This document shows, piece after piece, positions 1-64,000 of a DNA stretch of 64,000 nucleotides (position 1 is the stretch's first letter; each line of letters opens with the position of its first letter). The translations under genes and the position numbers were made by a program. Source of the stretch: Pseudomonadales bacterium (lineage in GTDB: Bacteria; Pseudomonadota; Gammaproteobacteria; Pseudomonadales; UBA5518); the NCBI GenBank assembly GCA_022072145.1, contig JAJVIG010000010.1, forward strand, positions 1 through 64,000. Direction: 5' to 3'. The notes beneath the pieces were generated by a model. The model was not told the DNA's origin. It saw only the letters and a list, made by a program, of their open reading frames with translations, and did not search any database.

Positions 1-1248
1 GGCGGCGATACGCCGCGCGCACCGCTCGCGGGCATCACGGTGCTCGATCTGGGGCTGGCGCTCGCCGGCCCCTACGGTGCGCAGTTGCTCGCCGACCTGG
101 GAGCGAACGTGATCAAGATCAACGCCCGCTACGACACCTACTGGCACGCGAACCACATCGCCTCGCTGGCCAACCGCGGCAAGCGCAGCATCGCGCTGGA
201 TCTGAAGGACCCGCGCGGCCAGAAGATCCTGCGTCAACTGGTGGCGCGCGCCGACGTGGTGCAGCACAACATGCGCTACCAAGCCGCCGAGCGGCTCGGC
301 ATCGATTACCACAGCCTGAAGGCGCTCAATCCGCGTCTCGTGTACTGCCACTCGCGCGGCTTCGAGCACGGGCCGCGCGAGGGACTGCCCGGCAACGACC
401 AGACCGGTGGTTGCCTCGCGGGCGTGCAGTTCGAGGACGGCGGCATGGCGCGCGGCGGGCGGCCGATCTGGAGCCTGTGCTCGCTCGGCGACACCGGCAA
501 CGGATTCCTGTCCGCGATTGCGGTGCTGCAGGCGCTCTACGAGCGCGAACGCACCGGGCAGGGGCAGTTCTGCGACACCTCGATCGTTAACGCGCAACTC
601 CTGAATACGTCCTATGCGATCGCGCGTCCCGACGGCAGCGGCTTCGACCGCCCGCGGGTGGACGGCATGCAGTTCGGCGTCTCTGCGCTCACACGGCTGT
701 ACCAGACCGCCGACGGCTGGTTGTGCGTGGTGATCGCCACCGCGGAGCACTGGGACCGGCTGTGCACGGTGCCCGGACTCGAATCGCTGGCACTCGATCC
801 GCGGTTCGCGGATGCAGCCGGCCGGGTGCGGCACGACGCGTCGCTCGCCGCGTGCGTCGAGGCTGCGTTGCGCCGGCATCCGGCGAGCGAGTGGTTCGCC
901 CGGCTCGACGCGGCTGGCGTCCCGTGCGAGATCTGCGATCCCGACTTCGCGCGCGGACTCCACGACGATCCCGAGTTGCGCGAGCGCGGCTGGGTGTGCT
1001 CCTACGAGCATCCGGTCGTCGGCCGGTTCGACCAGATCGGGTTGGCGTTCGATTTCTCCGCGACGCCGGCGCGGGTGCAGGGGCCGCCGCTGGTGGTCGG
1101 CCAGCACAGCCGCGAGATCCTGGCCGAACTCGGTTACCCGCCCGAGGAGATCGAGGCGCTGTGCGAGGACTGCGTGCTCGCCTGGAGTCCAGGCGAAGCC
1201 CCTCGCAGCGTGCGCAGCCCCTGGCAGCCGGAGGCTGCGGCGGAGTGA
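1..1248 (+). CDS. CaiB/BaiF family III CoA-transferase (5' truncated by window edge)
   Basis: Frame is open from base 1 (GGDTPRAPLAGITVLDLGLALAGPYGAQLLADLGANVIKI); typical CaiB N-terminal Rossmann motif, IALDLKDPRG and LGDTGNGFLSAIAVLQALYERERTGQGQ. Confidence 0.9.
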   Translation, partial: GGDTPRAPLAGITVLDLGLALAGPYGAQLLADLGANVIKINARYDTYWHANHIASLANRGKRSIALDLKDPRGQKILRQLVARADVVQHNMRYQAAERLGIDYHSLKALNPRLVYCHSRGFEHGPREGLPGNDQTGGCLAGVQFEDGGMARGGRPIWSLCSLGDTGNGFLSAIAVLQALYERERTGQGQFCDTSIVNAQLLNTSYAIARPDGSGFDRPRVDGMQFGVSALTRLYQTADGWLCVVIATAEHWDRLCTVPGLESLALDPRFADAAGRVRHDASLAACVEAALRRHPASEWFARLDAAGVPCEICDPDFARGLHDDPELRERGWVCSYEHPVVGRFDQIGLAFDFSATPARVQGPPLVVGQHSREILAELGYPPEEIEALCEDCVLAWSPGEAPRSVRSPWQPEAAAE

Positions 1249-1366
1249 AGGGCGCGATGTGCTCAGTCGTGTCGTTGCCGTGAGCAGTCAACCGATGTGT
1301 CTTTCGACCGACCGCTTCGGTCTGCAATACTGCCCTGGCGCAATCGATCAACTGCAGGAGCCCCCG

Positions 1367-2176
1367 ATGTCCGAACCCGTCTTGCTGGTCCACAAGGATG
1401 GACCTGTCGCCACCGTGACCCTCAACCGGCCCGACGCGATGAACGCCTTTTCTGCTGAGCTTCGCCTCGCCCTGGGCAAGGCGTTCCGCGACCTGAAGGC
1501 CGATCCCGGAATCCTGGTCGCGATCGTCACGGGAGCCGGCCGCGCGTTTTGCGCCGGCATGGACCTCAAGGAGCTGAGCAGCGGCGGCGCCGACGCCTCC
1601 GGCTTCGACCGCAGCGTGGTCGGGCAGGACATGGCGGAGGCCATCGCGGAGTTCGAGGGGCCGGTGATCGCCGCCGTGAACGGCCACGCCGTCACCGCCG
1701 GCTTCGAGCTGGCGCTGGCCTGTGATTTCATCGTTGCCTCGACCAGCGCCAAGTTTGCCGATACCCACGCGCGCGTCGGCATTCTGCCCGGGTGGGGATT
1801 GTCGGTACGCCTGCCGCGCCTGATCGGCATCAACCGCGCCAAGGAAATCAGCTTTACCGGCAACACCGTCACCGCCGCGCAGGCCCAGGAGTGGGGGCTG
1901 GTCAATCGCGTGGTGCCGCCCGGGGAGCTGCTGCCCACCTGCATGGAACTCGCGCGGCAGATGGCCAGCTGCGTGCCGCACGTGCTGAAGGGTTACAAGA
2001 AGTTGATCGACGAGGGCTATGGCATCCACCTGCCCGATGCCCTGAAGGCGGAGAAGCTCGCCGGCATCGAATCGGCCAGGCAGGTCACGGCCGCCGAGAT
2101 CGCCACCCGGCGGGAAGGGGTGTTCCACCGTGGCCGGGACCAGACCCGGCAAGCGGACCCGGAGCAAGGACAATGA
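1367..2176 (+). CDS. Enoyl-CoA hydratase/isomerase family (crotonase) protein
   Basis: MSEPVLLVHKDGPVATVTLNRPDAMNAFSAELR...GAGRAFCAGMDLKEL...TAGFELALACDF; GGAG-type RBS upstream. Confidence 0.92.
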   Translation: MSEPVLLVHKDGPVATVTLNRPDAMNAFSAELRLALGKAFRDLKADPGILVAIVTGAGRAFCAGMDLKELSSGGADASGFDRSVVGQDMAEAIAEFEGPVIAAVNGHAVTAGFELALACDFIVASTSAKFADTHARVGILPGWGLSVRLPRLIGINRAKEISFTGNTVTAAQAQEWGLVNRVVPPGELLPTCMELARQMASCVPHVLKGYKKLIDEGYGIHLPDALKAEKLAGIESARQVTAAEIATRREGVFHRGRDQTRQADPEQGQ

Positions 2177-2991
2177 AGCCGCTGGAAGGCAAGTCGGTCG
2201 TTCTCACCGGTGCCGGTGGCGGCATCGGCCGCCCCACCGCGCTGGTGCTGGCGGCGGCGGGCGCGCGCGTGGTCGTCAGCGACATCCATGAGGCCAACCT
2301 CGCGCAAACGCTGGATCAACTGCGCAAGGCCGGTGGCGAAGCGATCGCGATCCGCGCCGACGTCACCCGCGAAGACGACATCCGTGCGCTGGTGCAGGGC
2401 GCGGTGGACGCCTTCGGCGGCGTGGACGGGGTGGTGAACAACTGCGGCAACAGTTTTCATAAGGATCGGGACATCCTGTCGATGGAGATCGATACCTGGG
2501 ACGCGACGATGGCGCTGAACGCGCGTGCGCCGATGCTGTGCTGCAAGCACGCGATCCCCGAGTTGCTCAAGCGGGGCGGTGGCGCCATCGTCAACATTTC
2601 CTCCGGTGCTGCCCTCAGCGGGCAACTGGGCATCCCGGCCTACAGCGCCGCAAAGGCGGCCGTGATCTCGCTGACGCGTTCCGTGGCGACGCTCTACGGC
2701 GCCGAGGGCATCCGCTGCAACGCGATCGCGCCCGGCCTGATCCTCCACGACCGCCTGGCCGCGGTGTTTCCCCCGGAGCAGGTTCGCGTCGACGCCGAGA
2801 ACATCCTGAGCCCGCGCGCCGGAACCCCGGAAGACATCGCGCACGCGGTAGTCTTCCTGCTCTCCGACGCCGCCGCGTTCATCAACGCGCACGTGATGCC
2901 GGTCGACGGCGGGCTGCTGGCCCACACGCCGACCTATGCCCAGACCCGCGCGATGGGGTCGGCGGGGCCGAACACGGTTCAGGAGAGCTGA
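2173..2991 (+). CDS. SDR family oxidoreductase
   Basis: TGAGGGIG cofactor motif, YSAAK catalytic motif; ATGA overlap with upstream crotonase. Confidence 0.92.
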   Translation: MKPLEGKSVVLTGAGGGIGRPTALVLAAAGARVVVSDIHEANLAQTLDQLRKAGGEAIAIRADVTREDDIRALVQGAVDAFGGVDGVVNNCGNSFHKDRDILSMEIDTWDATMALNARAPMLCCKHAIPELLKRGGGAIVNISSGAALSGQLGIPAYSAAKAAVISLTRSVATLYGAEGIRCNAIAPGLILHDRLAAVFPPEQVRVDAENILSPRAGTPEDIAHAVVFLLSDAAAFINAHVMPVDGGLLAHTPTYAQTRAMGSAGPNTVQES

Positions 2992-3836
2992 GTCGGGGCC
3001 GCCAGCCGCCCGATATGAGTCCGGAACCCCTCGGCGATGTCGAGCGGGTGCGATTTTGGGCTGCCGTGCCCGCCTCCGGGGACGAGTTCGACGGCCGCCT
3101 TGGGCACCCGCCGGGCGATTGCGTACGTGACCTCGTGAAACCAGGGCAGGGTCGCTGTGCCGAGCGACAGCGTCACCGGACAGGGAGCGCACGCCAGGCG
3201 GTCGATGTCGACAGCCAGCCGCTGCGGATCGCGCGACTGATCGAGCCAGGTGTCGGCGTTGGCGAGCATGATCGCGCGATCGGCCTCGTCGAACAGCGCA
3301 CTCCAGCTCCCGTCGCCGAACGCGACCTGCTCGATGAAGTGGACCGTACCGGCCTCGACCTCACCTGCATCCAGCAGCTCGGCCGCGCGCAGCAGCTGCG
3401 CCTTCGACGCGGCGAGCAGATCGGGGTGCTGCTCCGCCAGCAGCGCGAACACCGGCGGCTCGTGGAGGTACAGGCTGGTGACGAGTTCGGGATGCGAGGT
3501 CGCCAGCACGATGGCGATACAGGCACCGTAGGAGTGGCCAACCACGTGCGTCGGGCCCAGTTCGAGCGCACGGATCAACGCCGCGGCGTCGGACACGTCG
3601 TCGAGGATCGTGCCCTGGCCGGGAACATCGCTGCTCGCGCTGTGGCCGCGCCGGTCGTACGTCACTACCCGGTGTTCGGAGCGCAGCGCGTTCGCTATCG
3701 CGTCCCAGCTGCGGTGGTCGTCCCAGGAGCCGTGGATGCAGAGGACCGCGTCGCCGGTGCCGGCGTCGGTGGTCGCCAGCCGCACGGGGCCGACCGGAAC
3801 CCATCGTAGAGGGGCGTGTGCTGCGATGGTCGGCAT
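2979..3836 (-). CDS. Alpha/beta hydrolase
   Basis: MPTIAAHAPLRWVPVGPVRLATTDAGTGDAVLCIHGSWDDHRSW; GHSYGA nucleophile elbow; convergent 13-nt overlap with the SDR. Confidence 0.9.
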   Translation of the reverse strand: MPTIAAHAPLRWVPVGPVRLATTDAGTGDAVLCIHGSWDDHRSWDAIANALRSEHRVVTYDRRGHSASSDVPGQGTILDDVSDAAALIRALELGPTHVVGHSYGACIAIVLATSHPELVTSLYLHEPPVFALLAEQHPDLLAASKAQLLRAAELLDAGEVEAGTVHFIEQVAFGDGSWSALFDEADRAIMLANADTWLDQSRDPQRLAVDIDRLACAPCPVTLSLGTATLPWFHEVTYAIARRVPKAAVELVPGGGHGSPKSHPLDIAEGFRTHIGRLAAPTQLS

Positions 3837-3986
3837 GGTTCTGTGCTCCGATGGCGCCCGGCTTCGGCGACGAGTGTGCCATGTTTCCCGGCGGCCGCGG
3901 TGTGGACCGGGTTTCACGCGACACCGATTCACGCTACGTTGGCGCCGGCGTTTCCGCGCACACTTCCCGACAGTAGAGGTTTCCCG

Positions 3987-4736
3987 ATGAGTGATACGGT
4001 GCTGCATCGGCGCGACGGCGCGCTGCTGGTCCTGACCCTGAACCGGCCAGCGAAGAAGAACGCGTTCAGCGACGAGCAGTGGGTTGCCTTGCGCGAGGCG
4101 CTGCGCGAGGCCGGTGCCGACGACGGCGTGCGCGCCGTGCTGCTCACCGGCGCCGGCGGCAACTTCTGTTCCGGCGTCGACATCAACGACATGGTCGCGG
4201 CCGGCGCCGATCACCCCTTCGAGAGTTGCGCGCGCGCAGTGGCCTTTTTCGAGAAACCGCTGCTCGCCGCCGCCACCGGGGTGGCGGTCGGTGGCGGCGC
4301 GACACTGTTGCTGCATTGCGACGTGATCTATGTGGGTAGCAGTCTCCGCATGCGATTTCCGTTCGTCAACCTCGGGCTGGTGCCCGAGTTCGCCAGCAGC
4401 TACATGCTGCAGGCCATCGTGGGTGCCCGGCAGGCGGCCGAGCTGATGTACACCGCGGAGTGGATCGATGGCGAGCGGGCGGTGGCCACCGGGATCGCCA
4501 CCGCGTGCTTCGCCGACGAACTGGTGCTGGAGCGCGCGCTGGCGAAAGGCCGCGAGATCGCGCAATGGCCGCTGAATGCGCTGCGCGAGACCAAGCGCAC
4601 CCTGAAGAGCCACCAGCGCGAGGCTCTGGAGCGCGCGTTTCGCGTCGAGACCGAGGGCATGCTCAGGCAGGCGCGCTCGCCGGAGAACATCGAGGCGATG
4701 ATGGCCTTCCTGGAGAAGCGCGCGCCGAGGTGGTGA
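3987..4736 (+). CDS. Crotonase family protein, probably enoyl-CoA isomerase type
   Basis: MSDTVLHRRDGALLVLTLNRPAKKNAFSDEQW; FPFVNLGLVPEFASSY motif. Confidence 0.88.
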   Translation: MSDTVLHRRDGALLVLTLNRPAKKNAFSDEQWVALREALREAGADDGVRAVLLTGAGGNFCSGVDINDMVAAGADHPFESCARAVAFFEKPLLAAATGVAVGGGATLLLHCDVIYVGSSLRMRFPFVNLGLVPEFASSYMLQAIVGARQAAELMYTAEWIDGERAVATGIATACFADELVLERALAKGREIAQWPLNALRETKRTLKSHQREALERAFRVETEGMLRQARSPENIEAMMAFLEKRAPRW

Positions 4737-4865
4737 GCGAACGGGGGCGAGGCCTGCGCCACGAGCCCGCCAGGACTCGTGCGGACCGACAAAGGCGGCT
4801 TATGCTTGACGCACGCGGCGGCGGATCGCCTGCCGCACATCCTTCGACCACCCTGGAGCGAATCC

Positions 4866-6305
4866 ATGACCGATCACGCGAGCGCGCTCGAGGACCTGGA
4901 CCACGCAGCCTTCGAGGCGCGGCAGATCGCGGGCATCCGCGCGTGGGCGGCGAAGCATCTCGACGGCGAAGTCGAGGAGATCGTGCGCCTCGAGCGTTGG
5001 CGGCCGCAGTGGAAGCTCAGGTACCGCAACGCGCAAGGAAGCCATGCCGTGCTCTTGCGCGGCAATCGTCCGGTCGCCGGCGAGCACGACCTGCGCTTCG
5101 AGATGGAGGTCATGCAGGTGCTCGAAGCCAACGGCATCCGGGTGCCGCATATCCACGGCTGGGTCGATTTCCCCAAGGCCTTCGTGATGGACTGGGTCCA
5201 GACCGACGATCGCGCGCCGGGCATGGTGCACACGGCAATCGAAAACCCGGACACGCTGAGCGGGGAGCGCTGGCAGGCGTTGCTCGCGTACATGGGGCAT
5301 CTGGCGCGGATCCACGAAGTCCCCGTCAGCGCGTTCCGGCACATCCGGCAACTCAGCCGGCCGCCGCAGACGCCACGCGAGATCGCACTTCACCAGTCGG
5401 AACGCATGTACCGGATCGGCGTGAAGACGGGCAACAACGACACCGTCGTCGAGTTCCTGCAGACCTGGCTGCGACGCAACGTGCCCGCGCATCGCACCGA
5501 GGCCCGCTTCATCGCCGGCGACGCCGGCCAGTTCATGTCGGCCGGCACCGAGGTGCTGGCGGTGATGGACTTCGAGATCGCCAACATCGGCGACACCCAT
5601 TGGGACCTTGCGTGCTTCCGGGGCCGCCATCCGCTCGAGAACGTGGGGGACATCCCGGCGCTGTATCGCCGCTACGAGGAGGCGAGCGGCACCGGGGTCG
5701 ATCTGCGCGTGGTCGGCTACCACACCGTGGCCTTCCTGCAGCTCTCGGGTATCGGGGCCAAGATGTTCATGACTCCCGAAACACGCGGAGGCAACTGGAT
5801 CGAAGGCGCGCTGGAGTACTCCAGCATCATGCGCCGCGCCTTCGAGGCGATCGCCGAACTGCAGGAGATCGAGCTCGATTTCGACCTCCATCTGCCCGCG
5901 CCGGTGATGCAGGACTGGGAAGACTCGGGCCTTCGCAAGCTGCTGATCGACATCGAACGCCTGCCGACCTCCAGCGCGTTCCAGCCATGGGAGAAGAAAC
6001 TCATGGCCGACATCCCGCGCTTCCTGCTCGGCTATGCGCGTCATCGCGACTGGTTCGAGCGCGAAGCCGTGAACGAGATCAGCCGTGTCACCGGCGCCGC
6101 CCACGCCTCGCTGGCCGAGGCCGACCGGGCGCTGTTCGACGTGATCGCGCAGGACGATGCGGCCCGCGACGCGCTGATCGTGCCGATCATGCACCGGCGC
6201 CTGCTCCGCCTCGGCATGATCCTGGCGGGCAGCGACCCGGACTTCGGCAACCCGCTCTTCCACCGGCTCGACCCGATCCTCGATCGCGCCGGATCGATGT
6301 CCTGA
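4866..6305 (+). CDS. Phosphotransferase (APH/ACAD10-like kinase domain) family protein
   Basis: AVMDFEIANIGDTHWDLACFRGRHP resembles the APH-like Brenner/DFE motif region; RYRNAQGSHAVLLRGNRPVAGEHDL. Confidence 0.8.
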   Translation: MTDHASALEDLDHAAFEARQIAGIRAWAAKHLDGEVEEIVRLERWRPQWKLRYRNAQGSHAVLLRGNRPVAGEHDLRFEMEVMQVLEANGIRVPHIHGWVDFPKAFVMDWVQTDDRAPGMVHTAIENPDTLSGERWQALLAYMGHLARIHEVPVSAFRHIRQLSRPPQTPREIALHQSERMYRIGVKTGNNDTVVEFLQTWLRRNVPAHRTEARFIAGDAGQFMSAGTEVLAVMDFEIANIGDTHWDLACFRGRHPLENVGDIPALYRRYEEASGTGVDLRVVGYHTVAFLQLSGIGAKMFMTPETRGGNWIEGALEYSSIMRRAFEAIAELQEIELDFDLHLPAPVMQDWEDSGLRKLLIDIERLPTSSAFQPWEKKLMADIPRFLLGYARHRDWFEREAVNEISRVTGAAHASLAEADRALFDVIAQDDAARDALIVPIMHRRLLRLGMILAGSDPDFGNPLFHRLDPILDRAGSMS

Positions 6306-6356
6306 TCACGATGCGGCGCGCGGGCGGCCGCTGAGCGTTCCCGTTCCGGTCGTGCC

Positions 6357-8633
6357 TCAGCTGGCTGCCGCGGTGCCGAAGCGGCGCAGGCGCAGCGCGT
6401 TGGCGAGCACGAACACGCTCGACATCGACATCGCCCCGGCGGCGAACACCGGCGACAGCAGTGCGCCGAAGGCCGGGTAGAACACGCCGGCGGCGAGCGG
6501 GATCAGCGCGCTGTTGTACGCGAAGGCCCAGAACAGGTTCTGGCGGATGTTGCGCAGCGTGGCGCGCGACAGCGCGATCGCGCGCGGCACGCCCTCCAGG
6601 TCGCCGGACATCAGCACCACGTCGGCGCTCTCGATCGCAATGTCGGTGCCGCTGCCGATCGCGATGCCCACGTCGGCCTCGGCCAGCGCCGGGGCGTCGT
6701 TGATGCCGTCGCCGACGAAGGCGATGCGCCGGCGCGGCTCGCCTGCCGCCTGCGCCAGCTGGCGCAGCGCCGCGACCTTCCCGTCCGGCAACACCCCTGC
6801 GATCACCTCGTCGATGCCGGCCTGGCGCGCGATCGCGCGCGCGGTGCCTTCGTGGTCACCGGTGATCATCGCCACCTTCAGTCCCAGTCGATGCAGGGTG
6901 CGCACGGCCGCCGCCGAGGTGGGTTTCAGCGGGTCGGCCACGGCGAGGATCGCCGCCAGGCGGCCGTCGATCGCGGCGTAGAGCGGCGACTTGGCGTCGT
7001 CGGCGAGGCGCGCGGCGGTGTCGGCGAAGGCGGCGACATCGAGCCCGAGGCGGCGCATCAGGCGCTCGGCGCCGACCTCGACGCGCCGCCCGGCTACGGT
7101 TGCGCGCACGCCGTGACCCGCTTCGGCCTCGAAGCCCTCGGCGGTGGCGATCGGCACGCCGCGCTCGCGCGCCGCGGCCACGATCGCGCCGGCGATCGGG
7201 TGTTCGGAGCCGCGCTCGACCGCCGCCACGCATGCCAGCACCTCGTCGCTCGCGAAGCCCTCGGCCACCTCCAGGTCGGTGAGCCGCGGCTTGCCGACGG
7301 TGAGCGTGCCGGTCTTGTCCAACGCGATCACGGCCGTGTCGCGCAGCAGCTGCAGTGCATCGCCGCGGCGGAACAGCACACCGATCTGTGCGGCACGTCC
7401 GGTGGCGACCATGATCGAGGTCGGCGTCGCCAGTCCCATCGCGCACGGGCAGGCAACGATCAGCACCGCCACCGCGTTGACCAGTGCGAAGCCGGGTGCA
7501 GGTACGCCCGCGGGCAGCGCGCCGGCACCGAACAGCAGCCAGCCGAGGAAGGTGAGCGCGGCCAGCCCCATCACGACCGGCACGAAGACCAGCGTGACCT
7601 GGTCCACCAGCGCCTGGATCGGCAACTTGGCGCCCTGCGCGGCCTCGACCATGCGGATGATCTGCGCCAGCACGGTATCCGCGCCCACGCGGGTGGCACG
7701 GAACGCGAAGGCGCCGCGGGTGTTCAGTGTGCCGCCGACCACCGTGGCGCCCGGATCTTTCGCCACCGGTACCGGCTCGCCGGTGATCATCGATTCGTCG
7801 ACGAACGAGGAACCCTCGACCACCTCGCCATCGACGGCGATCTTCTCGCCCGGGCGTACTTCGAGCACCTCGCCGACCGCGACCTCGGCGATCGGAACCT
7901 CCACCGGCTCCGTGCCGCGGCGCACGCGCGCGGTGCGTGGCTGGATGCGCAGCAGGTGGCGGATCGCCTCACTGGTGCGCCCGCGCGCGCGCGCCTCCAG
8001 CAGCCGGCCGATCAGGATCAGCGTGACGATCACCGCCGCGGCTTCGAAATACACGTTGACCGTGCCCGCGGGCAGCAGGCCCGGCGCGAACAGCGCCACC
8101 ACCGAGTAGCCCCAGGCGGCCGCGGTGCCCATGGCGACCAGCGCGTCCATGTCCGGCGCGCCGCGCAGCAACGCGGGCACGCCCTTGCGGAAGAAGCGCA
8201 GCCCGGGGCCGAACAGCACCGCGCTGGCCAGCACGAACTGCAGCAGCCAGTTCGTGCGTCGCCCCAGCGTGCCCATGATCCAGTCGTGCAGGCCGGGGAT
8301 CAGGTGCGCTCCCATCTCGAGCATGAACACCGGCAGGGTGAGCGCGAGCGCGATCCACACCGACCGCTGCAACGCGGTTTGCTCGGCCGCGACGGCCGCC
8401 TCGCGCGCACCCTCGTCGACCTCGCCCGCCGGACGTGCGCCGTAGCCGGCCTGCGTGACCGCCGCGACCAGCGCGGCGGTCGGCACGCGCCCGCGGAACG
8501 CCACCTGCGCGCGTCGCGTGGCCAGGTTCACGTTGGCCGTCACCACGCCGGGCACGCCGGCCAGCGCCTTCTCGACGCGACCGACGCAGCCGGCGCAGTT
8601 CATGCCCTCGATGTCGAGCTCGAGCGTGTTCAT
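6357..8633 (-). CDS. copA: Cu+-exporting P1B-type ATPase
   Basis: N-terminal HMA GMNCAGC, transmembrane CPC ([12 protein letters not shown]), [33 protein letters not shown]. Confidence 0.95.
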
Positions 8634-8717
8634 CGCGCGGCACCTCCCGTATCGATCACGGCGGGTGCGGATTATCGCGCATACCGCCGTCGATGACGCG
8701 CCTGGCCGTGCGAACCG

Positions 8718-10826
8718 TTAGCGTGTGCCTTCGGACCCGGAAGCCGGAACGCCGGTCGTCGCCTGTTGCGCTGCCTTCAGCTGGTTCGCCTGCCAGACCA
8801 GGAACGCCCGCACCAGCTCGAGTGCTTCGGTGTCGAGCTGCTCGTGGAAGGACGGCATGCCCCGGTCCGCGCGCGCGCCGCCGAGCACGATGGCGGCGAA
8901 GTCGGCGTGGGTCTGCCGGCTCATGTAGCCGAGGTCTGGAACGCCACCGCCGCCGCTGCCGTGGCAGATGCCGCAATGGTCGAAATACAGCAGCATGCCG
9001 CGGTTCACCTGCTCCATCGGCGCGGTGGCCGGCGGCGGATCGAGCACGCGATCCTGCGGCGGCGGCGGGGGCAGCACGCCCGTGGCGTCCAGCGCATAGA
9101 CGGCGATGCGGTTCGGCGAGCGCAGTCCGGCGACCGTCGCGCCGTCCGGGAACACGATCGACAGCGCGCCGCCCCAGCCGATGCCGGCGGCGATGAACTG
9201 GCGGCCATCCACCGCATAGCTGACGGGCCCGGCGGGAATACCCCCGAAGGTGGGCGTTTCCCACAGCACGCGGCCGTCCTCGGCGGCATAGGCGACGAGC
9301 CGGCCCTCGGTGGCGCCCTGGAACACCAGTCCGCCGGCGGTGGCGAGCGTGCCGCCGTTCAGCGGCACTTTCTGTTCGACTCGCCAGGCGGGCCGCGCGT
9401 TCACGATATCCCACGCGAGCAGTGAGCCGCGCGTGGTGCGCGCGGCCTCGGCCTGCAACTCCGGGTGCGCGACCGCGGCACCGAAGTCCTGGCCCGTGTT
9501 GACGCGGCGCTTGCCCATGCGCCAGGTCGCGGCGGGGTCGAGCGCATAGACGCTCGGCAACTGCAGTTCACCGAAGTACAGATAACCCGTGCGCGGGTGA
9601 TACGAAACCGGATGCCAGTTGTGGCCACCCACCACACCCGGGTAGAGCAGCGTGGCCTTGCCGGTGGCGCTGTAGTCGGCCTGCGGCGTTTCGAGAGGCC
9701 GGCCGGTCGCGAGGTCGTAGCCGGTTGCCCAGGTCACCTTGGTGAACGGTTCGGCCGACAACAGCCTGCCGTTGGTGCGGTCGATCACGTAGACGAAGCC
9801 GTGCTTCGGAACCTGCACCAGCAGCTTGCGCGGCAGGCCGTCGATCACGGTGTCGATCAGCGTGAGCTGCGCGGTGGCCGGATAGTCCCACTGCTCGCCA
9901 GGTGCGAGCTGGTAGTGCCACACGTACTCGCCGGTGTCGGGGCGAACCGCGACGATCGAGGACAGGAACAGGTTGTCGCCGCCGCCGGGGCTGCGCAGCG
10001 TGCGTGCCCAGGCGCCGCCGTTGCCGACGCCGAAATAGAGCAGGTCGAGTTCCGGATCGAAGGAGATCGCGTCCCAGACGGTGCCGCCGCCACCCCACTC
10101 CCACCAGCGCGCGCCGGACCAGGTCTTCGCTGCCATTGCCATGGCCGGGCTTTCAAAGGGCTGCGAGGGGTCGCCCGGCACGGTCCAGAAGCGCCACGCG
10201 AGTTCGCCGGTGTTCGCGTCGTACGCCGAAAGATAGCCGCGCACGCCCATTTCGGCGCCGCCGTTGCCGATCAGCACCTTGCCCTTCACGACCCGTGGTG
10301 CGCCGGTGATGGTGTACGGTCGTGATGGATCGACGAAGGTCTGCACGCTCCAGACCGGCGTGCCGGTCCCGGCGTCGAGTGCGATCAGGCGGCCGTCGAA
10401 GGCGCCGACGAAGATCCGCCCCTGCCAGGCCGCGACGCCGCGGTTCACTACACCGCAGCAGCCGTCGCCGCCGCGCGCGCGGTCGACCTGCGGATCGTAC
10501 TTCCACAGCGCCCGGCCGCTCGCCGCGTCGAAGGCGTAGACCACGCTCCAGGCACCGGTCACGTACATCACGCCGTCGATCACCAGCGGCGTGGACTCGA
10601 GGCCGCGCTCGTGATCGAGGGTCTGCGTCCACGCGAGGCCCAGACGAGCGACGTTCGACTGGTCGATCTGCGTGAGCGGGCTGAAGCGCTGCTCGTCCGG
10701 TGTGCGCCCGTAAGCCGGCCAGTCGGCGCCGGGCGCCGCGGCGCGTTGCGCGTCGGCGGGGCCTGCGCAGGCGTGCGACGCAGCGGCGAGCAGCAGCAGC
10801 GCGCTCAGCCAGCGGTGGATCGACAT
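8718..10826 (-). CDS. Quinohemoprotein (PQQ-dependent) alcohol-type dehydrogenase with C-terminal cytochrome c
   Basis: Signal peptide, vicinal Cys pair GDGCCGVVNRG, propeller repeats, catalytic WDYPA motif, heme motif CGICH near C-terminus. Confidence 0.92.
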   Translation of the reverse strand: MSIHRWLSALLLLAAASHACAGPADAQRAAAPGADWPAYGRTPDEQRFSPLTQIDQSNVARLGLAWTQTLDHERGLESTPLVIDGVMYVTGAWSVVYAFDAASGRALWKYDPQVDRARGGDGCCGVVNRGVAAWQGRIFVGAFDGRLIALDAGTGTPVWSVQTFVDPSRPYTITGAPRVVKGKVLIGNGGAEMGVRGYLSAYDANTGELAWRFWTVPGDPSQPFESPAMAMAAKTWSGARWWEWGGGGTVWDAISFDPELDLLYFGVGNGGAWARTLRSPGGGDNLFLSSIVAVRPDTGEYVWHYQLAPGEQWDYPATAQLTLIDTVIDGLPRKLLVQVPKHGFVYVIDRTNGRLLSAEPFTKVTWATGYDLATGRPLETPQADYSATGKATLLYPGVVGGHNWHPVSYHPRTGYLYFGELQLPSVYALDPAATWRMGKRRVNTGQDFGAAVAHPELQAEAARTTRGSLLAWDIVNARPAWRVEQKVPLNGGTLATAGGLVFQGATEGRLVAYAAEDGRVLWETPTFGGIPAGPVSYAVDGRQFIAAGIGWGGALSIVFPDGATVAGLRSPNRIAVYALDATGVLPPPPPQDRVLDPPPATAPMEQVNRGMLLYFDHCGICHGSGGGGVPDLGYMSRQTHADFAAIVLGGARADRGMPSFHEQLDTEALELVRAFLVWQANQLKAAQQATTGVPASGSEGTR

Positions 10827-10934
10827 CGTTCGGCTTCCTCGTCGCGTGCAGGGGCCGCGATTGTAGGGCCGGGGTCGCGGCAGCACGGATTAACATCCGT
10901 ACAGGACTCCTTGCGTGACACCCATACTGAGCGA

Positions 10935-12857
10935 ATGGTAATTCACTGCCCGGTCGATTCGCGCGATGATGCGGCGAGACACTGGCTGCACGGGGCTGGA
11001 GCGGTGAATCTGAATAACGACAAGGTCGTGAGAATCGGCGCCGCCTCGGCGCAGCTGCTCGACAGCGTCACGGCGGTCGAGCAGCTGCTGACGGTGGACG
11101 GCCTCGATTACCTGGTGTTCGATTTCCTCGGCGAGGGCTCGATGGGGCACCTCAGCCTGATGTCGAAGTTCATGCCGGGCGGTGGCTTCGCGCGCGAGTT
11201 CGTCGACCTGCACGTGATTCCACATCTCCCCGAACTGCTCGCGCGCGGCATCCGCGTGGTCGCCAACGCCGGCGGCGTGGATCCCGCCGGCTGCGCCGCG
11301 GCGCTGCGCGCCTCGGCCGAGGCGATCGGCCTGCGACCGCGCATCGCCTTCGTGGAAGGCGACGACCTGCGCGGGCGCAGCGAGGAGATGCGCGCACGCG
11401 GTGTGCGCGACATGTTCGACGACCGCGCCTGCCCCGGGGCGATCGAGTCGATGAACGCCTATCTCGGCGCCTTCCCGATCGCGGCGGCGCTGGACGAGGG
11501 CGCCGACGTGGTGATCGTGGGACGCTCGGTCGACAGCGCGGTGACGCTGGGCCCGCTGATCCACGCCTTCGGCTGGAGCGCGGAGCAGCACGATCTGCTT
11601 GCCGCCGGCACGCTGGTCGGGCATCTGATCGAGTGCGGCACGCAGGTCACCGGCGGCACCTTCACCGACTGGCGCAGCGTGCCCGACTGGGCCAACGGCG
11701 GTTTCCCGATTGCCGAATGCCACGCCGACGGCAGCGCGGTGATCACCAAACCGCCCGGAACGGGCGGCCTGGTCACACCGGGCACGGTGATCGAACAGAT
11801 GCTCTACGAGGTATCTGATCCGCAGGCCTACGTGGTGCCCGACGTGGTCTGCGACTTCAGTGCGGTCAGCGTCACGCAGCAGGGCCCGGACCGCGTATTC
11901 GTCAGCGGGGCGCGCGGTTACCCGCCGACCGCCACCTACAAGGTCTGCGCCACCTGGCAGCGCGGCTGGCGCTGTACCGTGCTGCAGCCGATCGTCGCGA
12001 TCGACGCGGTGCCGCGCGCCGAACGCCAGGCGGCCGCGCTGCTGGCGCACCATGCGGCGTTGCTCGAGCGCCGCGGGATCGCACCGGTGCTGGGCTCCCG
12101 CAGCGAGGTGATCGGCGCCGAGTCCTGCCTCGGTCCGCGGGCACGCACGCGCGGTGCGCGCGAGGTGATCGCACGCGTGGTCGTCGAGCACGCGGAGCGT
12201 GCGGCGGCGGAACTGTTCGGCCGCGAGAGCTACGCGGCGCTGACGACGATGTCCGCCGGCAGCCTGATCCCGGTGTCACCGGTGGTGGTGCCGGTGCTGC
12301 GCGTGTTCTCGTTCCTGCTCGAAAAGACCGCGGTGCCGGTGACGCTCGACGTCGACGGACGCACGCGCCAGCTGGCGCTGCCCGCCGCGGGTGGTTTCGA
12401 TCCCGCGGCGATCGTGCGCCCGCCGGTCCCGGAGCCGGCGCCCGCGTGCCGGGAACTCGTGCCGGTGCCGCTGCTCGCGCTCGCGATCGCGCGCAGTGGC
12501 GAGAAGGGCAACCTGTTCAACATGGCGGTGATCGCGCGCCGGCCGGAGCTGCTGCCGTGGATCCGCGCGGCGCTGAGCCCGGAGGGCGTCGCCGACTGGT
12601 ACGCGCACCTGTTCGACGAGCCGGCCGCGCGCCGCGTCGAACGCTTCGAGGTGCCCGGCGTACAGGCGCTGAATTTCGTGGTGCACGAGTGCCTGGGCGG
12701 CGGGATCATGGGCTCGATGCGCCTCGATGCCGCGGCCAAGAACATGGCGCAGTTGCTGCTGGAGTTTCCGGTGCCGGTGCCACCGGCGCTGCGCGTGGAG
12801 CTCGATCCGGCACTGCTGGCCGCGGGCGATGGCGCGCCGTGGCTGGGTGCTCCCTGA
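10935..12857 (+). CDS. AtuA-like (acyclic terpene utilisation, DUF1446-type) protein; start uncertain (alternative GTG at 11004)
   Basis: DKVVRIGAASAQLLDS...LDYLVFDFLGEGSMGHLSLM...VANAGGVDPAGCA; C-terminal AIARSGEKGNLFNMAVIAR domain. Confidence 0.85.
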   Translation: MVIHCPVDSRDDAARHWLHGAGAVNLNNDKVVRIGAASAQLLDSVTAVEQLLTVDGLDYLVFDFLGEGSMGHLSLMSKFMPGGGFAREFVDLHVIPHLPELLARGIRVVANAGGVDPAGCAAALRASAEAIGLRPRIAFVEGDDLRGRSEEMRARGVRDMFDDRACPGAIESMNAYLGAFPIAAALDEGADVVIVGRSVDSAVTLGPLIHAFGWSAEQHDLLAAGTLVGHLIECGTQVTGGTFTDWRSVPDWANGGFPIAECHADGSAVITKPPGTGGLVTPGTVIEQMLYEVSDPQAYVVPDVVCDFSAVSVTQQGPDRVFVSGARGYPPTATYKVCATWQRGWRCTVLQPIVAIDAVPRAERQAAALLAHHAALLERRGIAPVLGSRSEVIGAESCLGPRARTRGAREVIARVVVEHAERAAAELFGRESYAALTTMSAGSLIPVSPVVVPVLRVFSFLLEKTAVPVTLDVDGRTRQLALPAAGGFDPAAIVRPPVPEPAPACRELVPVPLLALAIARSGEKGNLFNMAVIARRPELLPWIRAALSPEGVADWYAHLFDEPAARRVERFEVPGVQALNFVVHECLGGGIMGSMRLDAAAKNMAQLLLEFPVPVPPALRVELDPALLAAGDGAPWLGAP

Positions 12858-12911
12858 TGACGGATGGTTCGAACACCCGGTGCGCGTGGCCGGATCCCTG
12901 CAGGAGGTGCG

Positions 12912-14108
12912 ATGTTTCTCGACGGTTACCGGATGGTGGACATGTGCTGGATGGGCGGTGGCCCGTTCACGGCGCAGGTGCTGGGCGATCTGGGCTTCGA
13001 CGTCATCAAGGTGATGGAGGTGCCGAAGCCGTCGTCGGGGCGCCGCGGCGAGCGCAGCACCGGTTCGCTGATCGCCGAGCACAACGCGGCGCAGATGGCG
13101 CACTACCGCTTCGGCATCCGCAATGCGCGCAGCATCCTGCTGGACCTGAAGAGCAAGGAAGGTCTGGAGGTGTTCCATCGCCTGATCGAGACCAGCGACG
13201 TGATGACCGAAGGTTTTCGTCCCGGCGTCGCCGACCGGCTCGGCGTGGGTTACGAGGCGCTGCAGCGGATCAATCCGCGCCTCGTGTATGCGGCGATCAC
13301 GGGCTACGGCCAGACCGGGCCCTACCGTGACCGCCCCGGTCACGATGTGAACTTCGAATCGGTCGCGGGACTGATCGGCATGAACGGCAAGGCCGGCGGG
13401 CCACCGGTCGTGACCGGTGCACTGGTGGCCGATTTCGCCGTGGGGGCGATGTCGGCCGTGTCGCACATCCTGGCGGCACTGCTGCGCCGCGAGAAAACCG
13501 GCGCGGGCGCCTATTGCGACGTTTCCCTGACCGATGCGGTGTTCGAGACCAACGGCGGGGCGATCGGCCCCTATCTGGCGGCGGGCATCGAGATGCAGCG
13601 CGGCGAGATGTATTACTCGGGTTTCTGGCCGTTCAACGACGTCTACGAGACGCGCGACGGTGCCTACGTGTCGCTCGGAGCGTGGGAGCCCTATTTCTTC
13701 CGCAATCTCTGCCAGGCGCTCGGACGCGAGGATCTGATCGAACTGCAGTGGGTGGTGGAGCGGCGCGACCATGTACGGGCCGAACTGGCGGCAGTGTTCA
13801 GGATCCGCACCCAGGCCGAATGGGTGGCGCTGTTCGAGCACGTCGATGCCTGCGTGACGCCGGTGAATACGCCGGCGCAGGCCGCCAACGATCCGCAGAT
13901 GCGCGCGCGCGACATGGTGGTGGAACTCGAGCACCCGCACCACGGGAAGGCCCCGATGGTGGGATCCATGTTCAAGCTCGACGGCCGGCCGCTGGTGGCG
14001 CGGCACTGGATGAACCACCCCGGGGAACACACGGACGCGGTGTTGCGGGAACTGGGCTACGCGGACGGTGAGATCGCCGGTCTTCGCGCCCGGGGACTGG
14101 TCGGCTGA
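12912..14108 (+). CDS. CaiB/BaiF family protein, AMACR-like residues
   Basis: MFLDGYRMVDMCWMGGGPFTAQVLGDLGFDVIKV; GHDVNFESVAGL and ADFAVGAM. Confidence 0.9.
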   Translation: MFLDGYRMVDMCWMGGGPFTAQVLGDLGFDVIKVMEVPKPSSGRRGERSTGSLIAEHNAAQMAHYRFGIRNARSILLDLKSKEGLEVFHRLIETSDVMTEGFRPGVADRLGVGYEALQRINPRLVYAAITGYGQTGPYRDRPGHDVNFESVAGLIGMNGKAGGPPVVTGALVADFAVGAMSAVSHILAALLRREKTGAGAYCDVSLTDAVFETNGGAIGPYLAAGIEMQRGEMYYSGFWPFNDVYETRDGAYVSLGAWEPYFFRNLCQALGREDLIELQWVVERRDHVRAELAAVFRIRTQAEWVALFEHVDACVTPVNTPAQAANDPQMRARDMVVELEHPHHGKAPMVGSMFKLDGRPLVARHWMNHPGEHTDAVLRELGYADGEIAGLRARGLVG

Positions 14109-14128
14109 CTTTCCGTGGAGGAACTCTC

Positions 14129-15418
14129 GTGACGGAAGCGAAGACGGACGGACAGGGCATCCTGCGCGGCATCACGGTGCTGGACTTCGGCCGCGTCGTG
14201 GCCGGCGGCTATTGCGGCCGCATCCTGGCCGACATGGGGGCGCGCGTGATCAAGGTGGAGGCGACCCACACCGGCGACCACATCCGCCTGCTGGGTCCGA
14301 TGAGCGGTACGGACTGGTGCATGCCGCCGTCCATCAGCCCGATCTTCATGCACTGCAACGCGGGCAAGGAGAGCCTGTCGGTGGACCTGAAACGTCCCGA
14401 GAGCATCGAGCTCATCCGGCGCATGATTCCGCAGGTCGACGTGGTGCTGGAGAACTTCACCTCCCACGTGATGCCCGGGCTGGGGCTGGGGTACGAGGAC
14501 CTGCGCCGGATCCGGCCGGACCTGATCATGTGCTCGATCTCGGGCTTCGGTCCCACCGGTCCGCTGGCGGACGCGCCGGCCGCGGATGGCATCGCGCAGG
14601 CCATGAGCGGCATGCTGTCGCTGATGGGCGAGGAGAACGGCTACCCCCATTTCGCGGGCAACGGCATCGCCGACACGGCCTCCGCCACGACCGCGGCCAT
14701 GGCCATCCTGGCCGCGTTGCTGGAGCGCATGCGCAGCGGCACCGGCCAGCACATCGATATCTCGATGATGCACACCCTGTTGAGCATGGACGGGGCGGCG
14801 GCACCGTACTGCGTGGTCTCGAAGGGCGAGCACAAGGTGCCGCGCAGCGGCCGCGCGCATCACCTGGCGTGTCCCTGGGGCACCTTCAGGGGGCCCGAGG
14901 GCAAATACCTGGTCATCATGATGACCGGGCCGTGGGCGTGGAAGAAACTGGTGGCGCTGATGGGCCGTGAGGACCTGCTGACGCATCCGAAGTTCGCCTC
15001 CGACGAGGCGCGCCTGCGGCACAAGTACGAGGTCCACGACATCATCGAGGACTACCTGATGGGTTTCGGGACGGCGGAGGACGCGTACCGGGCGCTCGCG
15101 GCCGAGCGGCTGCTGGTCGGCATCGTGCTCGACCCCTGGGAGGCGGCGACGCATCCGCAGACGCCGCCGGAAATGATCGAGTCGATCCCGTATCCGTACG
15201 CGGGTGCGCTGCCCACCATAGCCACGGCGCCGCGTTTCTCGCGCACCCCGACCCGCATCGGACGCGCGCCGTTCATCGGCGAGCACAACCGCCGCGTGCT
15301 GCGGGAGCTGGCCGGCGTGGACGATGCGGAGCTGGACCGGCTGCATCGGGAAGGCGTGCTGTTCGAGGACGCCACGGTCACCCACCTCGAAGCGGCCGCG
15401 GCCGCTTCGGCGCCCTGA
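14129..15418 (+). CDS. CaiB/BaiF CoA-transferase
   Basis: GTG start with GGAGGAA RBS; ITVLDFGRVVAGGYCGRILADMGARVIKVE; GNGIADTASATTAAMAILAALLERMRSGTGQHIDISM. Confidence 0.92.
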   Translation: MTEAKTDGQGILRGITVLDFGRVVAGGYCGRILADMGARVIKVEATHTGDHIRLLGPMSGTDWCMPPSISPIFMHCNAGKESLSVDLKRPESIELIRRMIPQVDVVLENFTSHVMPGLGLGYEDLRRIRPDLIMCSISGFGPTGPLADAPAADGIAQAMSGMLSLMGEENGYPHFAGNGIADTASATTAAMAILAALLERMRSGTGQHIDISMMHTLLSMDGAAAPYCVVSKGEHKVPRSGRAHHLACPWGTFRGPEGKYLVIMMTGPWAWKKLVALMGREDLLTHPKFASDEARLRHKYEVHDIIEDYLMGFGTAEDAYRALAAERLLVGIVLDPWEAATHPQTPPEMIESIPYPYAGALPTIATAPRFSRTPTRIGRAPFIGEHNRRVLRELAGVDDAELDRLHREGVLFEDATVTHLEAAAAASAP

Positions 15419-15428
15419 GGAACAACCC

Positions 15429-16415
15429 ATGCTGAACCGGCTCGACGACTATTTCGTGCACCAGGGCAACCGTCCGCTGGACGAAGCCACCGGCAGCGGC
15501 GCGTTGTGGCAGGAGGCGCTGTATTTCAACCTGCACAGCGCCGACGGCCGCTGCTCGGCCATCGGCGGGCTCGACGTGTTTCCGAACAGCGGCTTCGCCG
15601 TGGCCTGGCTGATGGTGGAGAGGGACGGCGGGCATTTCGCCACGTTCCAGACCGGCGGACTCGGCAACTGGCGCGACGAGCTGGGCGTCGGGGCGCTGCG
15701 CTTCCAGGTGATCGAGCCCCTGCGGCGCTGGCGCCTGTCGCTCGCCGACGAGGCCAACGGCATCCACGGCGAGCTCGAGTTCGAGTCCGGTTCGGCGCCG
15801 ACCCACTTCCGCCCGATCCGGCTCGACGACGGGCATGAGGTGGTGCTCGAGCAGTCCTACTTCAACCAGCTCGGTCGCTTCCACGGCAGCCTGCGCGTCG
15901 CCGGGCAGACGTTCAGCGGTTTCCGCGGCCTGCGGGCCCGGCGCTGGGGTGTGATCGACAGCCAGAGGCTGCCGTTCTACAACTGGATGTCCGTGCCGCT
16001 GAGCGACGGTGGCATCGTCGCCTGGCAGTTCGAGACACCCGACGGCGAGGTGCTCTACTGCGACGGCGCGCGCCTGCACGACGACGGCCGCAGCACCGCG
16101 ATCGTGCGCCTCGATCACCACTGGGAGCTCGGCGCCGGCGCGCGCCATCCGCACCGGCTCGACGCCGTGCTGCATCTGGCCGACGGCACCACGCTGCCGC
16201 TGCGGTTCCGCACGCAGGCCACCCATCACGTGGGAGCCGTGCCGCCGCACTGGAGCGATGCCGTGGCCGCAGAGCGCGACTACGCCGAAGCCGCCGCGTC
16301 GTCGATCGAACTGGTCGGCGAGTTCACCGTGGCTGGCGAGACGGCGATAGGTATCTACGATGTCGCGACGCGCCGGGGTTACCGCCGCTACGCGCTGCCG
16401 GCCCTGGAGAGCTGA
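15429..16415 (+). CDS. Uncharacterised protein, possibly CrtC/AttH-like (hydroxyneurosporene-synthase-like) beta-barrel fold
   Basis: ORF in operon context; YNWMSVPLSDGGIVAWQFETPDGEVLYCDGARLHDDG resembles lipocalin-like CrtC/AttH-type proteins; family call is tentative. Confidence 0.6.
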   Translation: MLNRLDDYFVHQGNRPLDEATGSGALWQEALYFNLHSADGRCSAIGGLDVFPNSGFAVAWLMVERDGGHFATFQTGGLGNWRDELGVGALRFQVIEPLRRWRLSLADEANGIHGELEFESGSAPTHFRPIRLDDGHEVVLEQSYFNQLGRFHGSLRVAGQTFSGFRGLRARRWGVIDSQRLPFYNWMSVPLSDGGIVAWQFETPDGEVLYCDGARLHDDGRSTAIVRLDHHWELGAGARHPHRLDAVLHLADGTTLPLRFRTQATHHVGAVPPHWSDAVAAERDYAEAAASSIELVGEFTVAGETAIGIYDVATRRGYRRYALPALES

Positions 16416-16473
16416 ACCGATGCCAGCCGGCGCCTCCCGGGCCGGTCACCCCCTTGCCAACGAAGGAGCCGCC

Positions 16474-17280
16474 ATGAGTGAAGCTGCCCTGCTCGTCGAG
16501 CGCGACGGCCACATCGTCACGCTGACGTTCAACCGCCCGCGCTTCAGGAACTGCATGAACCCGGAGGTGTTCATCCGTCTCGCCGACGCGTGGGAGATGA
16601 TCAACGCCGACGACGACATCCGCGCCGTGATCCTCACCGGTGCCGGCGGCACCTTCTGCGCCGGCGCCGACCTCGCGCACACGGTGCGCTGGCGTGCCGG
16701 CGAGCCACCGCAGGACGAGTTCGAGGCACGTTTTCGCGCCGATCCGGACATCATGTGGAAAGGCCTGCTGCGCAACTTCCGCTGCAACAAGGCGCTGATC
16801 GCGGCGGTCGAGGGTTCGTGCATCGCCGGCGGCGTGGAGATCCTCGAGTCGACCGACATCCGCATTGCCGGCGAAGGCGCGCGCTTCGGCATCTCCGAGG
16901 TGCGCTGGAGCGTGTTCCCGCTGGCCGGCTCCACCGTGCGCCTGCGCCGCCAGATCCCCTATACCAAGGCGATGGAGATGCTGCTGACCGGTGACCACTA
17001 CCCCGCCGAAGAGGCCCTGCAGATGGGCCTGATCGGGCGTGTGGTCCCCGCCGGCACGGCGCTCGCCCGCGCCCGCGAGGTGGCCGGACGCGTCGCCGCC
17101 AACGGTCCGCTGGCGGTGCGCGGCATCAAGCGGGCGGTGCAGGAGACCGACGGGCTGCCCGAGGAGCAAGCGCTGGCGATCGAGTACCGGATCGGCATGG
17201 AAGTCGCCCACAGCGAGGATGCCGCCGAGGGGCCGCGCGCCTTCGTCGAAAAGCGCGTGCCGCAGTACAAGGGCCGCTGA
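16474..17280 (+). CDS. Enoyl-CoA hydratase
   Basis: AGGVEILESTDIRIAGEGARFGISEVRWSVFP retains both Glu positions of classical crotonase hydratases. Confidence 0.92.
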   Translation: MSEAALLVERDGHIVTLTFNRPRFRNCMNPEVFIRLADAWEMINADDDIRAVILTGAGGTFCAGADLAHTVRWRAGEPPQDEFEARFRADPDIMWKGLLRNFRCNKALIAAVEGSCIAGGVEILESTDIRIAGEGARFGISEVRWSVFPLAGSTVRLRRQIPYTKAMEMLLTGDHYPAEEALQMGLIGRVVPAGTALARAREVAGRVAANGPLAVRGIKRAVQETDGLPEEQALAIEYRIGMEVAHSEDAAEGPRAFVEKRVPQYKGR

Positions 17281-17308
17281 CACCGTTTCACGAGACCAGG
17301 AGACGACG

Positions 17309-18460
17309 ATGTTCGACTACACCGAAGAACAGGAAGCCATCCGCAGGACCGCCCGCGAGTTCGCGCGCAAGGAAGTGGCGCCGGGGGTCGCCGAACGCGA
17401 CGCCGCCGCCCGTTTCGACACGCAGTTGTTCAGGCGCATGGGGGAGCTGGGCTTCATCGGCATGCTGATGCCCGAGGAAGTGGGCGGCAGCGATACCGAC
17501 ATCCTGAGTTTCAGCCTGGTGCTGGAGGAGATCGGCAAGGTGGACCTGGCCCTTGCCTGGTCGCTGTTCGCCTCGTTGTCGTTCGCCCATCCGGTGGCCA
17601 CCCTGGGCACGCCCGAGCAGAAGGCGCTGTGGATGGACACCATCGTCAGGCCCGTGCTGCGGGGCGAGGCCAATACCGCGATGGGGATCACCGAGCCGGA
17701 CGCGGGCTCCGACAACGCCCGCATCCGCACCCGCGCCGTGCGCGACGGCGACGCGTGGGTGATCAACGGATCCAAGACCTTCATCACCGGCGCCGGCCTC
17801 GATATCTGCAAGGGCGTGGTGGCGGTCTGCCTGACCGATCCGGAGCAATTCCGCTTCGATCACATCTTCATCCCCACCGGCACGCCCGGTTACCGCATCG
17901 GCCCGCCGCTGCGCAAGATGGGGCTGCATTCCAGCGACACGCGGGAGCTGTTCTTCGACGACGTCCGCGTGCCACTCAACCACCGTATCGGCATGGAGGG
18001 GCAGGGGCTGGAACGCACCAAGAGCGGGTTCTTCACCGCGCGCATCCTGATTTCCTCCACCTGCCTGGGCCTGGCCGAGGAATGCCTGACGCTGGCCACC
18101 GACTGGGCCAGGCAGCGGGTGGCGTTCGGCAAGCCGATCACCCGCTACCAGTACGTCCAGGGACTGCTCACCGACATGGCCCTGAACATCGAACTCGGAC
18201 GCCTGATCCGCGACAAGGCGGCCCACCTGGCCATGCAGGGCAAGCCGTTCGCCAAGGAAGCGTCGATGTGCAAGTGGTTCGTGACCGAGATGGCCAAGGA
18301 CTGCGCCGACAAGGCGGTGCAGATCTTCGGTGGCCTGGGCTTCATGGAAAGCTGCCCGGTTTCCCGGTATTACCGTGACATCCGCGCCGCCACCATCGGC
18401 GAGGGCACGACCGAGATCCAGCGCCACGTGGTGGCGCGCGAAATGGGCCTGCGCTCGTGA
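17309..18460 (+). CDS. Acyl-CoA dehydrogenase
   Basis: MFDYTEEQEAIRRTAREFARKEVAP; AMGITEPDAGSD; YYRDIRAATIGEGTTEIQRHVVAREMG. Confidence 0.96.
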   Translation: MFDYTEEQEAIRRTAREFARKEVAPGVAERDAAARFDTQLFRRMGELGFIGMLMPEEVGGSDTDILSFSLVLEEIGKVDLALAWSLFASLSFAHPVATLGTPEQKALWMDTIVRPVLRGEANTAMGITEPDAGSDNARIRTRAVRDGDAWVINGSKTFITGAGLDICKGVVAVCLTDPEQFRFDHIFIPTGTPGYRIGPPLRKMGLHSSDTRELFFDDVRVPLNHRIGMEGQGLERTKSGFFTARILISSTCLGLAEECLTLATDWARQRVAFGKPITRYQYVQGLLTDMALNIELGRLIRDKAAHLAMQGKPFAKEASMCKWFVTEMAKDCADKAVQIFGGLGFMESCPVSRYYRDIRAATIGEGTTEIQRHVVAREMGLRS

Positions 18461-18478
18461 GCGCCTGAGGTTGCCGCC

Positions 18479-20032
18479 ATGACCACAGAGGTGTCCGGCT
18501 CCGATCTGGGCGTGGCCCGGATGGCGGTTCGCTACCCCGAGCGGGCAGCGGTGATCTGTGATGGTTGCCCCACACTGAGCTTCCGGGAGCTGGACCGGCG
18601 TGCCAACCAGCTGGCGCGTGTGTTGCGTGCCCACGGCCTGGGCCAGGGCGACCACGTGGTGCTGCTGTGTTCCAACCGCCCGGAGTTCATCGAGGTCGCG
18701 ACGGCGGCGTTGCAGTGCGGCGTGGTGCTGTCGCCGGTGAACTGGCATCTCGCCCCCGACGACGTGGCCTACGTGGTGGCGAACTGCGGCGCACGGGGGT
18801 TCATCGCGGAGGGTCGCTTCGCCGGGGCGGCGCGCCACGCCGCGCGCGAGAACGCGGATCGGCTGCAGCTGTGCCTGTCCATCGGGGAACCCGTCGCGGG
18901 TTTCGCCGATTACGACCACGCCCTGGCGGCGCAATCCTCCGCGGCGCTGGAGGCGCCCGCACAGGGGGGGCTGATGTTCTATACCTCGGGCACCACCGGG
19001 CGGCCCAAGGGGGTGCGCCAACTGGCCGAAGCGATCCAGTTCGAGCCGTTCATCCGGCATTTCGCCGTGCTCTACGACTACCAGAGCGCGCGCGGCGACG
19101 CCGTGCTGGCCGCCGGTCCTCTCTACCACGGCGGCTCGATGATCATGTGCGCCGTCGTGGCGCTGAGCTGCGGCGTGACCACCGTGTTGCTGCCCCGCTG
19201 GGACAGCGAGGAATGCCTGCGATTGATCGAACGCCATCGGATCAGCCAGGCCTTTCTGGTGCCTACGATGTTCCACCGCCTGCTGGCGCTGCCCGAGCCG
19301 GTGCGCCGTGGCTACGACCTCGCCTCGTTGCGCCTGATCCTCCATGGCGGGGCGCCGACCCCCATCGAGGACAAGCGGGCCATGATCGAGTGGCTGGGTC
19401 CGATCCTGACCGAGGTCTATGGGGCGACCGAGGGTTTTTCGATGTCGATCACCTCCGGCGAGTGGCTGCAGAAGCCCGGATCGGTGGGCAGGCCCCAACC
19501 CGGTAGCGTGAGGATTCTCGCTGGCGATGCGGCACCGCTGCCCGCGGGTGAGGTGGGCACGATCTACGCGAAGCCCGCCGGCGACTTCGAATACTTCAAC
19601 GACGCGGCCAAGACCGCCGCCGGCCGGCAGGGCGAGTTCGTCACCGTCGGCGACCTCGGCTTCCTGGACGAGGACGGCTACCTGTTCGTTACCGGCCGCA
19701 GCGCCGAACTGATCCTCTGCGGCGGCAGCAACGTCTATCCGGCCGAGATCGACGCCGCCCTGCTGGCGCATCCCGCGGTGCTCGACGCCGCCACCTTCGG
19801 CGTGCCCGACGCCGAATGGGGTGAGGTGGTCCATGCGCTGGTCATCCCGGCGCCCGGGCAACCCGGTGACCAGGCCTTGCGCCGCGATCTGCTCGTGCAC
19901 TGCCAGGCCCGGCTGGGCAGCCTGCGCAGCCCGCGTGACATCGAGTTCGTCGACACGCTGCCGCGCAACGATGCCGGCAAGCTGCTGCGCGTCCAGTTGC
20001 GCGACCGCTACCGTGAACACCGCCTGCGCTAG
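18479..20032 (+). CDS. AMP-binding acyl-CoA synthetase/ligase
   Basis: MFYTSGTTGRPKGV, LTEVYGATEG, GDLGFLDEDGYLFVTGR, RNDAGKLLRVQLR. Confidence 0.96.
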   Translation: MTTEVSGSDLGVARMAVRYPERAAVICDGCPTLSFRELDRRANQLARVLRAHGLGQGDHVVLLCSNRPEFIEVATAALQCGVVLSPVNWHLAPDDVAYVVANCGARGFIAEGRFAGAARHAARENADRLQLCLSIGEPVAGFADYDHALAAQSSAALEAPAQGGLMFYTSGTTGRPKGVRQLAEAIQFEPFIRHFAVLYDYQSARGDAVLAAGPLYHGGSMIMCAVVALSCGVTTVLLPRWDSEECLRLIERHRISQAFLVPTMFHRLLALPEPVRRGYDLASLRLILHGGAPTPIEDKRAMIEWLGPILTEVYGATEGFSMSITSGEWLQKPGSVGRPQPGSVRILAGDAAPLPAGEVGTIYAKPAGDFEYFNDAAKTAAGRQGEFVTVGDLGFLDEDGYLFVTGRSAELILCGGSNVYPAEIDAALLAHPAVLDAATFGVPDAEWGEVVHALVIPAPGQPGDQALRRDLLVHCQARLGSLRSPRDIEFVDTLPRNDAGKLLRVQLRDRYREHRLR

Positions 20033-20048
20033 CCGGAGAGAAGCACCG

Positions 20049-21215
20049 ATGGGACCGCTCGCGGGATTCAGGATCATCGAGATCGCCGGCATGGGAGCCG
20101 CACCGTTCACGGCCATGATGCTGGCGGACATGGGCGCCGAGGTGCTGCGCGTCGAACGCCCCGGCGGCAATCCCATGACGCGGATGGCCGATGTGGCCGC
20201 CGACGTGTTCAGCCGAGGGCGCCGCTGCGTCGCCATCGACATCAGGACGCCGGAGGGCGCGGCGGTGGTGCTCGATCTGGTCGAGCACGCCGATGCCCTG
20301 TTCGAAGGCAACCGCCCCGGGGTCATGGAGCGCCTGGGCCTGGGGCCGCAGACCTGCCTGGCCCGCAATCCGCGGCTCGTGTATGGCCGCCTCACCGGCT
20401 GGGGGCAGGACGGCCCGCTGGCTCACGCGGCGGGCCACGACATCAATTACATCGCGCTGTCCGGCGTGCTGAGCCTGGTCGGGCGCCGCGGGGAGCCGCC
20501 GCTGCCGCCGTCGAACCTGCTGGGTGATCTGGCCGGTGGCGGCATGAACCTGGCCTTCGGCCTGGTCTGCGCGCTGCTCGAGTGCCAACGCTCGGGCCGC
20601 GGGCAGGTGGTGGATGCGGCCATGGTGGACGGGGCAGCCACGCTGGGCACGTTGCAGCACGGGCTGCTGCATGCCGGCTACCAGCGCCCGCGCGGCGAGA
20701 ACATGGTCGATTCCGGCGCGCATTTCTACAACACCTACGAGACGGCCGATGGCGAGTACATCGCCATCGGAAGTTTCGAGCCGCGGTTCTACCGCGAATT
20801 GCTCGATCGGCTGGGCTTGGCCGAGGCGGACTTCCCCGAGATGGACGTCGCACGCTGGCCGGAATTCAGGGAGCGTTTCGCCGCGCTGTTCAGGACGCGC
20901 ACCCGGGCACAGTGGTGCGAGGTGTTCGAGGGTACGGACGCCTGCTTCGCTCCGGTGTTGTCACTGTCCGAAGCGCCGCAGCATCCGCACAATGTGGCGC
21001 GTGGCGTGTTCGTCGACGTGGCCGGCGTGGTGCAGCCGCGGCCCTCGCCGCGCTTCAGCCGCACCGACGGCGCGATCCGGTGCCCGCCGGCGCGTCCGGG
21101 ACAGCACACGCGGGAAGCCCTGGCGGAGTGGGGCATCGCCAGGGAACGTATCGACGAACTGCTCGGCAAGGGCGTCCTGGAGCAGACGAGCGACGCCGGC
21201 GCCGGCGTGGTGTGA
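20049..21215 (+). CDS. CaiB/BaiF family protein, alpha-methylacyl-CoA racemase type
   Basis: GPLAGFRIIEIAGMGAAPFTAMMLADMGAEVLRVER; GHDINYIALSGVLS and GDLAGGGM match AMACR catalytic regions. Confidence 0.92.
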   Translation: MGPLAGFRIIEIAGMGAAPFTAMMLADMGAEVLRVERPGGNPMTRMADVAADVFSRGRRCVAIDIRTPEGAAVVLDLVEHADALFEGNRPGVMERLGLGPQTCLARNPRLVYGRLTGWGQDGPLAHAAGHDINYIALSGVLSLVGRRGEPPLPPSNLLGDLAGGGMNLAFGLVCALLECQRSGRGQVVDAAMVDGAATLGTLQHGLLHAGYQRPRGENMVDSGAHFYNTYETADGEYIAIGSFEPRFYRELLDRLGLAEADFPEMDVARWPEFRERFAALFRTRTRAQWCEVFEGTDACFAPVLSLSEAPQHPHNVARGVFVDVAGVVQPRPSPRFSRTDGAIRCPPARPGQHTREALAEWGIARERIDELLGKGVLEQTSDAGAGVV

Positions 21216-21251
21216 ACGGGCAGGTCCGACTGCATGGGGAGGTAACTCGCG

Positions 21252-22109
21252 ATGGGACGACTACTGGAAAACGCCAGGGCATTCGTCACCGGCGGTGGCA
21301 TCAGCGTGGGGCGCGCCTGCGTGGAGCGCTTCGTGCAGGAGGGCGCGCAGGTTGCGTTCCTGGACATCCACGCGGGCCGCACGCAGGCGGTGATTGACGC
21401 CACCGGCGCGCTCGGCTACGTGGCCGACATCGCGGATCGCGAGGCCGTGTTCGCCGCCGTGAACGATGCGGCGGCGAAGATGGGCGGTCTCACGGTGCTG
21501 GTGAACGTGGCCTCCGTGATGGAGGGCGGCCGCGTGGTGGACACCAGCGAGGCGCAGCTGGACCGCATGTTCGCGGTCAACGTGAAAGGGTATTACTGGG
21601 CGACGCAGGCGGCGGTGCCGCACATGCTGAGCGCGGGCAAGGGCAGCATCGTGCAGTTCGGCAGCGTGGCGGCGACGCATCCCGGCTGGGGCGAGTCCTA
21701 CGGGGTCGTGAAGGCCAGCCAGCTGGCGCTCGCCTACCAGTGCGCGATGGAATACGCGCCGGCGATCCGCTCCAACGCCGTGATCTGCGGCTGGATCCAG
21801 GATTCGCCGTCGTCGCGGTTGCTGCAGACCATCCCGGAGGTCATCGGGCCGATCATGGCCGACCACCCCATGCACCGCGGTGCGAGCTCGGAGGAACTCG
21901 CCAACGTCTGCCTGTTCCTGGCCTCCGACCTGGCGAGCGCGATCAACGGTGAAACCGTGGTCGCCGACGGTGGCCAGACGCGCACGCAGGGCAACCTCAA
22001 CGCGCTGATGCAACAGATGGGGCCGCTGTTCGCCGGCAACCCCGAACTGCTCGCCCGCAACCTCAGGAACCTCGCGGCGGTCACGCCGGACGAACTGATG
22101 AAGCCCTGA
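21252..22109 (+). CDS. SDR family oxidoreductase
   Basis: VTGGGISVGRA cofactor motif; GSIVQFGSVAATHPGWGESYGVVKAS; ADGGQT C-terminus. Confidence 0.9.
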   Translation: MGRLLENARAFVTGGGISVGRACVERFVQEGAQVAFLDIHAGRTQAVIDATGALGYVADIADREAVFAAVNDAAAKMGGLTVLVNVASVMEGGRVVDTSEAQLDRMFAVNVKGYYWATQAAVPHMLSAGKGSIVQFGSVAATHPGWGESYGVVKASQLALAYQCAMEYAPAIRSNAVICGWIQDSPSSRLLQTIPEVIGPIMADHPMHRGASSEELANVCLFLASDLASAINGETVVADGGQTRTQGNLNALMQQMGPLFAGNPELLARNLRNLAAVTPDELMKP

Positions 22110-22139
22110 GGCGGCGCGTGGGGCGCTGGCAGCCCCTGA

Positions 22140-22544
22140 TCAGTCGATCACCGCCACCGCGGAGATCTCGACCAGCATGTCCGGGTGACCCAGCGCCTGC
22201 ACGCCGACCAGCGTCGAGGCATTCGGCGGGAAGGGCTGGTCACCGAGTGCGTCGTTCAGCGCACGCCCGAACTGCTCCATGACTTCCGGGTTCAGGTTCT
22301 TCACGTACATGACGCTGCTGACCACGTCGCCGGGGCAGGCACCGGCGGCGGCGAGCGCGGTCGCGAGGTTCTGCAGCACCTTGACCGTCTGCGCGTAGTA
22401 GTCGCCCGCTCCGACCAGGCGCATCTCGTGATCGAAAGCGCCCTGGCCGGCGACGTAGACCGTGCGGCTGCCGGAAGCCACCACCAGTTGCGAATAGCTC
22501 GGCAATTTCATCAGGGTGTCCGGATTGATGTGCTGCTTCGTCAT
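22140..22544 (-). CDS. Rid (YjgF/YER057c/UK114) family protein
   Basis: VVASGSRTVYVAGQGAFDHEMRLVGAGDYYAQTVKVLQNLATALAAAGA...LVEISAVAVID. Confidence 0.92.
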   Translation of the reverse strand: MTKQHINPDTLMKLPSYSQLVVASGSRTVYVAGQGAFDHEMRLVGAGDYYAQTVKVLQNLATALAAAGACPGDVVSSVMYVKNLNPEVMEQFGRALNDALGDQPFPPNASTLVGVQALGHPDMLVEISAVAVID

Positions 22545-23470
22545 GCGGGGTTCTCCGTTGGTGGGTAGTGATTCGGCTGGCGGGGTTCCAGCAGGACCAG
22601 CGGGTCGCCGACCGCGACGGTCCCCGGGCGTTCGACGACCACATTGACGCCGAAGCGGCGTTGGCAATGATCCACCAGGCTGCGCATCAGGCGCGGGCGT
22701 TCCGGCACCGCGCACCAGTCCTGCGCACGCACGGTCATGCTGCAGCGCACGGTGGCGCTGTCCACGCGCAGCACGGCGTTGCCGATCTGCAGCCGGGCGC
22801 CGATCCAGTCGTTCTCGGTCAGTGCCGCGATGCCTCTTGCCTCGATCAGCAGGTTCGGCCGGAACCGCTGCACTGCGGTGTCGGCATCCGTGTGTTGCGC
22901 CAGCCAGGCCAGCGAGTCGGTGGTCAGCAGATGCACCGGAAACGCATCGTAGTAGGCGCCGGGTGGCGTCGCGTTTCCCGCCAGCAGCGCGAGCACGTCC
23001 ACCGCCACCCCGGCGAAGTCCGGTGCGGCTTCGTCCGACTGCAGCGCCATCGCCTGCGCGAACTCCTCGTCGGTGCGCGCGGAGGCGAGCCGGTAATGCG
23101 CACGGTTCGAGGGATGCGCGCGCGGCGCGAGCCGCAGCCGCTGGCCGAGTGCCTCGCCGAGCCGGGTCGCGGTCGCGGGGTCGCGCGCACTCAGGCGTTC
23201 GCCCCGCGGCGTCTCGATCAGCACATCGGGGACGTCCGCGTCGTAGCAGTCGGTGCCCGGCTGCGCCCCGGGCAGGTGCCGCGCGCGGTACTGCAGCAGC
23301 GCTGGCCATTTCTTCGCGTTGCGGATTTCACCCTTGTGCTCGTCGATGACGGCCCAGCAGCGATCACCCGCCAAGCCGAGCGTGCCGAGCAGGACAGAGT
23401 CGACGGTCTCACCGCCCATGCTCTTGACCGGGTAGCGCCAGATCTCCTGCAGATGCCCGAGCGTCCTCAC
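22541..23470 (-). CDS. MOSC domain-containing protein (GTG start)
   Basis: EIWRYPVKSMGGE N-terminal MOSC_N motif; ALTENDWIGARLQIGNAVLRVDSATVRCSMT; 4-nt overlaps with both neighbours. Confidence 0.9.
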   Translation of the reverse strand: MRTLGHLQEIWRYPVKSMGGETVDSVLLGTLGLAGDRCWAVIDEHKGEIRNAKKWPALLQYRARHLPGAQPGTDCYDADVPDVLIETPRGERLSARDPATATRLGEALGQRLRLAPRAHPSNRAHYRLASARTDEEFAQAMALQSDEAAPDFAGVAVDVLALLAGNATPPGAYYDAFPVHLLTTDSLAWLAQHTDADTAVQRFRPNLLIEARGIAALTENDWIGARLQIGNAVLRVDSATVRCSMTVRAQDWCAVPERPRLMRSLVDHCQRRFGVNVVVERPGTVAVGDPLVLLEPRQPNHYPPTENPA

Positions 23471-23970
23471 TTCGTGTACGCCCCGGGTTTCCACAACTGC
23501 TCCTCGAGGCGCAGCTTCGCGATGCGCCAGCCGGCGGGTGTGCGCACCGCATCGACCGTGTAGGTCCCGCCCGCGGCCAGCGTGCGGTTGTGCATATAGA
23601 AACGCAGGGTCGCCGTGTCCCCGTGCATTTCGACGATGTGGTTCGATACGAAATGCCACGGAACCCCGTCGTAACCCCGGCGGTGGCCGAGGCTCTTCGA
23701 CAGCCAGGCGAAGATCGCCTCGAATCCGGCCAGGTGTTCGTCGAGCGCGAGCGGGTTGCGCCCCACGCCCACGTACGCGGCCACCGCATCGGGCGTGAAG
23801 GTGTTCGCTAGCAACTCGCGGTCCAGGGTATCGATGCCCCACGCGTAGCGGCTGCTCAGTTCGATCACGTCGAGGCGATCGGCGGTCGTGTCGGATGCCG
23901 TGGCGAGCGGCGGCGCCAGGCCGAGGTACAACGCGAAGAGTAGTGCGGCGCCTGCCTTGAATGGGGTCAT
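23467..23970 (-). CDS. Secreted SnoaL/NTF2-like protein
   Basis: N-terminal signal peptide ALLFALYLGLAPPLATAS; RLDVIELSSRYAWGIDTLDRELLANTFTPDA. Confidence 0.8.
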   Translation of the reverse strand: MTPFKAGAALLFALYLGLAPPLATASDTTADRLDVIELSSRYAWGIDTLDRELLANTFTPDAVAAYVGVGRNPLALDEHLAGFEAIFAWLSKSLGHRRGYDGVPWHFVSNHIVEMHGDTATLRFYMHNRTLAAGGTYTVDAVRTPAGWRIAKLRLEEQLWKPGAYTK

Positions 23971-25034
23971 CTGCGTGGTTGCTCCGGTGCGTTGGTGGAT
24001 GCGCGCGAACGTGGATCATCGCGTGCGGGCGTCAGATAGACCAGCACGACCATCACGATTCCCAGCGCCGCGAAGCCGTAGTTCCCGGCCGGTGTGCCGA
24101 GCTGGCTGGTACCGCGCACGTAGGTCGCGAAGATAACGTCCGTCTGGTACAGGTACAGGCAGGCGAAGAACGATACCCACAGCAACGGGAAGATCCGCAG
24201 CCACCCGTCCAGCGGCCGCTCGGCCTCGCGGGGGCGGAACCGGTAGATCCACGCGTTCACGCAGATCAGGATCGCGGTGCCTGCACCCGCGAGGAAGTAC
24301 CTCCCGAATCCCTGGCTCAGCACGGTGAACGGGCTCTGGAGCAGGACCGAGAGCAGATTCGTCGCCAGGCCCACGCCCAGCGCGGACAGCGACCAGCCGA
24401 TGACTCCGTAGCCCCTGGATCGGGCGCGCTCCCACAGCAACCAGCGTGCGCTCACCACGAAGGCCATCGCCAGTGTGCTGGCCCACAGGTAGCTGGTCGA
24501 GGGGACCGAATACCAGAACGGTTGCAGCGAGACCGCGGCGGAATCCCATACCCACCAGTGCAGCATCGGTCCCATGTTGTCGAACGGAACGTAGAACATC
24601 TGCATCGCGAACGCGGCGCAGGCGGCTTCGCGCAGGCGACCGCAGGGCGCGTCCGCCAGCCCCATGCGCCGGACCAGCATGAACGTCGGGTACACGATGG
24701 CGGGGTAGAGGGCGGCGATGTAGAGCGGCAGGTGGTTGTAGTAGAGCATCACCGTGAATTCGCCGTGCCAGAAATTGTCGACGAAGTTGTAGGAAAGCAG
24801 TTCGACGATCAGGCCGTAGAAGATCGTCGCAAGCCAGGTCCAGACGTACGCCGGATCGTGCTCGCGTCGCGCGCTGCGCACGGCGTGCAGCAGGCTCAGA
24901 CAGGCGCCGGCGATCATCAGGCCTTCCACCAGCGGCATGCTCCAGTGCAGCAGATCGAACGGGTTGTTGAACCAGATCATGGCCTGCCTGGCTTCCTCGT
25001 TGCGCATGGCGTGGGCGATGTGTTCCGTGTTCAT
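23967..25034 (-). CDS. Uncharacterised polytopic membrane protein
   Basis: 356 aa with multiple hydrophobic helices; ATGA overlaps with both neighbours. Confidence 0.75.
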   Translation of the reverse strand: MNTEHIAHAMRNEEARQAMIWFNNPFDLLHWSMPLVEGLMIAGACLSLLHAVRSARREHDPAYVWTWLATIFYGLIVELLSYNFVDNFWHGEFTVMLYYNHLPLYIAALYPAIVYPTFMLVRRMGLADAPCGRLREAACAAFAMQMFYVPFDNMGPMLHWWVWDSAAVSLQPFWYSVPSTSYLWASTLAMAFVVSARWLLWERARSRGYGVIGWSLSALGVGLATNLLSVLLQSPFTVLSQGFGRYFLAGAGTAILICVNAWIYRFRPREAERPLDGWLRIFPLLWVSFFACLYLYQTDVIFATYVRGTSQLGTPAGNYGFAALGIVMVVLVYLTPARDDPRSRASTNAPEQPRR

Positions 25035-26833
25035 GGCGTGGCGTCCGTGGCGGGCTGCGTGGTGGGGCGCGGCGTGATGCGGAACAGCTCCCAACCCGCC
25101 TCGCCCGCGGCCGTATCGAGGTTCGAGTAGGTGGAGCCGCCGAGAAACAGCTCGTCGCCCATCACGATCGCGTTGCGAATACCGTTGTTCGCGGGGTTGC
25201 CGAAGCCGTCGCGGGTCAGCACCAGCGGCGGGCGCTGCGGGTCGTCGAAGCGAAGCAGGTCGAAGCCCGGCGTCTGCGCCTGGGGTGCCCGTTGATCGGC
25301 CAGGGTGCGCAGCACGTAGCAGGTCCACCGGCAGTCGGTGTCGTCGCGGATGGCTCGCATCCCGCCTGCGATATCGAAGGTGCCGACGTACAGGCTGTCG
25401 CGGTAGCGCACCATCGTCCACGTGTAGTCGTTGAAATACTCGTCGTAACCGGCGTCGCCGAACAATGGCGTCAGCCCCAGCCGGTTCGGCTGCAGCGACC
25501 AGTGACCGTCGCGGTAGCTCCACAGCCGCGCCTCGCCATAGAGCAGTTCGGTGTGCGGATGCTCCGGGTCGGTGAAATCGGTGCGAAAGAGGTGCGTGCG
25601 GCGATGCGCCCTGACGATGCCCAGCGCCGCGTCGAGCAGCACCGACGGATGCCGTTTCGCGAGTTCCAGGAAACCCTGCCCGGGCGGGAAGATCGTGCCC
25701 CAGTAGACCTTGCCGCGGAATTCCTCGATCGCCCCCATCAGCCAGGAGCGCGCAATCGCGGGGTCGGGATCGAAATCGCCGGCATCCAGCACGTGTTCGA
25801 ATGCCGCGGGCCGTGCCGGCGTGAATCCGTCGGCGGGCATCTCGCCCGACAGGAACATCCCCGCCGGGCGCTCGCTGCCACCCCAGGTGGTGACGATCAG
25901 GCGGTCGCCGTGCTGCAGGAACTCGGCTCCGGCGCCGGCGTCACCGAGATCCCCGACGACAGCGAAACCTGGCGTGGCGCTGTGCTCCTTGCCGCTGCCG
26001 AACGGGTGCTGCCGGTCGCCTTGCCAGCGCAGCAGGTGGTTCGGGTGCGCCGAGGAAAACATCTCGGAACCGAGCAGCAGGTACAGCGCGTCGCTGCCGT
26101 CGGGGTGCCGGAGCACGCGGAAGCGACGCACGTTCACGTAGCCCTGGATCCGTGTGCCGTCGATGAACTCGCCCGTGTTACCGTCGAAGGCGAGCAGGAA
26201 CACGGAGTCGTCGTCGCGCACCAGCGGGTTGGACGCCATGAACACCACGCCGGCGTGGCTGCCGGCGGCGCGGAAACCGAAGCTGCGCGACAGGATGTGC
26301 CGGAACACGGGGCTGTCCGATCGGGCCTGGCGAACGAGGCCGGAGACGCGGTTTCGCCAGAAGATCTGTGGTGGGCGCCAGTCCGCCTGCAGCCGCGAAG
26401 CACCCTCGGGCCACATCCATCCCGTCTCCGGAGTCTGCTGATCCGGATAGTGCGAGCGCCAGGTCTCGCAGGCCCAGTTCGGGTTGCGACTCGGCGTGAG
26501 ATGGCCGCTGACCATCATCCAGCCGCACCAGCCGTTGCCGAGAGACGAGAACCAGAGGTTGTCGTCACTCGCTGCCATGGCCCAGAGATAGCTGCCGTTG
26601 CGCTTGCCGATTGCCCCGTCGCCGGGTTGCGCGGCGGGCGTGCCGGCCTCGGGCAGCAGTGGCCCGAGATACCGGTTGCGCGTATCGCCGATGCCGTAGA
26701 ACCACTCGTCCACCGGTGCCCTGACGATGCGCTCGACGTGCAGATCGTTCGCCGGCAGGGAATCTGCGCGGCCCGGTGTGGTCATCGCTGCGCAGAGCGC
26801 ACAGCAGACGACGATCGATCTGCAGAAATTCAT
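25031..26833 (-). CDS. Uncharacterised secreted protein (propeller-like repeats)
   Basis: Signal peptide MNFCRSIVVCCALCAAMTTPGRA; repeated strand/loop modules such as YRDSLYVGTFDIAGGMRAI and GDELFLGGSTYSN. Confidence 0.75.
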   Translation of the reverse strand: MNFCRSIVVCCALCAAMTTPGRADSLPANDLHVERIVRAPVDEWFYGIGDTRNRYLGPLLPEAGTPAAQPGDGAIGKRNGSYLWAMAASDDNLWFSSLGNGWCGWMMVSGHLTPSRNPNWACETWRSHYPDQQTPETGWMWPEGASRLQADWRPPQIFWRNRVSGLVRQARSDSPVFRHILSRSFGFRAAGSHAGVVFMASNPLVRDDDSVFLLAFDGNTGEFIDGTRIQGYVNVRRFRVLRHPDGSDALYLLLGSEMFSSAHPNHLLRWQGDRQHPFGSGKEHSATPGFAVVGDLGDAGAGAEFLQHGDRLIVTTWGGSERPAGMFLSGEMPADGFTPARPAAFEHVLDAGDFDPDPAIARSWLMGAIEEFRGKVYWGTIFPPGQGFLELAKRHPSVLLDAALGIVRAHRRTHLFRTDFTDPEHPHTELLYGEARLWSYRDGHWSLQPNRLGLTPLFGDAGYDEYFNDYTWTMVRYRDSLYVGTFDIAGGMRAIRDDTDCRWTCYVLRTLADQRAPQAQTPGFDLLRFDDPQRPPLVLTRDGFGNPANNGIRNAIVMGDELFLGGSTYSNLDTAAGEAGWELFRITPRPTTQPATDATP

Positions 26834-27003
26834 CCGACGAATCCCACCCGTCCCCGCGCACGATCTTAAGGCGACTTTAAGGATTGCCCTCCAGATTGTC
26901 ATCCGGTGTGCCCGGCGTCGGCCGGTTGCCCACCGCGGAGCGCCGCCGGCGCAACGTTGCCCGGGCGCGAGCACGGACCCGCCAGAGGACATCGATTCGC
27001 CAC

Positions 27004-28863
27004 ATGCCGCGCACTCTTGGCTACTTCTTCGCGCTGTCCTGGTTTCACATGCTGTGGGTGACGTCGGCGTTCCTGCGCGACGGCCAGCCGGATCCCGCGC
27101 TCGACGGCACGGCAGCCTTCCATCTGCTGGTCTGGCTGACCTACAGCGCGCTCTATCTGGCGCCGGCGCTGCTCTCGGCCTGCGCGGTGTGCCTGTGGCA
27201 ACGACGGCCCTCCTGGCTGGTGCCGTGCGTCGCGGTTTCGACGACCGCCGCCTGCATCGTGTTCATGCGCGCCGACAGCGTGATCTTCGATCTCTACCGT
27301 TTTCACTTCAACGGCTTCGTGCTGAACCTGCTGAGCACCCCCGGAGGGATCGAGTCGCTGGGCGGAGACGCCGGCAGCTATCGTTCCGTGGCGACCATCG
27401 CGGCAGGGCATCTGCTGGTCCAGGCGGTGTTGTGGCCTGCGAGCGGCTGGCTCGCCGCGCGGCGAATCGTGCCGGCCGGCTGGCGGCATGCGTTCGCCGT
27501 GCTGCTGCTGGCGATGGTCGGCGAGCGCGTGATGTTCGCCGTGGCCGACATCGGGAACGACGGACCGATCCTGGCGGCGGCGCAGATCTATCCGTACTAC
27601 GGGCGCACCACCTTCCGCAGCATGGCGGCACGCTTCGGCGTGCGACCGGTGCCGCGTTCGGAGAATCCGGCACCGGCGCGCGCACGCGGTGCCCTGCGTT
27701 ATCCCGCGGCGGACGTCGCGTTCACCGCGGTCGCGAAACCGCCCAACGTGGTGATCATCGCGGTCGAATCGCTGCGCTGGGATAGGCTCGACGCGACGAT
27801 CATGCCGAAGCTGTGGGGCTTCGCTGCGCGCGGCCAACGCTTCACACAACACTACTCGAGCGGCAACGGTACGCGCGAAGGACTGTTCGGGATGTTCTAC
27901 GGACTGTACGGCTCCTACTGGCAGAGCTTCCTGCACGAGCGCCGCGGTCCGCTGCTGATGGAGCGGTTCCGGCAACTCGGGTACCAGTTCGATCTGCGCA
28001 CCAGCGCGCGGTTCAGTTATCCCGAGTTCGACCAGACGCTGTTCGCGGGCATTCCCGGCGATGCGTTGCACGAGGCGAGTGGATCGATGCCGCCGGCCGC
28101 GCGCGATGCGGCCAACGCAGGCGCGCTGATCGAGTTCCTGCGCCGCCGTGACCGCACGCGACCGTTCATGAGTTTCTTCTTCATGGAGTCGACGCACGCG
28201 CGCTACGATTTTCCCGCCTCCGCGGTCATCGCGCGCCCGTACCTCGAGGACGTCGACTACGCGCGCATGAGCCGGCGGGAACTGGCGCCGCGAATCGACG
28301 CGCTGCTCAACCGCTACACCAATGCCGCGCACTGGATCGACCACCAGATCGGACGGGTGCTCGACGAGATCGAGACACAGGGCTTGCTGGAGAACACCAT
28401 CGTGATCGTCACCGGCGATCACGGCGAGGAGTTCATGGAGAAGGGCGCCTGGGGCCACAACTCGGGTTTCGTCGAGGAACAGATCCACGTGCCACTGGTG
28501 ACCTGGCTTCCGGGCGAACCGCACCGTGTGGTGTCGGCGCTCGGCAGCCACGTCGACATCGCCACCACCTTGCTGCAGGCGCTCGGTGCGCCGCAGGACC
28601 CGGCCAGCTACTCGCTGGGACGTCACCTGCTGGACAACTCGCCGCGCGACTACATCGTAAGTAGCGACTGGCACAGCATCGCCGTGATATCGGCCGACCT
28701 GAAGTACCGCATCGCGTACACCAACCGTGGCGGCGACTTCTGGCAACCCACGACGTTCGACGATGCCGCGCTCGGGCCGTCCGAAGAAGCCCGGGTTCTG
28801 GCCAGGAACCGTCCGCTGCTGCTCGCTGCCGTGGCGGAGTGTTCGCGGTTCCGGGCGCGGTGA
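27004..28863 (+). CDS. Membrane-anchored sulfatase-fold protein (PbgA/YejM-like)
   Basis: N-terminal TM helices; KPPNVVIIAVESLRWDRLDATIMPKLWGFAARGQRFTQHYSSGNGTREGLFGMFYG; VTGDHGEEFMEKGAWGHNSGF. Confidence 0.88.
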   Translation: MPRTLGYFFALSWFHMLWVTSAFLRDGQPDPALDGTAAFHLLVWLTYSALYLAPALLSACAVCLWQRRPSWLVPCVAVSTTAACIVFMRADSVIFDLYRFHFNGFVLNLLSTPGGIESLGGDAGSYRSVATIAAGHLLVQAVLWPASGWLAARRIVPAGWRHAFAVLLLAMVGERVMFAVADIGNDGPILAAAQIYPYYGRTTFRSMAARFGVRPVPRSENPAPARARGALRYPAADVAFTAVAKPPNVVIIAVESLRWDRLDATIMPKLWGFAARGQRFTQHYSSGNGTREGLFGMFYGLYGSYWQSFLHERRGPLLMERFRQLGYQFDLRTSARFSYPEFDQTLFAGIPGDALHEASGSMPPAARDAANAGALIEFLRRRDRTRPFMSFFFMESTHARYDFPASAVIARPYLEDVDYARMSRRELAPRIDALLNRYTNAAHWIDHQIGRVLDEIETQGLLENTIVIVTGDHGEEFMEKGAWGHNSGFVEEQIHVPLVTWLPGEPHRVVSALGSHVDIATTLLQALGAPQDPASYSLGRHLLDNSPRDYIVSSDWHSIAVISADLKYRIAYTNRGGDFWQPTTFDDAALGPSEEARVLARNRPLLLAAVAECSRFRAR

Positions 28864-28983
28864 GAGCGTTGAGAACGGAGGGCGCGCGGCGCTGTACCGC
28901 AGCGAAAATTCCCCTATTCTTCTGCCGGGGCTGATGTGGCGGCACCTTCGGGCTGCCGGAGCGGCGACAGGAGGCGCTGAGCC

Positions 28984-30330
28984 ATGCCGGTCACGCGTGA
29001 ACTGCTGATCCGGCTCGGTGCATCCGCCGCCGACGTCGGGCGTTATCTGGATGCGCTGAACGAGGCGATGCGCACGCACGGCATCACCTCGGAGCGGCGC
29101 ATCGCGCACTTCCTTGCGCAACTGATGCACGAATCGGGCTGTCTGGCGCACACGGAGGAAAACCTGCGCTACTCGGCCGATGGCCTTCGCCGCTGCTTCC
29201 GCCGGCATTTCCGCGACGAGGCCGAGGTGCGTGCCTATGCCCGGCAGCCCGAGCGCATCGGCAGCCGGGTGTACGCCGAGCGCCTCGGCAACGGCCCCGA
29301 AGGCAGTGGCGACGGCTACCGCTATCGCGGGCGCGGACTGATCCAGCTCACCGGCAAGGACAACTACCGCGGCTTCGCCGACTGGCTCGGCGCCGACGTG
29401 GTGGCCAATCCGCACTGGGTGGCCGAGCGCTACGCGGTGCAGTCGGCGGTGTACTTCTGGGTGCGTAACGGCCTCGCGGAGCTGGCCGATGCGGATGATC
29501 TGGCTGCGATCACCCGCCGCGTCAACGGCGGGCTGAACGGTTACGAGAATCGCCGCGCGCTGCTCGAGCGGGCACGGCAGGTGCTCACCGAACAGGGCTC
29601 GGCGGCGCCGGTCATGCTGCCGCCGGATCCGCCGACGGGCGCACCGTTCGTGCCGCCGGCGGCGCAGTTGTCGCGGGACCGGCCGGAGATCACGCGGCGG
29701 CGCGACGGTGGTCGCGCGCATCCGCTCGGCGAGTCCGATCGCCCGGCGCGGGAAGGTCGCAGCGCGGCCGCGCTGGCGCGTTCGGTGTCGGCGATCGTCG
29801 ATTATCTCGACGTGAGCAACCCCGATCACCGCCGCTACCGGCCGCACCGCGGTGCCACCTACGCCAGCGTCTACGCGACCGATGTGGCCTGCCTGTGCGG
29901 GGTGTACCTGCCGCGCGTGTGGTGGAACGAGGCGGCGCTGCGGCAGCTCGGTGAGGGTGACGCCGTGGCGGCGGAGTACGGACGCAGCGTGCGCGAACTG
30001 GACGCCAATGCCCTGTTCGAGTGGCTGGAAGCCTTCGGTGCCGTGTTCGGGTGGGTGCGAGTCGATGGCCCCGACGCCCTGCAGGCCGCCGCAAACGCCG
30101 GCGAGGTCTGCGTGATCGCCGCTCGTGGTGCCGGTGCCGGCCGCGCGGGTGGCATCGCGGTGGTGGTGCCGGAGACGGATGGCGTGCGTGCGGCGCGCAA
30201 TTCCCGCGCCGAGGTGCTGCGACCGGTCGAGTCGCGGGCCGGGCCGCGCAACGTGTTGCGTGCGGCGCCGGCCCGTGCCTGGTGGCGTGGCGGCCGGTAC
30301 CGGTCGCACGCCTTCTGGCGGCACGCCTGA
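28984..30330 (+). CDS. GH19 chitinase/endolysin-like protein with C-terminal NlpC/P60- or amidase-like domain
   Basis: IAHFLAQLMHESGCLAHTEENLRYSADGL...YRYRGRGLIQLTGKDNY...RRVNGGLNGYENR; C-terminal GVYLPRVWW...GGIAVVVPETDG...AWWRGGRYRSHAFWRHA. Confidence 0.85.
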   Translation: MPVTRELLIRLGASAADVGRYLDALNEAMRTHGITSERRIAHFLAQLMHESGCLAHTEENLRYSADGLRRCFRRHFRDEAEVRAYARQPERIGSRVYAERLGNGPEGSGDGYRYRGRGLIQLTGKDNYRGFADWLGADVVANPHWVAERYAVQSAVYFWVRNGLAELADADDLAAITRRVNGGLNGYENRRALLERARQVLTEQGSAAPVMLPPDPPTGAPFVPPAAQLSRDRPEITRRRDGGRAHPLGESDRPAREGRSAAALARSVSAIVDYLDVSNPDHRRYRPHRGATYASVYATDVACLCGVYLPRVWWNEAALRQLGEGDAVAAEYGRSVRELDANALFEWLEAFGAVFGWVRVDGPDALQAAANAGEVCVIAARGAGAGRAGGIAVVVPETDGVRAARNSRAEVLRPVESRAGPRNVLRAAPARAWWRGGRYRSHAFWRHA

Positions 30331-30605
30331 ACCCGTTTGCAGCATGCGGTTATTTACGGAACGTAACAAAAGTGACCTTATCGTAATGGGCGGGAAGCAA
30401 ATTCTTGACAAATGATAAAGAAAATAAAAACAGATAGTTACACATTGATTAAATGGATTTCATGCGCTGATGGCATTATTTGCAGTACCCGGGACTAGCC
30501 AATTATCTGTCGAGTGTTACTATTGGTAGCAATTCGGTAGCAGTTCTCTGGTGATGGCGTTACGCCGCTCCCTGCTGCCGGGTGACTGCAGAGGAGGAAT
30601 CCATC

Positions 30606-30872
30606 ATGAAACGCTCAGCTGCCATGCTCGCCCTGGTGCTTGCTGCGCAGGGGGTCCTTGCAGATCCGTCCGTGCCGGACGCGATCAGCGCGTCGCCGTC
30701 CAGCGAGACGGCCGAGGCCGTCGTCGCCGCCAAGCTCGCCGAAGCCGATCTGCGCATGCAGGCGCTGGCCGAACGCAAGGTCCGGCGCAGTGTGGAAGAG
30801 GCCGTAGGGCATTCCGCCGGCGGCAAGGAAGACCGCTCCGCGGTGGTGATCGAACTCTCGATGGTCGACTGA
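30606..30872 (+). CDS. Small secreted hypothetical protein (88 aa)
   Basis: GAGGAA RBS, signal peptide MKRSAAMLALVLAAQGVLA, downstream of an AT-rich intergenic region. Confidence 0.65.
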   Translation: MKRSAAMLALVLAAQGVLADPSVPDAISASPSSETAEAVVAAKLAEADLRMQALAERKVRRSVEEAVGHSAGGKEDRSAVVIELSMVD

Positions 30873-31276
30873 AACCTTGCGCGATCCGTGCGGTCGCGCG
30901 CATCGTAGTGTCATGAGGTTCGCGCAGTATCCGGCGGCGCGAGCGTGGGTGCGCGTGCAGGCACGGAGACACAGTCACAATGCCGGTGACGGGGGCTGTT
31001 CGGCAAGCTGATTCGAGGGGGTGGGCCACGGCCTGCGCTGGAAGGCTGTGCGTGGCGCGGCTCGCTCTACCGGCGTGGGTTCTCGTGCTGCTGGCTGGAT
31101 TGCGGCCAGCCCGGATCGACCACCTCCAGCGTGACTTCGATCGTTCCAATGCCGAATAGCGCCGGGAATTCATCGATGCATCGCCGCAACGCCGATCGGC
31201 ACAGGACGCCGCACCGCGCAGGGCAGCCGCCGCTGGAGCTCGGGGCGGTGCGAGCGGTGACGGGAGGACGGTCGCG

Positions 31277-32236
31277 ATGAGCGGTTTCCTCGACCCCCCG
31301 GTGCTGTTCTTCGTGTTCGGCATTTTCGCCGGATTGGTGAGATCGAACCTGGAGATCCCGCCGCAGATCGCGCGTTTCCTGGCGTTGTACCTGCTGATGG
31401 CACTGGGCCTCAAGGGCGGCTTCGCGCTCGAGGAATCCGGCTTCACCGCGGAGGTGTCCACCAGCCTGCTCGGAGCCGTGGCGCTGGCAGTGATCGTGCC
31501 GACGATCGGCTTCTTCGTGATGCGCCGGGTCGTATCCGACTTCGATGCGGCGGCGATCGCGGCGACATATGGATCGGTCAGTGCGGTGACCTTCATCACG
31601 GCCGTGCAGCACCTCGACTCGCACGGCATCGCCTATGGCGGTCACATGGCGGCGGCACTCGCGCTGATGGAGTCGCCGGCGATCATCTTCGCGGTGCTGG
31701 TGGCGAACTGGGTGCGTGCGCGTGCGCATCCGGGGCAGCAGGCGATGTCGCTTGGCCGCGTGCTGCACGAATCGTTCACCGACGGCGGACAGTTGCTGTT
31801 GCTCGGGGCGATGCTGATCGGCTTCGTGACGGGTGCGAGCGGGGAGGCCGCGATGCAGCCTTTCGCCGTCGATCTGTTCAAGGGCATGCTTGCATTCTTC
31901 CTGCTCGACATGGGGTTGATCGCCGCGCGCAACATGCGCGAACTGCGCGGCCGGTCGTCCTGGCTGCTGGTATACGCCATCGGAGGGCCGCTGGGGCACG
32001 CGTGTCTGGCGCTCGCGCTGGCGGCGGTGACGGACATGCAAGCCGGCAACGCGGTGCTGCTGGTCGTGCTCGCGGCGAGTGCGTCCTATATCGCGGTCCC
32101 GGCCGTGATCCGGCACGCCATCCCCGAGGCGACGCCCTCGCTCTACCTCGGCATGTCGCTCGGCATGACCTTCCCGTTCAACATCGTGCTCGGTATACCG
32201 CTGTACACGTGGGCGGCCGTGCGGGTGCTGGGCTGA
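31277..32236 (+). CDS. SbtA-like sodium-dependent bicarbonate transport family permease (DUF897)
   Basis: IPPQIARFLALYLLMALGLKGGFAL...AATYGSVSAVTFITAVQHLD...YGGHMAAALALMESPAIIFAVLVA. Confidence 0.85.
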   Translation: MSGFLDPPVLFFVFGIFAGLVRSNLEIPPQIARFLALYLLMALGLKGGFALEESGFTAEVSTSLLGAVALAVIVPTIGFFVMRRVVSDFDAAAIAATYGSVSAVTFITAVQHLDSHGIAYGGHMAAALALMESPAIIFAVLVANWVRARAHPGQQAMSLGRVLHESFTDGGQLLLLGAMLIGFVTGASGEAAMQPFAVDLFKGMLAFFLLDMGLIAARNMRELRGRSSWLLVYAIGGPLGHACLALALAAVTDMQAGNAVLLVVLAASASYIAVPAVIRHAIPEATPSLYLGMSLGMTFPFNIVLGIPLYTWAAVRVLG

Positions 32237-32344
32237 ACTGAGCTGAGTAGAGCACACGCCTGTTACGGGCGCAGGCCGCAACGGCGCCGCGTATTCTGCG
32301 CTAGGCTAGTGCCCTGATCCGAACCACAGGTCTGGTGCACGACC

Positions 32345-33943
32345 ATGAAACCGATCCGTCACCTGCTGCTTGCCGCCGGTGTGGTGCTGCCGCTGCTGGC
32401 CGGCGCCACCGATGCCGGTGACGCGACCCCCAATCCCTGGCTCGCGGACTCCAGCTACCCGATTACGCACGTGGACCCGGCGCAGTCCGGCGCGGTCGCG
32501 GTGGCCGGCCCGCGCGGGCCCGACCGCGCACTCGGGGACACCGACATCGCGTATCGCTTCATGGGGCCGGGTCACCTCATCCAGGTGATCAGCGGTCCGT
32601 ACCCCGACGGCCGGCGCGTCATCTGGTCCGGTGGCGTCGATCGGCTCGTCAAGCAGGACTATGCGAGCTTCGACATCGTCGACACGCTGATGTGGCGCGA
32701 GGACAGCCCTTATACCGAAGACTGGGCGGAGGACGCCGAGCGCGCACTCGACGCGGCCGGCGGAGGAGTGCCGGGAATCTGGCGCGCCGTGCGCGAGATG
32801 TACCATCTGAACGAAGGCGGCGGACTGTATCCGCTGGTCGATCGCGACAACCGGTTCCATGTGATCCACGGCAACGCGATCGAGGTCTACGGTGACGCCG
32901 AGCCCGGCAACGCGGGCAGCCCCATCGAGCTGCTGCAGCGTTTCGAGCGGCCGGAGGACGCGCACGGGCGCTTCGTCGGCATGAACTACACCTGGGACGG
33001 CTGGCTGGTCGTCGTCACCGAAGGCGGGGATTTGTTCGCGCTGACGCCGGACTTCAGGCGCCGGCACCGCACCCGGCTCGAGGGCGCCCCGGCCCGGTCC
33101 GAGGACAGCGACCAGCTCTCGGGCTGGATCCGCAACTCGTTCGCGATCGGCGACGACGGCGGGATCTACATCGTCTCGCGCGATTTCATGCATCGGGTGC
33201 AGTGGACCGGCGACGGCTTTTCGCAGGACCCCGCCGATGGCGCGTGGCGCGAACCGTACCCGAACGGGCTCGGCAGCGGCTCCGGCTCCACGCCCACGTT
33301 GATGGGGTACGGTGACGACGCCGATCGCTTCGTCGTGATAACCGACGGTGACGCGCTGATGCAGCTCACGCTGTTCTGGCGCGATGCGATCCCCGCCGAC
33401 TGGCAGGGACTGCCCGGCCTGCCGCGGCGGATCGCGGCGCGGGCACCCGTGAACATGGACGATCCGGCGCTCGCGGCGGTGCAGTCCGAACAATCGGTGG
33501 GGGTGCTCGGCTATGGTGCCCTGGTCGTGAACAACGAGCCGCGCAACGTGCCGTGGTACGTGCCGCATCGCATGCGCAGCGTGCTGGTCGGGCTGCTCGC
33601 GACGCAGCGCGACTACCACCCGCTCGGCGTGCAGAAGTTCGCGTGGGATCCGGCGGCGCGCGTGCTGCGCACGGCCTGGGTGAATCGCGAGGTGAGTTCG
33701 CCGAACTCGGTGCCGCTGATCAGCGCAGGCAGTGCCCTGGTGTACACCGAGGGCGTGCGCGACGGGAAGTGGATCCTGGAGGCGCTCGACTGGGAAAGCG
33801 GCGCCTCGCGCTTTCACTGGACGCTGCCGCGGCTGCGCCATAACACCCAGTTCGCACCGGTGGTGCTGGACCCCGACGGCCGGCCGATGTGGGGATCGAC
33901 GTGGGGACGGCTGCGCCTGCAGCCACTGGAGGACGCGCGATGA
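32345..33943 (+). CDS. Secreted propeller-like protein of unknown function
   Basis: Signal peptide MKPIRHLLLAAGVVLPLLAGA; repeated Trp/Gly-rich strand motifs; ATGA overlap with downstream gene. Confidence 0.78.
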   Translation: MKPIRHLLLAAGVVLPLLAGATDAGDATPNPWLADSSYPITHVDPAQSGAVAVAGPRGPDRALGDTDIAYRFMGPGHLIQVISGPYPDGRRVIWSGGVDRLVKQDYASFDIVDTLMWREDSPYTEDWAEDAERALDAAGGGVPGIWRAVREMYHLNEGGGLYPLVDRDNRFHVIHGNAIEVYGDAEPGNAGSPIELLQRFERPEDAHGRFVGMNYTWDGWLVVVTEGGDLFALTPDFRRRHRTRLEGAPARSEDSDQLSGWIRNSFAIGDDGGIYIVSRDFMHRVQWTGDGFSQDPADGAWREPYPNGLGSGSGSTPTLMGYGDDADRFVVITDGDALMQLTLFWRDAIPADWQGLPGLPRRIAARAPVNMDDPALAAVQSEQSVGVLGYGALVVNNEPRNVPWYVPHRMRSVLVGLLATQRDYHPLGVQKFAWDPAARVLRTAWVNREVSSPNSVPLISAGSALVYTEGVRDGKWILEALDWESGASRFHWTLPRLRHNTQFAPVVLDPDGRPMWGSTWGRLRLQPLEDAR

Positions 33944-34953
33944 AGGTGGTGGGCAGTCTCTACGGTTCGCTGGCCGCGATACCGGAGTCCGTGCGTGCGC
34001 TCGAGCGCCAGGGCTTCGATGCGGCCTACGCGGTGGAGATCAACAACGATCCGTTCCTGCCGGCGCTGCTCGCGGCCGAGCACAGCGAGCGGATCGGGAT
34101 CACGACCGCGATCGCGGTGGCTTTCGCGCGTAATCCGATGACGCTCGCGCAGACCGCGTGGGACCTCAACCAGTACGCGCGGGGGCGTTTCGTGCTCGGC
34201 ATCGGCTCGCAGGTGCAGGGGCACATCACGCGGCGCTTCGGGATGCCGTGGTCGCAGCCAGCGCCGCGCATGCGCGAGTTCGTACGCGCGATGCAGGCGA
34301 TCTGGCGCTGCTGGGCCGAAGGGGCGCCGCTCGACTTCGAGGGTGAGTTCTACCGCCACACCCTGATGACGCCGATGTTCGTGCCCGGGGAGCGCGAGCA
34401 CGGCGCGCCGCGCGTGCGCGTGGCCGCCGTGGGGCCGCTGATGACCACGGCCGCGGCCGAGGCGGCCGACGGCCTGATCGCGCACGGTTTCACGACCGAG
34501 CGCTACCTGCGCGAGGTCACGCTGCCGGCGGTCGAACGCGGGCTCGCGCAGGCCGGGCGGGCGCGCGCGGACTTCGAGATCGTCGCCCCGATCATGGTGG
34601 TCACCGGTGACGACGAGGCCGCGTTCGTGCGCAACCGCGAAGCCACGCGCGCGCAGATCGCGTTCTACGCCAGCACGCCGGCTTACGCGGGTGTGCTCGC
34701 GCTGCACGGCTGGGAGGATCTGGGGCGCGAACTGACGGTGTTCAGCAAGAGCAACCGCTGGGCCGGGATGGCTGCTCGCATCGACGATGCGATGCTCGAA
34801 ACGATCGCGATCGTCCGCGAACGGCCCGAGGACGTGCCGCCCGCGTTGCGCCAGCGCTACGCGGGCATGCTCGACGGCTGGCTGTGCACCGCGCTGCTCG
34901 CCGACCCCGAGCGCCAGGCCGCGCTGGTGGCGGGAGTGCGGGCCGACGCATGA
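33940..34953 (+). CDS. LLM-class (luciferase-like, possibly F420-dependent) oxidoreductase
   Basis: GITTAIAVAFARNPMTLAQTAWDLNQYARGRFVLGIGSQVQGHITRRFGMPW. Confidence 0.92.
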   Translation: MKVVGSLYGSLAAIPESVRALERQGFDAAYAVEINNDPFLPALLAAEHSERIGITTAIAVAFARNPMTLAQTAWDLNQYARGRFVLGIGSQVQGHITRRFGMPWSQPAPRMREFVRAMQAIWRCWAEGAPLDFEGEFYRHTLMTPMFVPGEREHGAPRVRVAAVGPLMTTAAAEAADGLIAHGFTTERYLREVTLPAVERGLAQAGRARADFEIVAPIMVVTGDDEAAFVRNREATRAQIAFYASTPAYAGVLALHGWEDLGRELTVFSKSNRWAGMAARIDDAMLETIAIVRERPEDVPPALRQRYAGMLDGWLCTALLADPERQAALVAGVRADA

Positions 34954-36815
34954 GCCTCGACCAGCTTGCGATCCTGCTGATCCTGCTGGCGACGATCGGG
35001 ATGTTCCTGCGCGGGCGCTGGCGGCACGACATGGTGGCCGCCGGGGCGTTGCTGGCCAGCGTGGCGGCCGGGCTGGTGGCGCCGGCGGCAGCGTTCGCGG
35101 GTTTCGGGCATCCGGCGGTCATCACGGTGGCCTGCGTGCTGGTGCTGAGCCGCGGGCTGCAGAGTTCGGGGGCGATCGATGCCCTGACACGTGCGGTGCT
35201 GCCCTCCCGGGCCGGTGCGACGCTGAGCGTGGCGACGCTGACGGCGCTGGGGGCGCTGCTTTCGGGCTTCATGAACAACGTCGGAGCGCTTGCGCTGCTG
35301 ATGCCCGTGGCGGTGCAGATCGCTCGGCGGCTGGAACTGCCGCCTGGTCGGGTGCTGATGCCGCTGGCGTTCGGCTCGATCCTCGGTGGCATGAGCACGC
35401 TGATCGGCACGCCGCCGAACCTGATCGTCGCGGGTTTCCGCGAGAAGCACACCGCGCTGGGTGCGTTCGGCATGTTCGACTTCGCGCCGGTCGGGGTTCC
35501 CGTCATAGTGCTCGGCGTGGCCTTCATCGCGCTGCTCGGCTGGCGCCTGGTTCCGGCGCGTAAGCCCGCGGGTATCGAAGCGTTCGAGACCGGGGTATAT
35601 CTCACGGAGGTGCGGGTTCCGGAAGACAGCAAGGCGGCTGGAAAACGTCTCTACGACGTGGAGCGTTCGCTCGACGAAATCGGCGCACAGGTCGTGGCGC
35701 TGGTGCGCAACGAGGTACGCCTGACCGCACCCGGTTCCCGTCGCGAGTTGCGCGTCGGCGACATCCTGGTCATCGAGGCCGATGCCGATGCGCTGTCCAA
35801 GGTGTTGTCCGGGCTGGGGCTGAAGCTGGAGGAGTCCAAGCGGCCGGAAGCCGCGAGTGCGGATCAGAACACCGGCGATAATAAACCCCCGTGGCTTGCT
35901 GACGATGCGGACTCGGTGAACGAAAAGAAGAAGGCCGACAGAAAGGATGAGGCGCCGGACGAGATTGCGCTGATCGAGTTGGTGATACTGCCCGGGTCCA
36001 GCTTGGGTGGTCGCTCGGCAAGCGATATCCTGCTGCGCACGCGCTATGGATTGAACCTGCTGGCGGTTTCACGCCAGGGCAGGCGGTCGGTCGCGCGGCT
36101 GCGCTCGCTCGCGCTGCGCGCCGGTGATGTTTTGCTGATGCAGGGGCCGCCGAATGCGATCATGGAATTCGCATCGGACAACGGCTGCGTGCCGCTGGCC
36201 GAGCGTGAACTGCGCATCCCGAATCGGCGCAAGGCGATCACTGCCACGGCCATCATGCTGGCGTGCGTGAGTGTCGCCGCGTTCGGGCTGGTGCCGACCG
36301 CCGTGGCCTTCTTCGGTGGCGTGCTGGCGTCGATGGCGTTGCAGACGGTTCCGCCGCGTGCGGTCTACGACGCGATCGACTGGCCGGTCATCGTGCTGCT
36401 GGCTGCGCTGATTCCGGTGGCGGGTGCGATGGAATCCACCGGTACCGCCGATCTTGTCGCGCGCGTCCTGCTCGAGGGCGTCGCCCGGGGGCATGCCGTG
36501 GTCGCGCTGTCGTTGATCATGATCGTCACGATGTTTCTCTCCGACCTGATGAACAACGCTGCCACGGCGGCGGTGATGTGTCCGGTTGCGATCAGCACGG
36601 CGATGGCGCTGGGGGTCGACGTCGACGCCTTCCTGATGGCTGTGGCCATCGGTGCGTCGTGTGCGTTCCTCACCCCGATCGGGCACCAGAACAATACGCT
36701 GATTCTCGGCCCGTCGGGCTTTCGTTTCGGCGATTACTGGCTGCTGGGCCTGCCGTTGGAATTGATCGTTCTCGTGGTTGCCGTGCCCATGCTGTTGTGG
36801 GTGTGGCCGCTCTGA
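34950..36815 (+). CDS. SLC13-type permease with two cytosolic RCK_C (TrkA-C) domains
   Basis: Multiple TM helices; LSGFMNNVGALALLMPVAVQIA and LSDLMNNAATAAVMCPVAI; two RCK_C-like repeats around 35600-36220. Confidence 0.9.
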   Translation: MSLDQLAILLILLATIGMFLRGRWRHDMVAAGALLASVAAGLVAPAAAFAGFGHPAVITVACVLVLSRGLQSSGAIDALTRAVLPSRAGATLSVATLTALGALLSGFMNNVGALALLMPVAVQIARRLELPPGRVLMPLAFGSILGGMSTLIGTPPNLIVAGFREKHTALGAFGMFDFAPVGVPVIVLGVAFIALLGWRLVPARKPAGIEAFETGVYLTEVRVPEDSKAAGKRLYDVERSLDEIGAQVVALVRNEVRLTAPGSRRELRVGDILVIEADADALSKVLSGLGLKLEESKRPEAASADQNTGDNKPPWLADDADSVNEKKKADRKDEAPDEIALIELVILPGSSLGGRSASDILLRTRYGLNLLAVSRQGRRSVARLRSLALRAGDVLLMQGPPNAIMEFASDNGCVPLAERELRIPNRRKAITATAIMLACVSVAAFGLVPTAVAFFGGVLASMALQTVPPRAVYDAIDWPVIVLLAALIPVAGAMESTGTADLVARVLLEGVARGHAVVALSLIMIVTMFLSDLMNNAATAAVMCPVAISTAMALGVDVDAFLMAVAIGASCAFLTPIGHQNNTLILGPSGFRFGDYWLLGLPLELIVLVVAVPMLLWVWPL

Positions 36816-36844
36816 ACGCATGCCACCCGGACCGGGTCCGGGGA

Positions 36845-37119
36845 CGCGGTTACTTGCATAACGCACCAGCGCGCTGGCGCAATCCGTGACGTCCGAGGCC
36901 GGTCAGGCCGGTGTCGTTGCCCCACTCGGCGCAGAGCAGTCCGAGTCGTGCGCGGAAATCGTCGGCAGCGAAGTTCGTGAATCCTGTGGCCCGGCTTGCC
37001 TCGGTGAGGATGTCATCCGCGTCGAATTCGACCCGCAACGTTTCGCCGTAGGCAATGGCACTGCGTTGCAGTTCGTTCAGCACGGGCTGCGACAGGTCTT
37101 CGATGCGCACATCGGCCAT
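36845..37119 (-). pseudogene. Truncated, frameshifted N-terminal remnant of a sulfotransferase-family protein
   Basis: MADVRIEDLSQPVLNELQRSAIAYGE...ILTEASRATGFTNFAADDFRARLGLLCAEWGNDTGLTGLGRHGLRQR, then +1 frame LVRYASNR before homology-like sequence stops. Confidence 0.65.
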
Positions 37120-37135
37120 GGCCTGCTCCCGATTC

Positions 37136-38161
37136 TCAGTGCTGGCAATCGACCAGGACTTTCAGCGCTTCCCCCTGGCGCCTGGCCTGCACGAAGGCTT
37201 CGTCGAAACGCGACAGCGGAAAGTGGTGGCTGATCAGCGGCCGCACGTCGACCGCGCCGGACGCGAGCATGTCCATCACGGCCGGGAACTCGACCGGGTA
37301 CTGGATCGCGGCCGTGATGACCAGTTCCTTCACCAGAAGATTGATCATGTTCAGTTCGACCGGTGCGAAGTGGACTCCGACCACGACGATGCGCGCCCCC
37401 TTGCGGGCGAGGTCGCAGGCCTGCTGGAAGACCGCGCCCACACCGGTCGCCTCGATGAACACATCGGTGGCGGGGAAGGTGCCAGGCGCCGTGTCGGGCA
37501 TGGCACCGCCGTGGCGTTCGATCAGGAAATCCTTCAATTCGCCCGCGTCGGCCCTGAAGGTGCCGAGCCCCAGCTGGCGGGCGACCGCGAGACGCGGTTC
37601 GGACAGGTCGACCACGATCACGTCGTTCGCGCCCTGGTAGCGCGCGCCGACCGCGGCCGCCAGGCCCACCGGCCCGGCGCCGAACACCACGACCTTCGTG
37701 CCGGCCCCGATCTGTCCCTGGTTGACCGCATGCATGCCGACCGAGAACGGCTCGACCAGCGCGCCCAGGTCGAAATCGAGTTGCGGCGGCAGTCTCAGCA
37801 ATCCCTCGGGATGCGCGGCCGCATCGCGGTAGACGATCCAGGGGGCGAAGGCACCCGCGAGGCCCGAGCTGCCGATGCCGTTGCCTCCGGCCTCGGGATT
37901 GACCACGACGCGGTCGCCTGCCCGCACATGGGTGACGTTGGCGCCGGCCTCGGCGACGACACCGCAGAACTCGTGCCCCAGCGCGAAGGGGCGCGCGGCG
38001 CCGGGGATGCCACCCAGCTTCGCGTAACTGAGGTCCGAGCCGCAGATGCCGCAGCGCTCCACGCGCACCAGCACGTCGTCCGGCCCCGGTACCGGACGCT
38101 CCACCGTGTCGATACGCAGGTCGTCGGGGCCGTGGATGCGCACCAGTGGCATCGTGTTCAT
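37136..38161 (-). CDS. Zinc-binding dehydrogenase (MDR superfamily)
   Basis: VERCGICGSDL, GHEFCGVV, VVVFGAGPVGLAA; no CxxCxxC structural zinc loop. Confidence 0.93.
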   Translation of the reverse strand: MNTMPLVRIHGPDDLRIDTVERPVPGPDDVLVRVERCGICGSDLSYAKLGGIPGAARPFALGHEFCGVVAEAGANVTHVRAGDRVVVNPEAGGNGIGSSGLAGAFAPWIVYRDAAAHPEGLLRLPPQLDFDLGALVEPFSVGMHAVNQGQIGAGTKVVVFGAGPVGLAAAVGARYQGANDVIVVDLSEPRLAVARQLGLGTFRADAGELKDFLIERHGGAMPDTAPGTFPATDVFIEATGVGAVFQQACDLARKGARIVVVGVHFAPVELNMINLLVKELVITAAIQYPVEFPAVMDMLASGAVDVRPLISHHFPLSRFDEAFVQARRQGEALKVLVDCQH

Positions 38162-38175
38162 GCAGGCGTCCTCCT

Positions 38176-38991
38176 TCAGACAGCCTGTTCCGGCGGTTTG
38201 CCACCGAGGAAGTTGTCGATCGCGTGGTTGGCGAGGTAATCGATGATCTGCTCGTCGGGAACCAGCTTCATCTTCTCGTGGTTCGCGCGGTGATTGGCCT
38301 CGGAGACGATCATCGGTTGCCTGCCGAGCGCTGCCATCGCCTCGTCGACGAGCTGTGCGGGCGTCTGGAAGCCTGAGGTGTCCAGATGCGCGTAGCCGGC
38401 GGCAGCGGTCGAGAGCGTCATGCCGCCGGCCACGGCCAGCACATCGACGTGGTACGGCGCGAATTCACGCCACAACGCCTGCCCCAGCGCGATCTCGTAG
38501 GCCTTCGAAGCAGAGTACGCGGCGTAGTACGGCGCGCCCTTCAATCCTGCGCCCGAGGACATCAGCACGATGCCGCCGCGCCGGCGCGCGAGCATCGGTC
38601 GCGCGTAGTGGTAGGTGAGCACCAGTGGACCGGTCACGTTGACGGCGAGGCGCATCTTCTCGAACGCGAGGTCCTTGTCGGGCTTGAAGAACGGGCCGAC
38701 GTCGGCGATGCCGGCGTTGTAGACCAGCAGTCCGATCTCGCGCTCGCCGACCGCGGCCACGACCTGCTCCAGCATGTCGGGCGCGCCCAGATCGATCCTC
38801 AGCGGCAGGCAGTCCACGCCATGGCGTGCCTTCAGGTCCGCCGCGATCGCATCCAGCGCCGGCTGGTGGATGTCGATCACGACCACGTTGACGCCGCGCG
38901 CCGCGGCGTAGCGCGCATACGCCTCGCCGATTCCCTGCGCGCCTCCGGCAACCAGGGCCCAGGGTCCGTACTTGCAGGCGAAGTCGCTCAT
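38176..38991 (-). CDS. SDR family oxidoreductase
   Basis: LVAGGAQGIGEAYAR; YAAYSASKAYE. Confidence 0.93.
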   Translation of the reverse strand: MSDFACKYGPWALVAGGAQGIGEAYARYAAARGVNVVVIDIHQPALDAIAADLKARHGVDCLPLRIDLGAPDMLEQVVAAVGEREIGLLVYNAGIADVGPFFKPDKDLAFEKMRLAVNVTGPLVLTYHYARPMLARRRGGIVLMSSGAGLKGAPYYAAYSASKAYEIALGQALWREFAPYHVDVLAVAGGMTLSTAAAGYAHLDTSGFQTPAQLVDEAMAALGRQPMIVSEANHRANHEKMKLVPDEQIIDYLANHAIDNFLGGKPPEQAV

Positions 38992-39122
38992 CGGTATGTC
39001 CTTGTCGGTGGTGGCAGCGGGTTGCGTGTACAGCAGGCGCCAGTCTAAAGCACAATCCGTGCTGCGTAGCGTGGCTGCGGGGATCAGCCGTTGTGTGCGC
39101 ATCAACCGATCGGGAGCGGACC

Positions 39123-40523
39123 ATGCCGAATCGTCTCGCCAGCATGCTGATGGCCTGCCTGTTGTGGATCATGGTGCCGTTTGCGGCATCGGCTGCGGAC
39201 ATGGCGCCCGGGCCGCAGCGCGTGCGCGAACTCGCGCGCGCGGCCTATGTATGGGGCTATCCGATGGTCGACATGTACGCGATCCTGCGCAGTCATGTGC
39301 TGGATCCCGCCTCGGGCGAGTACAAGGCGCCTTTCAATCATGTGGGGCACCTGCGCCAGGTGGGCACCCCGGACGACCGGGTCGTCGTCGCGCCGAACCT
39401 CGACACGCCCTACTCCTATGCGTGGCTTGACCTGCGCGCCGAGCCGGTGGTGATCACGGTGCCCGCGTTCGAGGCGGGCCGTTACCTGTCGCTGCAGATC
39501 AGCGATCTGTACACGTGGATCGTCGGCTACGTGACGCCGCGCACCAACGGCAACGCCGGCGGGGATTTCCTGGTCGCGCGCGAGGGCTGGCAGGGCGAGG
39601 TGCCCCCCGGCATCCGGCAGGTGTTCCGTTCGCCCACCGATCTCGCGCTCGGTTTCTTTCGCACGCAGTTGCTGAACGCAGACGACCTGCCGAACGTGCA
39701 CCGGCTGCAGGACGGGATCGGGGTGCGTCCGCTGTCGGCGTACCTGGCGGGAACCGGCACGTCCGCTCCGGCACCGATGCCGGTGCCGATCGCCGCCATC
39801 GATGTGCGCAGGACGCCGACCGATCCCGCGTTCTTCGACGTACTGAACTGGATGCTGCGCTTCCTGCCGGTGCTGCCGGAGGAGCAGCAACTGCGCCGGG
39901 ATCTGGCGACGATCGGCATCGTCGCCGGGCAGCCGTTCCGGCCCGACGAGGCAACACGTGCGGCCGTGATCGCCGGCATGGAGGATGGGCTGGCCGCGAT
40001 CCAGCGCCGCGCGGCAGCGGTGCGTTCCTCGGCGGAGATCTTCGGCTCGCGGGAATTCTTCGCCGGCGATCATCTGACGCGCGCGGGCGGTGCGATGCTC
40101 GGCATCCTCGGAAACTCCGCCGAGGAGTTCCTCGGCATCGGCTACCCGGCTGACGCGGAGGGGCGGCCCTTCGACGGGAAGCGGCGCTACCGCATCCGTT
40201 TCGACGCCGACGACATGCCGCCGGTCGGCGCGTTCTGGTCGATCACGGTCTACACGGCCGAGCGCCTGCTGTACGCGAACCCGCTCGCACGCCATGCGAT
40301 CAACAGTCCGATGGTGCCCGCCCTGGTGCGCGATGCCGACGGCGGCATCACGATCGACGTCCAGCACGCATCCCCGGGGACGGAACGCGAAACGAACTGG
40401 CTGCCGGTGCCGCGGGCCCCGTTCATCCTGACGTTCCGTGCCTATCAACCCGGCGAGGCGATCCGCGACGGTTCGTGGACGGCGCCACCGGTGGTGCCGC
40501 TGCCGAACGGAGGTGAACCATGA
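39123..40523 (+). CDS. DUF1254 domain-containing secreted protein
   Basis: Signal peptide; AYVWGYPMVDMYAILRSHV...PNLDTPYSYAWLDLRAEPVVITVP...FWSITVYTAERLLYANPLARHAINS. Confidence 0.92.
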   Translation: MPNRLASMLMACLLWIMVPFAASAADMAPGPQRVRELARAAYVWGYPMVDMYAILRSHVLDPASGEYKAPFNHVGHLRQVGTPDDRVVVAPNLDTPYSYAWLDLRAEPVVITVPAFEAGRYLSLQISDLYTWIVGYVTPRTNGNAGGDFLVAREGWQGEVPPGIRQVFRSPTDLALGFFRTQLLNADDLPNVHRLQDGIGVRPLSAYLAGTGTSAPAPMPVPIAAIDVRRTPTDPAFFDVLNWMLRFLPVLPEEQQLRRDLATIGIVAGQPFRPDEATRAAVIAGMEDGLAAIQRRAAAVRSSAEIFGSREFFAGDHLTRAGGAMLGILGNSAEEFLGIGYPADAEGRPFDGKRRYRIRFDADDMPPVGAFWSITVYTAERLLYANPLARHAINSPMVPALVRDADGGITIDVQHASPGTERETNWLPVPRAPFILTFRAYQPGEAIRDGSWTAPPVVPLPNGGEP

Positions 40524-41707
40524 TCGCGACGCCGGCATTCCTGCCCGAGGTCGATTTCGCGCGCGACGAACTGCCCGGGCTGCACGAGGTTCTGGACACG
40601 CTGCGGGCGCAGGGCGCGGTGGTTCCGGTGCGCTACTTCGGCGAGACGGTGTGGCTGATCACGCGCCACGCGGAGCTGAAGCAGGCCTTCGCAGACGAGG
40701 AGCACTTCCCGTCGGAGGCCGCGTACACCGTGCACTCCGAACCGTCGATGGGCAGGACGCTGCAGACGATGTCGGGCGACCGCCACCGCGTGAACCGCAC
40801 GCTGGTCTCGAAGCCGTTCTTCCCGCGTGCGGTGCGCCAGCTCGTCGAGACGCTGATCGTGCCGGTCGCGGACGAACTGCTCGATCGCATCGGCGACGCC
40901 GACGAGGTCGATCTGGTGCAGGCGTTCACGCGGCCGTATCCGTTCACGGTGATCACGCGCATGCTCGGCATCCCGGTCGACGACGAAAGCCGGTTGCTCG
41001 CTTGGGCGCTGAAGCTGATCGACTATCCCTGGGACCCCGAGGGCGCGCTGCGGGCGCGGCGGGAGTTCGCCGACTACGTGCAGCCGATCATCGACGCGCG
41101 ACGCGCGCAACCCGGAGAGGACGTGATCTCGCTGCTGGCCGGCGCCGAGTTCGAGGGGCAACGCCTCGACGACGAGGAGATCCTGTCGTTCCTGCGCCTG
41201 CTGTTCCCGGCCGGCTCCGACACCACCTACAAGGTGGGCGGCAGCCTGTTCTACGCGGTGCTCGCGGATCCCGCCGTGCGTGAGCTCGCGCTGTGCGACG
41301 AAGCCGGCCGCGCGGCCATCGTGCAGGAGGCGCTGCGCTGGCAGCCGCCGACGGCGCTGCTGCCGCGGCGTTGCGCGAAGGACACGCGCCTCGGCGGGGT
41401 GTCGGTCGCGGCCGGGGACTGGATCCTGTTCGGCATCACCGCGGCCAACCGCGATCCGGCGGTGTTCGCCGATCCGCGGCGCTTCGATCCCCGGCGCAGC
41501 GAGAAGAACCTGGCCTTCGGCCACGGCGAGCATTTCTGCCTCGGCTCGCACCTCGCGCGTCGCGAACTCGAAACCGCGCTCGAGCGCGTGTTGCGGCGCT
41601 TCCCGGCGATCCGCCTCGCGCCGGACCGGCAGGTGCGCTTCAGCGGCGCGGTGCTGCGCGGCACGCCCGAGCTGTGGGTGCGCCTGCGCCCCGACGCGGG
41701 AACCTGA
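40520..41707 (+). CDS. Cytochrome P450
   Basis: I-helix AGSDTT, EALRW (ExxR-type region), heme loop FGHGEHFCLGSHLAR; ATGA overlap with DUF1254 gene. Confidence 0.96.
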   Translation: MIATPAFLPEVDFARDELPGLHEVLDTLRAQGAVVPVRYFGETVWLITRHAELKQAFADEEHFPSEAAYTVHSEPSMGRTLQTMSGDRHRVNRTLVSKPFFPRAVRQLVETLIVPVADELLDRIGDADEVDLVQAFTRPYPFTVITRMLGIPVDDESRLLAWALKLIDYPWDPEGALRARREFADYVQPIIDARRAQPGEDVISLLAGAEFEGQRLDDEEILSFLRLLFPAGSDTTYKVGGSLFYAVLADPAVRELALCDEAGRAAIVQEALRWQPPTALLPRRCAKDTRLGGVSVAAGDWILFGITAANRDPAVFADPRRFDPRRSEKNLAFGHGEHFCLGSHLARRELETALERVLRRFPAIRLAPDRQVRFSGAVLRGTPELWVRLRPDAGT

Positions 41708-41713
41708 GGCCCG

Positions 41714-42791
41714 ATGATCCGCGTGCAGCGAAATCGACCGCGCCGGCGCTCGCGTATCCCGCGCATTCCGGCGCGCAGCACCACGCTGCCGCGGATCCTG
41801 CGCCGTTTCTACGTTGCGCTGGTCATCCTGTTGGGCGCCACCGTGCTCGGCACGCTCGGCTTCCACTACGGCGCCGAGCCGGCGCCGCACTGGAGCGATT
41901 CGCTGTACATGACGCTGATCACGATCAGCACCGTGGGGTACGGCGAGGTGGTGCCGGTCGATACGCCGGCCGAGCGCATCTTCACCGGATTGTTGTCGAT
42001 CGCCGGCTTCGGCGTGCTGACCTTCCTGTTCACCAGTCTCACGGTCTTCTTCCTCGAATCCGATCTCGACTACACGCTGCGGAGGCGCCGCATGGAACGA
42101 AGGATCCGCAAGCTACGCGACCACTACATCGTCTGCGGCTTCGGACGGGTGGGGCGCAACGTGGCCACCGAGCTGCGCCTCACGCACCGGCAGTTCGTCG
42201 TGATCGATACCCAGGAGGCGCAGCTCACCTCGCAGGCGGAGCACTTCCCCGAGCTGCTGTGGCTGGCCGGCGACGCCAGCGACGACGACCAGCTGCTGGC
42301 GGCCGACATCGACGATGCGCTCGGGGTGTTCGCGGTCACCGGCGACGACAGCCGCAACCTGATGATCGCGCTGACCGCGAAGCAGCTGAACCCGAAGGTG
42401 CGCGTGGTCGCGCGCTGCCACGAGGTGCGCAATATCCCGAAGCTGCGCAAGGCAGGCGCGGACGCGATCGTCTCGCCGGACTTCACCGGCGGCATGCGCA
42501 TCGCCTCGCAGATTACGCCCGCACGTGGTGTCGTTCCTCGACGAGATGCTGCGTTCGGAGCAGCGGCTGAGACTGGAGGAAGTGCCGGTGCCGGAGACCA
42601 GCGGGGGATGCTCGCTCGCCGACATCGGGCGCCGTGGCGAGGGCTACGTGGTGGTTGCGGTGCGCGAGGCCGAGGACTGGGTGTTCAACCCGCCCGACGA
42701 GTTCCGGCTGCAGGCGGGGCAGGTCCTGATCGCGATGGTTTCCCCGGACGGACACACGGAACTGCTGCGTAACGCCGGCTGTACCGGCTGA
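41714..42791 (+). pseudogene. Two-TM potassium channel with RCK/TrkA-N and TrkA-C domains, frameshifted near 42513
   Basis: TVGYGEV selectivity filter, YIVCGFGRVGRNVATEL; C-terminal RPHVVSFLDEMLRSEQRLRLEEVPVPE continues in another frame to a stop at 42789-42791. Confidence 0.85.
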
Positions 42792-42801
42792 GCGCGTCCG
42801 G

Positions 42802-43716
42802 CTACAGCAGCGCCAGACCCGCGCCGGCCGCAGCGATGCCGATCGCGAGGTGCGCCCAGCTCCAGTAGCGAAAGCGCGCGGCGATGCGTTCGGGCAGCGC
42901 GTTGGCGAGCAGGAACAGCCGGCCGTCGTCCGGGCGCGTCAGTGTGTGCACAGGTCGCGACGAGGCGGCCTTGGCGATGCGGCGCTCGCGCACCTCGTGC
43001 TGCGCGGCGAGGCGTGCATCCTCCCATTCGCGCAGATCGACCTGCCCGTCGCCGTCGCGGTCGAAGCGCGCGCGCAGCCGTTCGCCGTCGCGCTTCCAGG
43101 TGGCGAGCAGCGTGGCGACCGCGGTGCGTTCCTCGCTCGCGTCGGGGGCATCCGCGCGCGTGGTGTCGAAGGCGCCGATCGCATACAGCATCGCGCCGTG
43201 CGGCAGCATCCACTCGGTGAATTCACGGTCGCCCTCGCGCCAGCTGCGGCCGCTGCCGGACAGCACCTCGGCCCCGGCGGGCAGCACCACGCAGCGGCCG
43301 CTGTCGTCGACCAGCTGGAACGGGTCCAGACTGCGTCCGTGGTCGATCGTGTCCCACTCGCCGCGGCTGTCGCGCCGGCGCACACGCCAGGCGTGCCAGC
43401 AGCAGGGCGTGCGGCTCAGCCGGCTGGCGACGGTGGTCGCGGGCACCGGTTCGCAGCGTCCGAACAGTTCGACGTAGCCCTGCGCCGCCGAGGCGATGCG
43501 CGAGGTCGGCAGGTCGTGGATCTGGCGGTAGCGGCGGTAGTTCGCGGCCCATGCGAAGACGCTGATCGCCGCGATCGCCAGCAGCGCCCACGGCCAGACC
43601 CCGGCGCGTTCGGACTCGGCGGCCCCGATCAGGACGACGATCTGCGCGGTGCCGCCCAGCCAGGCCGGCCCGTGCAGCCGGGTGGACGTAAGGGTGCGGA
43701 TCCGGCGCGCGGGCAC
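42802..43716 (-). CDS. Membrane protein with GIDE-like (MULAN/E3-ligase-like without RING) domain and EF-hand
   Basis: IASAAQGYVELFGRCEP...WHAWRVRRR...DDSGRCVVLPAGAEVL; EF-hand loop DRDGDGQVDLREWE; terminal TM helices. Confidence 0.8.
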   Translation of the reverse strand: MPARRIRTLTSTRLHGPAWLGGTAQIVVLIGAAESERAGVWPWALLAIAAISVFAWAANYRRYRQIHDLPTSRIASAAQGYVELFGRCEPVPATTVASRLSRTPCCWHAWRVRRRDSRGEWDTIDHGRSLDPFQLVDDSGRCVVLPAGAEVLSGSGRSWREGDREFTEWMLPHGAMLYAIGAFDTTRADAPDASEERTAVATLLATWKRDGERLRARFDRDGDGQVDLREWEDARLAAQHEVRERRIAKAASSRPVHTLTRPDDGRLFLLANALPERIAARFRYWSWAHLAIGIAAAGAGLALL

Positions 43717-43720
43717 GGCA

Positions 43721-44302
43721 TCAGGAACGGAACAGCGCGCCGACGTCGACGTCGGCCGTCTCGGCGGCCGCGAACTCCAGCAGTTCGGCCGCCTTGAAGC
43801 CGAACCAGCGCGCGATCAGCACGTCGGGGAACTGTTCGATGCGCACGTTGTTGAGGTTCACCGACTCGTTGTAGAACTCGCGCCGGTCGGCGATCCCGTC
43901 CTCGAGCGCCGAGATGCGCGTCTGCAACTGCTGGAAGGTCTGGTTGGTCTTCAGATCCGGGTAGGCCTCGGCGAGCGCGAACAGCCGGCCCAGCGAGGCG
44001 CGCAGCCCGCCCTCGGCGGCGCCCAGCGAACGCACGTCGCCCGATTCCTGCGCCGCGTGCACGCGCGAACGCGCCTCCATCACCTTCGTCAGCGTTTCCT
44101 GTTCGAACTGCATGTACTGCTTGCAGGTCTCGACCAGCTTGGGCAACTCGTCGTGACGCTGCTTGAGCAGCACGTCGATATTCGCCCACGCGCGGGTGAC
44201 GTTGTGCTTGAGCCGCACCAGTGCGTTGTACAGCATGATGGCGTAGACCGCGGCCAGCAGCGCCAGGGCCAGCACGACGAGGGTTGCGATGCTCATGGTC
44301 AT
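43721..44302 (-). CDS. lemA: LemA family protein
   Basis: YNALVRLKHNVTRAWANIDVLLKQRHDELPKLVETCKQYMQFEQETL; YNESVNLNNVRIEQFPD. Confidence 0.96.
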   Translation of the reverse strand: MTMSIATLVVLALALLAAVYAIMLYNALVRLKHNVTRAWANIDVLLKQRHDELPKLVETCKQYMQFEQETLTKVMEARSRVHAAQESGDVRSLGAAEGGLRASLGRLFALAEAYPDLKTNQTFQQLQTRISALEDGIADRREFYNESVNLNNVRIEQFPDVLIARWFGFKAAELLEFAAAETADVDVGALFRS

Positions 44303-44469
44303 TCTCGCGGCAACAGGTCGACGCAGAGTCTAGACCGTCGCGGACCGTCGCGCCGCTCCCCGACACCGGGTGATCCCGATCCGGGGTGGCGCGCGTATCA
44401 TCACCGGCATGTCCCGGTGAGCGCGGACGCGGAGCCGCCAGCGCACCGGGCACGAACCAGGAGACCGCC

Positions 44470-45426
44470 ATGCCGACCACCAGACCGCGCTCCGGCCACA
44501 GTGCCCGCATCGCCTCGTCGGAGCTCACGCCGCAGTCGGTGTGGCTGCGCCGGCGCGAGTTCGTGCTGGCGGGGTTGGCCGCGGGGCTGCTGCCGGGCGT
44601 GCTGCGTGCGGCGCCGGACGGCGCAGGGTTGTCGTACACACGCAATGCGCGCTACGGCGCCGGCGAGACACCGAACAGTTACGAGGACATCACGACGTAC
44701 AACAACTTCTACGAGTTCGGCACCGGCAAGGAGGACCCGGCGCGGCGTGCGGGCAGGTTCCGCCCGGCGCCGTGGAGCCTGCGGATCGAGGGCGAGGCGG
44801 ACCGCACCGGCGTGTTCGCGCTGGAAGACATACTGCGGCCGCATCCGCTCGAGGAGCGGGTCTACCGCCTGCGCTGCGTCGAGGCGTGGTCGATGGTGGT
44901 GCCGTGGGTCGGCTTCCCGCTCGCCGACCTGCTGCGCCGCTTCGCCCCAACCTCGCGCGCGAAGTACGTGGCGTTCACGACGGCGGCGATACCGGAGCAG
45001 ATGCCCGGTCTGGCGTACCGCGTGCTCGACTGGCCGTACGTCGAGGGTCTGCGCATCGACGAGGCGATGCATCCGCTCGCCTTCGTCGCGACCGGACTCT
45101 ACGGCCAGCCGCTGCCGAACCAGAACGGTGCGCCCTTGCGCCTGGTACTGCCGTGGAAGTACGGCTTCAAGAGCATCAAGTCGATCGTGGCGATCCGCTT
45201 CACAGCAACGCAGCCGCCTACCTCGTGGAACCGGGCCGCGCCGCGGGAGTACGGCTTCTACGCCAACGTGAATCCCGCGGTCGACCATCCGCGCTGGAGC
45301 CAGGCGCGCGAGCGGCGCATCGGCGCCGGCGTGTTCGGCGCGCGGCGGCCCACGCTGGCGTTCAACGGCTATGCGGAGGAGGTGGCTTCGCTGTATGCGG
45401 GAATGGACCTGCGCCGCCATTTCTGA
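44470..45426 (+). CDS. msrP: Periplasmic methionine sulfoxide reductase molybdopterin subunit
   Basis: Twin-arginine-type leader [51 protein letters not shown]. Confidence 0.95.
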
Positions 45427-46027
45427 AGGCCGGCACCGCCTGCGCCTGCTGAAGGCGGCCGTTTTCCTTGCCTGCCTCGCACCGCTGGCGGCGCTGTTTG
45501 CGCGCGGACTCGGCGTCGGCGGCGCGACGCTGGGCGCGAACCCGGTCGAGTTCGTGCTGCACGCGCTCGGCAAGTGGGGGCTGAACTTCCTGCTGCTCAC
45601 CCTCGCGGTGTCGCCGTTGCGCGCCATCATCGGGCGTGCGTGGCCGCTCGGGTTCCGCCGGATGCTGGGCCTGTTCGCGTTCTTCTACGCGACACTGCAT
45701 CTGCTGTGCTGGCTGGTGCTCGATCAGGGGCTGTACCTGCAGGGGATCGCCGCCGACATCGCGAAGCGGCCGTTCATCACCATCGGCGTGCTGGCGTACC
45801 TGCTGCTCGTCCCGCTGGCCGTGACCTCCACCGACCGCATGCTGCGCCGGCTCGGCAGGCGCTGGAAGACGCTGCACCGGCTGGTCTACGCGGTCGTGCT
45901 GCTCGGGGTGTGGCACTACTACTGGCTGGTCAAGGCCGATGTGCGCGAGCCGCTGTTCTACCTCGCGATGACGCTGCTGCTGCTCGGCTGGCGGGTGCGC
46001 ACGCGGCTGCGGCGCACCTGTCCGTAG
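45395..46027 (+). CDS. msrQ: Heme-binding membrane partner of MsrP
   Basis: [60 protein letters not shown]; stop TAG at 46025-46027. Confidence 0.92.
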
Positions 46028-46199
46028 GTTCGGCCTGCGGCCGAACATTTGTCCGGGCGCAGCCCGGACCACGTGCGCCGGCGTCCGGTGTTTGGCGCGT
46101 GCGTGGACGTGCCCGGCGTAGGTTCGGCCTGCGGCCGAACAGGTCCCCGTAGGTTCGGCCTGCGGCCGAACATTTGTCCGGGCGCAGCCCGGACCTACG
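46023..46199. repeat. Repeat locus 1: two-hairpin REP/BIME-like elements (units about 46023-46073, 46117-46144, 46148-46199)
   Basis: CGTAGGTTCGGCCTGCGGCCGAAC three times; GTCCGGGCGCAGCCCGGAC twice; both hairpins have perfect 8-bp arms. Confidence 0.92.
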
Positions 46200-46689
46200 A
46201 TTCGAGCGCGCGTTCGATGGCGGCGATGATCGCCTCGGGTGCGGGGGGGCAACCGGACGCCGTGGCGTCTACGGCGATCACGTCGGCGACGCCGCCGCAG
46301 CTCGCATAGCCGGCATCGAAGATGCCGCCGTCGATCGCGCAGTCGCCGACCGCCACCACCCGTTTCGGTGCCGGTGTCGCATCGTGCGTGCGCAGCAAGG
46401 CCTCGCGCATGTGGCGTGACACCGGCCCGCTGACCAGCAGCAGGTCCGCGTGGCGCGGGCTCGCGACGAACTTCATGCCGCTCGCCTCGATGTTGTAGTA
46501 GACGTTGCCGAGCGCGTGGATCTCGAGTTCGCAGCCGTTGCACGACCCGGCGTCGACGTGACGCATGCACGGCGCTCGCCCCACCGCGCGCAGTTCGGGA
46601 TCGGCGGCTGCGTCCCCCGGCGCGGCTTCTGCCTGCCGGCGACCGGCGACGATGCCGACGCGCGCGATCTGCTTCAGGATGTCGAGCAT
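46195..46689 (-). CDS. HyfI/NuoB-like small subunit of an Ehr/Hyf-like complex
   Basis: CMRHVDAGSCNGCELEIHALGNVYYNIE...VAVGDCAIDGG...GCPPAPEAIIAAI retains Fe-S cysteines. Confidence 0.92.
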   Translation of the reverse strand: MLDILKQIARVGIVAGRRQAEAAPGDAAADPELRAVGRAPCMRHVDAGSCNGCELEIHALGNVYYNIEASGMKFVASPRHADLLLVSGPVSRHMREALLRTHDATPAPKRVVAVGDCAIDGGIFDAGYASCGGVADVIAVDATASGCPPAPEAIIAAIERALES

Positions 46690-46696
46690 ACGGGCC

Positions 46697-48196
46697 TCAC
46701 AGGTCCACGCCGCTGTACGAGAGGTTGAACGACTTGTTGATCAGCGGGAAGTCCGGAACGATGTCGCCGATGATCGCGTGTTCCAGCGCCGGCCAGTTGT
46801 GCCACGAGGGGTCGTGTGGGTGGCAGCGCCGGATCGATCCGTCGGTCGCGGTTTCGAGCGCGACGAACACCGGTCCGCGCCAGCCCTCGACGAGTCCGAC
46901 GCCGAAACCGCCCGGAGCGGGCGCCTGCGCTGGTGCGCACACCTCGCCGGGCGGCAGCCGGCGCAGCAGTTCACCGCCGAGGCGCAGCGATTCGGCGAGC
47001 TCGTCGAAGCGCACCGCCACCCGCGCGGCGACGTCGCCGCCCGCGGCGCTCGCGCAACGCACCGCGAGCGCGTCGTACGGCGGCAGCGGCAGATCGACGC
47101 GCAGGTCCCGGGCGATGCCGCTCGCGCGCGCGACCAGGCCGGTCACGCCGAGGCGGCGTGCGAGTTCCCCCGGCACCTTGCCGCAGCCGAGGAAGCGGTC
47201 CTGCATGCCGGCGTGGTCGTCGTAGATCGCGCGCAGCCGCTCCGTTTCCCCGGCCAGCACGCTGAACTGCTGCTGCAGCAGCGCGGCGCCGGCGGGCGTG
47301 AGCTCGATGGCCACGCCGCCGGTGACCACCGCATCCATCGGATAGCGCGCGCCGAAGACCTGCGCGTTCACGCGCAGCAGGTCCTCCTTCAGACGCATGA
47401 ACTGCGCCAGCCCGACGCCGAAACCGGCGTCGTTGCCGAGCGCGCCCAGATCGCCGAGGTGGTTGGCGATGCGCTCGCGCTCGAGCAGCAGCGCACGCAG
47501 GAACGTCGCGCGTGGCGGTACGGACACTCCGCGGATGTGCTCCTCGGCGAGGCAGAATGCCCACGCGAAGGCGACTGCGGAGTCACCCGACACGCGTGCC
47601 GCGAGCCGCCGGGCAGCGGCTGGCGCGAGTTCGGTGAAGCGGCGCTCGATGCCCTTGTGCACGTAGCCCAGACGCTGCTCCAGGCGCAGCACCTTCTCGC
47701 CGACCACCGAGAAGCGGAAATGCCCCGGTTCGATGGTGCCGGCATGCACCGGCCCGACCGCGATCTCGTGCACACCGTCGCCGCGCACGCGAACGAAGCC
47801 GTACGGTGTGGGGTCCGGCGTGCCGCCGCGGAAATCGCGGCGCAGCGGCGCGTCGCCGTCGGACCACGCGCCGTGGCGGATCCACGGCCGCCGGTCGCCG
47901 CCCTCGGCCTGGACGCCCGACAGATCGCGCAGCGCGCGCTGCAGGCGCGCGGCGGCCGGAAACAATTCGTCGATGCGCGGATACGGCGCGGCGCCGTCGG
48001 GCAACGCCAACTCGACGATCACGACGCCGCCCGGCTGCAGGAACGCCGCGCGCAGCAGATCGCCTTCACCGTGGTCGCGCTCGTCGCTGGCCCACAGCGT
48101 CAGCAGGCGCGCGCCGGCGGCGTGCAGCGCCTCGATGCGCGGCAGCCACTGCTCGCGCGTCACAGGCGCGTGTTCGACCGCAAGCGTGGCGTTCAT
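46697..48196 (-). CDS. HyfG/HycE-like large subunit lacking [NiFe] cysteines
   Basis: GPVHAGTIEPGHFRFSVVGEKVLRLEQRLGYVHKGIERRF; no CxxC at RVSGDSAVAFAWAF; C-terminus NKSFNLSYSGVDL has no DPCxxC. Confidence 0.9.
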   Translation of the reverse strand: MNATLAVEHAPVTREQWLPRIEALHAAGARLLTLWASDERDHGEGDLLRAAFLQPGGVVIVELALPDGAAPYPRIDELFPAAARLQRALRDLSGVQAEGGDRRPWIRHGAWSDGDAPLRRDFRGGTPDPTPYGFVRVRGDGVHEIAVGPVHAGTIEPGHFRFSVVGEKVLRLEQRLGYVHKGIERRFTELAPAAARRLAARVSGDSAVAFAWAFCLAEEHIRGVSVPPRATFLRALLLERERIANHLGDLGALGNDAGFGVGLAQFMRLKEDLLRVNAQVFGARYPMDAVVTGGVAIELTPAGAALLQQQFSVLAGETERLRAIYDDHAGMQDRFLGCGKVPGELARRLGVTGLVARASGIARDLRVDLPLPPYDALAVRCASAAGGDVAARVAVRFDELAESLRLGGELLRRLPPGEVCAPAQAPAPGGFGVGLVEGWRGPVFVALETATDGSIRRCHPHDPSWHNWPALEHAIIGDIVPDFPLINKSFNLSYSGVDL

Positions 48197-48201
48197 CGCG
48201 T

Positions 48202-49653
48202 TCACCCGATCATCCGCGCCGCGAGGCGGTACCAGTCGGCCAGGAACGGCGGTATCCACAGCCCCAGCAGCAGCACCAACGCGAGGTGCACGAATACCGG
48301 CAGCAACGAGGGCGGCACCGGCAGCCGCCGGCCGGTGTGCTCGCCGAGCACCATTTCCTGCGTGCGTCCGAACACGGCTGCGAACGCCACGCCGAGCGCG
48401 AGCAGCAACAACGGTGTTGCCCACGGCTGTTCGCGCATGGCGGTGGTGAGAATCAGGAACTCGCTGGCGAACACGCCGAACGGCGGCATGCCGAGGATCG
48501 CCAGCGTGCCGAGCATCAGCCCCCAGCCCAGCGCCGGTGACAGTCCCAGCAGGCCGCGGATGTCGGCCATCTGCTGCGATCCGGTCTTCTGGGTCGCATG
48601 GCCCACCGCGAAGAAGATCGCGCTCTTGGTCAGCGAGTGCACGGTCATGTGCAGCAGCGCGGCGAAGTTCGCGACCGCACCGCCCATGCCGAAGGCGAAG
48701 GTGATGATCCCCATGTGTTCGATCGAGGAGTACGCGAACAGCCGCTTGATGTCCTTCTGTCGCCACAGCATGAACGCCGCGAGCAGCACCGACAGGATGC
48801 CGAAGAACATCAGCATGCGCCCCGGCAGTTCGGGGCCGATCGCCCCCTCGACCAGCACCTTGCAGCGGATCACCGCGTACAGCGCCACGTTCAGCAGCAG
48901 CCCAGACAGCACCGCCGACACCGGGGTCGGGCCCTCGGCGTGCGCGTCGGGCAGCCAGTTGTGCAGCGGCGCGAGCCCCACCTTGGTGCCGTAGCCGACC
49001 AGCAGGAACACGAAGGCGATCGCGAGCACCGTGGGCTCGAGCTGGTCCTTGACGGCATCGAGCCGGGTCCACAACAGCGCGTCGGTGCCGGCGTGCCCGA
49101 GCACGCGCTCGGCGGCGAAGTAGAGCAGGATGGTGCCGAACAGCGCCAGCGCGATGCCGACGCCGCACAGGATGAAGTACTTCCACGCCGCCTCCAGGCT
49201 GGCGGCGCTGCGGTACAGCGAGACCAGCAGCACGGTCGACAGCGTCGCGGCCTCCATCGCCACCCACAGCAACCCCAGGTTGTTGGTCAGCAGCGCGAGC
49301 AGCATGGTGAACATGAACAGCTGGTACATGCCGTGGTAGAGCCGCAGGCGGGCGCGCCCGAGGCGGCCGTGGTGCTCCTCGATGCGCATGTAGCGGCGCG
49401 AGAACAGCGCGGTCGTGAAGTTCACGAAGGCGGTCAGCGTGACCAGGAACACGTTGAACGGGTCGACGAAGAACTGCTCGCTGCAGCAGACCCGCGGCCC
49501 GTCGGCGATCACGCGCACGGTGAGCAGCACCGCGACCGCGAACGTCGCGAGGCTGAAGCCCACGTTCGCCTCGGGTGCCAGGCGATGTGCGCCCGCCAGT
49601 GCGAGCAGCAGTGCGCCCCCGAGCGGCAGCGCGAGCAGGATCAGGATTTCCAT
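48202..49653 (-). CDS. HyfF-like (NuoL/M/MrpD-type) antiporter-like subunit
   Basis: GYGTKVGLAPLHNWLPDAHAEGPTPVSAVLSG; DIKRLFAYSSIEHMGIITFAFG. Confidence 0.93.
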   Translation of the reverse strand: MEILILLALPLGGALLLALAGAHRLAPEANVGFSLATFAVAVLLTVRVIADGPRVCCSEQFFVDPFNVFLVTLTAFVNFTTALFSRRYMRIEEHHGRLGRARLRLYHGMYQLFMFTMLLALLTNNLGLLWVAMEAATLSTVLLVSLYRSAASLEAAWKYFILCGVGIALALFGTILLYFAAERVLGHAGTDALLWTRLDAVKDQLEPTVLAIAFVFLLVGYGTKVGLAPLHNWLPDAHAEGPTPVSAVLSGLLLNVALYAVIRCKVLVEGAIGPELPGRMLMFFGILSVLLAAFMLWRQKDIKRLFAYSSIEHMGIITFAFGMGGAVANFAALLHMTVHSLTKSAIFFAVGHATQKTGSQQMADIRGLLGLSPALGWGLMLGTLAILGMPPFGVFASEFLILTTAMREQPWATPLLLLALGVAFAAVFGRTQEMVLGEHTGRRLPVPPSLLPVFVHLALVLLLGLWIPPFLADWYRLAARMIG

Positions 49654-49660
49654 CGCGGCA

Positions 49661-50326
49661 TCATTCCTCCCTGAGCCTCTCCAGATGGTGCAGGTCGAGG
49701 CTGTCGAACTGCTCGCGGATCTGGAAGAAGAAGATGCCGAGGATCAGCACGCCGACCAGCACGTCGAGCGCGATGCCGAGTTCGACCACCATCGGCATCC
49801 CGTAGGTGGTGCTGGTCGCCGCGAAGAACAGGCCGTTCTCCATCGCCAGGAAGCCGATCACCTGGGTGACCGCCTTGCGGCGCGTGATCATCATCAGGAA
49901 CGCGAGCATCACCACCGCGATCGCGATGCCGAGCGTGCTCTGGGTCACGTGGCCGGCGAGGCGCGACACCGGTTGCGCGAGTCCGAAGGCGAACACCACC
50001 AGCACCAGTCCGATCAGCATCGTGGCGGGGATGTGCAGTCCGGTCTCGGTATCCCAGCGCAGTTGCAAGCGGTCGATCAGGCGGTAGAGGATCAGCGGCA
50101 GCACGATCACCTTCAGCAGCAGCGTCAGCGCGGCGGAGTAGTACAGGTGCGGCTGGTCGCCGGTCCAGGCGACGATCGTCGTCGAGCACACCAGCGCCGC
50201 ACCCTGCAGCGCGAACAGGTCGATCAGCGTGCGGATGCGCCGCTGTGCCAGCATCGCGAACGAGAGCAGCAGCACCACCGAGGCGAACAGGTGGATGTAC
50301 TGGCCCGACAGCGGCATCGTCGGCAT
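49661..50326 (-). CDS. HyfE-like membrane subunit (alternative GTG start at 50335)
   Basis: VTQVIGFLAMENGLFFAATSTTYGMPMVVELGIALDVLVGVLILGIFFFQI. Confidence 0.9.
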   Translation of the reverse strand: MPTMPLSGQYIHLFASVVLLLSFAMLAQRRIRTLIDLFALQGAALVCSTTIVAWTGDQPHLYYSAALTLLLKVIVLPLILYRLIDRLQLRWDTETGLHIPATMLIGLVLVVFAFGLAQPVSRLAGHVTQSTLGIAIAVVMLAFLMMITRRKAVTQVIGFLAMENGLFFAATSTTYGMPMVVELGIALDVLVGVLILGIFFFQIREQFDSLDLHHLERLREE

Positions 50327-50331
50327 CGTGT

Positions 50332-51282
50332 TCACTCCTGCACCAGCAGTCGCACCAGCAGGCCCAGCACGGCCAGCATGAACGCGAACGCGAGGAATTC
50401 GGGGGCGCGGAAGATGCGGATCTTCGCGTTCACGGTCTCGATCAGCGCGAGCGCCGCGCCCGCGAGCAGCAGCTTCGCCGCGAGCACGGCGAGCGCGCCG
50501 GCGAGCACCGGCGGCGACGCCAGGTCGACCGCGACACCCCACGGCAGGAACAGCGCGAAACCCATGCACGCGTAGTTGAACAGCTTCAGCGCCGCCGCCC
50601 ACTCGATCAGCGCGAGATGGCGCGCGGAGTACTCGAGCACCATCGCCTCGTGGATCATCGTCAGTTCGAGATGCGTTGACGGGTTGTCGACCGGGATACG
50701 CGCGTTCTCGGCCAGCAGCACCATCAGGAAGGCGATCGCGGCGAAGGCCAGGCTGGGGTGCACCGCGAGCGTGTGGCTCTGGTGCGTGCCGGCGATCACC
50801 GGCAACTCGGTGGAGCCCGCGATCAGCGAGGCGGTGAAGAACACCATCAGCAGCGCCGGTTCGGCCAGGAAGCCAAGCATCATCTCGCGCCGCGCCCCCA
50901 GCGTTCCGAACGCGGTGCCGGTGTCCATCGCGGCGAGCGCGGCGAACACGCGCGCGGTGGCGAACAGCCCGACCAGCGCGATCGCGTCGGCCGCGCGCGC
51001 GAACGGCAGGTCCAGCCCCAGCGCCGGGATGATCGCCGCGGCGGTCGCCATCGAGCCGAAGATCGCGTATGGCGCGAAGCGGAACAGCGGCGAGACGTCG
51101 TGCGCGAGCACGGCCTCCTTGTGCAGCAGCTTGCCGATGGTGCGGTACGGCTGGGCGAGTGGCGGTGCGCGGCGGTTCTGCAGCCAGGCGCGGCACACGT
51201 TCACCCAGCCGAGGAACAGCGGCGCCGCCGCGACCGCGACGATCACCGCGAACAACTGGGTGAGGACGGCGGCGGCGTTCAC
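50332..51282 (-). CDS. HyfC/HycD (NuoH)-like membrane subunit, GTG start
   Basis: RRAPPLAQPYRTIGKLLHKEAV...ENARIPVDNPSTHLELTMIHEAMVLEYS. Confidence 0.93.
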   Translation of the reverse strand: MNAAAVLTQLFAVIVAVAAAPLFLGWVNVCRAWLQNRRAPPLAQPYRTIGKLLHKEAVLAHDVSPLFRFAPYAIFGSMATAAAIIPALGLDLPFARAADAIALVGLFATARVFAALAAMDTGTAFGTLGARREMMLGFLAEPALLMVFFTASLIAGSTELPVIAGTHQSHTLAVHPSLAFAAIAFLMVLLAENARIPVDNPSTHLELTMIHEAMVLEYSARHLALIEWAAALKLFNYACMGFALFLPWGVAVDLASPPVLAGALAVLAAKLLLAGAALALIETVNAKIRIFRAPEFLAFAFMLAVLGLLVRLLVQE

Positions 51283-53285
51283 AGCACGATCACCAGCAGC
51301 ACGAGGAGGGTCAGGAAGCTGTAGAGCAGGTAGACCGCGATCCGTCCCTGCTGGATGCCCCCGACCAGCCGCGCAGCGCGCGTCACCAGGCGTGCCAGCG
51401 GCAGGTACAGCAGCGACCAGAAGCGGTCCTCGACGGTGACCCGGTACTGCGGCACCGCGTCTAACGGCGAGGGCAGTTCCCTGTGCATGCGGAAGAACGG
51501 CGCGAAGATGTGGCGGATCGGCTGGCCGAAGCCTTCGGCGGTGTCCTGCATGCGTGCGTCCTGGTGCGGGAAGCCGCAATCCCACGGCGGTGCGCGGCGC
51601 ACGCGGCGGCGGTAGACGCGCGTGGCGACCAGCGCGCTGGCGCCGAGCAGCGCCACGATGCCGAGCAGGAACACCAGCGGGCTGTACGAGGCGCGCTCGG
51701 CCGACAGCGGCACCAGCTTCCACACCGAGGAGGCCTGCGGGTGCACGAGCGAGGCGCCGAGCAGTTCGGCCGACACGCCGTCGAGCAGGCCGAGCACCGG
51801 TGCCGGCAGCAGGCCGAGCAGCACGCAGGCCAGCGCGAGCCACAGCAGCCCCAGCCGCTCGAGCCGGCCGCAGTCGTGCGCGTCGGCCAGCGCCGGTTCG
51901 CGCATCTGCCCGAGGAAGATCACGCCGTAGAACTTGACCATCACGTAGGCGGCGAGCGCGGCGGTGAGCGCGAGCAGCGAGGCGCCCAGCGGCACCAGCA
52001 TGTTCATGAACGGGCGCGGCACCTCGGGGGTGAGCAGCAGGGCCTGCAGCAGCAGCCACTCGGACACGAAGCCGTTCAGCGGCGGCAGGCCGGCGATGGC
52101 TAGCGTGCCGACCAGCGCCGTCCACGCCACCCAGGGCATGCGCCGGATCAGGCCGCCCAGGCGCCCGAGGTTGCGTTCGCCGGTGGCGTGCAGCACCGAG
52201 CCGGTCGCCAGGAACAACAGGCTCTTGAACATCGCGTGGTTCAGGCAGTGGTACAGCGTGGCGGCCAGCGCCAGCGCCGCCGGCAGCGGCATCCGCTCGG
52301 CGTGGAACAGCAGCGCGAGCCCGCTGCCCGCGAACACGATGCCCAGGTTCTCGATCGAGGAGTAGGCGAGCAGGCGCTTCATGTCGGTCTGCACCGCGGC
52401 GAAGATCACGCCGAACAGCGCGCTGAACAGTCCGAGCGCGAGCAGCGCGGCTCCCCAGTGCCAGAGCGGGAACGGCAGCAGGTCCAGCGTGACGCGCAGC
52501 AGTCCGTAGGCGGCGGTCTTCAGCATCACGCCGCTCATCAGCGCCGACACCGGCGACGGTGCGGCGGGATGTGCCTCGGGCAGCCAGACGTGCAGCGGCA
52601 CCAGGCCGGCCTTGGCGCCGAAGCCGAGCAGCGCGAGCGCGAAGGCGAGCGTGGCGCGCGTGGCATCGAGGTCGGCGCCGCGCATCGCGTCGAAGGTGAA
52701 CTGCCAGCTGCCGCCCTGCAGAACACCGAAGCAGAGCAGGATCGCGATCGCACCGACGTGCGCGAGCAGCAGGTACAGGAAACCCGCGCCGCGGATGGCG
52801 CCGATGCGGTGCTGGGTCGTGACCAGGAAGTACGAGGCGAGCGCCATCGACTCCCAGGCGACCATGAAGGCGTAGGCGTCGTCGGCGAGCAGCACCATCG
52901 CCATGGTGGCGAGGAACACGTGGTACTGCAGGCACAACAGCCCCGGCGAGGTGCCAGCGCCGGCGCGGAAATAGCCGGCGCCGAACACGCTGATGCCGGT
53001 CGAGGCGCTGCCGAGCAGGAACAGGAAAAAGGCCGCCAGCGGATCCAGACGCAGATGCAGCGGCAGGTCCGGCAGGCCGATCGGCAGGATCCGTGTCGCG
53101 GGCGGCGCCGACAGCGCGGCAAGCCCGACGGCTGTGAGCACGATGCTCCCCAGCGCACCGAGCGGAAACAGCAGCCGCGCGATCAGCGCGGTGGCGTGCG
53201 GGCGCAGCAGGCCGGCCGCGCCGACGGCAAGCCAGCCGGCGACCACGACGAGCGCGGCGTTCAGCAGCACCGCCGGCTCAGCCAT
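51279..53285 (-). CDS. HyfB-like (NuoL/M-type) antiporter-like subunit
   Basis: FGAKAGLVPLHVWLPEAHPAAPSPVSALMSGVMLKTAAYG; KRLLAYSSIENLGIVF; GVIFLG...RRAPPWDCG. Confidence 0.93.
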   Translation of the reverse strand: MAEPAVLLNAALVVVAGWLAVGAAGLLRPHATALIARLLFPLGALGSIVLTAVGLAALSAPPATRILPIGLPDLPLHLRLDPLAAFFLFLLGSASTGISVFGAGYFRAGAGTSPGLLCLQYHVFLATMAMVLLADDAYAFMVAWESMALASYFLVTTQHRIGAIRGAGFLYLLLAHVGAIAILLCFGVLQGGSWQFTFDAMRGADLDATRATLAFALALLGFGAKAGLVPLHVWLPEAHPAAPSPVSALMSGVMLKTAAYGLLRVTLDLLPFPLWHWGAALLALGLFSALFGVIFAAVQTDMKRLLAYSSIENLGIVFAGSGLALLFHAERMPLPAALALAATLYHCLNHAMFKSLLFLATGSVLHATGERNLGRLGGLIRRMPWVAWTALVGTLAIAGLPPLNGFVSEWLLLQALLLTPEVPRPFMNMLVPLGASLLALTAALAAYVMVKFYGVIFLGQMREPALADAHDCGRLERLGLLWLALACVLLGLLPAPVLGLLDGVSAELLGASLVHPQASSVWKLVPLSAERASYSPLVFLLGIVALLGASALVATRVYRRRVRRAPPWDCGFPHQDARMQDTAEGFGQPIRHIFAPFFRMHRELPSPLDAVPQYRVTVEDRFWSLLYLPLARLVTRAARLVGGIQQGRIAVYLLYSFLTLLVLLVIVL

Positions 53286-53374
53286 GCTGGCCGTCGGCGC
53301 CGCGAGACGGGTCGGTGATGCCGTTCGTCATGGGCCGCTCCTGCCCGGCGCGCACTGCGGGTGCGTGCCGGGAC

Positions 53375-53422
53375 TTGACACATGCAAATCTAATTATCAT
53401 TGTGTTCTCCGTCAATGTGAAT
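53375..53422. promoter_or_regulatory. AT-rich divergent promoter region with imperfect inverted repeat
   Basis: Plus: TTGACA (53375-53380), 17 nt, CATTGT (53398-53403). Minus: TTGACG (53415-53410), 17 nt, TAGATT (53392-53387). Inverted repeat ATTATCATTG/CAATGTGAAT. Confidence 0.5.
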
Positions 53423-53436
53423 TTGGTGCTGAAACC

Positions 53437-53670
53437 ATGGCACTGGAAAGCCGCACCGCGCGCCTCACGATCCTGATCGATCCGGGCAAGAAGGCCGTCT
53501 TCGAGCACCTCTGCGCGCGCGAGGACCAGACACCCTCGCAGGTGGTGCGGCGCCTGATCCGTGACTACATCGAGAGCCGGCTGGGGCACCCCTGGCGTCC
53601 GGGCGACACGGTAGAATCCGCGCTGTCGCAGAATCTGACGCGTGAGCCCGTAACCGGCGACGGTGTCTGA
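53437..53670 (+). CDS. Small ribbon-helix-helix (CopG-like) protein
   Basis: 77 aa: RTARLTILIDPGKKAVFEHLCAREDQTPSQVVRRLIRDYIE matches RHH strand-helix-helix layout. Confidence 0.75.
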   Translation: MALESRTARLTILIDPGKKAVFEHLCAREDQTPSQVVRRLIRDYIESRLGHPWRPGDTVESALSQNLTREPVTGDGV

Positions 53671-53720
53671 GGACCGTCTCCGCTCGTCTCCGCGTCCCGG
53701 CTGCACGTGATGGAGACGCG

Positions 53721-54905
53721 ATGCCCCGCAAACCCGTATTGTCTATGCCCGCCTTGCTGGTCATGGCCGTGGGAATCTGCGCGCCCGTGCCGCACGCCGT
53801 CGCGAGCACGAGTGAAGGCCTGTCGATCGTCTCGGACGACGGCCGGCATTCGTTGCGTCTCGGTGGGCGCCTCCACGGTGATTTCAATGCCTGGGACGGC
53901 GTCACCGCGGCGGTGCCGGGTGACGAGGAGAACGAGGTGTTCCTGCGCCGTGCGCGCCTCGAGTTGCGCGGGCGCACGGGAGACTGGCAGCTGCTCGCCA
54001 GCTACAACCTCGTCGACGAAGGTTCGTACGATCAGTTGTACCTGTCCTACCGCGGCTTCGGCGAGCTCGCGCGCATCACCTTCGGCCAGCAGAAAGAGGA
54101 TTTCGGGTTGGACAGCACCGGCGGTTCGAACTGGATCACCGGCATCGAGCGCGCGATTCCGGCGATGGCTTTCGACCCCGCGCGCAATGTGGGACTGAAG
54201 CTGCACGGCGGCGACGATCGCTTCAGCTACAGCATCGGCACGTTCCGCGAGGACCTGGACGACAGCCGGGCGCTGGACCACGCGCTGAGCGGACGCCTGG
54301 TGGTCCGGCCGCTGTACGATGCGGGGCGGCTGCTGCACGTGGGGGTAGGCATCACGCGCCGCGGCGGTGTCGCTGCCGACTACAGCGCGCGGCTCGGCGT
54401 GCGTGGCGGCGAGGACGGCAGTGGCGCGGGCCGCGTGCGCGCGCGTCTTGCCGGCATGGAGGGCGAGCGGCGTGATCGCGTGGTGGAGACCGCGGCGCGC
54501 TTCGGCGCGCTTCACGCGATGGCCGAGCATTTCCGCGGCGAGATCGAGCCGGATCAGGGTGGACAGGACATCGAGACCGATGGCTGGTACCTGACGGTTG
54601 CCTACGTGCTGACCGGCGAGCAGCGCGACTACCGCGCTGCCGAGGCGGTATTCGATGCGGTGAAGCCTGCTTCGCCGGGTGGCGCCTGGGAACTGTTCGC
54701 GCGCTACGACACGCTCGACGTGAGCAACCCCGCTCCGGTAGAGGTCTACGGCGCGCGCGCCCGGAGCCTGACGCTCGGCGTCAACTGGTACCTGAACGAG
54801 GCGCTGCGCTGCTCGCTGAACTGGCTGCGGGTCGACACCGGGCGCGCGATCGGTGCCGTCGACGACGGTGATGCGGTACTCGCGCGCCTGCAGTTCGTGT
54901 TCTGA
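53721..54905 (+). CDS. Outer-membrane porin (OprO/OprP phosphate-selective type)
   Basis: Signal peptide; LRLGGRLHGDFNAWDG...EVFLRRARLELRGRTGDWQLLASYN...ITFGQQKEDFGL; C-terminal aromatic QFVF. Confidence 0.88.
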   Translation: MPRKPVLSMPALLVMAVGICAPVPHAVASTSEGLSIVSDDGRHSLRLGGRLHGDFNAWDGVTAAVPGDEENEVFLRRARLELRGRTGDWQLLASYNLVDEGSYDQLYLSYRGFGELARITFGQQKEDFGLDSTGGSNWITGIERAIPAMAFDPARNVGLKLHGGDDRFSYSIGTFREDLDDSRALDHALSGRLVVRPLYDAGRLLHVGVGITRRGGVAADYSARLGVRGGEDGSGAGRVRARLAGMEGERRDRVVETAARFGALHAMAEHFRGEIEPDQGGQDIETDGWYLTVAYVLTGEQRDYRAAEAVFDAVKPASPGGAWELFARYDTLDVSNPAPVEVYGARARSLTLGVNWYLNEALRCSLNWLRVDTGRAIGAVDDGDAVLARLQFVF

Positions 54906-54941
54906 ACGGGAGCCGGCAGCCCCTGCCGGCGGGAGGGCGGG

Positions 54942-55271
54942 ATGTTCGTCGCGGTCTATTGCTGGCGCGTGAAACCCGGCCGGGAAGAGCAGTTCCGCGA
55001 GGCGTGGCGCACCGGCACGCGCGCGATCGTGCGTATCTACGGCGGACTCGGTTCACGCCTGCATCGTGAGCGTGACGGACGCTTCGTGGCGATCGCCGAA
55101 TGGCCCGACGAGGCAACCTGGCAACGCGCGATCGAGGCGCGGATGGCCTACGACGACCCGCCGACGCGGGCGCGCTTCCTCGATGCGCTGGAGGATGCCG
55201 CGGCCGGCACGGTGCCGGTGTTCACGATGGAAGTCACCGACGACCTGCTCGCGCGCAGCGTGGCACTGTAA
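54942..55271 (+). CDS. Antibiotic-biosynthesis-monooxygenase-like (ABM fold) small protein
   Basis: MFVAVYCWRVKPGREEQFREAWRTGTRAI...GSRLHRERDGRFVAIAEWPDEATWQRA. Confidence 0.8.
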   Translation: MFVAVYCWRVKPGREEQFREAWRTGTRAIVRIYGGLGSRLHRERDGRFVAIAEWPDEATWQRAIEARMAYDDPPTRARFLDALEDAAAGTVPVFTMEVTDDLLARSVAL

Positions 55272-55390
55272 AAGCTGTTGCAAAGCCCTCGCCGCTCGCC
55301 TTGTGGGTTTTTGCGATGACCTCCGCAGACCGGGAGTACATGCCGTGCTCGCGCTAGCCGCCCGCAAACCGGCCGCGTTATGCTTGCGCC

Positions 55391-56401
55391 ATGCGACACG
55401 ACAGACTCCTCACTCGCTGCGCGCAGGCGCTGCTCGCGACACTGCTACCCGCCATGGCCGCGCTCGCGGGCCCGGATGCGCCGTTCGCGACCACCGACCA
55501 GAACCCGTTGCTGCAAACGCGCGGCCTGCCTTCGCCCGCCGAGTCGGCGTTGCCCGCGCCCGGGGACTGGAACTGGCGTGCCGCGCTCGACGTGGCCAGC
55601 CATTCGGTGGAGGACGAGGCCGCGAACGGCGAGCGCATCGTGCTCGACGGCGAGAGCTGGCGTCTGAACCTGGGGCTGAGTCGCGGGGTGGGCGAGCGCG
55701 TCGCGCTCACGGTGGACCTGCCGCTGATCGCGCACAGCGGCGGCACCCTGGATGCGTTGATCGAAGGCTGGCACGACGCCTTCGGACTCAGCAACGACCG
55801 TCGCTCGGTCTTCGCACGCAACCGCCTGGTGTTCCGTCATGTGGCGCCCGACGGGGAGCGGCTGACACTCACCGACAGCGGGCAGGGTGTGGGGGATCTG
55901 CGGCTGGGTGTCGAGTGGCGCGTGCGCGCCGGCGGCCCGGCGGCGCGCAGCCTGTCGGTGCGCGCCAGTGCCGAGTTGCCGACCGGTTCGGAGTCCGCGC
56001 TGCGCGGCAGCGGCGCCACCGACGTCGCGCTGCAGTTGATGTCGACCGACCGGGCGACGCTCGCGCGCTGGAACACCACGCTCAGCTGGATGCTGGGCGG
56101 TATACGCAGCGGCGCCGGCGAGGTGCTGCCCGCGCAGCGGCGCGAGTTCGTGGCGATCGCCAGCGCCGGTGTGGCGCACCCGCTCACGCGCCGCCTCAGT
56201 GCCAGGCTGCAGCTCGATGCGCACGGGCCCTTCTACGACAGCCCGCTGTGGCCGCTCGGTTCGAGCGGCGTGCAGCTAGCGCTCGGCGTGGGCATCGACG
56301 CCGGGTCGGCGGGCGTCTTCGACATCGCGGTCACCGAGAACCTGCGCAGCGATACCACGCCGGATTTCGGGCTGCACCTGGGTTGGCGGGGTATGCTATG
56401 A
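55391..56401 (+). CDS. DUF3187 family outer-membrane-like protein
   Basis: FATTDQNPLLQTRGLPSPAESALPAPGDWNWRAALDVASHSVEDEA; GVGDLRLGVEWRV. Confidence 0.82.
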   Translation: MRHDRLLTRCAQALLATLLPAMAALAGPDAPFATTDQNPLLQTRGLPSPAESALPAPGDWNWRAALDVASHSVEDEAANGERIVLDGESWRLNLGLSRGVGERVALTVDLPLIAHSGGTLDALIEGWHDAFGLSNDRRSVFARNRLVFRHVAPDGERLTLTDSGQGVGDLRLGVEWRVRAGGPAARSLSVRASAELPTGSESALRGSGATDVALQLMSTDRATLARWNTTLSWMLGGIRSGAGEVLPAQRREFVAIASAGVAHPLTRRLSARLQLDAHGPFYDSPLWPLGSSGVQLALGVGIDAGSAGVFDIAVTENLRSDTTPDFGLHLGWRGML

Positions 56402-56536
56402 ACATTGGCGCGGGCGTCCGCAATACCCAACGAAATGCGTCAACTATTGCCCCGCGACGCCGATGCGCCTAGACTCCCCCGGTCGATGACGCGAGTGTCG
56501 CGCCGATTCACCCTGCAAGGAGACGAGGAGAACGCC

Positions 56537-57121
56537 ATGGAACACCAGTTGCCGCCGCTGCCGTACGCACGGGATGCGCTCGCGCCGCACATGTCCGCCG
56601 AGACCTTCGATTACCACTACGCGAAGCACCACCAGGCCTACGTCACGAACCTGAACAACCTGATCAAGGGCACCGAGTTCGAGAACCGCACGCTCGAGGA
56701 AATCGTGAAGACCGCGCCGACCGGCGGCGTCTACAACAATGCCGCGCAGGTGTGGAACCACACCTTCTTCTGGAGCTGCATGAAGCCCGCGGGCGGCGGC
56801 GTACCCAAGGGGGCGCTGGCCGATGCGATCAACCGCAAGTGGGGAAGCCTGGAGGAGTTCAGGAAGGCGTTCCAGACCAGCGCGGTCGGCAATTTCGGAT
56901 CCGGCTGGACCTGGCTGGTGCGCAAGCCCGACGGCAGCGTCGACATCGTTAACATGGGTGCCGCCGGCACGCCGCTGACCACGGCCGACAAGGCGCTGCT
57001 CTGCGTCGACGTGTGGGAACACGCGTACTACATCGACTACCGCAACCTGCGTCCGAAGTTCGTCGAGACCTTCCTCGAACACCTCGTGAACTGGAGCTTC
57101 GTCGAAGCCAACTACGGCTGA
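56537..57121 (+). CDS. sodB: Superoxide dismutase [Fe]
   Basis: YHYAKHHQAYVTNLNNLI, GGVYNNAAQVWNHTFFW, FGSGWTWLV, DVWEHAYYIDYRN. Confidence 0.97.
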   Translation: MEHQLPPLPYARDALAPHMSAETFDYHYAKHHQAYVTNLNNLIKGTEFENRTLEEIVKTAPTGGVYNNAAQVWNHTFFWSCMKPAGGGVPKGALADAINRKWGSLEEFRKAFQTSAVGNFGSGWTWLVRKPDGSVDIVNMGAAGTPLTTADKALLCVDVWEHAYYIDYRNLRPKFVETFLEHLVNWSFVEANYG

Positions 57122-57139
57122 GAGCATCGCGCTCCGCTC

Positions 57140-57171
57140 CGGGCGCCCCGCACGGGGGCGCCCGAATTTTT
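57140..57171 (+). terminator. Rho-independent terminator after sodB
   Basis: CGGGCGCCCC-GCACG-GGGGCGCCCG followed by AATTTTT. Confidence 0.85.
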
Positions 57172-57256
57172 CGCTACTTTTGACCGGTCAAACCGCATGA
57201 GACGGCGTTCGGCGTTCGGCATAATACGCCGTCGGCCGGCCACGGGCATAACAGCA

Positions 57257-58126
57257 ATGAGATCCAGGCGATTCGCCGAACGCGCGCGGGTGCTGCTCGC
57301 GGCCGGTCTGCTCGCGGCCACCGTGGCCGCTGCCGAAGACGAGCACCGCTTCAGCTATCACAGCGCCGACATAGGCAGTTGCCGATGGTGGAACGGCGCC
57401 GTCGAGGATTGCCTGACCGCGCGTGGAAACGGTGTGTTGGTCACCGGATCGGAGTATCTGCCCGCCCGCGACGGCAGGGCCGACGAGCGTGGTCTGCGCC
57501 GCGACACCAACTACTTCCTCGGCATGCAATTCGCGGTGATCGGCGTGTTGTTCGTCGCACCCGAGGGCATGAGCGGCTGGAGCGAGGAGCAGAAGGAGCA
57601 GCACCGTTTCGGCAAGTGGTGGGACAACGTCACCGGTCCGAAGTGGGACGAGGACGATCACGTCATCAACTACGTGACGCACCCCTACTGGGGGGCGGCG
57701 TACTACGTGCGCGCACGCGAGCGTGGCTACGACGACCGGCAGTCGTTCTGGTACTCGTTCATGCTGTCGACGATGTACGAGTTCGGCGCCGAAGCGCTGT
57801 TCGAGCCGGTGTCGATCCAGGATTTCTTCGTCACGCCCATCGTCGGCACCTGGCTGGGGCGGCAGTTCATGGACTGGCGGGCGCAGACCGAGGACCGCAT
57901 CGAGCGCACTGGCGAGCGGCGTTTCCGCGACCGGGTCGTGCTGGGGGGTACGGATCCTCTGGGCGCGGCAAGCCGCCTGGTCGACCGCATGCTGTGCCGC
58001 GGCGGCGAACTGCAGGCGCTGCCGTTCGTGCGCGAGCAGCCGCTGGTGATGCCGGTGGCCGGCGGCGCGGACGTCTCCACCGCCACCACCACCGTCTACG
58101 GCGTTTCGATCGCGCTGCGCTGGTAG
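57257..58126 (+). CDS. DUF3943-like outer-membrane-associated protein
   Basis: Signal peptide; DEDDHVINYVTHPYWGAAYYVRARERGYDDRQSFWYSFMLSTMYEFGAEALFEPVSIQDFFVTPIVG. Confidence 0.82.
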   Translation: MRSRRFAERARVLLAAGLLAATVAAAEDEHRFSYHSADIGSCRWWNGAVEDCLTARGNGVLVTGSEYLPARDGRADERGLRRDTNYFLGMQFAVIGVLFVAPEGMSGWSEEQKEQHRFGKWWDNVTGPKWDEDDHVINYVTHPYWGAAYYVRARERGYDDRQSFWYSFMLSTMYEFGAEALFEPVSIQDFFVTPIVGTWLGRQFMDWRAQTEDRIERTGERRFRDRVVLGGTDPLGAASRLVDRMLCRGGELQALPFVREQPLVMPVAGGADVSTATTTVYGVSIALRW

Positions 58127-58248
58127 ACCCCACGCCCGCCTTGCCCGTTCCGGGGCATGCCTGCGCGGGAGGCTATTGACTCTTAGCCGATAGCGGCGCT
58201 TGCTATGCAGCGGGTGTTCCACTCGTCCGTTGCGGCCGGAGGCGATCC

Positions 58249-59730
58249 ATGAGCGCAGGCGATAGTTACGAGGTCATCGTGATCGGCAGCGGGCCGGGGG
58301 GCGGTGCCTGCGCCACGCTGCTGCAGAAGCGCGGTATCCGCACGCTGCTGCTGGAGAAGAACGATGTGCTGGGTGGCAAGATGTACAGCGTCGAACGCGA
58401 CGGCTGGGCCTACGACATCTTCCCCCACGGGCAGGTGCCGATGCGCGGCTCGGCCTTCGAGACCGTGTTCGCCGAACTCGGGGTGGCGGATGAGTTCGTG
58501 CGCCCGGTGGAGCCCGACGACCCGCGCGATTTCGCGCACATCACCTACCGCCGGCGCGACCGGCGCGAGCCGCGCGCGGCGAACCAGCGCCAGGCGATGG
58601 CCGATCCGGGGCCGTTCTTCGCGCTGTGGGACATCGACGAGCGCGCGCGCCAGCAGACCGTCGAGTTCATGGCCCACCTGGTCACGCTGCCCGAGGAGGC
58701 GCTCGACGAACTCGACGACCTCAGCATGCACGATTACCTCGCACGCTTCGAGGTGCCGTACGAGCTCTACAGCTACATGGCGTTCCACGCCAACGCCTCG
58801 CTGGCGGAGCCGATCGACCTGGTCGCGGCGTCCGAGCAGATCCGCATCCTCCGGCAGATCTTCCTGCAGGGCGGTGGTGGCCAGTACAAGGGCGGCTTCG
58901 GCTTCCTGACGCGCGTGATGATGCGCGAGTTCGAGCGTAACGGCGGCACCATCCTGCGCCGGCACCGGGTCGAGCGGATCCTGGTCGAGGACGGTGCAGT
59001 GCGCGGCGTCGTGACGCCGCAGGGCAGCTTCCGGGCGCCGATCGTGGTGAGCAGCGCGGGACTGCAGCCGACGGTGCTCAAACTGGTGGGCGAGGGGAAT
59101 TTCGATCGTCGTTACGTGGAGCACGTGCGCTCGCTGGTTCCCGGCTGGGGTTTCACCAGCGTGCGTTATTTCCTCGAGCGGCCGGTGCTCGACGTCGGTA
59201 TCTACACCTGGTACAGCGACGAGTCGTGGTGGAACACCGAGCGCTTCGCGCAGGTCAAGGCGGGCCGGATACCCGACGAGGTCTCGCTGTTCATGGTCAA
59301 CCACGCGTATTTCGATCCCGATGCCGCGCCCGCCGGCAAGCAGGTCCTGGTGGCCGGAACGGTGTGCTCGGGCGATCCCGAAGCCAACGAGATCGAGGCG
59401 CTGTGGGGCCGGATGGACGAACAGATGCAGCGCTATTACCCGCAGGTATGGGCGGCGACCGCACGGCGCGAATACGCCGGCCCGCGCGAGATCAGCGAGT
59501 TCACGCGCGACGGCGTGCTGCCCGGGCAGGGTGGTGAATGCGTGGGACTGGGGCAGATCGTGGGGCAGTGCGGGCGCCACAAACCCGGGGTGCAGGCCCC
59601 GATCGGCGGGCTCTACTACGTGGGGGCCGATGCCGGGGCGGCTGGCATGGGCACGCACCAGGCGGCGCTGTCGGCCATCGAGGTCGTGCGGCTGGTGGAA
59701 CGGGAGCACCGCGCGGCCTGCGTTCCGTAG
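58249..59730 (+). CDS. FAD-dependent NAD(P)-binding oxidoreductase, phytoene-desaturase-like
   Basis: VIVIGSGPGGGACATLLQKRGIRTLLLEKNDVLGGKMYS; C-terminal GLYYVGADAGAAGMGTHQAALSA; stop TAG at 59728-59730. Confidence 0.9.
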   Translation: MSAGDSYEVIVIGSGPGGGACATLLQKRGIRTLLLEKNDVLGGKMYSVERDGWAYDIFPHGQVPMRGSAFETVFAELGVADEFVRPVEPDDPRDFAHITYRRRDRREPRAANQRQAMADPGPFFALWDIDERARQQTVEFMAHLVTLPEEALDELDDLSMHDYLARFEVPYELYSYMAFHANASLAEPIDLVAASEQIRILRQIFLQGGGGQYKGGFGFLTRVMMREFERNGGTILRRHRVERILVEDGAVRGVVTPQGSFRAPIVVSSAGLQPTVLKLVGEGNFDRRYVEHVRSLVPGWGFTSVRYFLERPVLDVGIYTWYSDESWWNTERFAQVKAGRIPDEVSLFMVNHAYFDPDAAPAGKQVLVAGTVCSGDPEANEIEALWGRMDEQMQRYYPQVWAATARREYAGPREISEFTRDGVLPGQGGECVGLGQIVGQCGRHKPGVQAPIGGLYYVGADAGAAGMGTHQAALSAIEVVRLVEREHRAACVP

Positions 59731-59853
59731 GTTCGGCCTGCGGCCGAACATTTCGGATGTCCGGGCACAGCCCGGACCGGGCGATGTCCGCGTAGGTTCG
59801 GCCTGCGGCCGAACGGGTTTGGCACCCATGTCCGGGCACAGCCCGGACCTGCG
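59726..59853. repeat. Repeat locus 2: same two-hairpin family as 46023-46199 (units about 59726-59778 and 59791-59853)
   Basis: CGTAGGTTCGGCCTGCGGCCGAAC twice, GTCCGGGCACAGCCCGGAC twice. Confidence 0.92.
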
Positions 59854-59881
59854 GGAACATGTACGGGTGCGGTGTGGAACC

Positions 59882-60577
59882 TCAGGCGCGGCCGCGGTAG
59901 CGCTCGTGCAGCAGTTTGACGCGCTGCACGTAGGTGCGGGTCTCGGCGAACGGCGGCACGCCGCCGTACTTCGCTACCGCGCCGGGGCCGGCGTTGTACG
60001 CGGCGGTCGCCAGCGTCACGTCGCCGCGGTACTGCCCGAGCAGCATCGCCAGGTACTTCACCCCGCCGTCGATGTTCTGCTGCGCCGCGAACGGATCGGC
60101 CACGCCCATGTCGCTCGCGGTGCCGGGCATCAGTTGCATCAGCCCGATCGCGCCCTTGCGCGAGACCGCGCTCGGGTTGAAACCCGACTCGGCGTGGATC
60201 AGCGCGCGGACCAGCGCCGGGTCCACACCGTGGCGGCGCGCGGCGGCGGCGATCTGCGGTGAGTATTCGTTGGTGAACAGCCGCGTCGCGCGCCAGTTCA
60301 CCTTCGAGTTCGGGTCGCAGGCGTAGCAGGAGAACTCCATCACGCTGAACGAGCGCTGGCGCGCCGGCACCTTGTCGGTGAACGCCACCACGCCGTCCTG
60401 CTGGCGGTAGGTGTAGACGCGGTAGCGCGGCGCCTCGTCGGCGACGTTGCCGAAGCTGTTGGGTTTGCCGGCGGCGTCGGTCGCCGCTGCCTGCAGCGGC
60501 AGCAGCACGGCCAGCAGCGCCGCCAGCGTGCGCCGGAGCGGGCGGGAAAGCGTGGCGGAGTGGCGGTGAGCTTTCAT
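59882..60577 (-). CDS. Lytic transglycosylase (SLT domain)
   Basis: ALIHAESGFNPSAVSRKGAIGLMQLMPGTASDMGV; ATAAYNAGPGAVAKYGGVPPFAETRTYV. Confidence 0.95.
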   Translation of the reverse strand: MKAHRHSATLSRPLRRTLAALLAVLLPLQAAATDAAGKPNSFGNVADEAPRYRVYTYRQQDGVVAFTDKVPARQRSFSVMEFSCYACDPNSKVNWRATRLFTNEYSPQIAAAARRHGVDPALVRALIHAESGFNPSAVSRKGAIGLMQLMPGTASDMGVADPFAAQQNIDGGVKYLAMLLGQYRGDVTLATAAYNAGPGAVAKYGGVPPFAETRTYVQRVKLLHERYRGRA

Positions 60578-60686
60578 CGCACTGGGTGATGGTGTCCGGC
60601 CTGGTGTCCCAAGGTTAGCCCATCTGCTTGTGCTGGCAACCGTCGGCTGCCGGCGGCGTGATCGTGCGCACGCGCTCTGCCGCTGA

Positions 60687-63077
60687 TCAGTCACCGCCGG
60701 GCCAGGTCCAGTCACGGATCTGCGGCGGGTCGATGCCGTGCGCGTGCGCGTAACGCAGGCAGTCGAAGCGCCGGTCGCGCAGCTGCTGCTTCGCGTGCGC
60801 CCCGCGCGCCTGCAGGCGCGGCACGCGGTCGATCACGTCGATCGCGAGGCTGAAGCGGTCCACCTCGTTCTCGATCGCGAGTTCGAGCGGGGTGTTGATG
60901 TTGCCGCGTTCCTTGTAGCCGCGCACGTGCAGGTTGGCGTGGTTGGTGCGCCGGTACGCGAGGCGGTGGATCAGCCACGGGTAGCCGTGGAAATTGAAGA
61001 TGATCGGCCGGTCGAGCGTGAACAGGCTGTCGAAATCGCGCGCCGGGAGCCCGTGCGGGTGCTCGGTTTCCGGCGTCAGCGTGTACAGGTCCACCACGTT
61101 CACGAAACGCATGCGCAGGTCCGGGAACAGCTCGCGCAGCAGCGCCACTGCGGCCAGCGCCTCGCGCGTGGCGGTGTCGCCGCAGCCGGCGACCACCACG
61201 TCGGGTTCGCTGTCGCGGTCGTTGCTCGCCCATTCCCAGATGCCTATGCCCTGCGCGCAGTGGCGCAGCGCCGCGTCCATGTCGAGGTACTGCAGGTGCT
61301 GCTGCTTGTCGCAGACGATCACGTTGATGCGGTCGGTACTGGCGAGGCAGCGCTGGGCGACCGCGAGCAGCGAGTTCGCATCCGGCGGCAGATAGATGCG
61401 CGTGACCTCGGGGCTCTTGGTCACCACCACGTCGAGAAAACCGGGATCCTGGTGCGTGAAGCCGTTGTGGTCCTGCCGCCAGACGGTCGAGGTGATCAGC
61501 AGGTTCAGCGAGGATACCGGCGCTCGCCACGCGATGCGCTGCGCGGTGGCCAGCCACTTCGCGTGCTGGTTGAACATCGAGTCGATCACGTGCGCGAAGG
61601 CCTCGTAGGTCGACAGGAATCCGTGGCGACCGCTCAGCAGGTAGCCCTCCAGCCAGCCTTCCAGCGTGTGCTCGCTGAGGTATTCCATCACGCGCCCGTC
61701 GCGCGCGAGTTCGCCGCCGTCGGCGTCCTCGGGCAGCAGCGAGGCCAGCCAGGTCTTGCCGCTGGCCTCGTAGACCGCGTCGAGCTTGTTCGAGGTGGTC
61801 TCGTCGGGGCCGAACACGCGGAAATTGCCGGAGTTGGCGCGCAGCACGTCGCGCAGCAGCGCGCCCAGCGGGCGCGTGTTGCCGGCGCTCGTGCGTCCGG
61901 GTGCGCTCACAGGCACTGCGTGCGTGCGGATGTCGGGCAGCCGCAGCGGCCGGCGCAGCAGGCCGCCGTTGGCGTGCGGGTTCGCGCTCATGCGGCGTGT
62001 CCCGCGTGGCAACAGCGCGCGGAGCAGTGGCCGGGGGAATCCGTCGCCATCGAACAGTTCCCCGGGCCGGTACGAGCGCAGCCACTGCTCGAGCATGCGC
62101 AGTTGCTCCGGATCGTCGCGCACCGCGCCGAGCGGCACCTGGTGCGCGCGCCAGGTGCCCTCGATGCGGTGGCCGCCGACGTGTTGCGGCCCGGTCCAGC
62201 CCTTCGGCGTGCGCAGCACGATCATCGGCCAGCGCGGGCGCTCGACCGATGCGCTCCCCCGCGCGGCTTGCTGGGCGTTGCGGATCTGGTGCAGGCAGGC
62301 ATCCAGCGCGTCGGCCATCGCCCGGTGCATCGCGGCCGGCTCGTCGCCCTCGACGAAGTGCGGGGTCCAGCCGTAGCCGCGCAACAGGGCCTCGAGTTCC
62401 TCGTGGTCGATGCGCGCGAGTACCGTGGGGTTGTTGATCTTGTAGCCGTTGAGGTTCAGCACCGGCAGCACCGCCCCGTCGCGTGCCGGGTTGAGGAACT
62501 TGTTGCCGTGCCAGGCCGTCGCCAGCGGGCCGGTCTCGGCCTCGCCGTCTCCTACCACCACGGTGACCAGCAGTCCGGGGTTGTCGAAAGCGGCGCCGAA
62601 GGCGTGCGACAGCGAGTAGCCGAGTTCCCCGCCCTCGTGGATCGAGCCCGGCGTCTCCGGCGTGCAGTGGCTGCCGATGCCTCCCGGGAACGAGAAGCAG
62701 CGGAAGAACTCGCGCATGCCGTCGCGGCCCTCGCCCCGGTCCGGATAGACCTCGCCGTAGCTGCCCTCGAGCCAGGCCGGTGCCAGCACGCCGGGAGCAC
62801 CGTGGCCGGGGCCGGCGAGGAAGATCGCATCGAGGTCGTGCGCGACGATCAGCCGGTTCAGGTGCGCCCACGTGAAGCTGAGCGCCGGGCTCGCGCCCCA
62901 GTGCCCGAGCAGGCGTTGCTTGATGTGCGCAGGCGCCAGTGGCTCCTCCAGCAGAGGGTTGTCGCGCAGGTAGATCATGCCGGCGGCGAGGTAGTTGCAG
63001 GCCCGCCAGAACGCGTCCACGCGCGCGAGTGTGATGTCTTCGGTGGCGTCGACGCCCGGGTTGCGCTTCGGCTCCAT
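60687..63077 (-). CDS. xfp: Phosphoketolase
   Basis: [87 protein letters not shown]. Confidence 0.96.
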
Positions 63078-63094
63078 GGTGCGGTACTCCTCGT

Positions 63095-64000
63095 TCAGGT
63101 GGCGATCAGCGCCGCGACTTCGCGCGCGATCTCCAGTTCCTCGTTGCCCGGGATCACCAATACGGCGACGCGCGAGGACGCAGCATGAATCGCCATCCCG
63201 ACAGTTCCATGACACGCCGCGTTGCGCGCGGCGTCGAGCGCGATGCCGAAGCCCTCCAGCCCGGTCAGGATACGGGCCCGGATGCGCGCGTCGTGCTCGC
63301 CGATGCCGGCCGTGAACACCAGCGCGTCCACGCGCCCCAGCGTGGCGAGGTAGGCGCCGATGTACTTGCGCACGCGGTAGCAGTACATCGCGAGCGCGCG
63401 CCCGGCATCGGCATCGCCGGCATCCGCCAGCGCGTGCACCGCGCGCATGTCGTTGCTGCCGCACAATCCGTGCAGTCCGCAGCCGTGGTTCAGCGTGTGC
63501 TCGAGCTCGTGCGACGCCACCCCCGCGCGCAGCAGGTACAGTAACACGCCGGCGTCCAGATCCCCGGCACGCGTGCCCATCACGAGCCCTTCCAGCGGCG
63601 TCATGCCCATCGAGGTATCGATCGCCACACCGCCGCGGATGGCGGTGGCGCTGGAGCCGTTGCCGAGGTGCAGCGTGACCAGGTCGAGCGCCTCGAGCGG
63701 CTTGCCGAGCAGTGAGGCCGCCTCGCGGCTGACCTGGCGATGCGAGGTGCCGTGGAAACCGTAGCGACGGATCCCTCGCTCGCGCCATGCCTGCGGCAGC
63801 GCGTACTCGCGCGCCTCGGCCGGCAGCGAGTGATAAAAAGCGGTATCGAACACCGCGACCTGCGGGCGCCGCGGCAGTTGCTCGCGCGCGAGTTCGATGC
63901 CGAGCCGGTTCGCGGGGTTGTGCAGCGGAGCGAGTGCGTCGAGTTGCTCGAGCGTGGCGAGCGCGGCGTCGTCGATCAGGGTCGCGGCGTGGAAGTGTTC
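63095..64000 (-). CDS. ackA: Acetate kinase (5' end beyond window)
   Basis: [76 protein letters not shown]; frame open to base 64000. Confidence 0.95.

Follow-up and report, generated by a model that had tools for sequence, protein, structure and literature searches.

A six-gene Ehr operon in a Pseudomonadales genome is an intact, ordinary member of an already named family

Gene sets of the hyfBCEFGI type have been published more than once (PMC2864759, PMC5596200, PMC7735108). For the set of Cupriavidus metallidurans, a role in lithotrophic growth was judged very unlikely by the authors (PMC2864759), and the catalytic subunit of the A. ferrooxidans set is classed by HydDB as a non-hydrogenase (PMC7735108). 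Related sets were described in A. caldus (hyfBCEFG; PMC3826726) and in Nitrospira (Ehr/hyf; PMC5596200, PMC10284858). In Methylacidiphilum the same set is named ehrABCDLS (PMC6688271), and the Rv0081-0087 region of M. tuberculosis has been called EHR (PMC6728331). Coppi 2005 and Marreiros 2013, as represented in the papers citing them, also belong to this literature. The publications found on Ehr report no activity, substrate or structure for any member.

The stretch of DNA analysed here (the window, 64 kb) carries six co-directional open reading frames on the minus strand at 46195-53285, nearly contiguous, each overlapping the next or separated from it by a few bases. Their order, HyfB, HyfC, HyfE, HyfF, HyfG and HyfI, is the one given in the initial annotation and was recovered by family scans. 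HyfB (51279..53285, 668 aa; NF005086 at 880 bits, PF00361) is an EhrA-like antiporter-type subunit, followed by a NuoH-like membrane anchor, HyfC (50332..51282, 316 aa; PF00146), the membrane subunit HyfE (49661..50326, 221 aa; NF008556, E=1.4e-26) and a second antiporter-type subunit, HyfF (48202..49653, 483 aa; NF005045 at 845 bits). HyfB and HyfF both score above the curated NCBIfam "hydrogenase 4" cut-offs, in agreement with the two antiporter-like subunits noted earlier. The EhrL-like large subunit HyfG (46697..48205, 502 aa) combines NuoC-like and NuoD-like domains (PF00329, PF00346), and the EhrS-like small subunit HyfI (46195..46689, 164 aa; PF01058) has one [4Fe-4S] site. Translation of HyfG (from 48205) and HyfC (from 51282) most likely starts at GTG.

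The unit is flanked by convergent MsrP/MsrQ genes (44386-46027), by a divergent ribbon-helix-helix gene of the RHH_9 type (53437..53670, plus strand; PF19839) and by a porin gene. The RHH_9 gene is a candidate regulator of the operon, and homologues adjoin the Ehr operon in 19 related loci. Regulators directly upstream of Ehr operons are of three unrelated types, RHH, XRE and XRE-cupin, depending on the lineage. A single imperfect pair of 12-nt arms at 53344-53372 was the only inverted repeat seen for the RHH regulator. MsrPQ did not turn up as a conserved neighbour among related loci; a functional link to the Ehr operon was dropped and the adjacency taken as chance.

Alignment of HyfG to E. 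coli HycE placed the Ni ligands C241, C244, C531 and C534 opposite S206, S209, S496 and G499. HyfG retains no CxxC, and the group 4 motifs RxCGxC and DPCxxC are absent, so the loss of all four [NiFe] cysteines that had been read from the sequence stands. Across 115 Ehr sequences, the first position is S/C/A/V in 100/8/6/1, the second S/T/A/M in 92/17/5/1, the third S/A/N/T in 97/11/5/1 with one gap, and the fourth G/A in 113/1 with one gap. The C-terminus of HyfG, NLSYSGVDL, coincides with the end of mature HycE. The host genome is a 3.83-Mb draft in 66 contigs, 93.6% complete, and it contains neither a HycI-type protease (PF01750) nor a homologue of HypD (PF01924), the one gene of hypA-F covered by the search; lack of maturation genes had been named beforehand as a sign of a non-hydrogenase role. 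Because the four Ni ligands are lost and HypD and HycI are missing from the draft, a working hydrogenase was rejected and the complex is almost certainly a non-hydrogenase Ehr of the ehrABCDLS/hyfBCEFGI type.

The phylogeny agrees with this assignment. The large subunits of 41 Ehr loci and one distant paralogue form one group (support 100/99), separate from E. coli HycE/HyfG and from NuoCD. The earlier assignment to the Ehr family is thus upheld by the lost ligands, the tree and the six-gene content of the operon. A duplicate of complex I was likewise rejected, given the absent quinone ligands described below, the tree and a separate NuoD encoded in the host draft genome, where a normal complex I is therefore very probably present too.

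A search with HyfG against 398 Pseudomonadota genomes gave matches in 67, which were divided by identity and signature into 56 of Ehr type and 11 of genuine Hyf/Hyc type. HypD was found in 24 of the 56 Ehr genomes, compared with 11 of 11 genuine-Hyf genomes and 54 of 331 others. At the contig level, at least 583 stretches matched, at least 577 of them relatives; the 80 that were retained include Gallionella, Thiobacillus, Rhodoferax, Paraburkholderia, Methylobacter and Chromatiaceae, and some lie on contigs labelled Nitrospirota or Acidobacteria. The complete six-gene set was present in 101 of 121 loci, and many of the remainder are cut by contig ends. The initial annotation called this a compact version of the complex, but the locus is not a special form: six genes with no adjoining ferredoxin are the normal Ehr form, since the arrangement is frequent among the loci scanned (no adjoining double-cluster ferredoxin gene at 117 Ehr loci) and has already been published. 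In the host genus, two of six genomes carry the cluster.

The former Ni pocket of HyfG was compared residue by residue with that of HycE, using the map from the formate hydrogenlyase (FHL) structure (PMC9474812). HyfG retains the proton-gate Glu (HycE E193) as E159, and 114 of 115 Ehr sequences have Glu there; the canopy Arg (HycE R478) is R443 in HyfG and Arg in all 115. HyfG D259 is as in NuoCD. Other positions have changed throughout the family. The canopy Asp (HycE D529), reported as strictly conserved (PMC9474812) and present as Asp in hydrogenases and complex I, is Asn in 112 of 115 Ehr sequences (N494 in HyfG), and the position of HycE S283 is also Asn in 112. Between the two N-terminal ligands, Ile243 of HycE, Ile in hydrogenases, is replaced by Asp in 115 of 115 (D208), and G526, Gly in hydrogenases, by Lys in 114 (K491). 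The quinone-site His and Tyr of complex I are Ile in 114 (I158) and Gly in 112 (G207), respectively. About 50 large-subunit positions are invariant in Ehr. Judged from these alignments, the pocket that once held Ni has been rebuilt under selection into a site distinct from both the hydrogen site and the quinone site. The predicted structure of HyfG (pLDDT 88.7; β1-β2 loop and C-terminus uncertain) is closest to HycE (7z0s_E; TM 0.93/0.88), which is also the closest solved relative by sequence; no solved structure annotated as Ehr was among the PDB sequence matches.

The ion-translocating residues are conserved as well. In HyfB, E145, K225, K354 and E409 are found in 93-94 of 94 Ehr sequences, and in HyfF, E134, K224, K343 and E398 in 106-107 of 107. 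The E-channel acids of HyfC (E141, E192, D199, E206, E212 and E217) are kept in 97-98 of 98 sequences, and K72, E163 and E182 of HyfE in 103-104 of 104. HyfI retains its [4Fe-4S] cysteines C50, C53, C117 and C147, as initially proposed; they are conserved in 111, 111, 111 and 110 of 111 Ehr sequences, a single exception in 444 cells. Compared with a congener, all six genes are free of stops and have dN/dS of about 0.24-0.37 (NG86), with the membrane subunits evolving more slowly than HyfG and HyfI. By its purifying selection, conserved pump residues and cubane cysteines, the complex is functional.

None of the reading frames of the window contains a ferredoxin motif (CxxCxxCxxxC), in line with the earlier observation that the six genes come without a ferredoxin gene. 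Of the 117 Ehr loci searched, 0 have a double-cluster ferredoxin gene next to the unit, whereas in 3 of 3 genuine Hyf controls the operon itself includes ferredoxins. Three motif-bearing genes near Ehr were scattered at 1-5 kb. HycB/HycF-like subunits were absent from every Ehr locus scanned, and no carbonic anhydrase gene lay near the operon in the 117 loci. An FdhF homologue stands beside two of three genuine Hyf loci versus near 1 of 117 Ehr loci, the latter 4 kb off and a weak match. No redox-partner gene recurred across the Ehr loci scanned, and a co-encoded electron donor was rejected after these ferredoxin-motif, formate dehydrogenase and carbonic anhydrase searches; the redox partner is as little evident in the window and next to the 117 loci as was first noted. 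One genome (G442) has a second Ehr-like operon about 5 kb from its Ehr operon, in which the small subunit and a 2[4Fe-4S] ferredoxin domain form one fused protein. A fused protein 66% identical to it occurs in another genus (G503). This fusion offers an indirect hint, the best available, that a ferredoxin may exchange electrons with the Ehr cubane.

We consider it probable that the complex is a redox-driven ion pump. The electron partner would be a soluble low-potential carrier, most probably a ferredoxin whose gene lies elsewhere, in direct electron exchange with the one [4Fe-4S] cluster in HyfI, and the electrons would pass to or from a small substrate in the rebuilt pocket of HyfG, lined by D208, K491, N494, N248, R443 and E159. 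The charge shifts and proton movements that result where HyfG meets HyfC would then drive ion translocation through HyfC, HyfE, HyfF and HyfB, in the manner of complex I and formate hydrogenlyase. The reverse mode, in which the ion gradient is used to make reduced ferredoxin, may also operate. The redox pump is favoured by the conservation of the cubane cysteines, pump residues, proton-gate Glu E159 and canopy Arg R443, by the family-specific D208, K491 and N494, by purifying selection in all six genes, and by the ferredoxin-fused paralogue in two genera, which fits ferredoxin as the partner. However, this paralogue is distant (about 37% identity, a long branch in the tree) and was seen in two genomes only, the quinone ligands of complex I are absent from the large subunit, and conserved channels with a conserved cluster would also fit a redox-gated antiporter without turnover.

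Gene neighbourhoods add a lead on function. Nine loci have a SulP-STAS transporter gene flanking the Ehr operon; in five of the nine it is co-directional with the operon and lies 40-253 bp upstream. The nine loci occupy at least 7 separate positions in the tree. The Ehr-bearing genomes contain 82 SulP matches in 150 Mb, a density at which about 0.5 loci would be expected (P ~1e-6 for 7; gene fragments inflate the expectation). With at least 7 tree positions against about 0.5 expected, the adjacency is hardly chance, though it rests on 9 loci. The sole SulP gene of the host genome lies about 20 kb beyond the Ehr operon, beside nuoN/M/L. A tentative extension is that Ehr carries an active site of its own kind, without metal, for a substrate other than H+ or quinone, and works with a SulP partner in some lineages; the proposed signature of the site would be R-x-S-G-D-[ST] ... 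K-S-F-N-x-S-Y-S-G-x-D-L, in which Asn stands in for the canopy Asp and the positions of the former Cys now enclose a new Asp. If true, the joint task of Ehr and the SulP-family anion transporter in those lineages might be, for instance, to power inorganic-carbon or sulfate uptake or to manage pH.

The same adjacency, at no fewer than seven tree positions, is also compatible with an ion- or pH-homeostasis module, a Mrp-like antiporter, possibly gated by the redox state of the cubane, that is not an oxidoreductase. The lack of a recurring redox-partner gene in the family, the fully conserved pump residues, the slower evolution of the membrane subunits and the pH role proposed for Methylacidiphilum (PMC6688271) point the same way. 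The invariant cubane cysteines and the roughly 50 invariant large-subunit positions would be needless for a pure antiporter, and we regard such a module as rather unlikely.

A formate-linked function, with a soluble formate dehydrogenase docking on HyfI/HyfG and supplying electrons as in FHL, and with an acceptor other than protons, seems less plausible still. Ehr subunits of Geobacter were more abundant during growth on formate (PMC7894505), an FDH-Ehr was proposed in Margulisbacteria (PMC6349859), and similar suggestions were made for Nitrospira (PMC5596200) and A. caldus (PMC3826726). Against it stand the near-absence of FdhF from Ehr loci compared with Hyf loci and the missing HycB/HycF-like subunits, which in FHL link the cubane with FdhF (PMC9474812).

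Patchy occurrence in the genus might suggest a decaying, functionless remnant of a hydrogenase operon, but six intact frames, dN/dS well below 1 in every gene and family-specific invariant residues across several phyla make this very improbable; decay was rejected on dN/dS. A cryptic or standby [NiFe] hydrogenase with Ni held by other residues, suggested by HycE/HyfG homology and by the database label hydrogenase 4, is next to impossible given the ligand and CxxC losses, the missing HypD and HycI, the lack of HypD in more than half of Ehr genomes and a HyfG C-terminus already at the mature end.

The interest of the locus lies in family-level leads, to which the copy in the window adds nothing unusual. 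Roughly one sampled genome of the phylum in seven has Ehr, and M. tuberculosis has also been reported to carry it. Tests of its role are narrowed by the residues of the pocket, the adjacency of SulP and the ferredoxin-fused paralogue.

Among known systems, E. coli hydrogenase-4 (Hyf) and formate hydrogenlyase-1 (Hyc) share subunit homology and fold with the complex, which differs in lacking the Ni ligands, the HyfA/HyfH ferredoxin subunits and HyfD; its host has no HycI or HypD gene and no formate dehydrogenase beside the operon. Complex I (NuoCD/B/H/L/M) has the superfamily architecture and the pump and E-channel residues in common with Ehr, which has no NADH or ferredoxin modules and has Ile/Gly in place of the quinone ligands His/Tyr. 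Mrp-type antiporters lack NuoB/NuoD-like redox subunits, whereas Ehr has conserved HyfG and HyfI. MBS, a relative from group 4, has an altered large subunit that has lost the ability to make H2, and it carries its own ferredoxin-like subunit and Mrp-type subunits. The large subunit of P. furiosus MBS (6u8y) appeared as a PDB match to HyfG, and its alteration is discussed in PMC9474812. The named Ehr complexes of Methylacidiphilum (PMC6688271), Nitrospira (PMC10284858), Geobacter (PMC7894505) and M. tuberculosis (PMC6728331), likened here by description, share group-4-like large and small subunits without Ni/Fe ligands and NuoH-, HyfE- and NuoL-type membrane subunits. The hyfBCEFGI cluster of C. 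metallidurans CH34 (Rmet_4666-4671; PMC2864759) is the same system: its six genes are those of the present operon in identical order, the proteins are 57-69% identical, the large subunit has the SGDS and NLSYAGHDL sequences, and no essential difference was found. Within the widespread and previously named Ehr family, the locus is an intact and ordinary case.

A SulP-STAS anion transporter gene adjoins the energy-converting-hydrogenase-related (Ehr) operon in nine of the related loci compared (L061, L086, L099, L111, L131, L132, L136, L137 and L156), against a chance expectation of ~0.5 loci. The SulP-flanked loci are spread over at least seven separate tree positions, and in 8 of the 9 the transporter gene lies upstream of the Ehr operon and on the same strand.

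The sole SulP gene of the window's own genome lies outside the window, where it and a CBS-domain gene adjoin nuoN/nuoM/nuoL (G000:C12:73299-79985), with ~20 kb separating them from the Ehr operon. The gene for NuoCD lies on a different contig from nuoN/nuoM/nuoL; the nuo operon may therefore be divided by a contig end.

Another repeated neighbour, found on either side of the Ehr operon, is a PF01564 spermidine-synthase-like protein, encoded in 18 related loci from several lineages (for example, L035 16432-17199, L066 12729-13475 and L112 11195-12037). The regulator gene at one shared upstream position differs between Ehr lineages, its product belonging to one of three types that are not related to each other: RHH, small XRE or XRE-cupin. 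The window carries the RHH type (53437-53670), with homologues upstream of other Ehr operons. The palindrome GTAGGTTCGGCCTGCGGCCGAAC is also repeated without mismatch in the window, with five copies (0 expected) in two clusters, at 46024-46171, the gap between MsrQ and HyfI, and at 59727-59814.

Two MAG contigs labelled Acidobacteriaceae/Granulicella (L080 and L085) encode Ehr large subunits with 56-59% identity to that of the window, reflecting either horizontal transfer or misbinning. A second Ehr-like operon (L036 154-5635, on G442:C12) encodes a small subunit with a fused N-terminal 2[4Fe-4S] ferredoxin domain, as does G503:C127:23234-23983. The large subunit of this ferredoxin-fused operon retains the GDS of the Ehr signature RxSGDS and lacks its Arg, reading SIAGDS.
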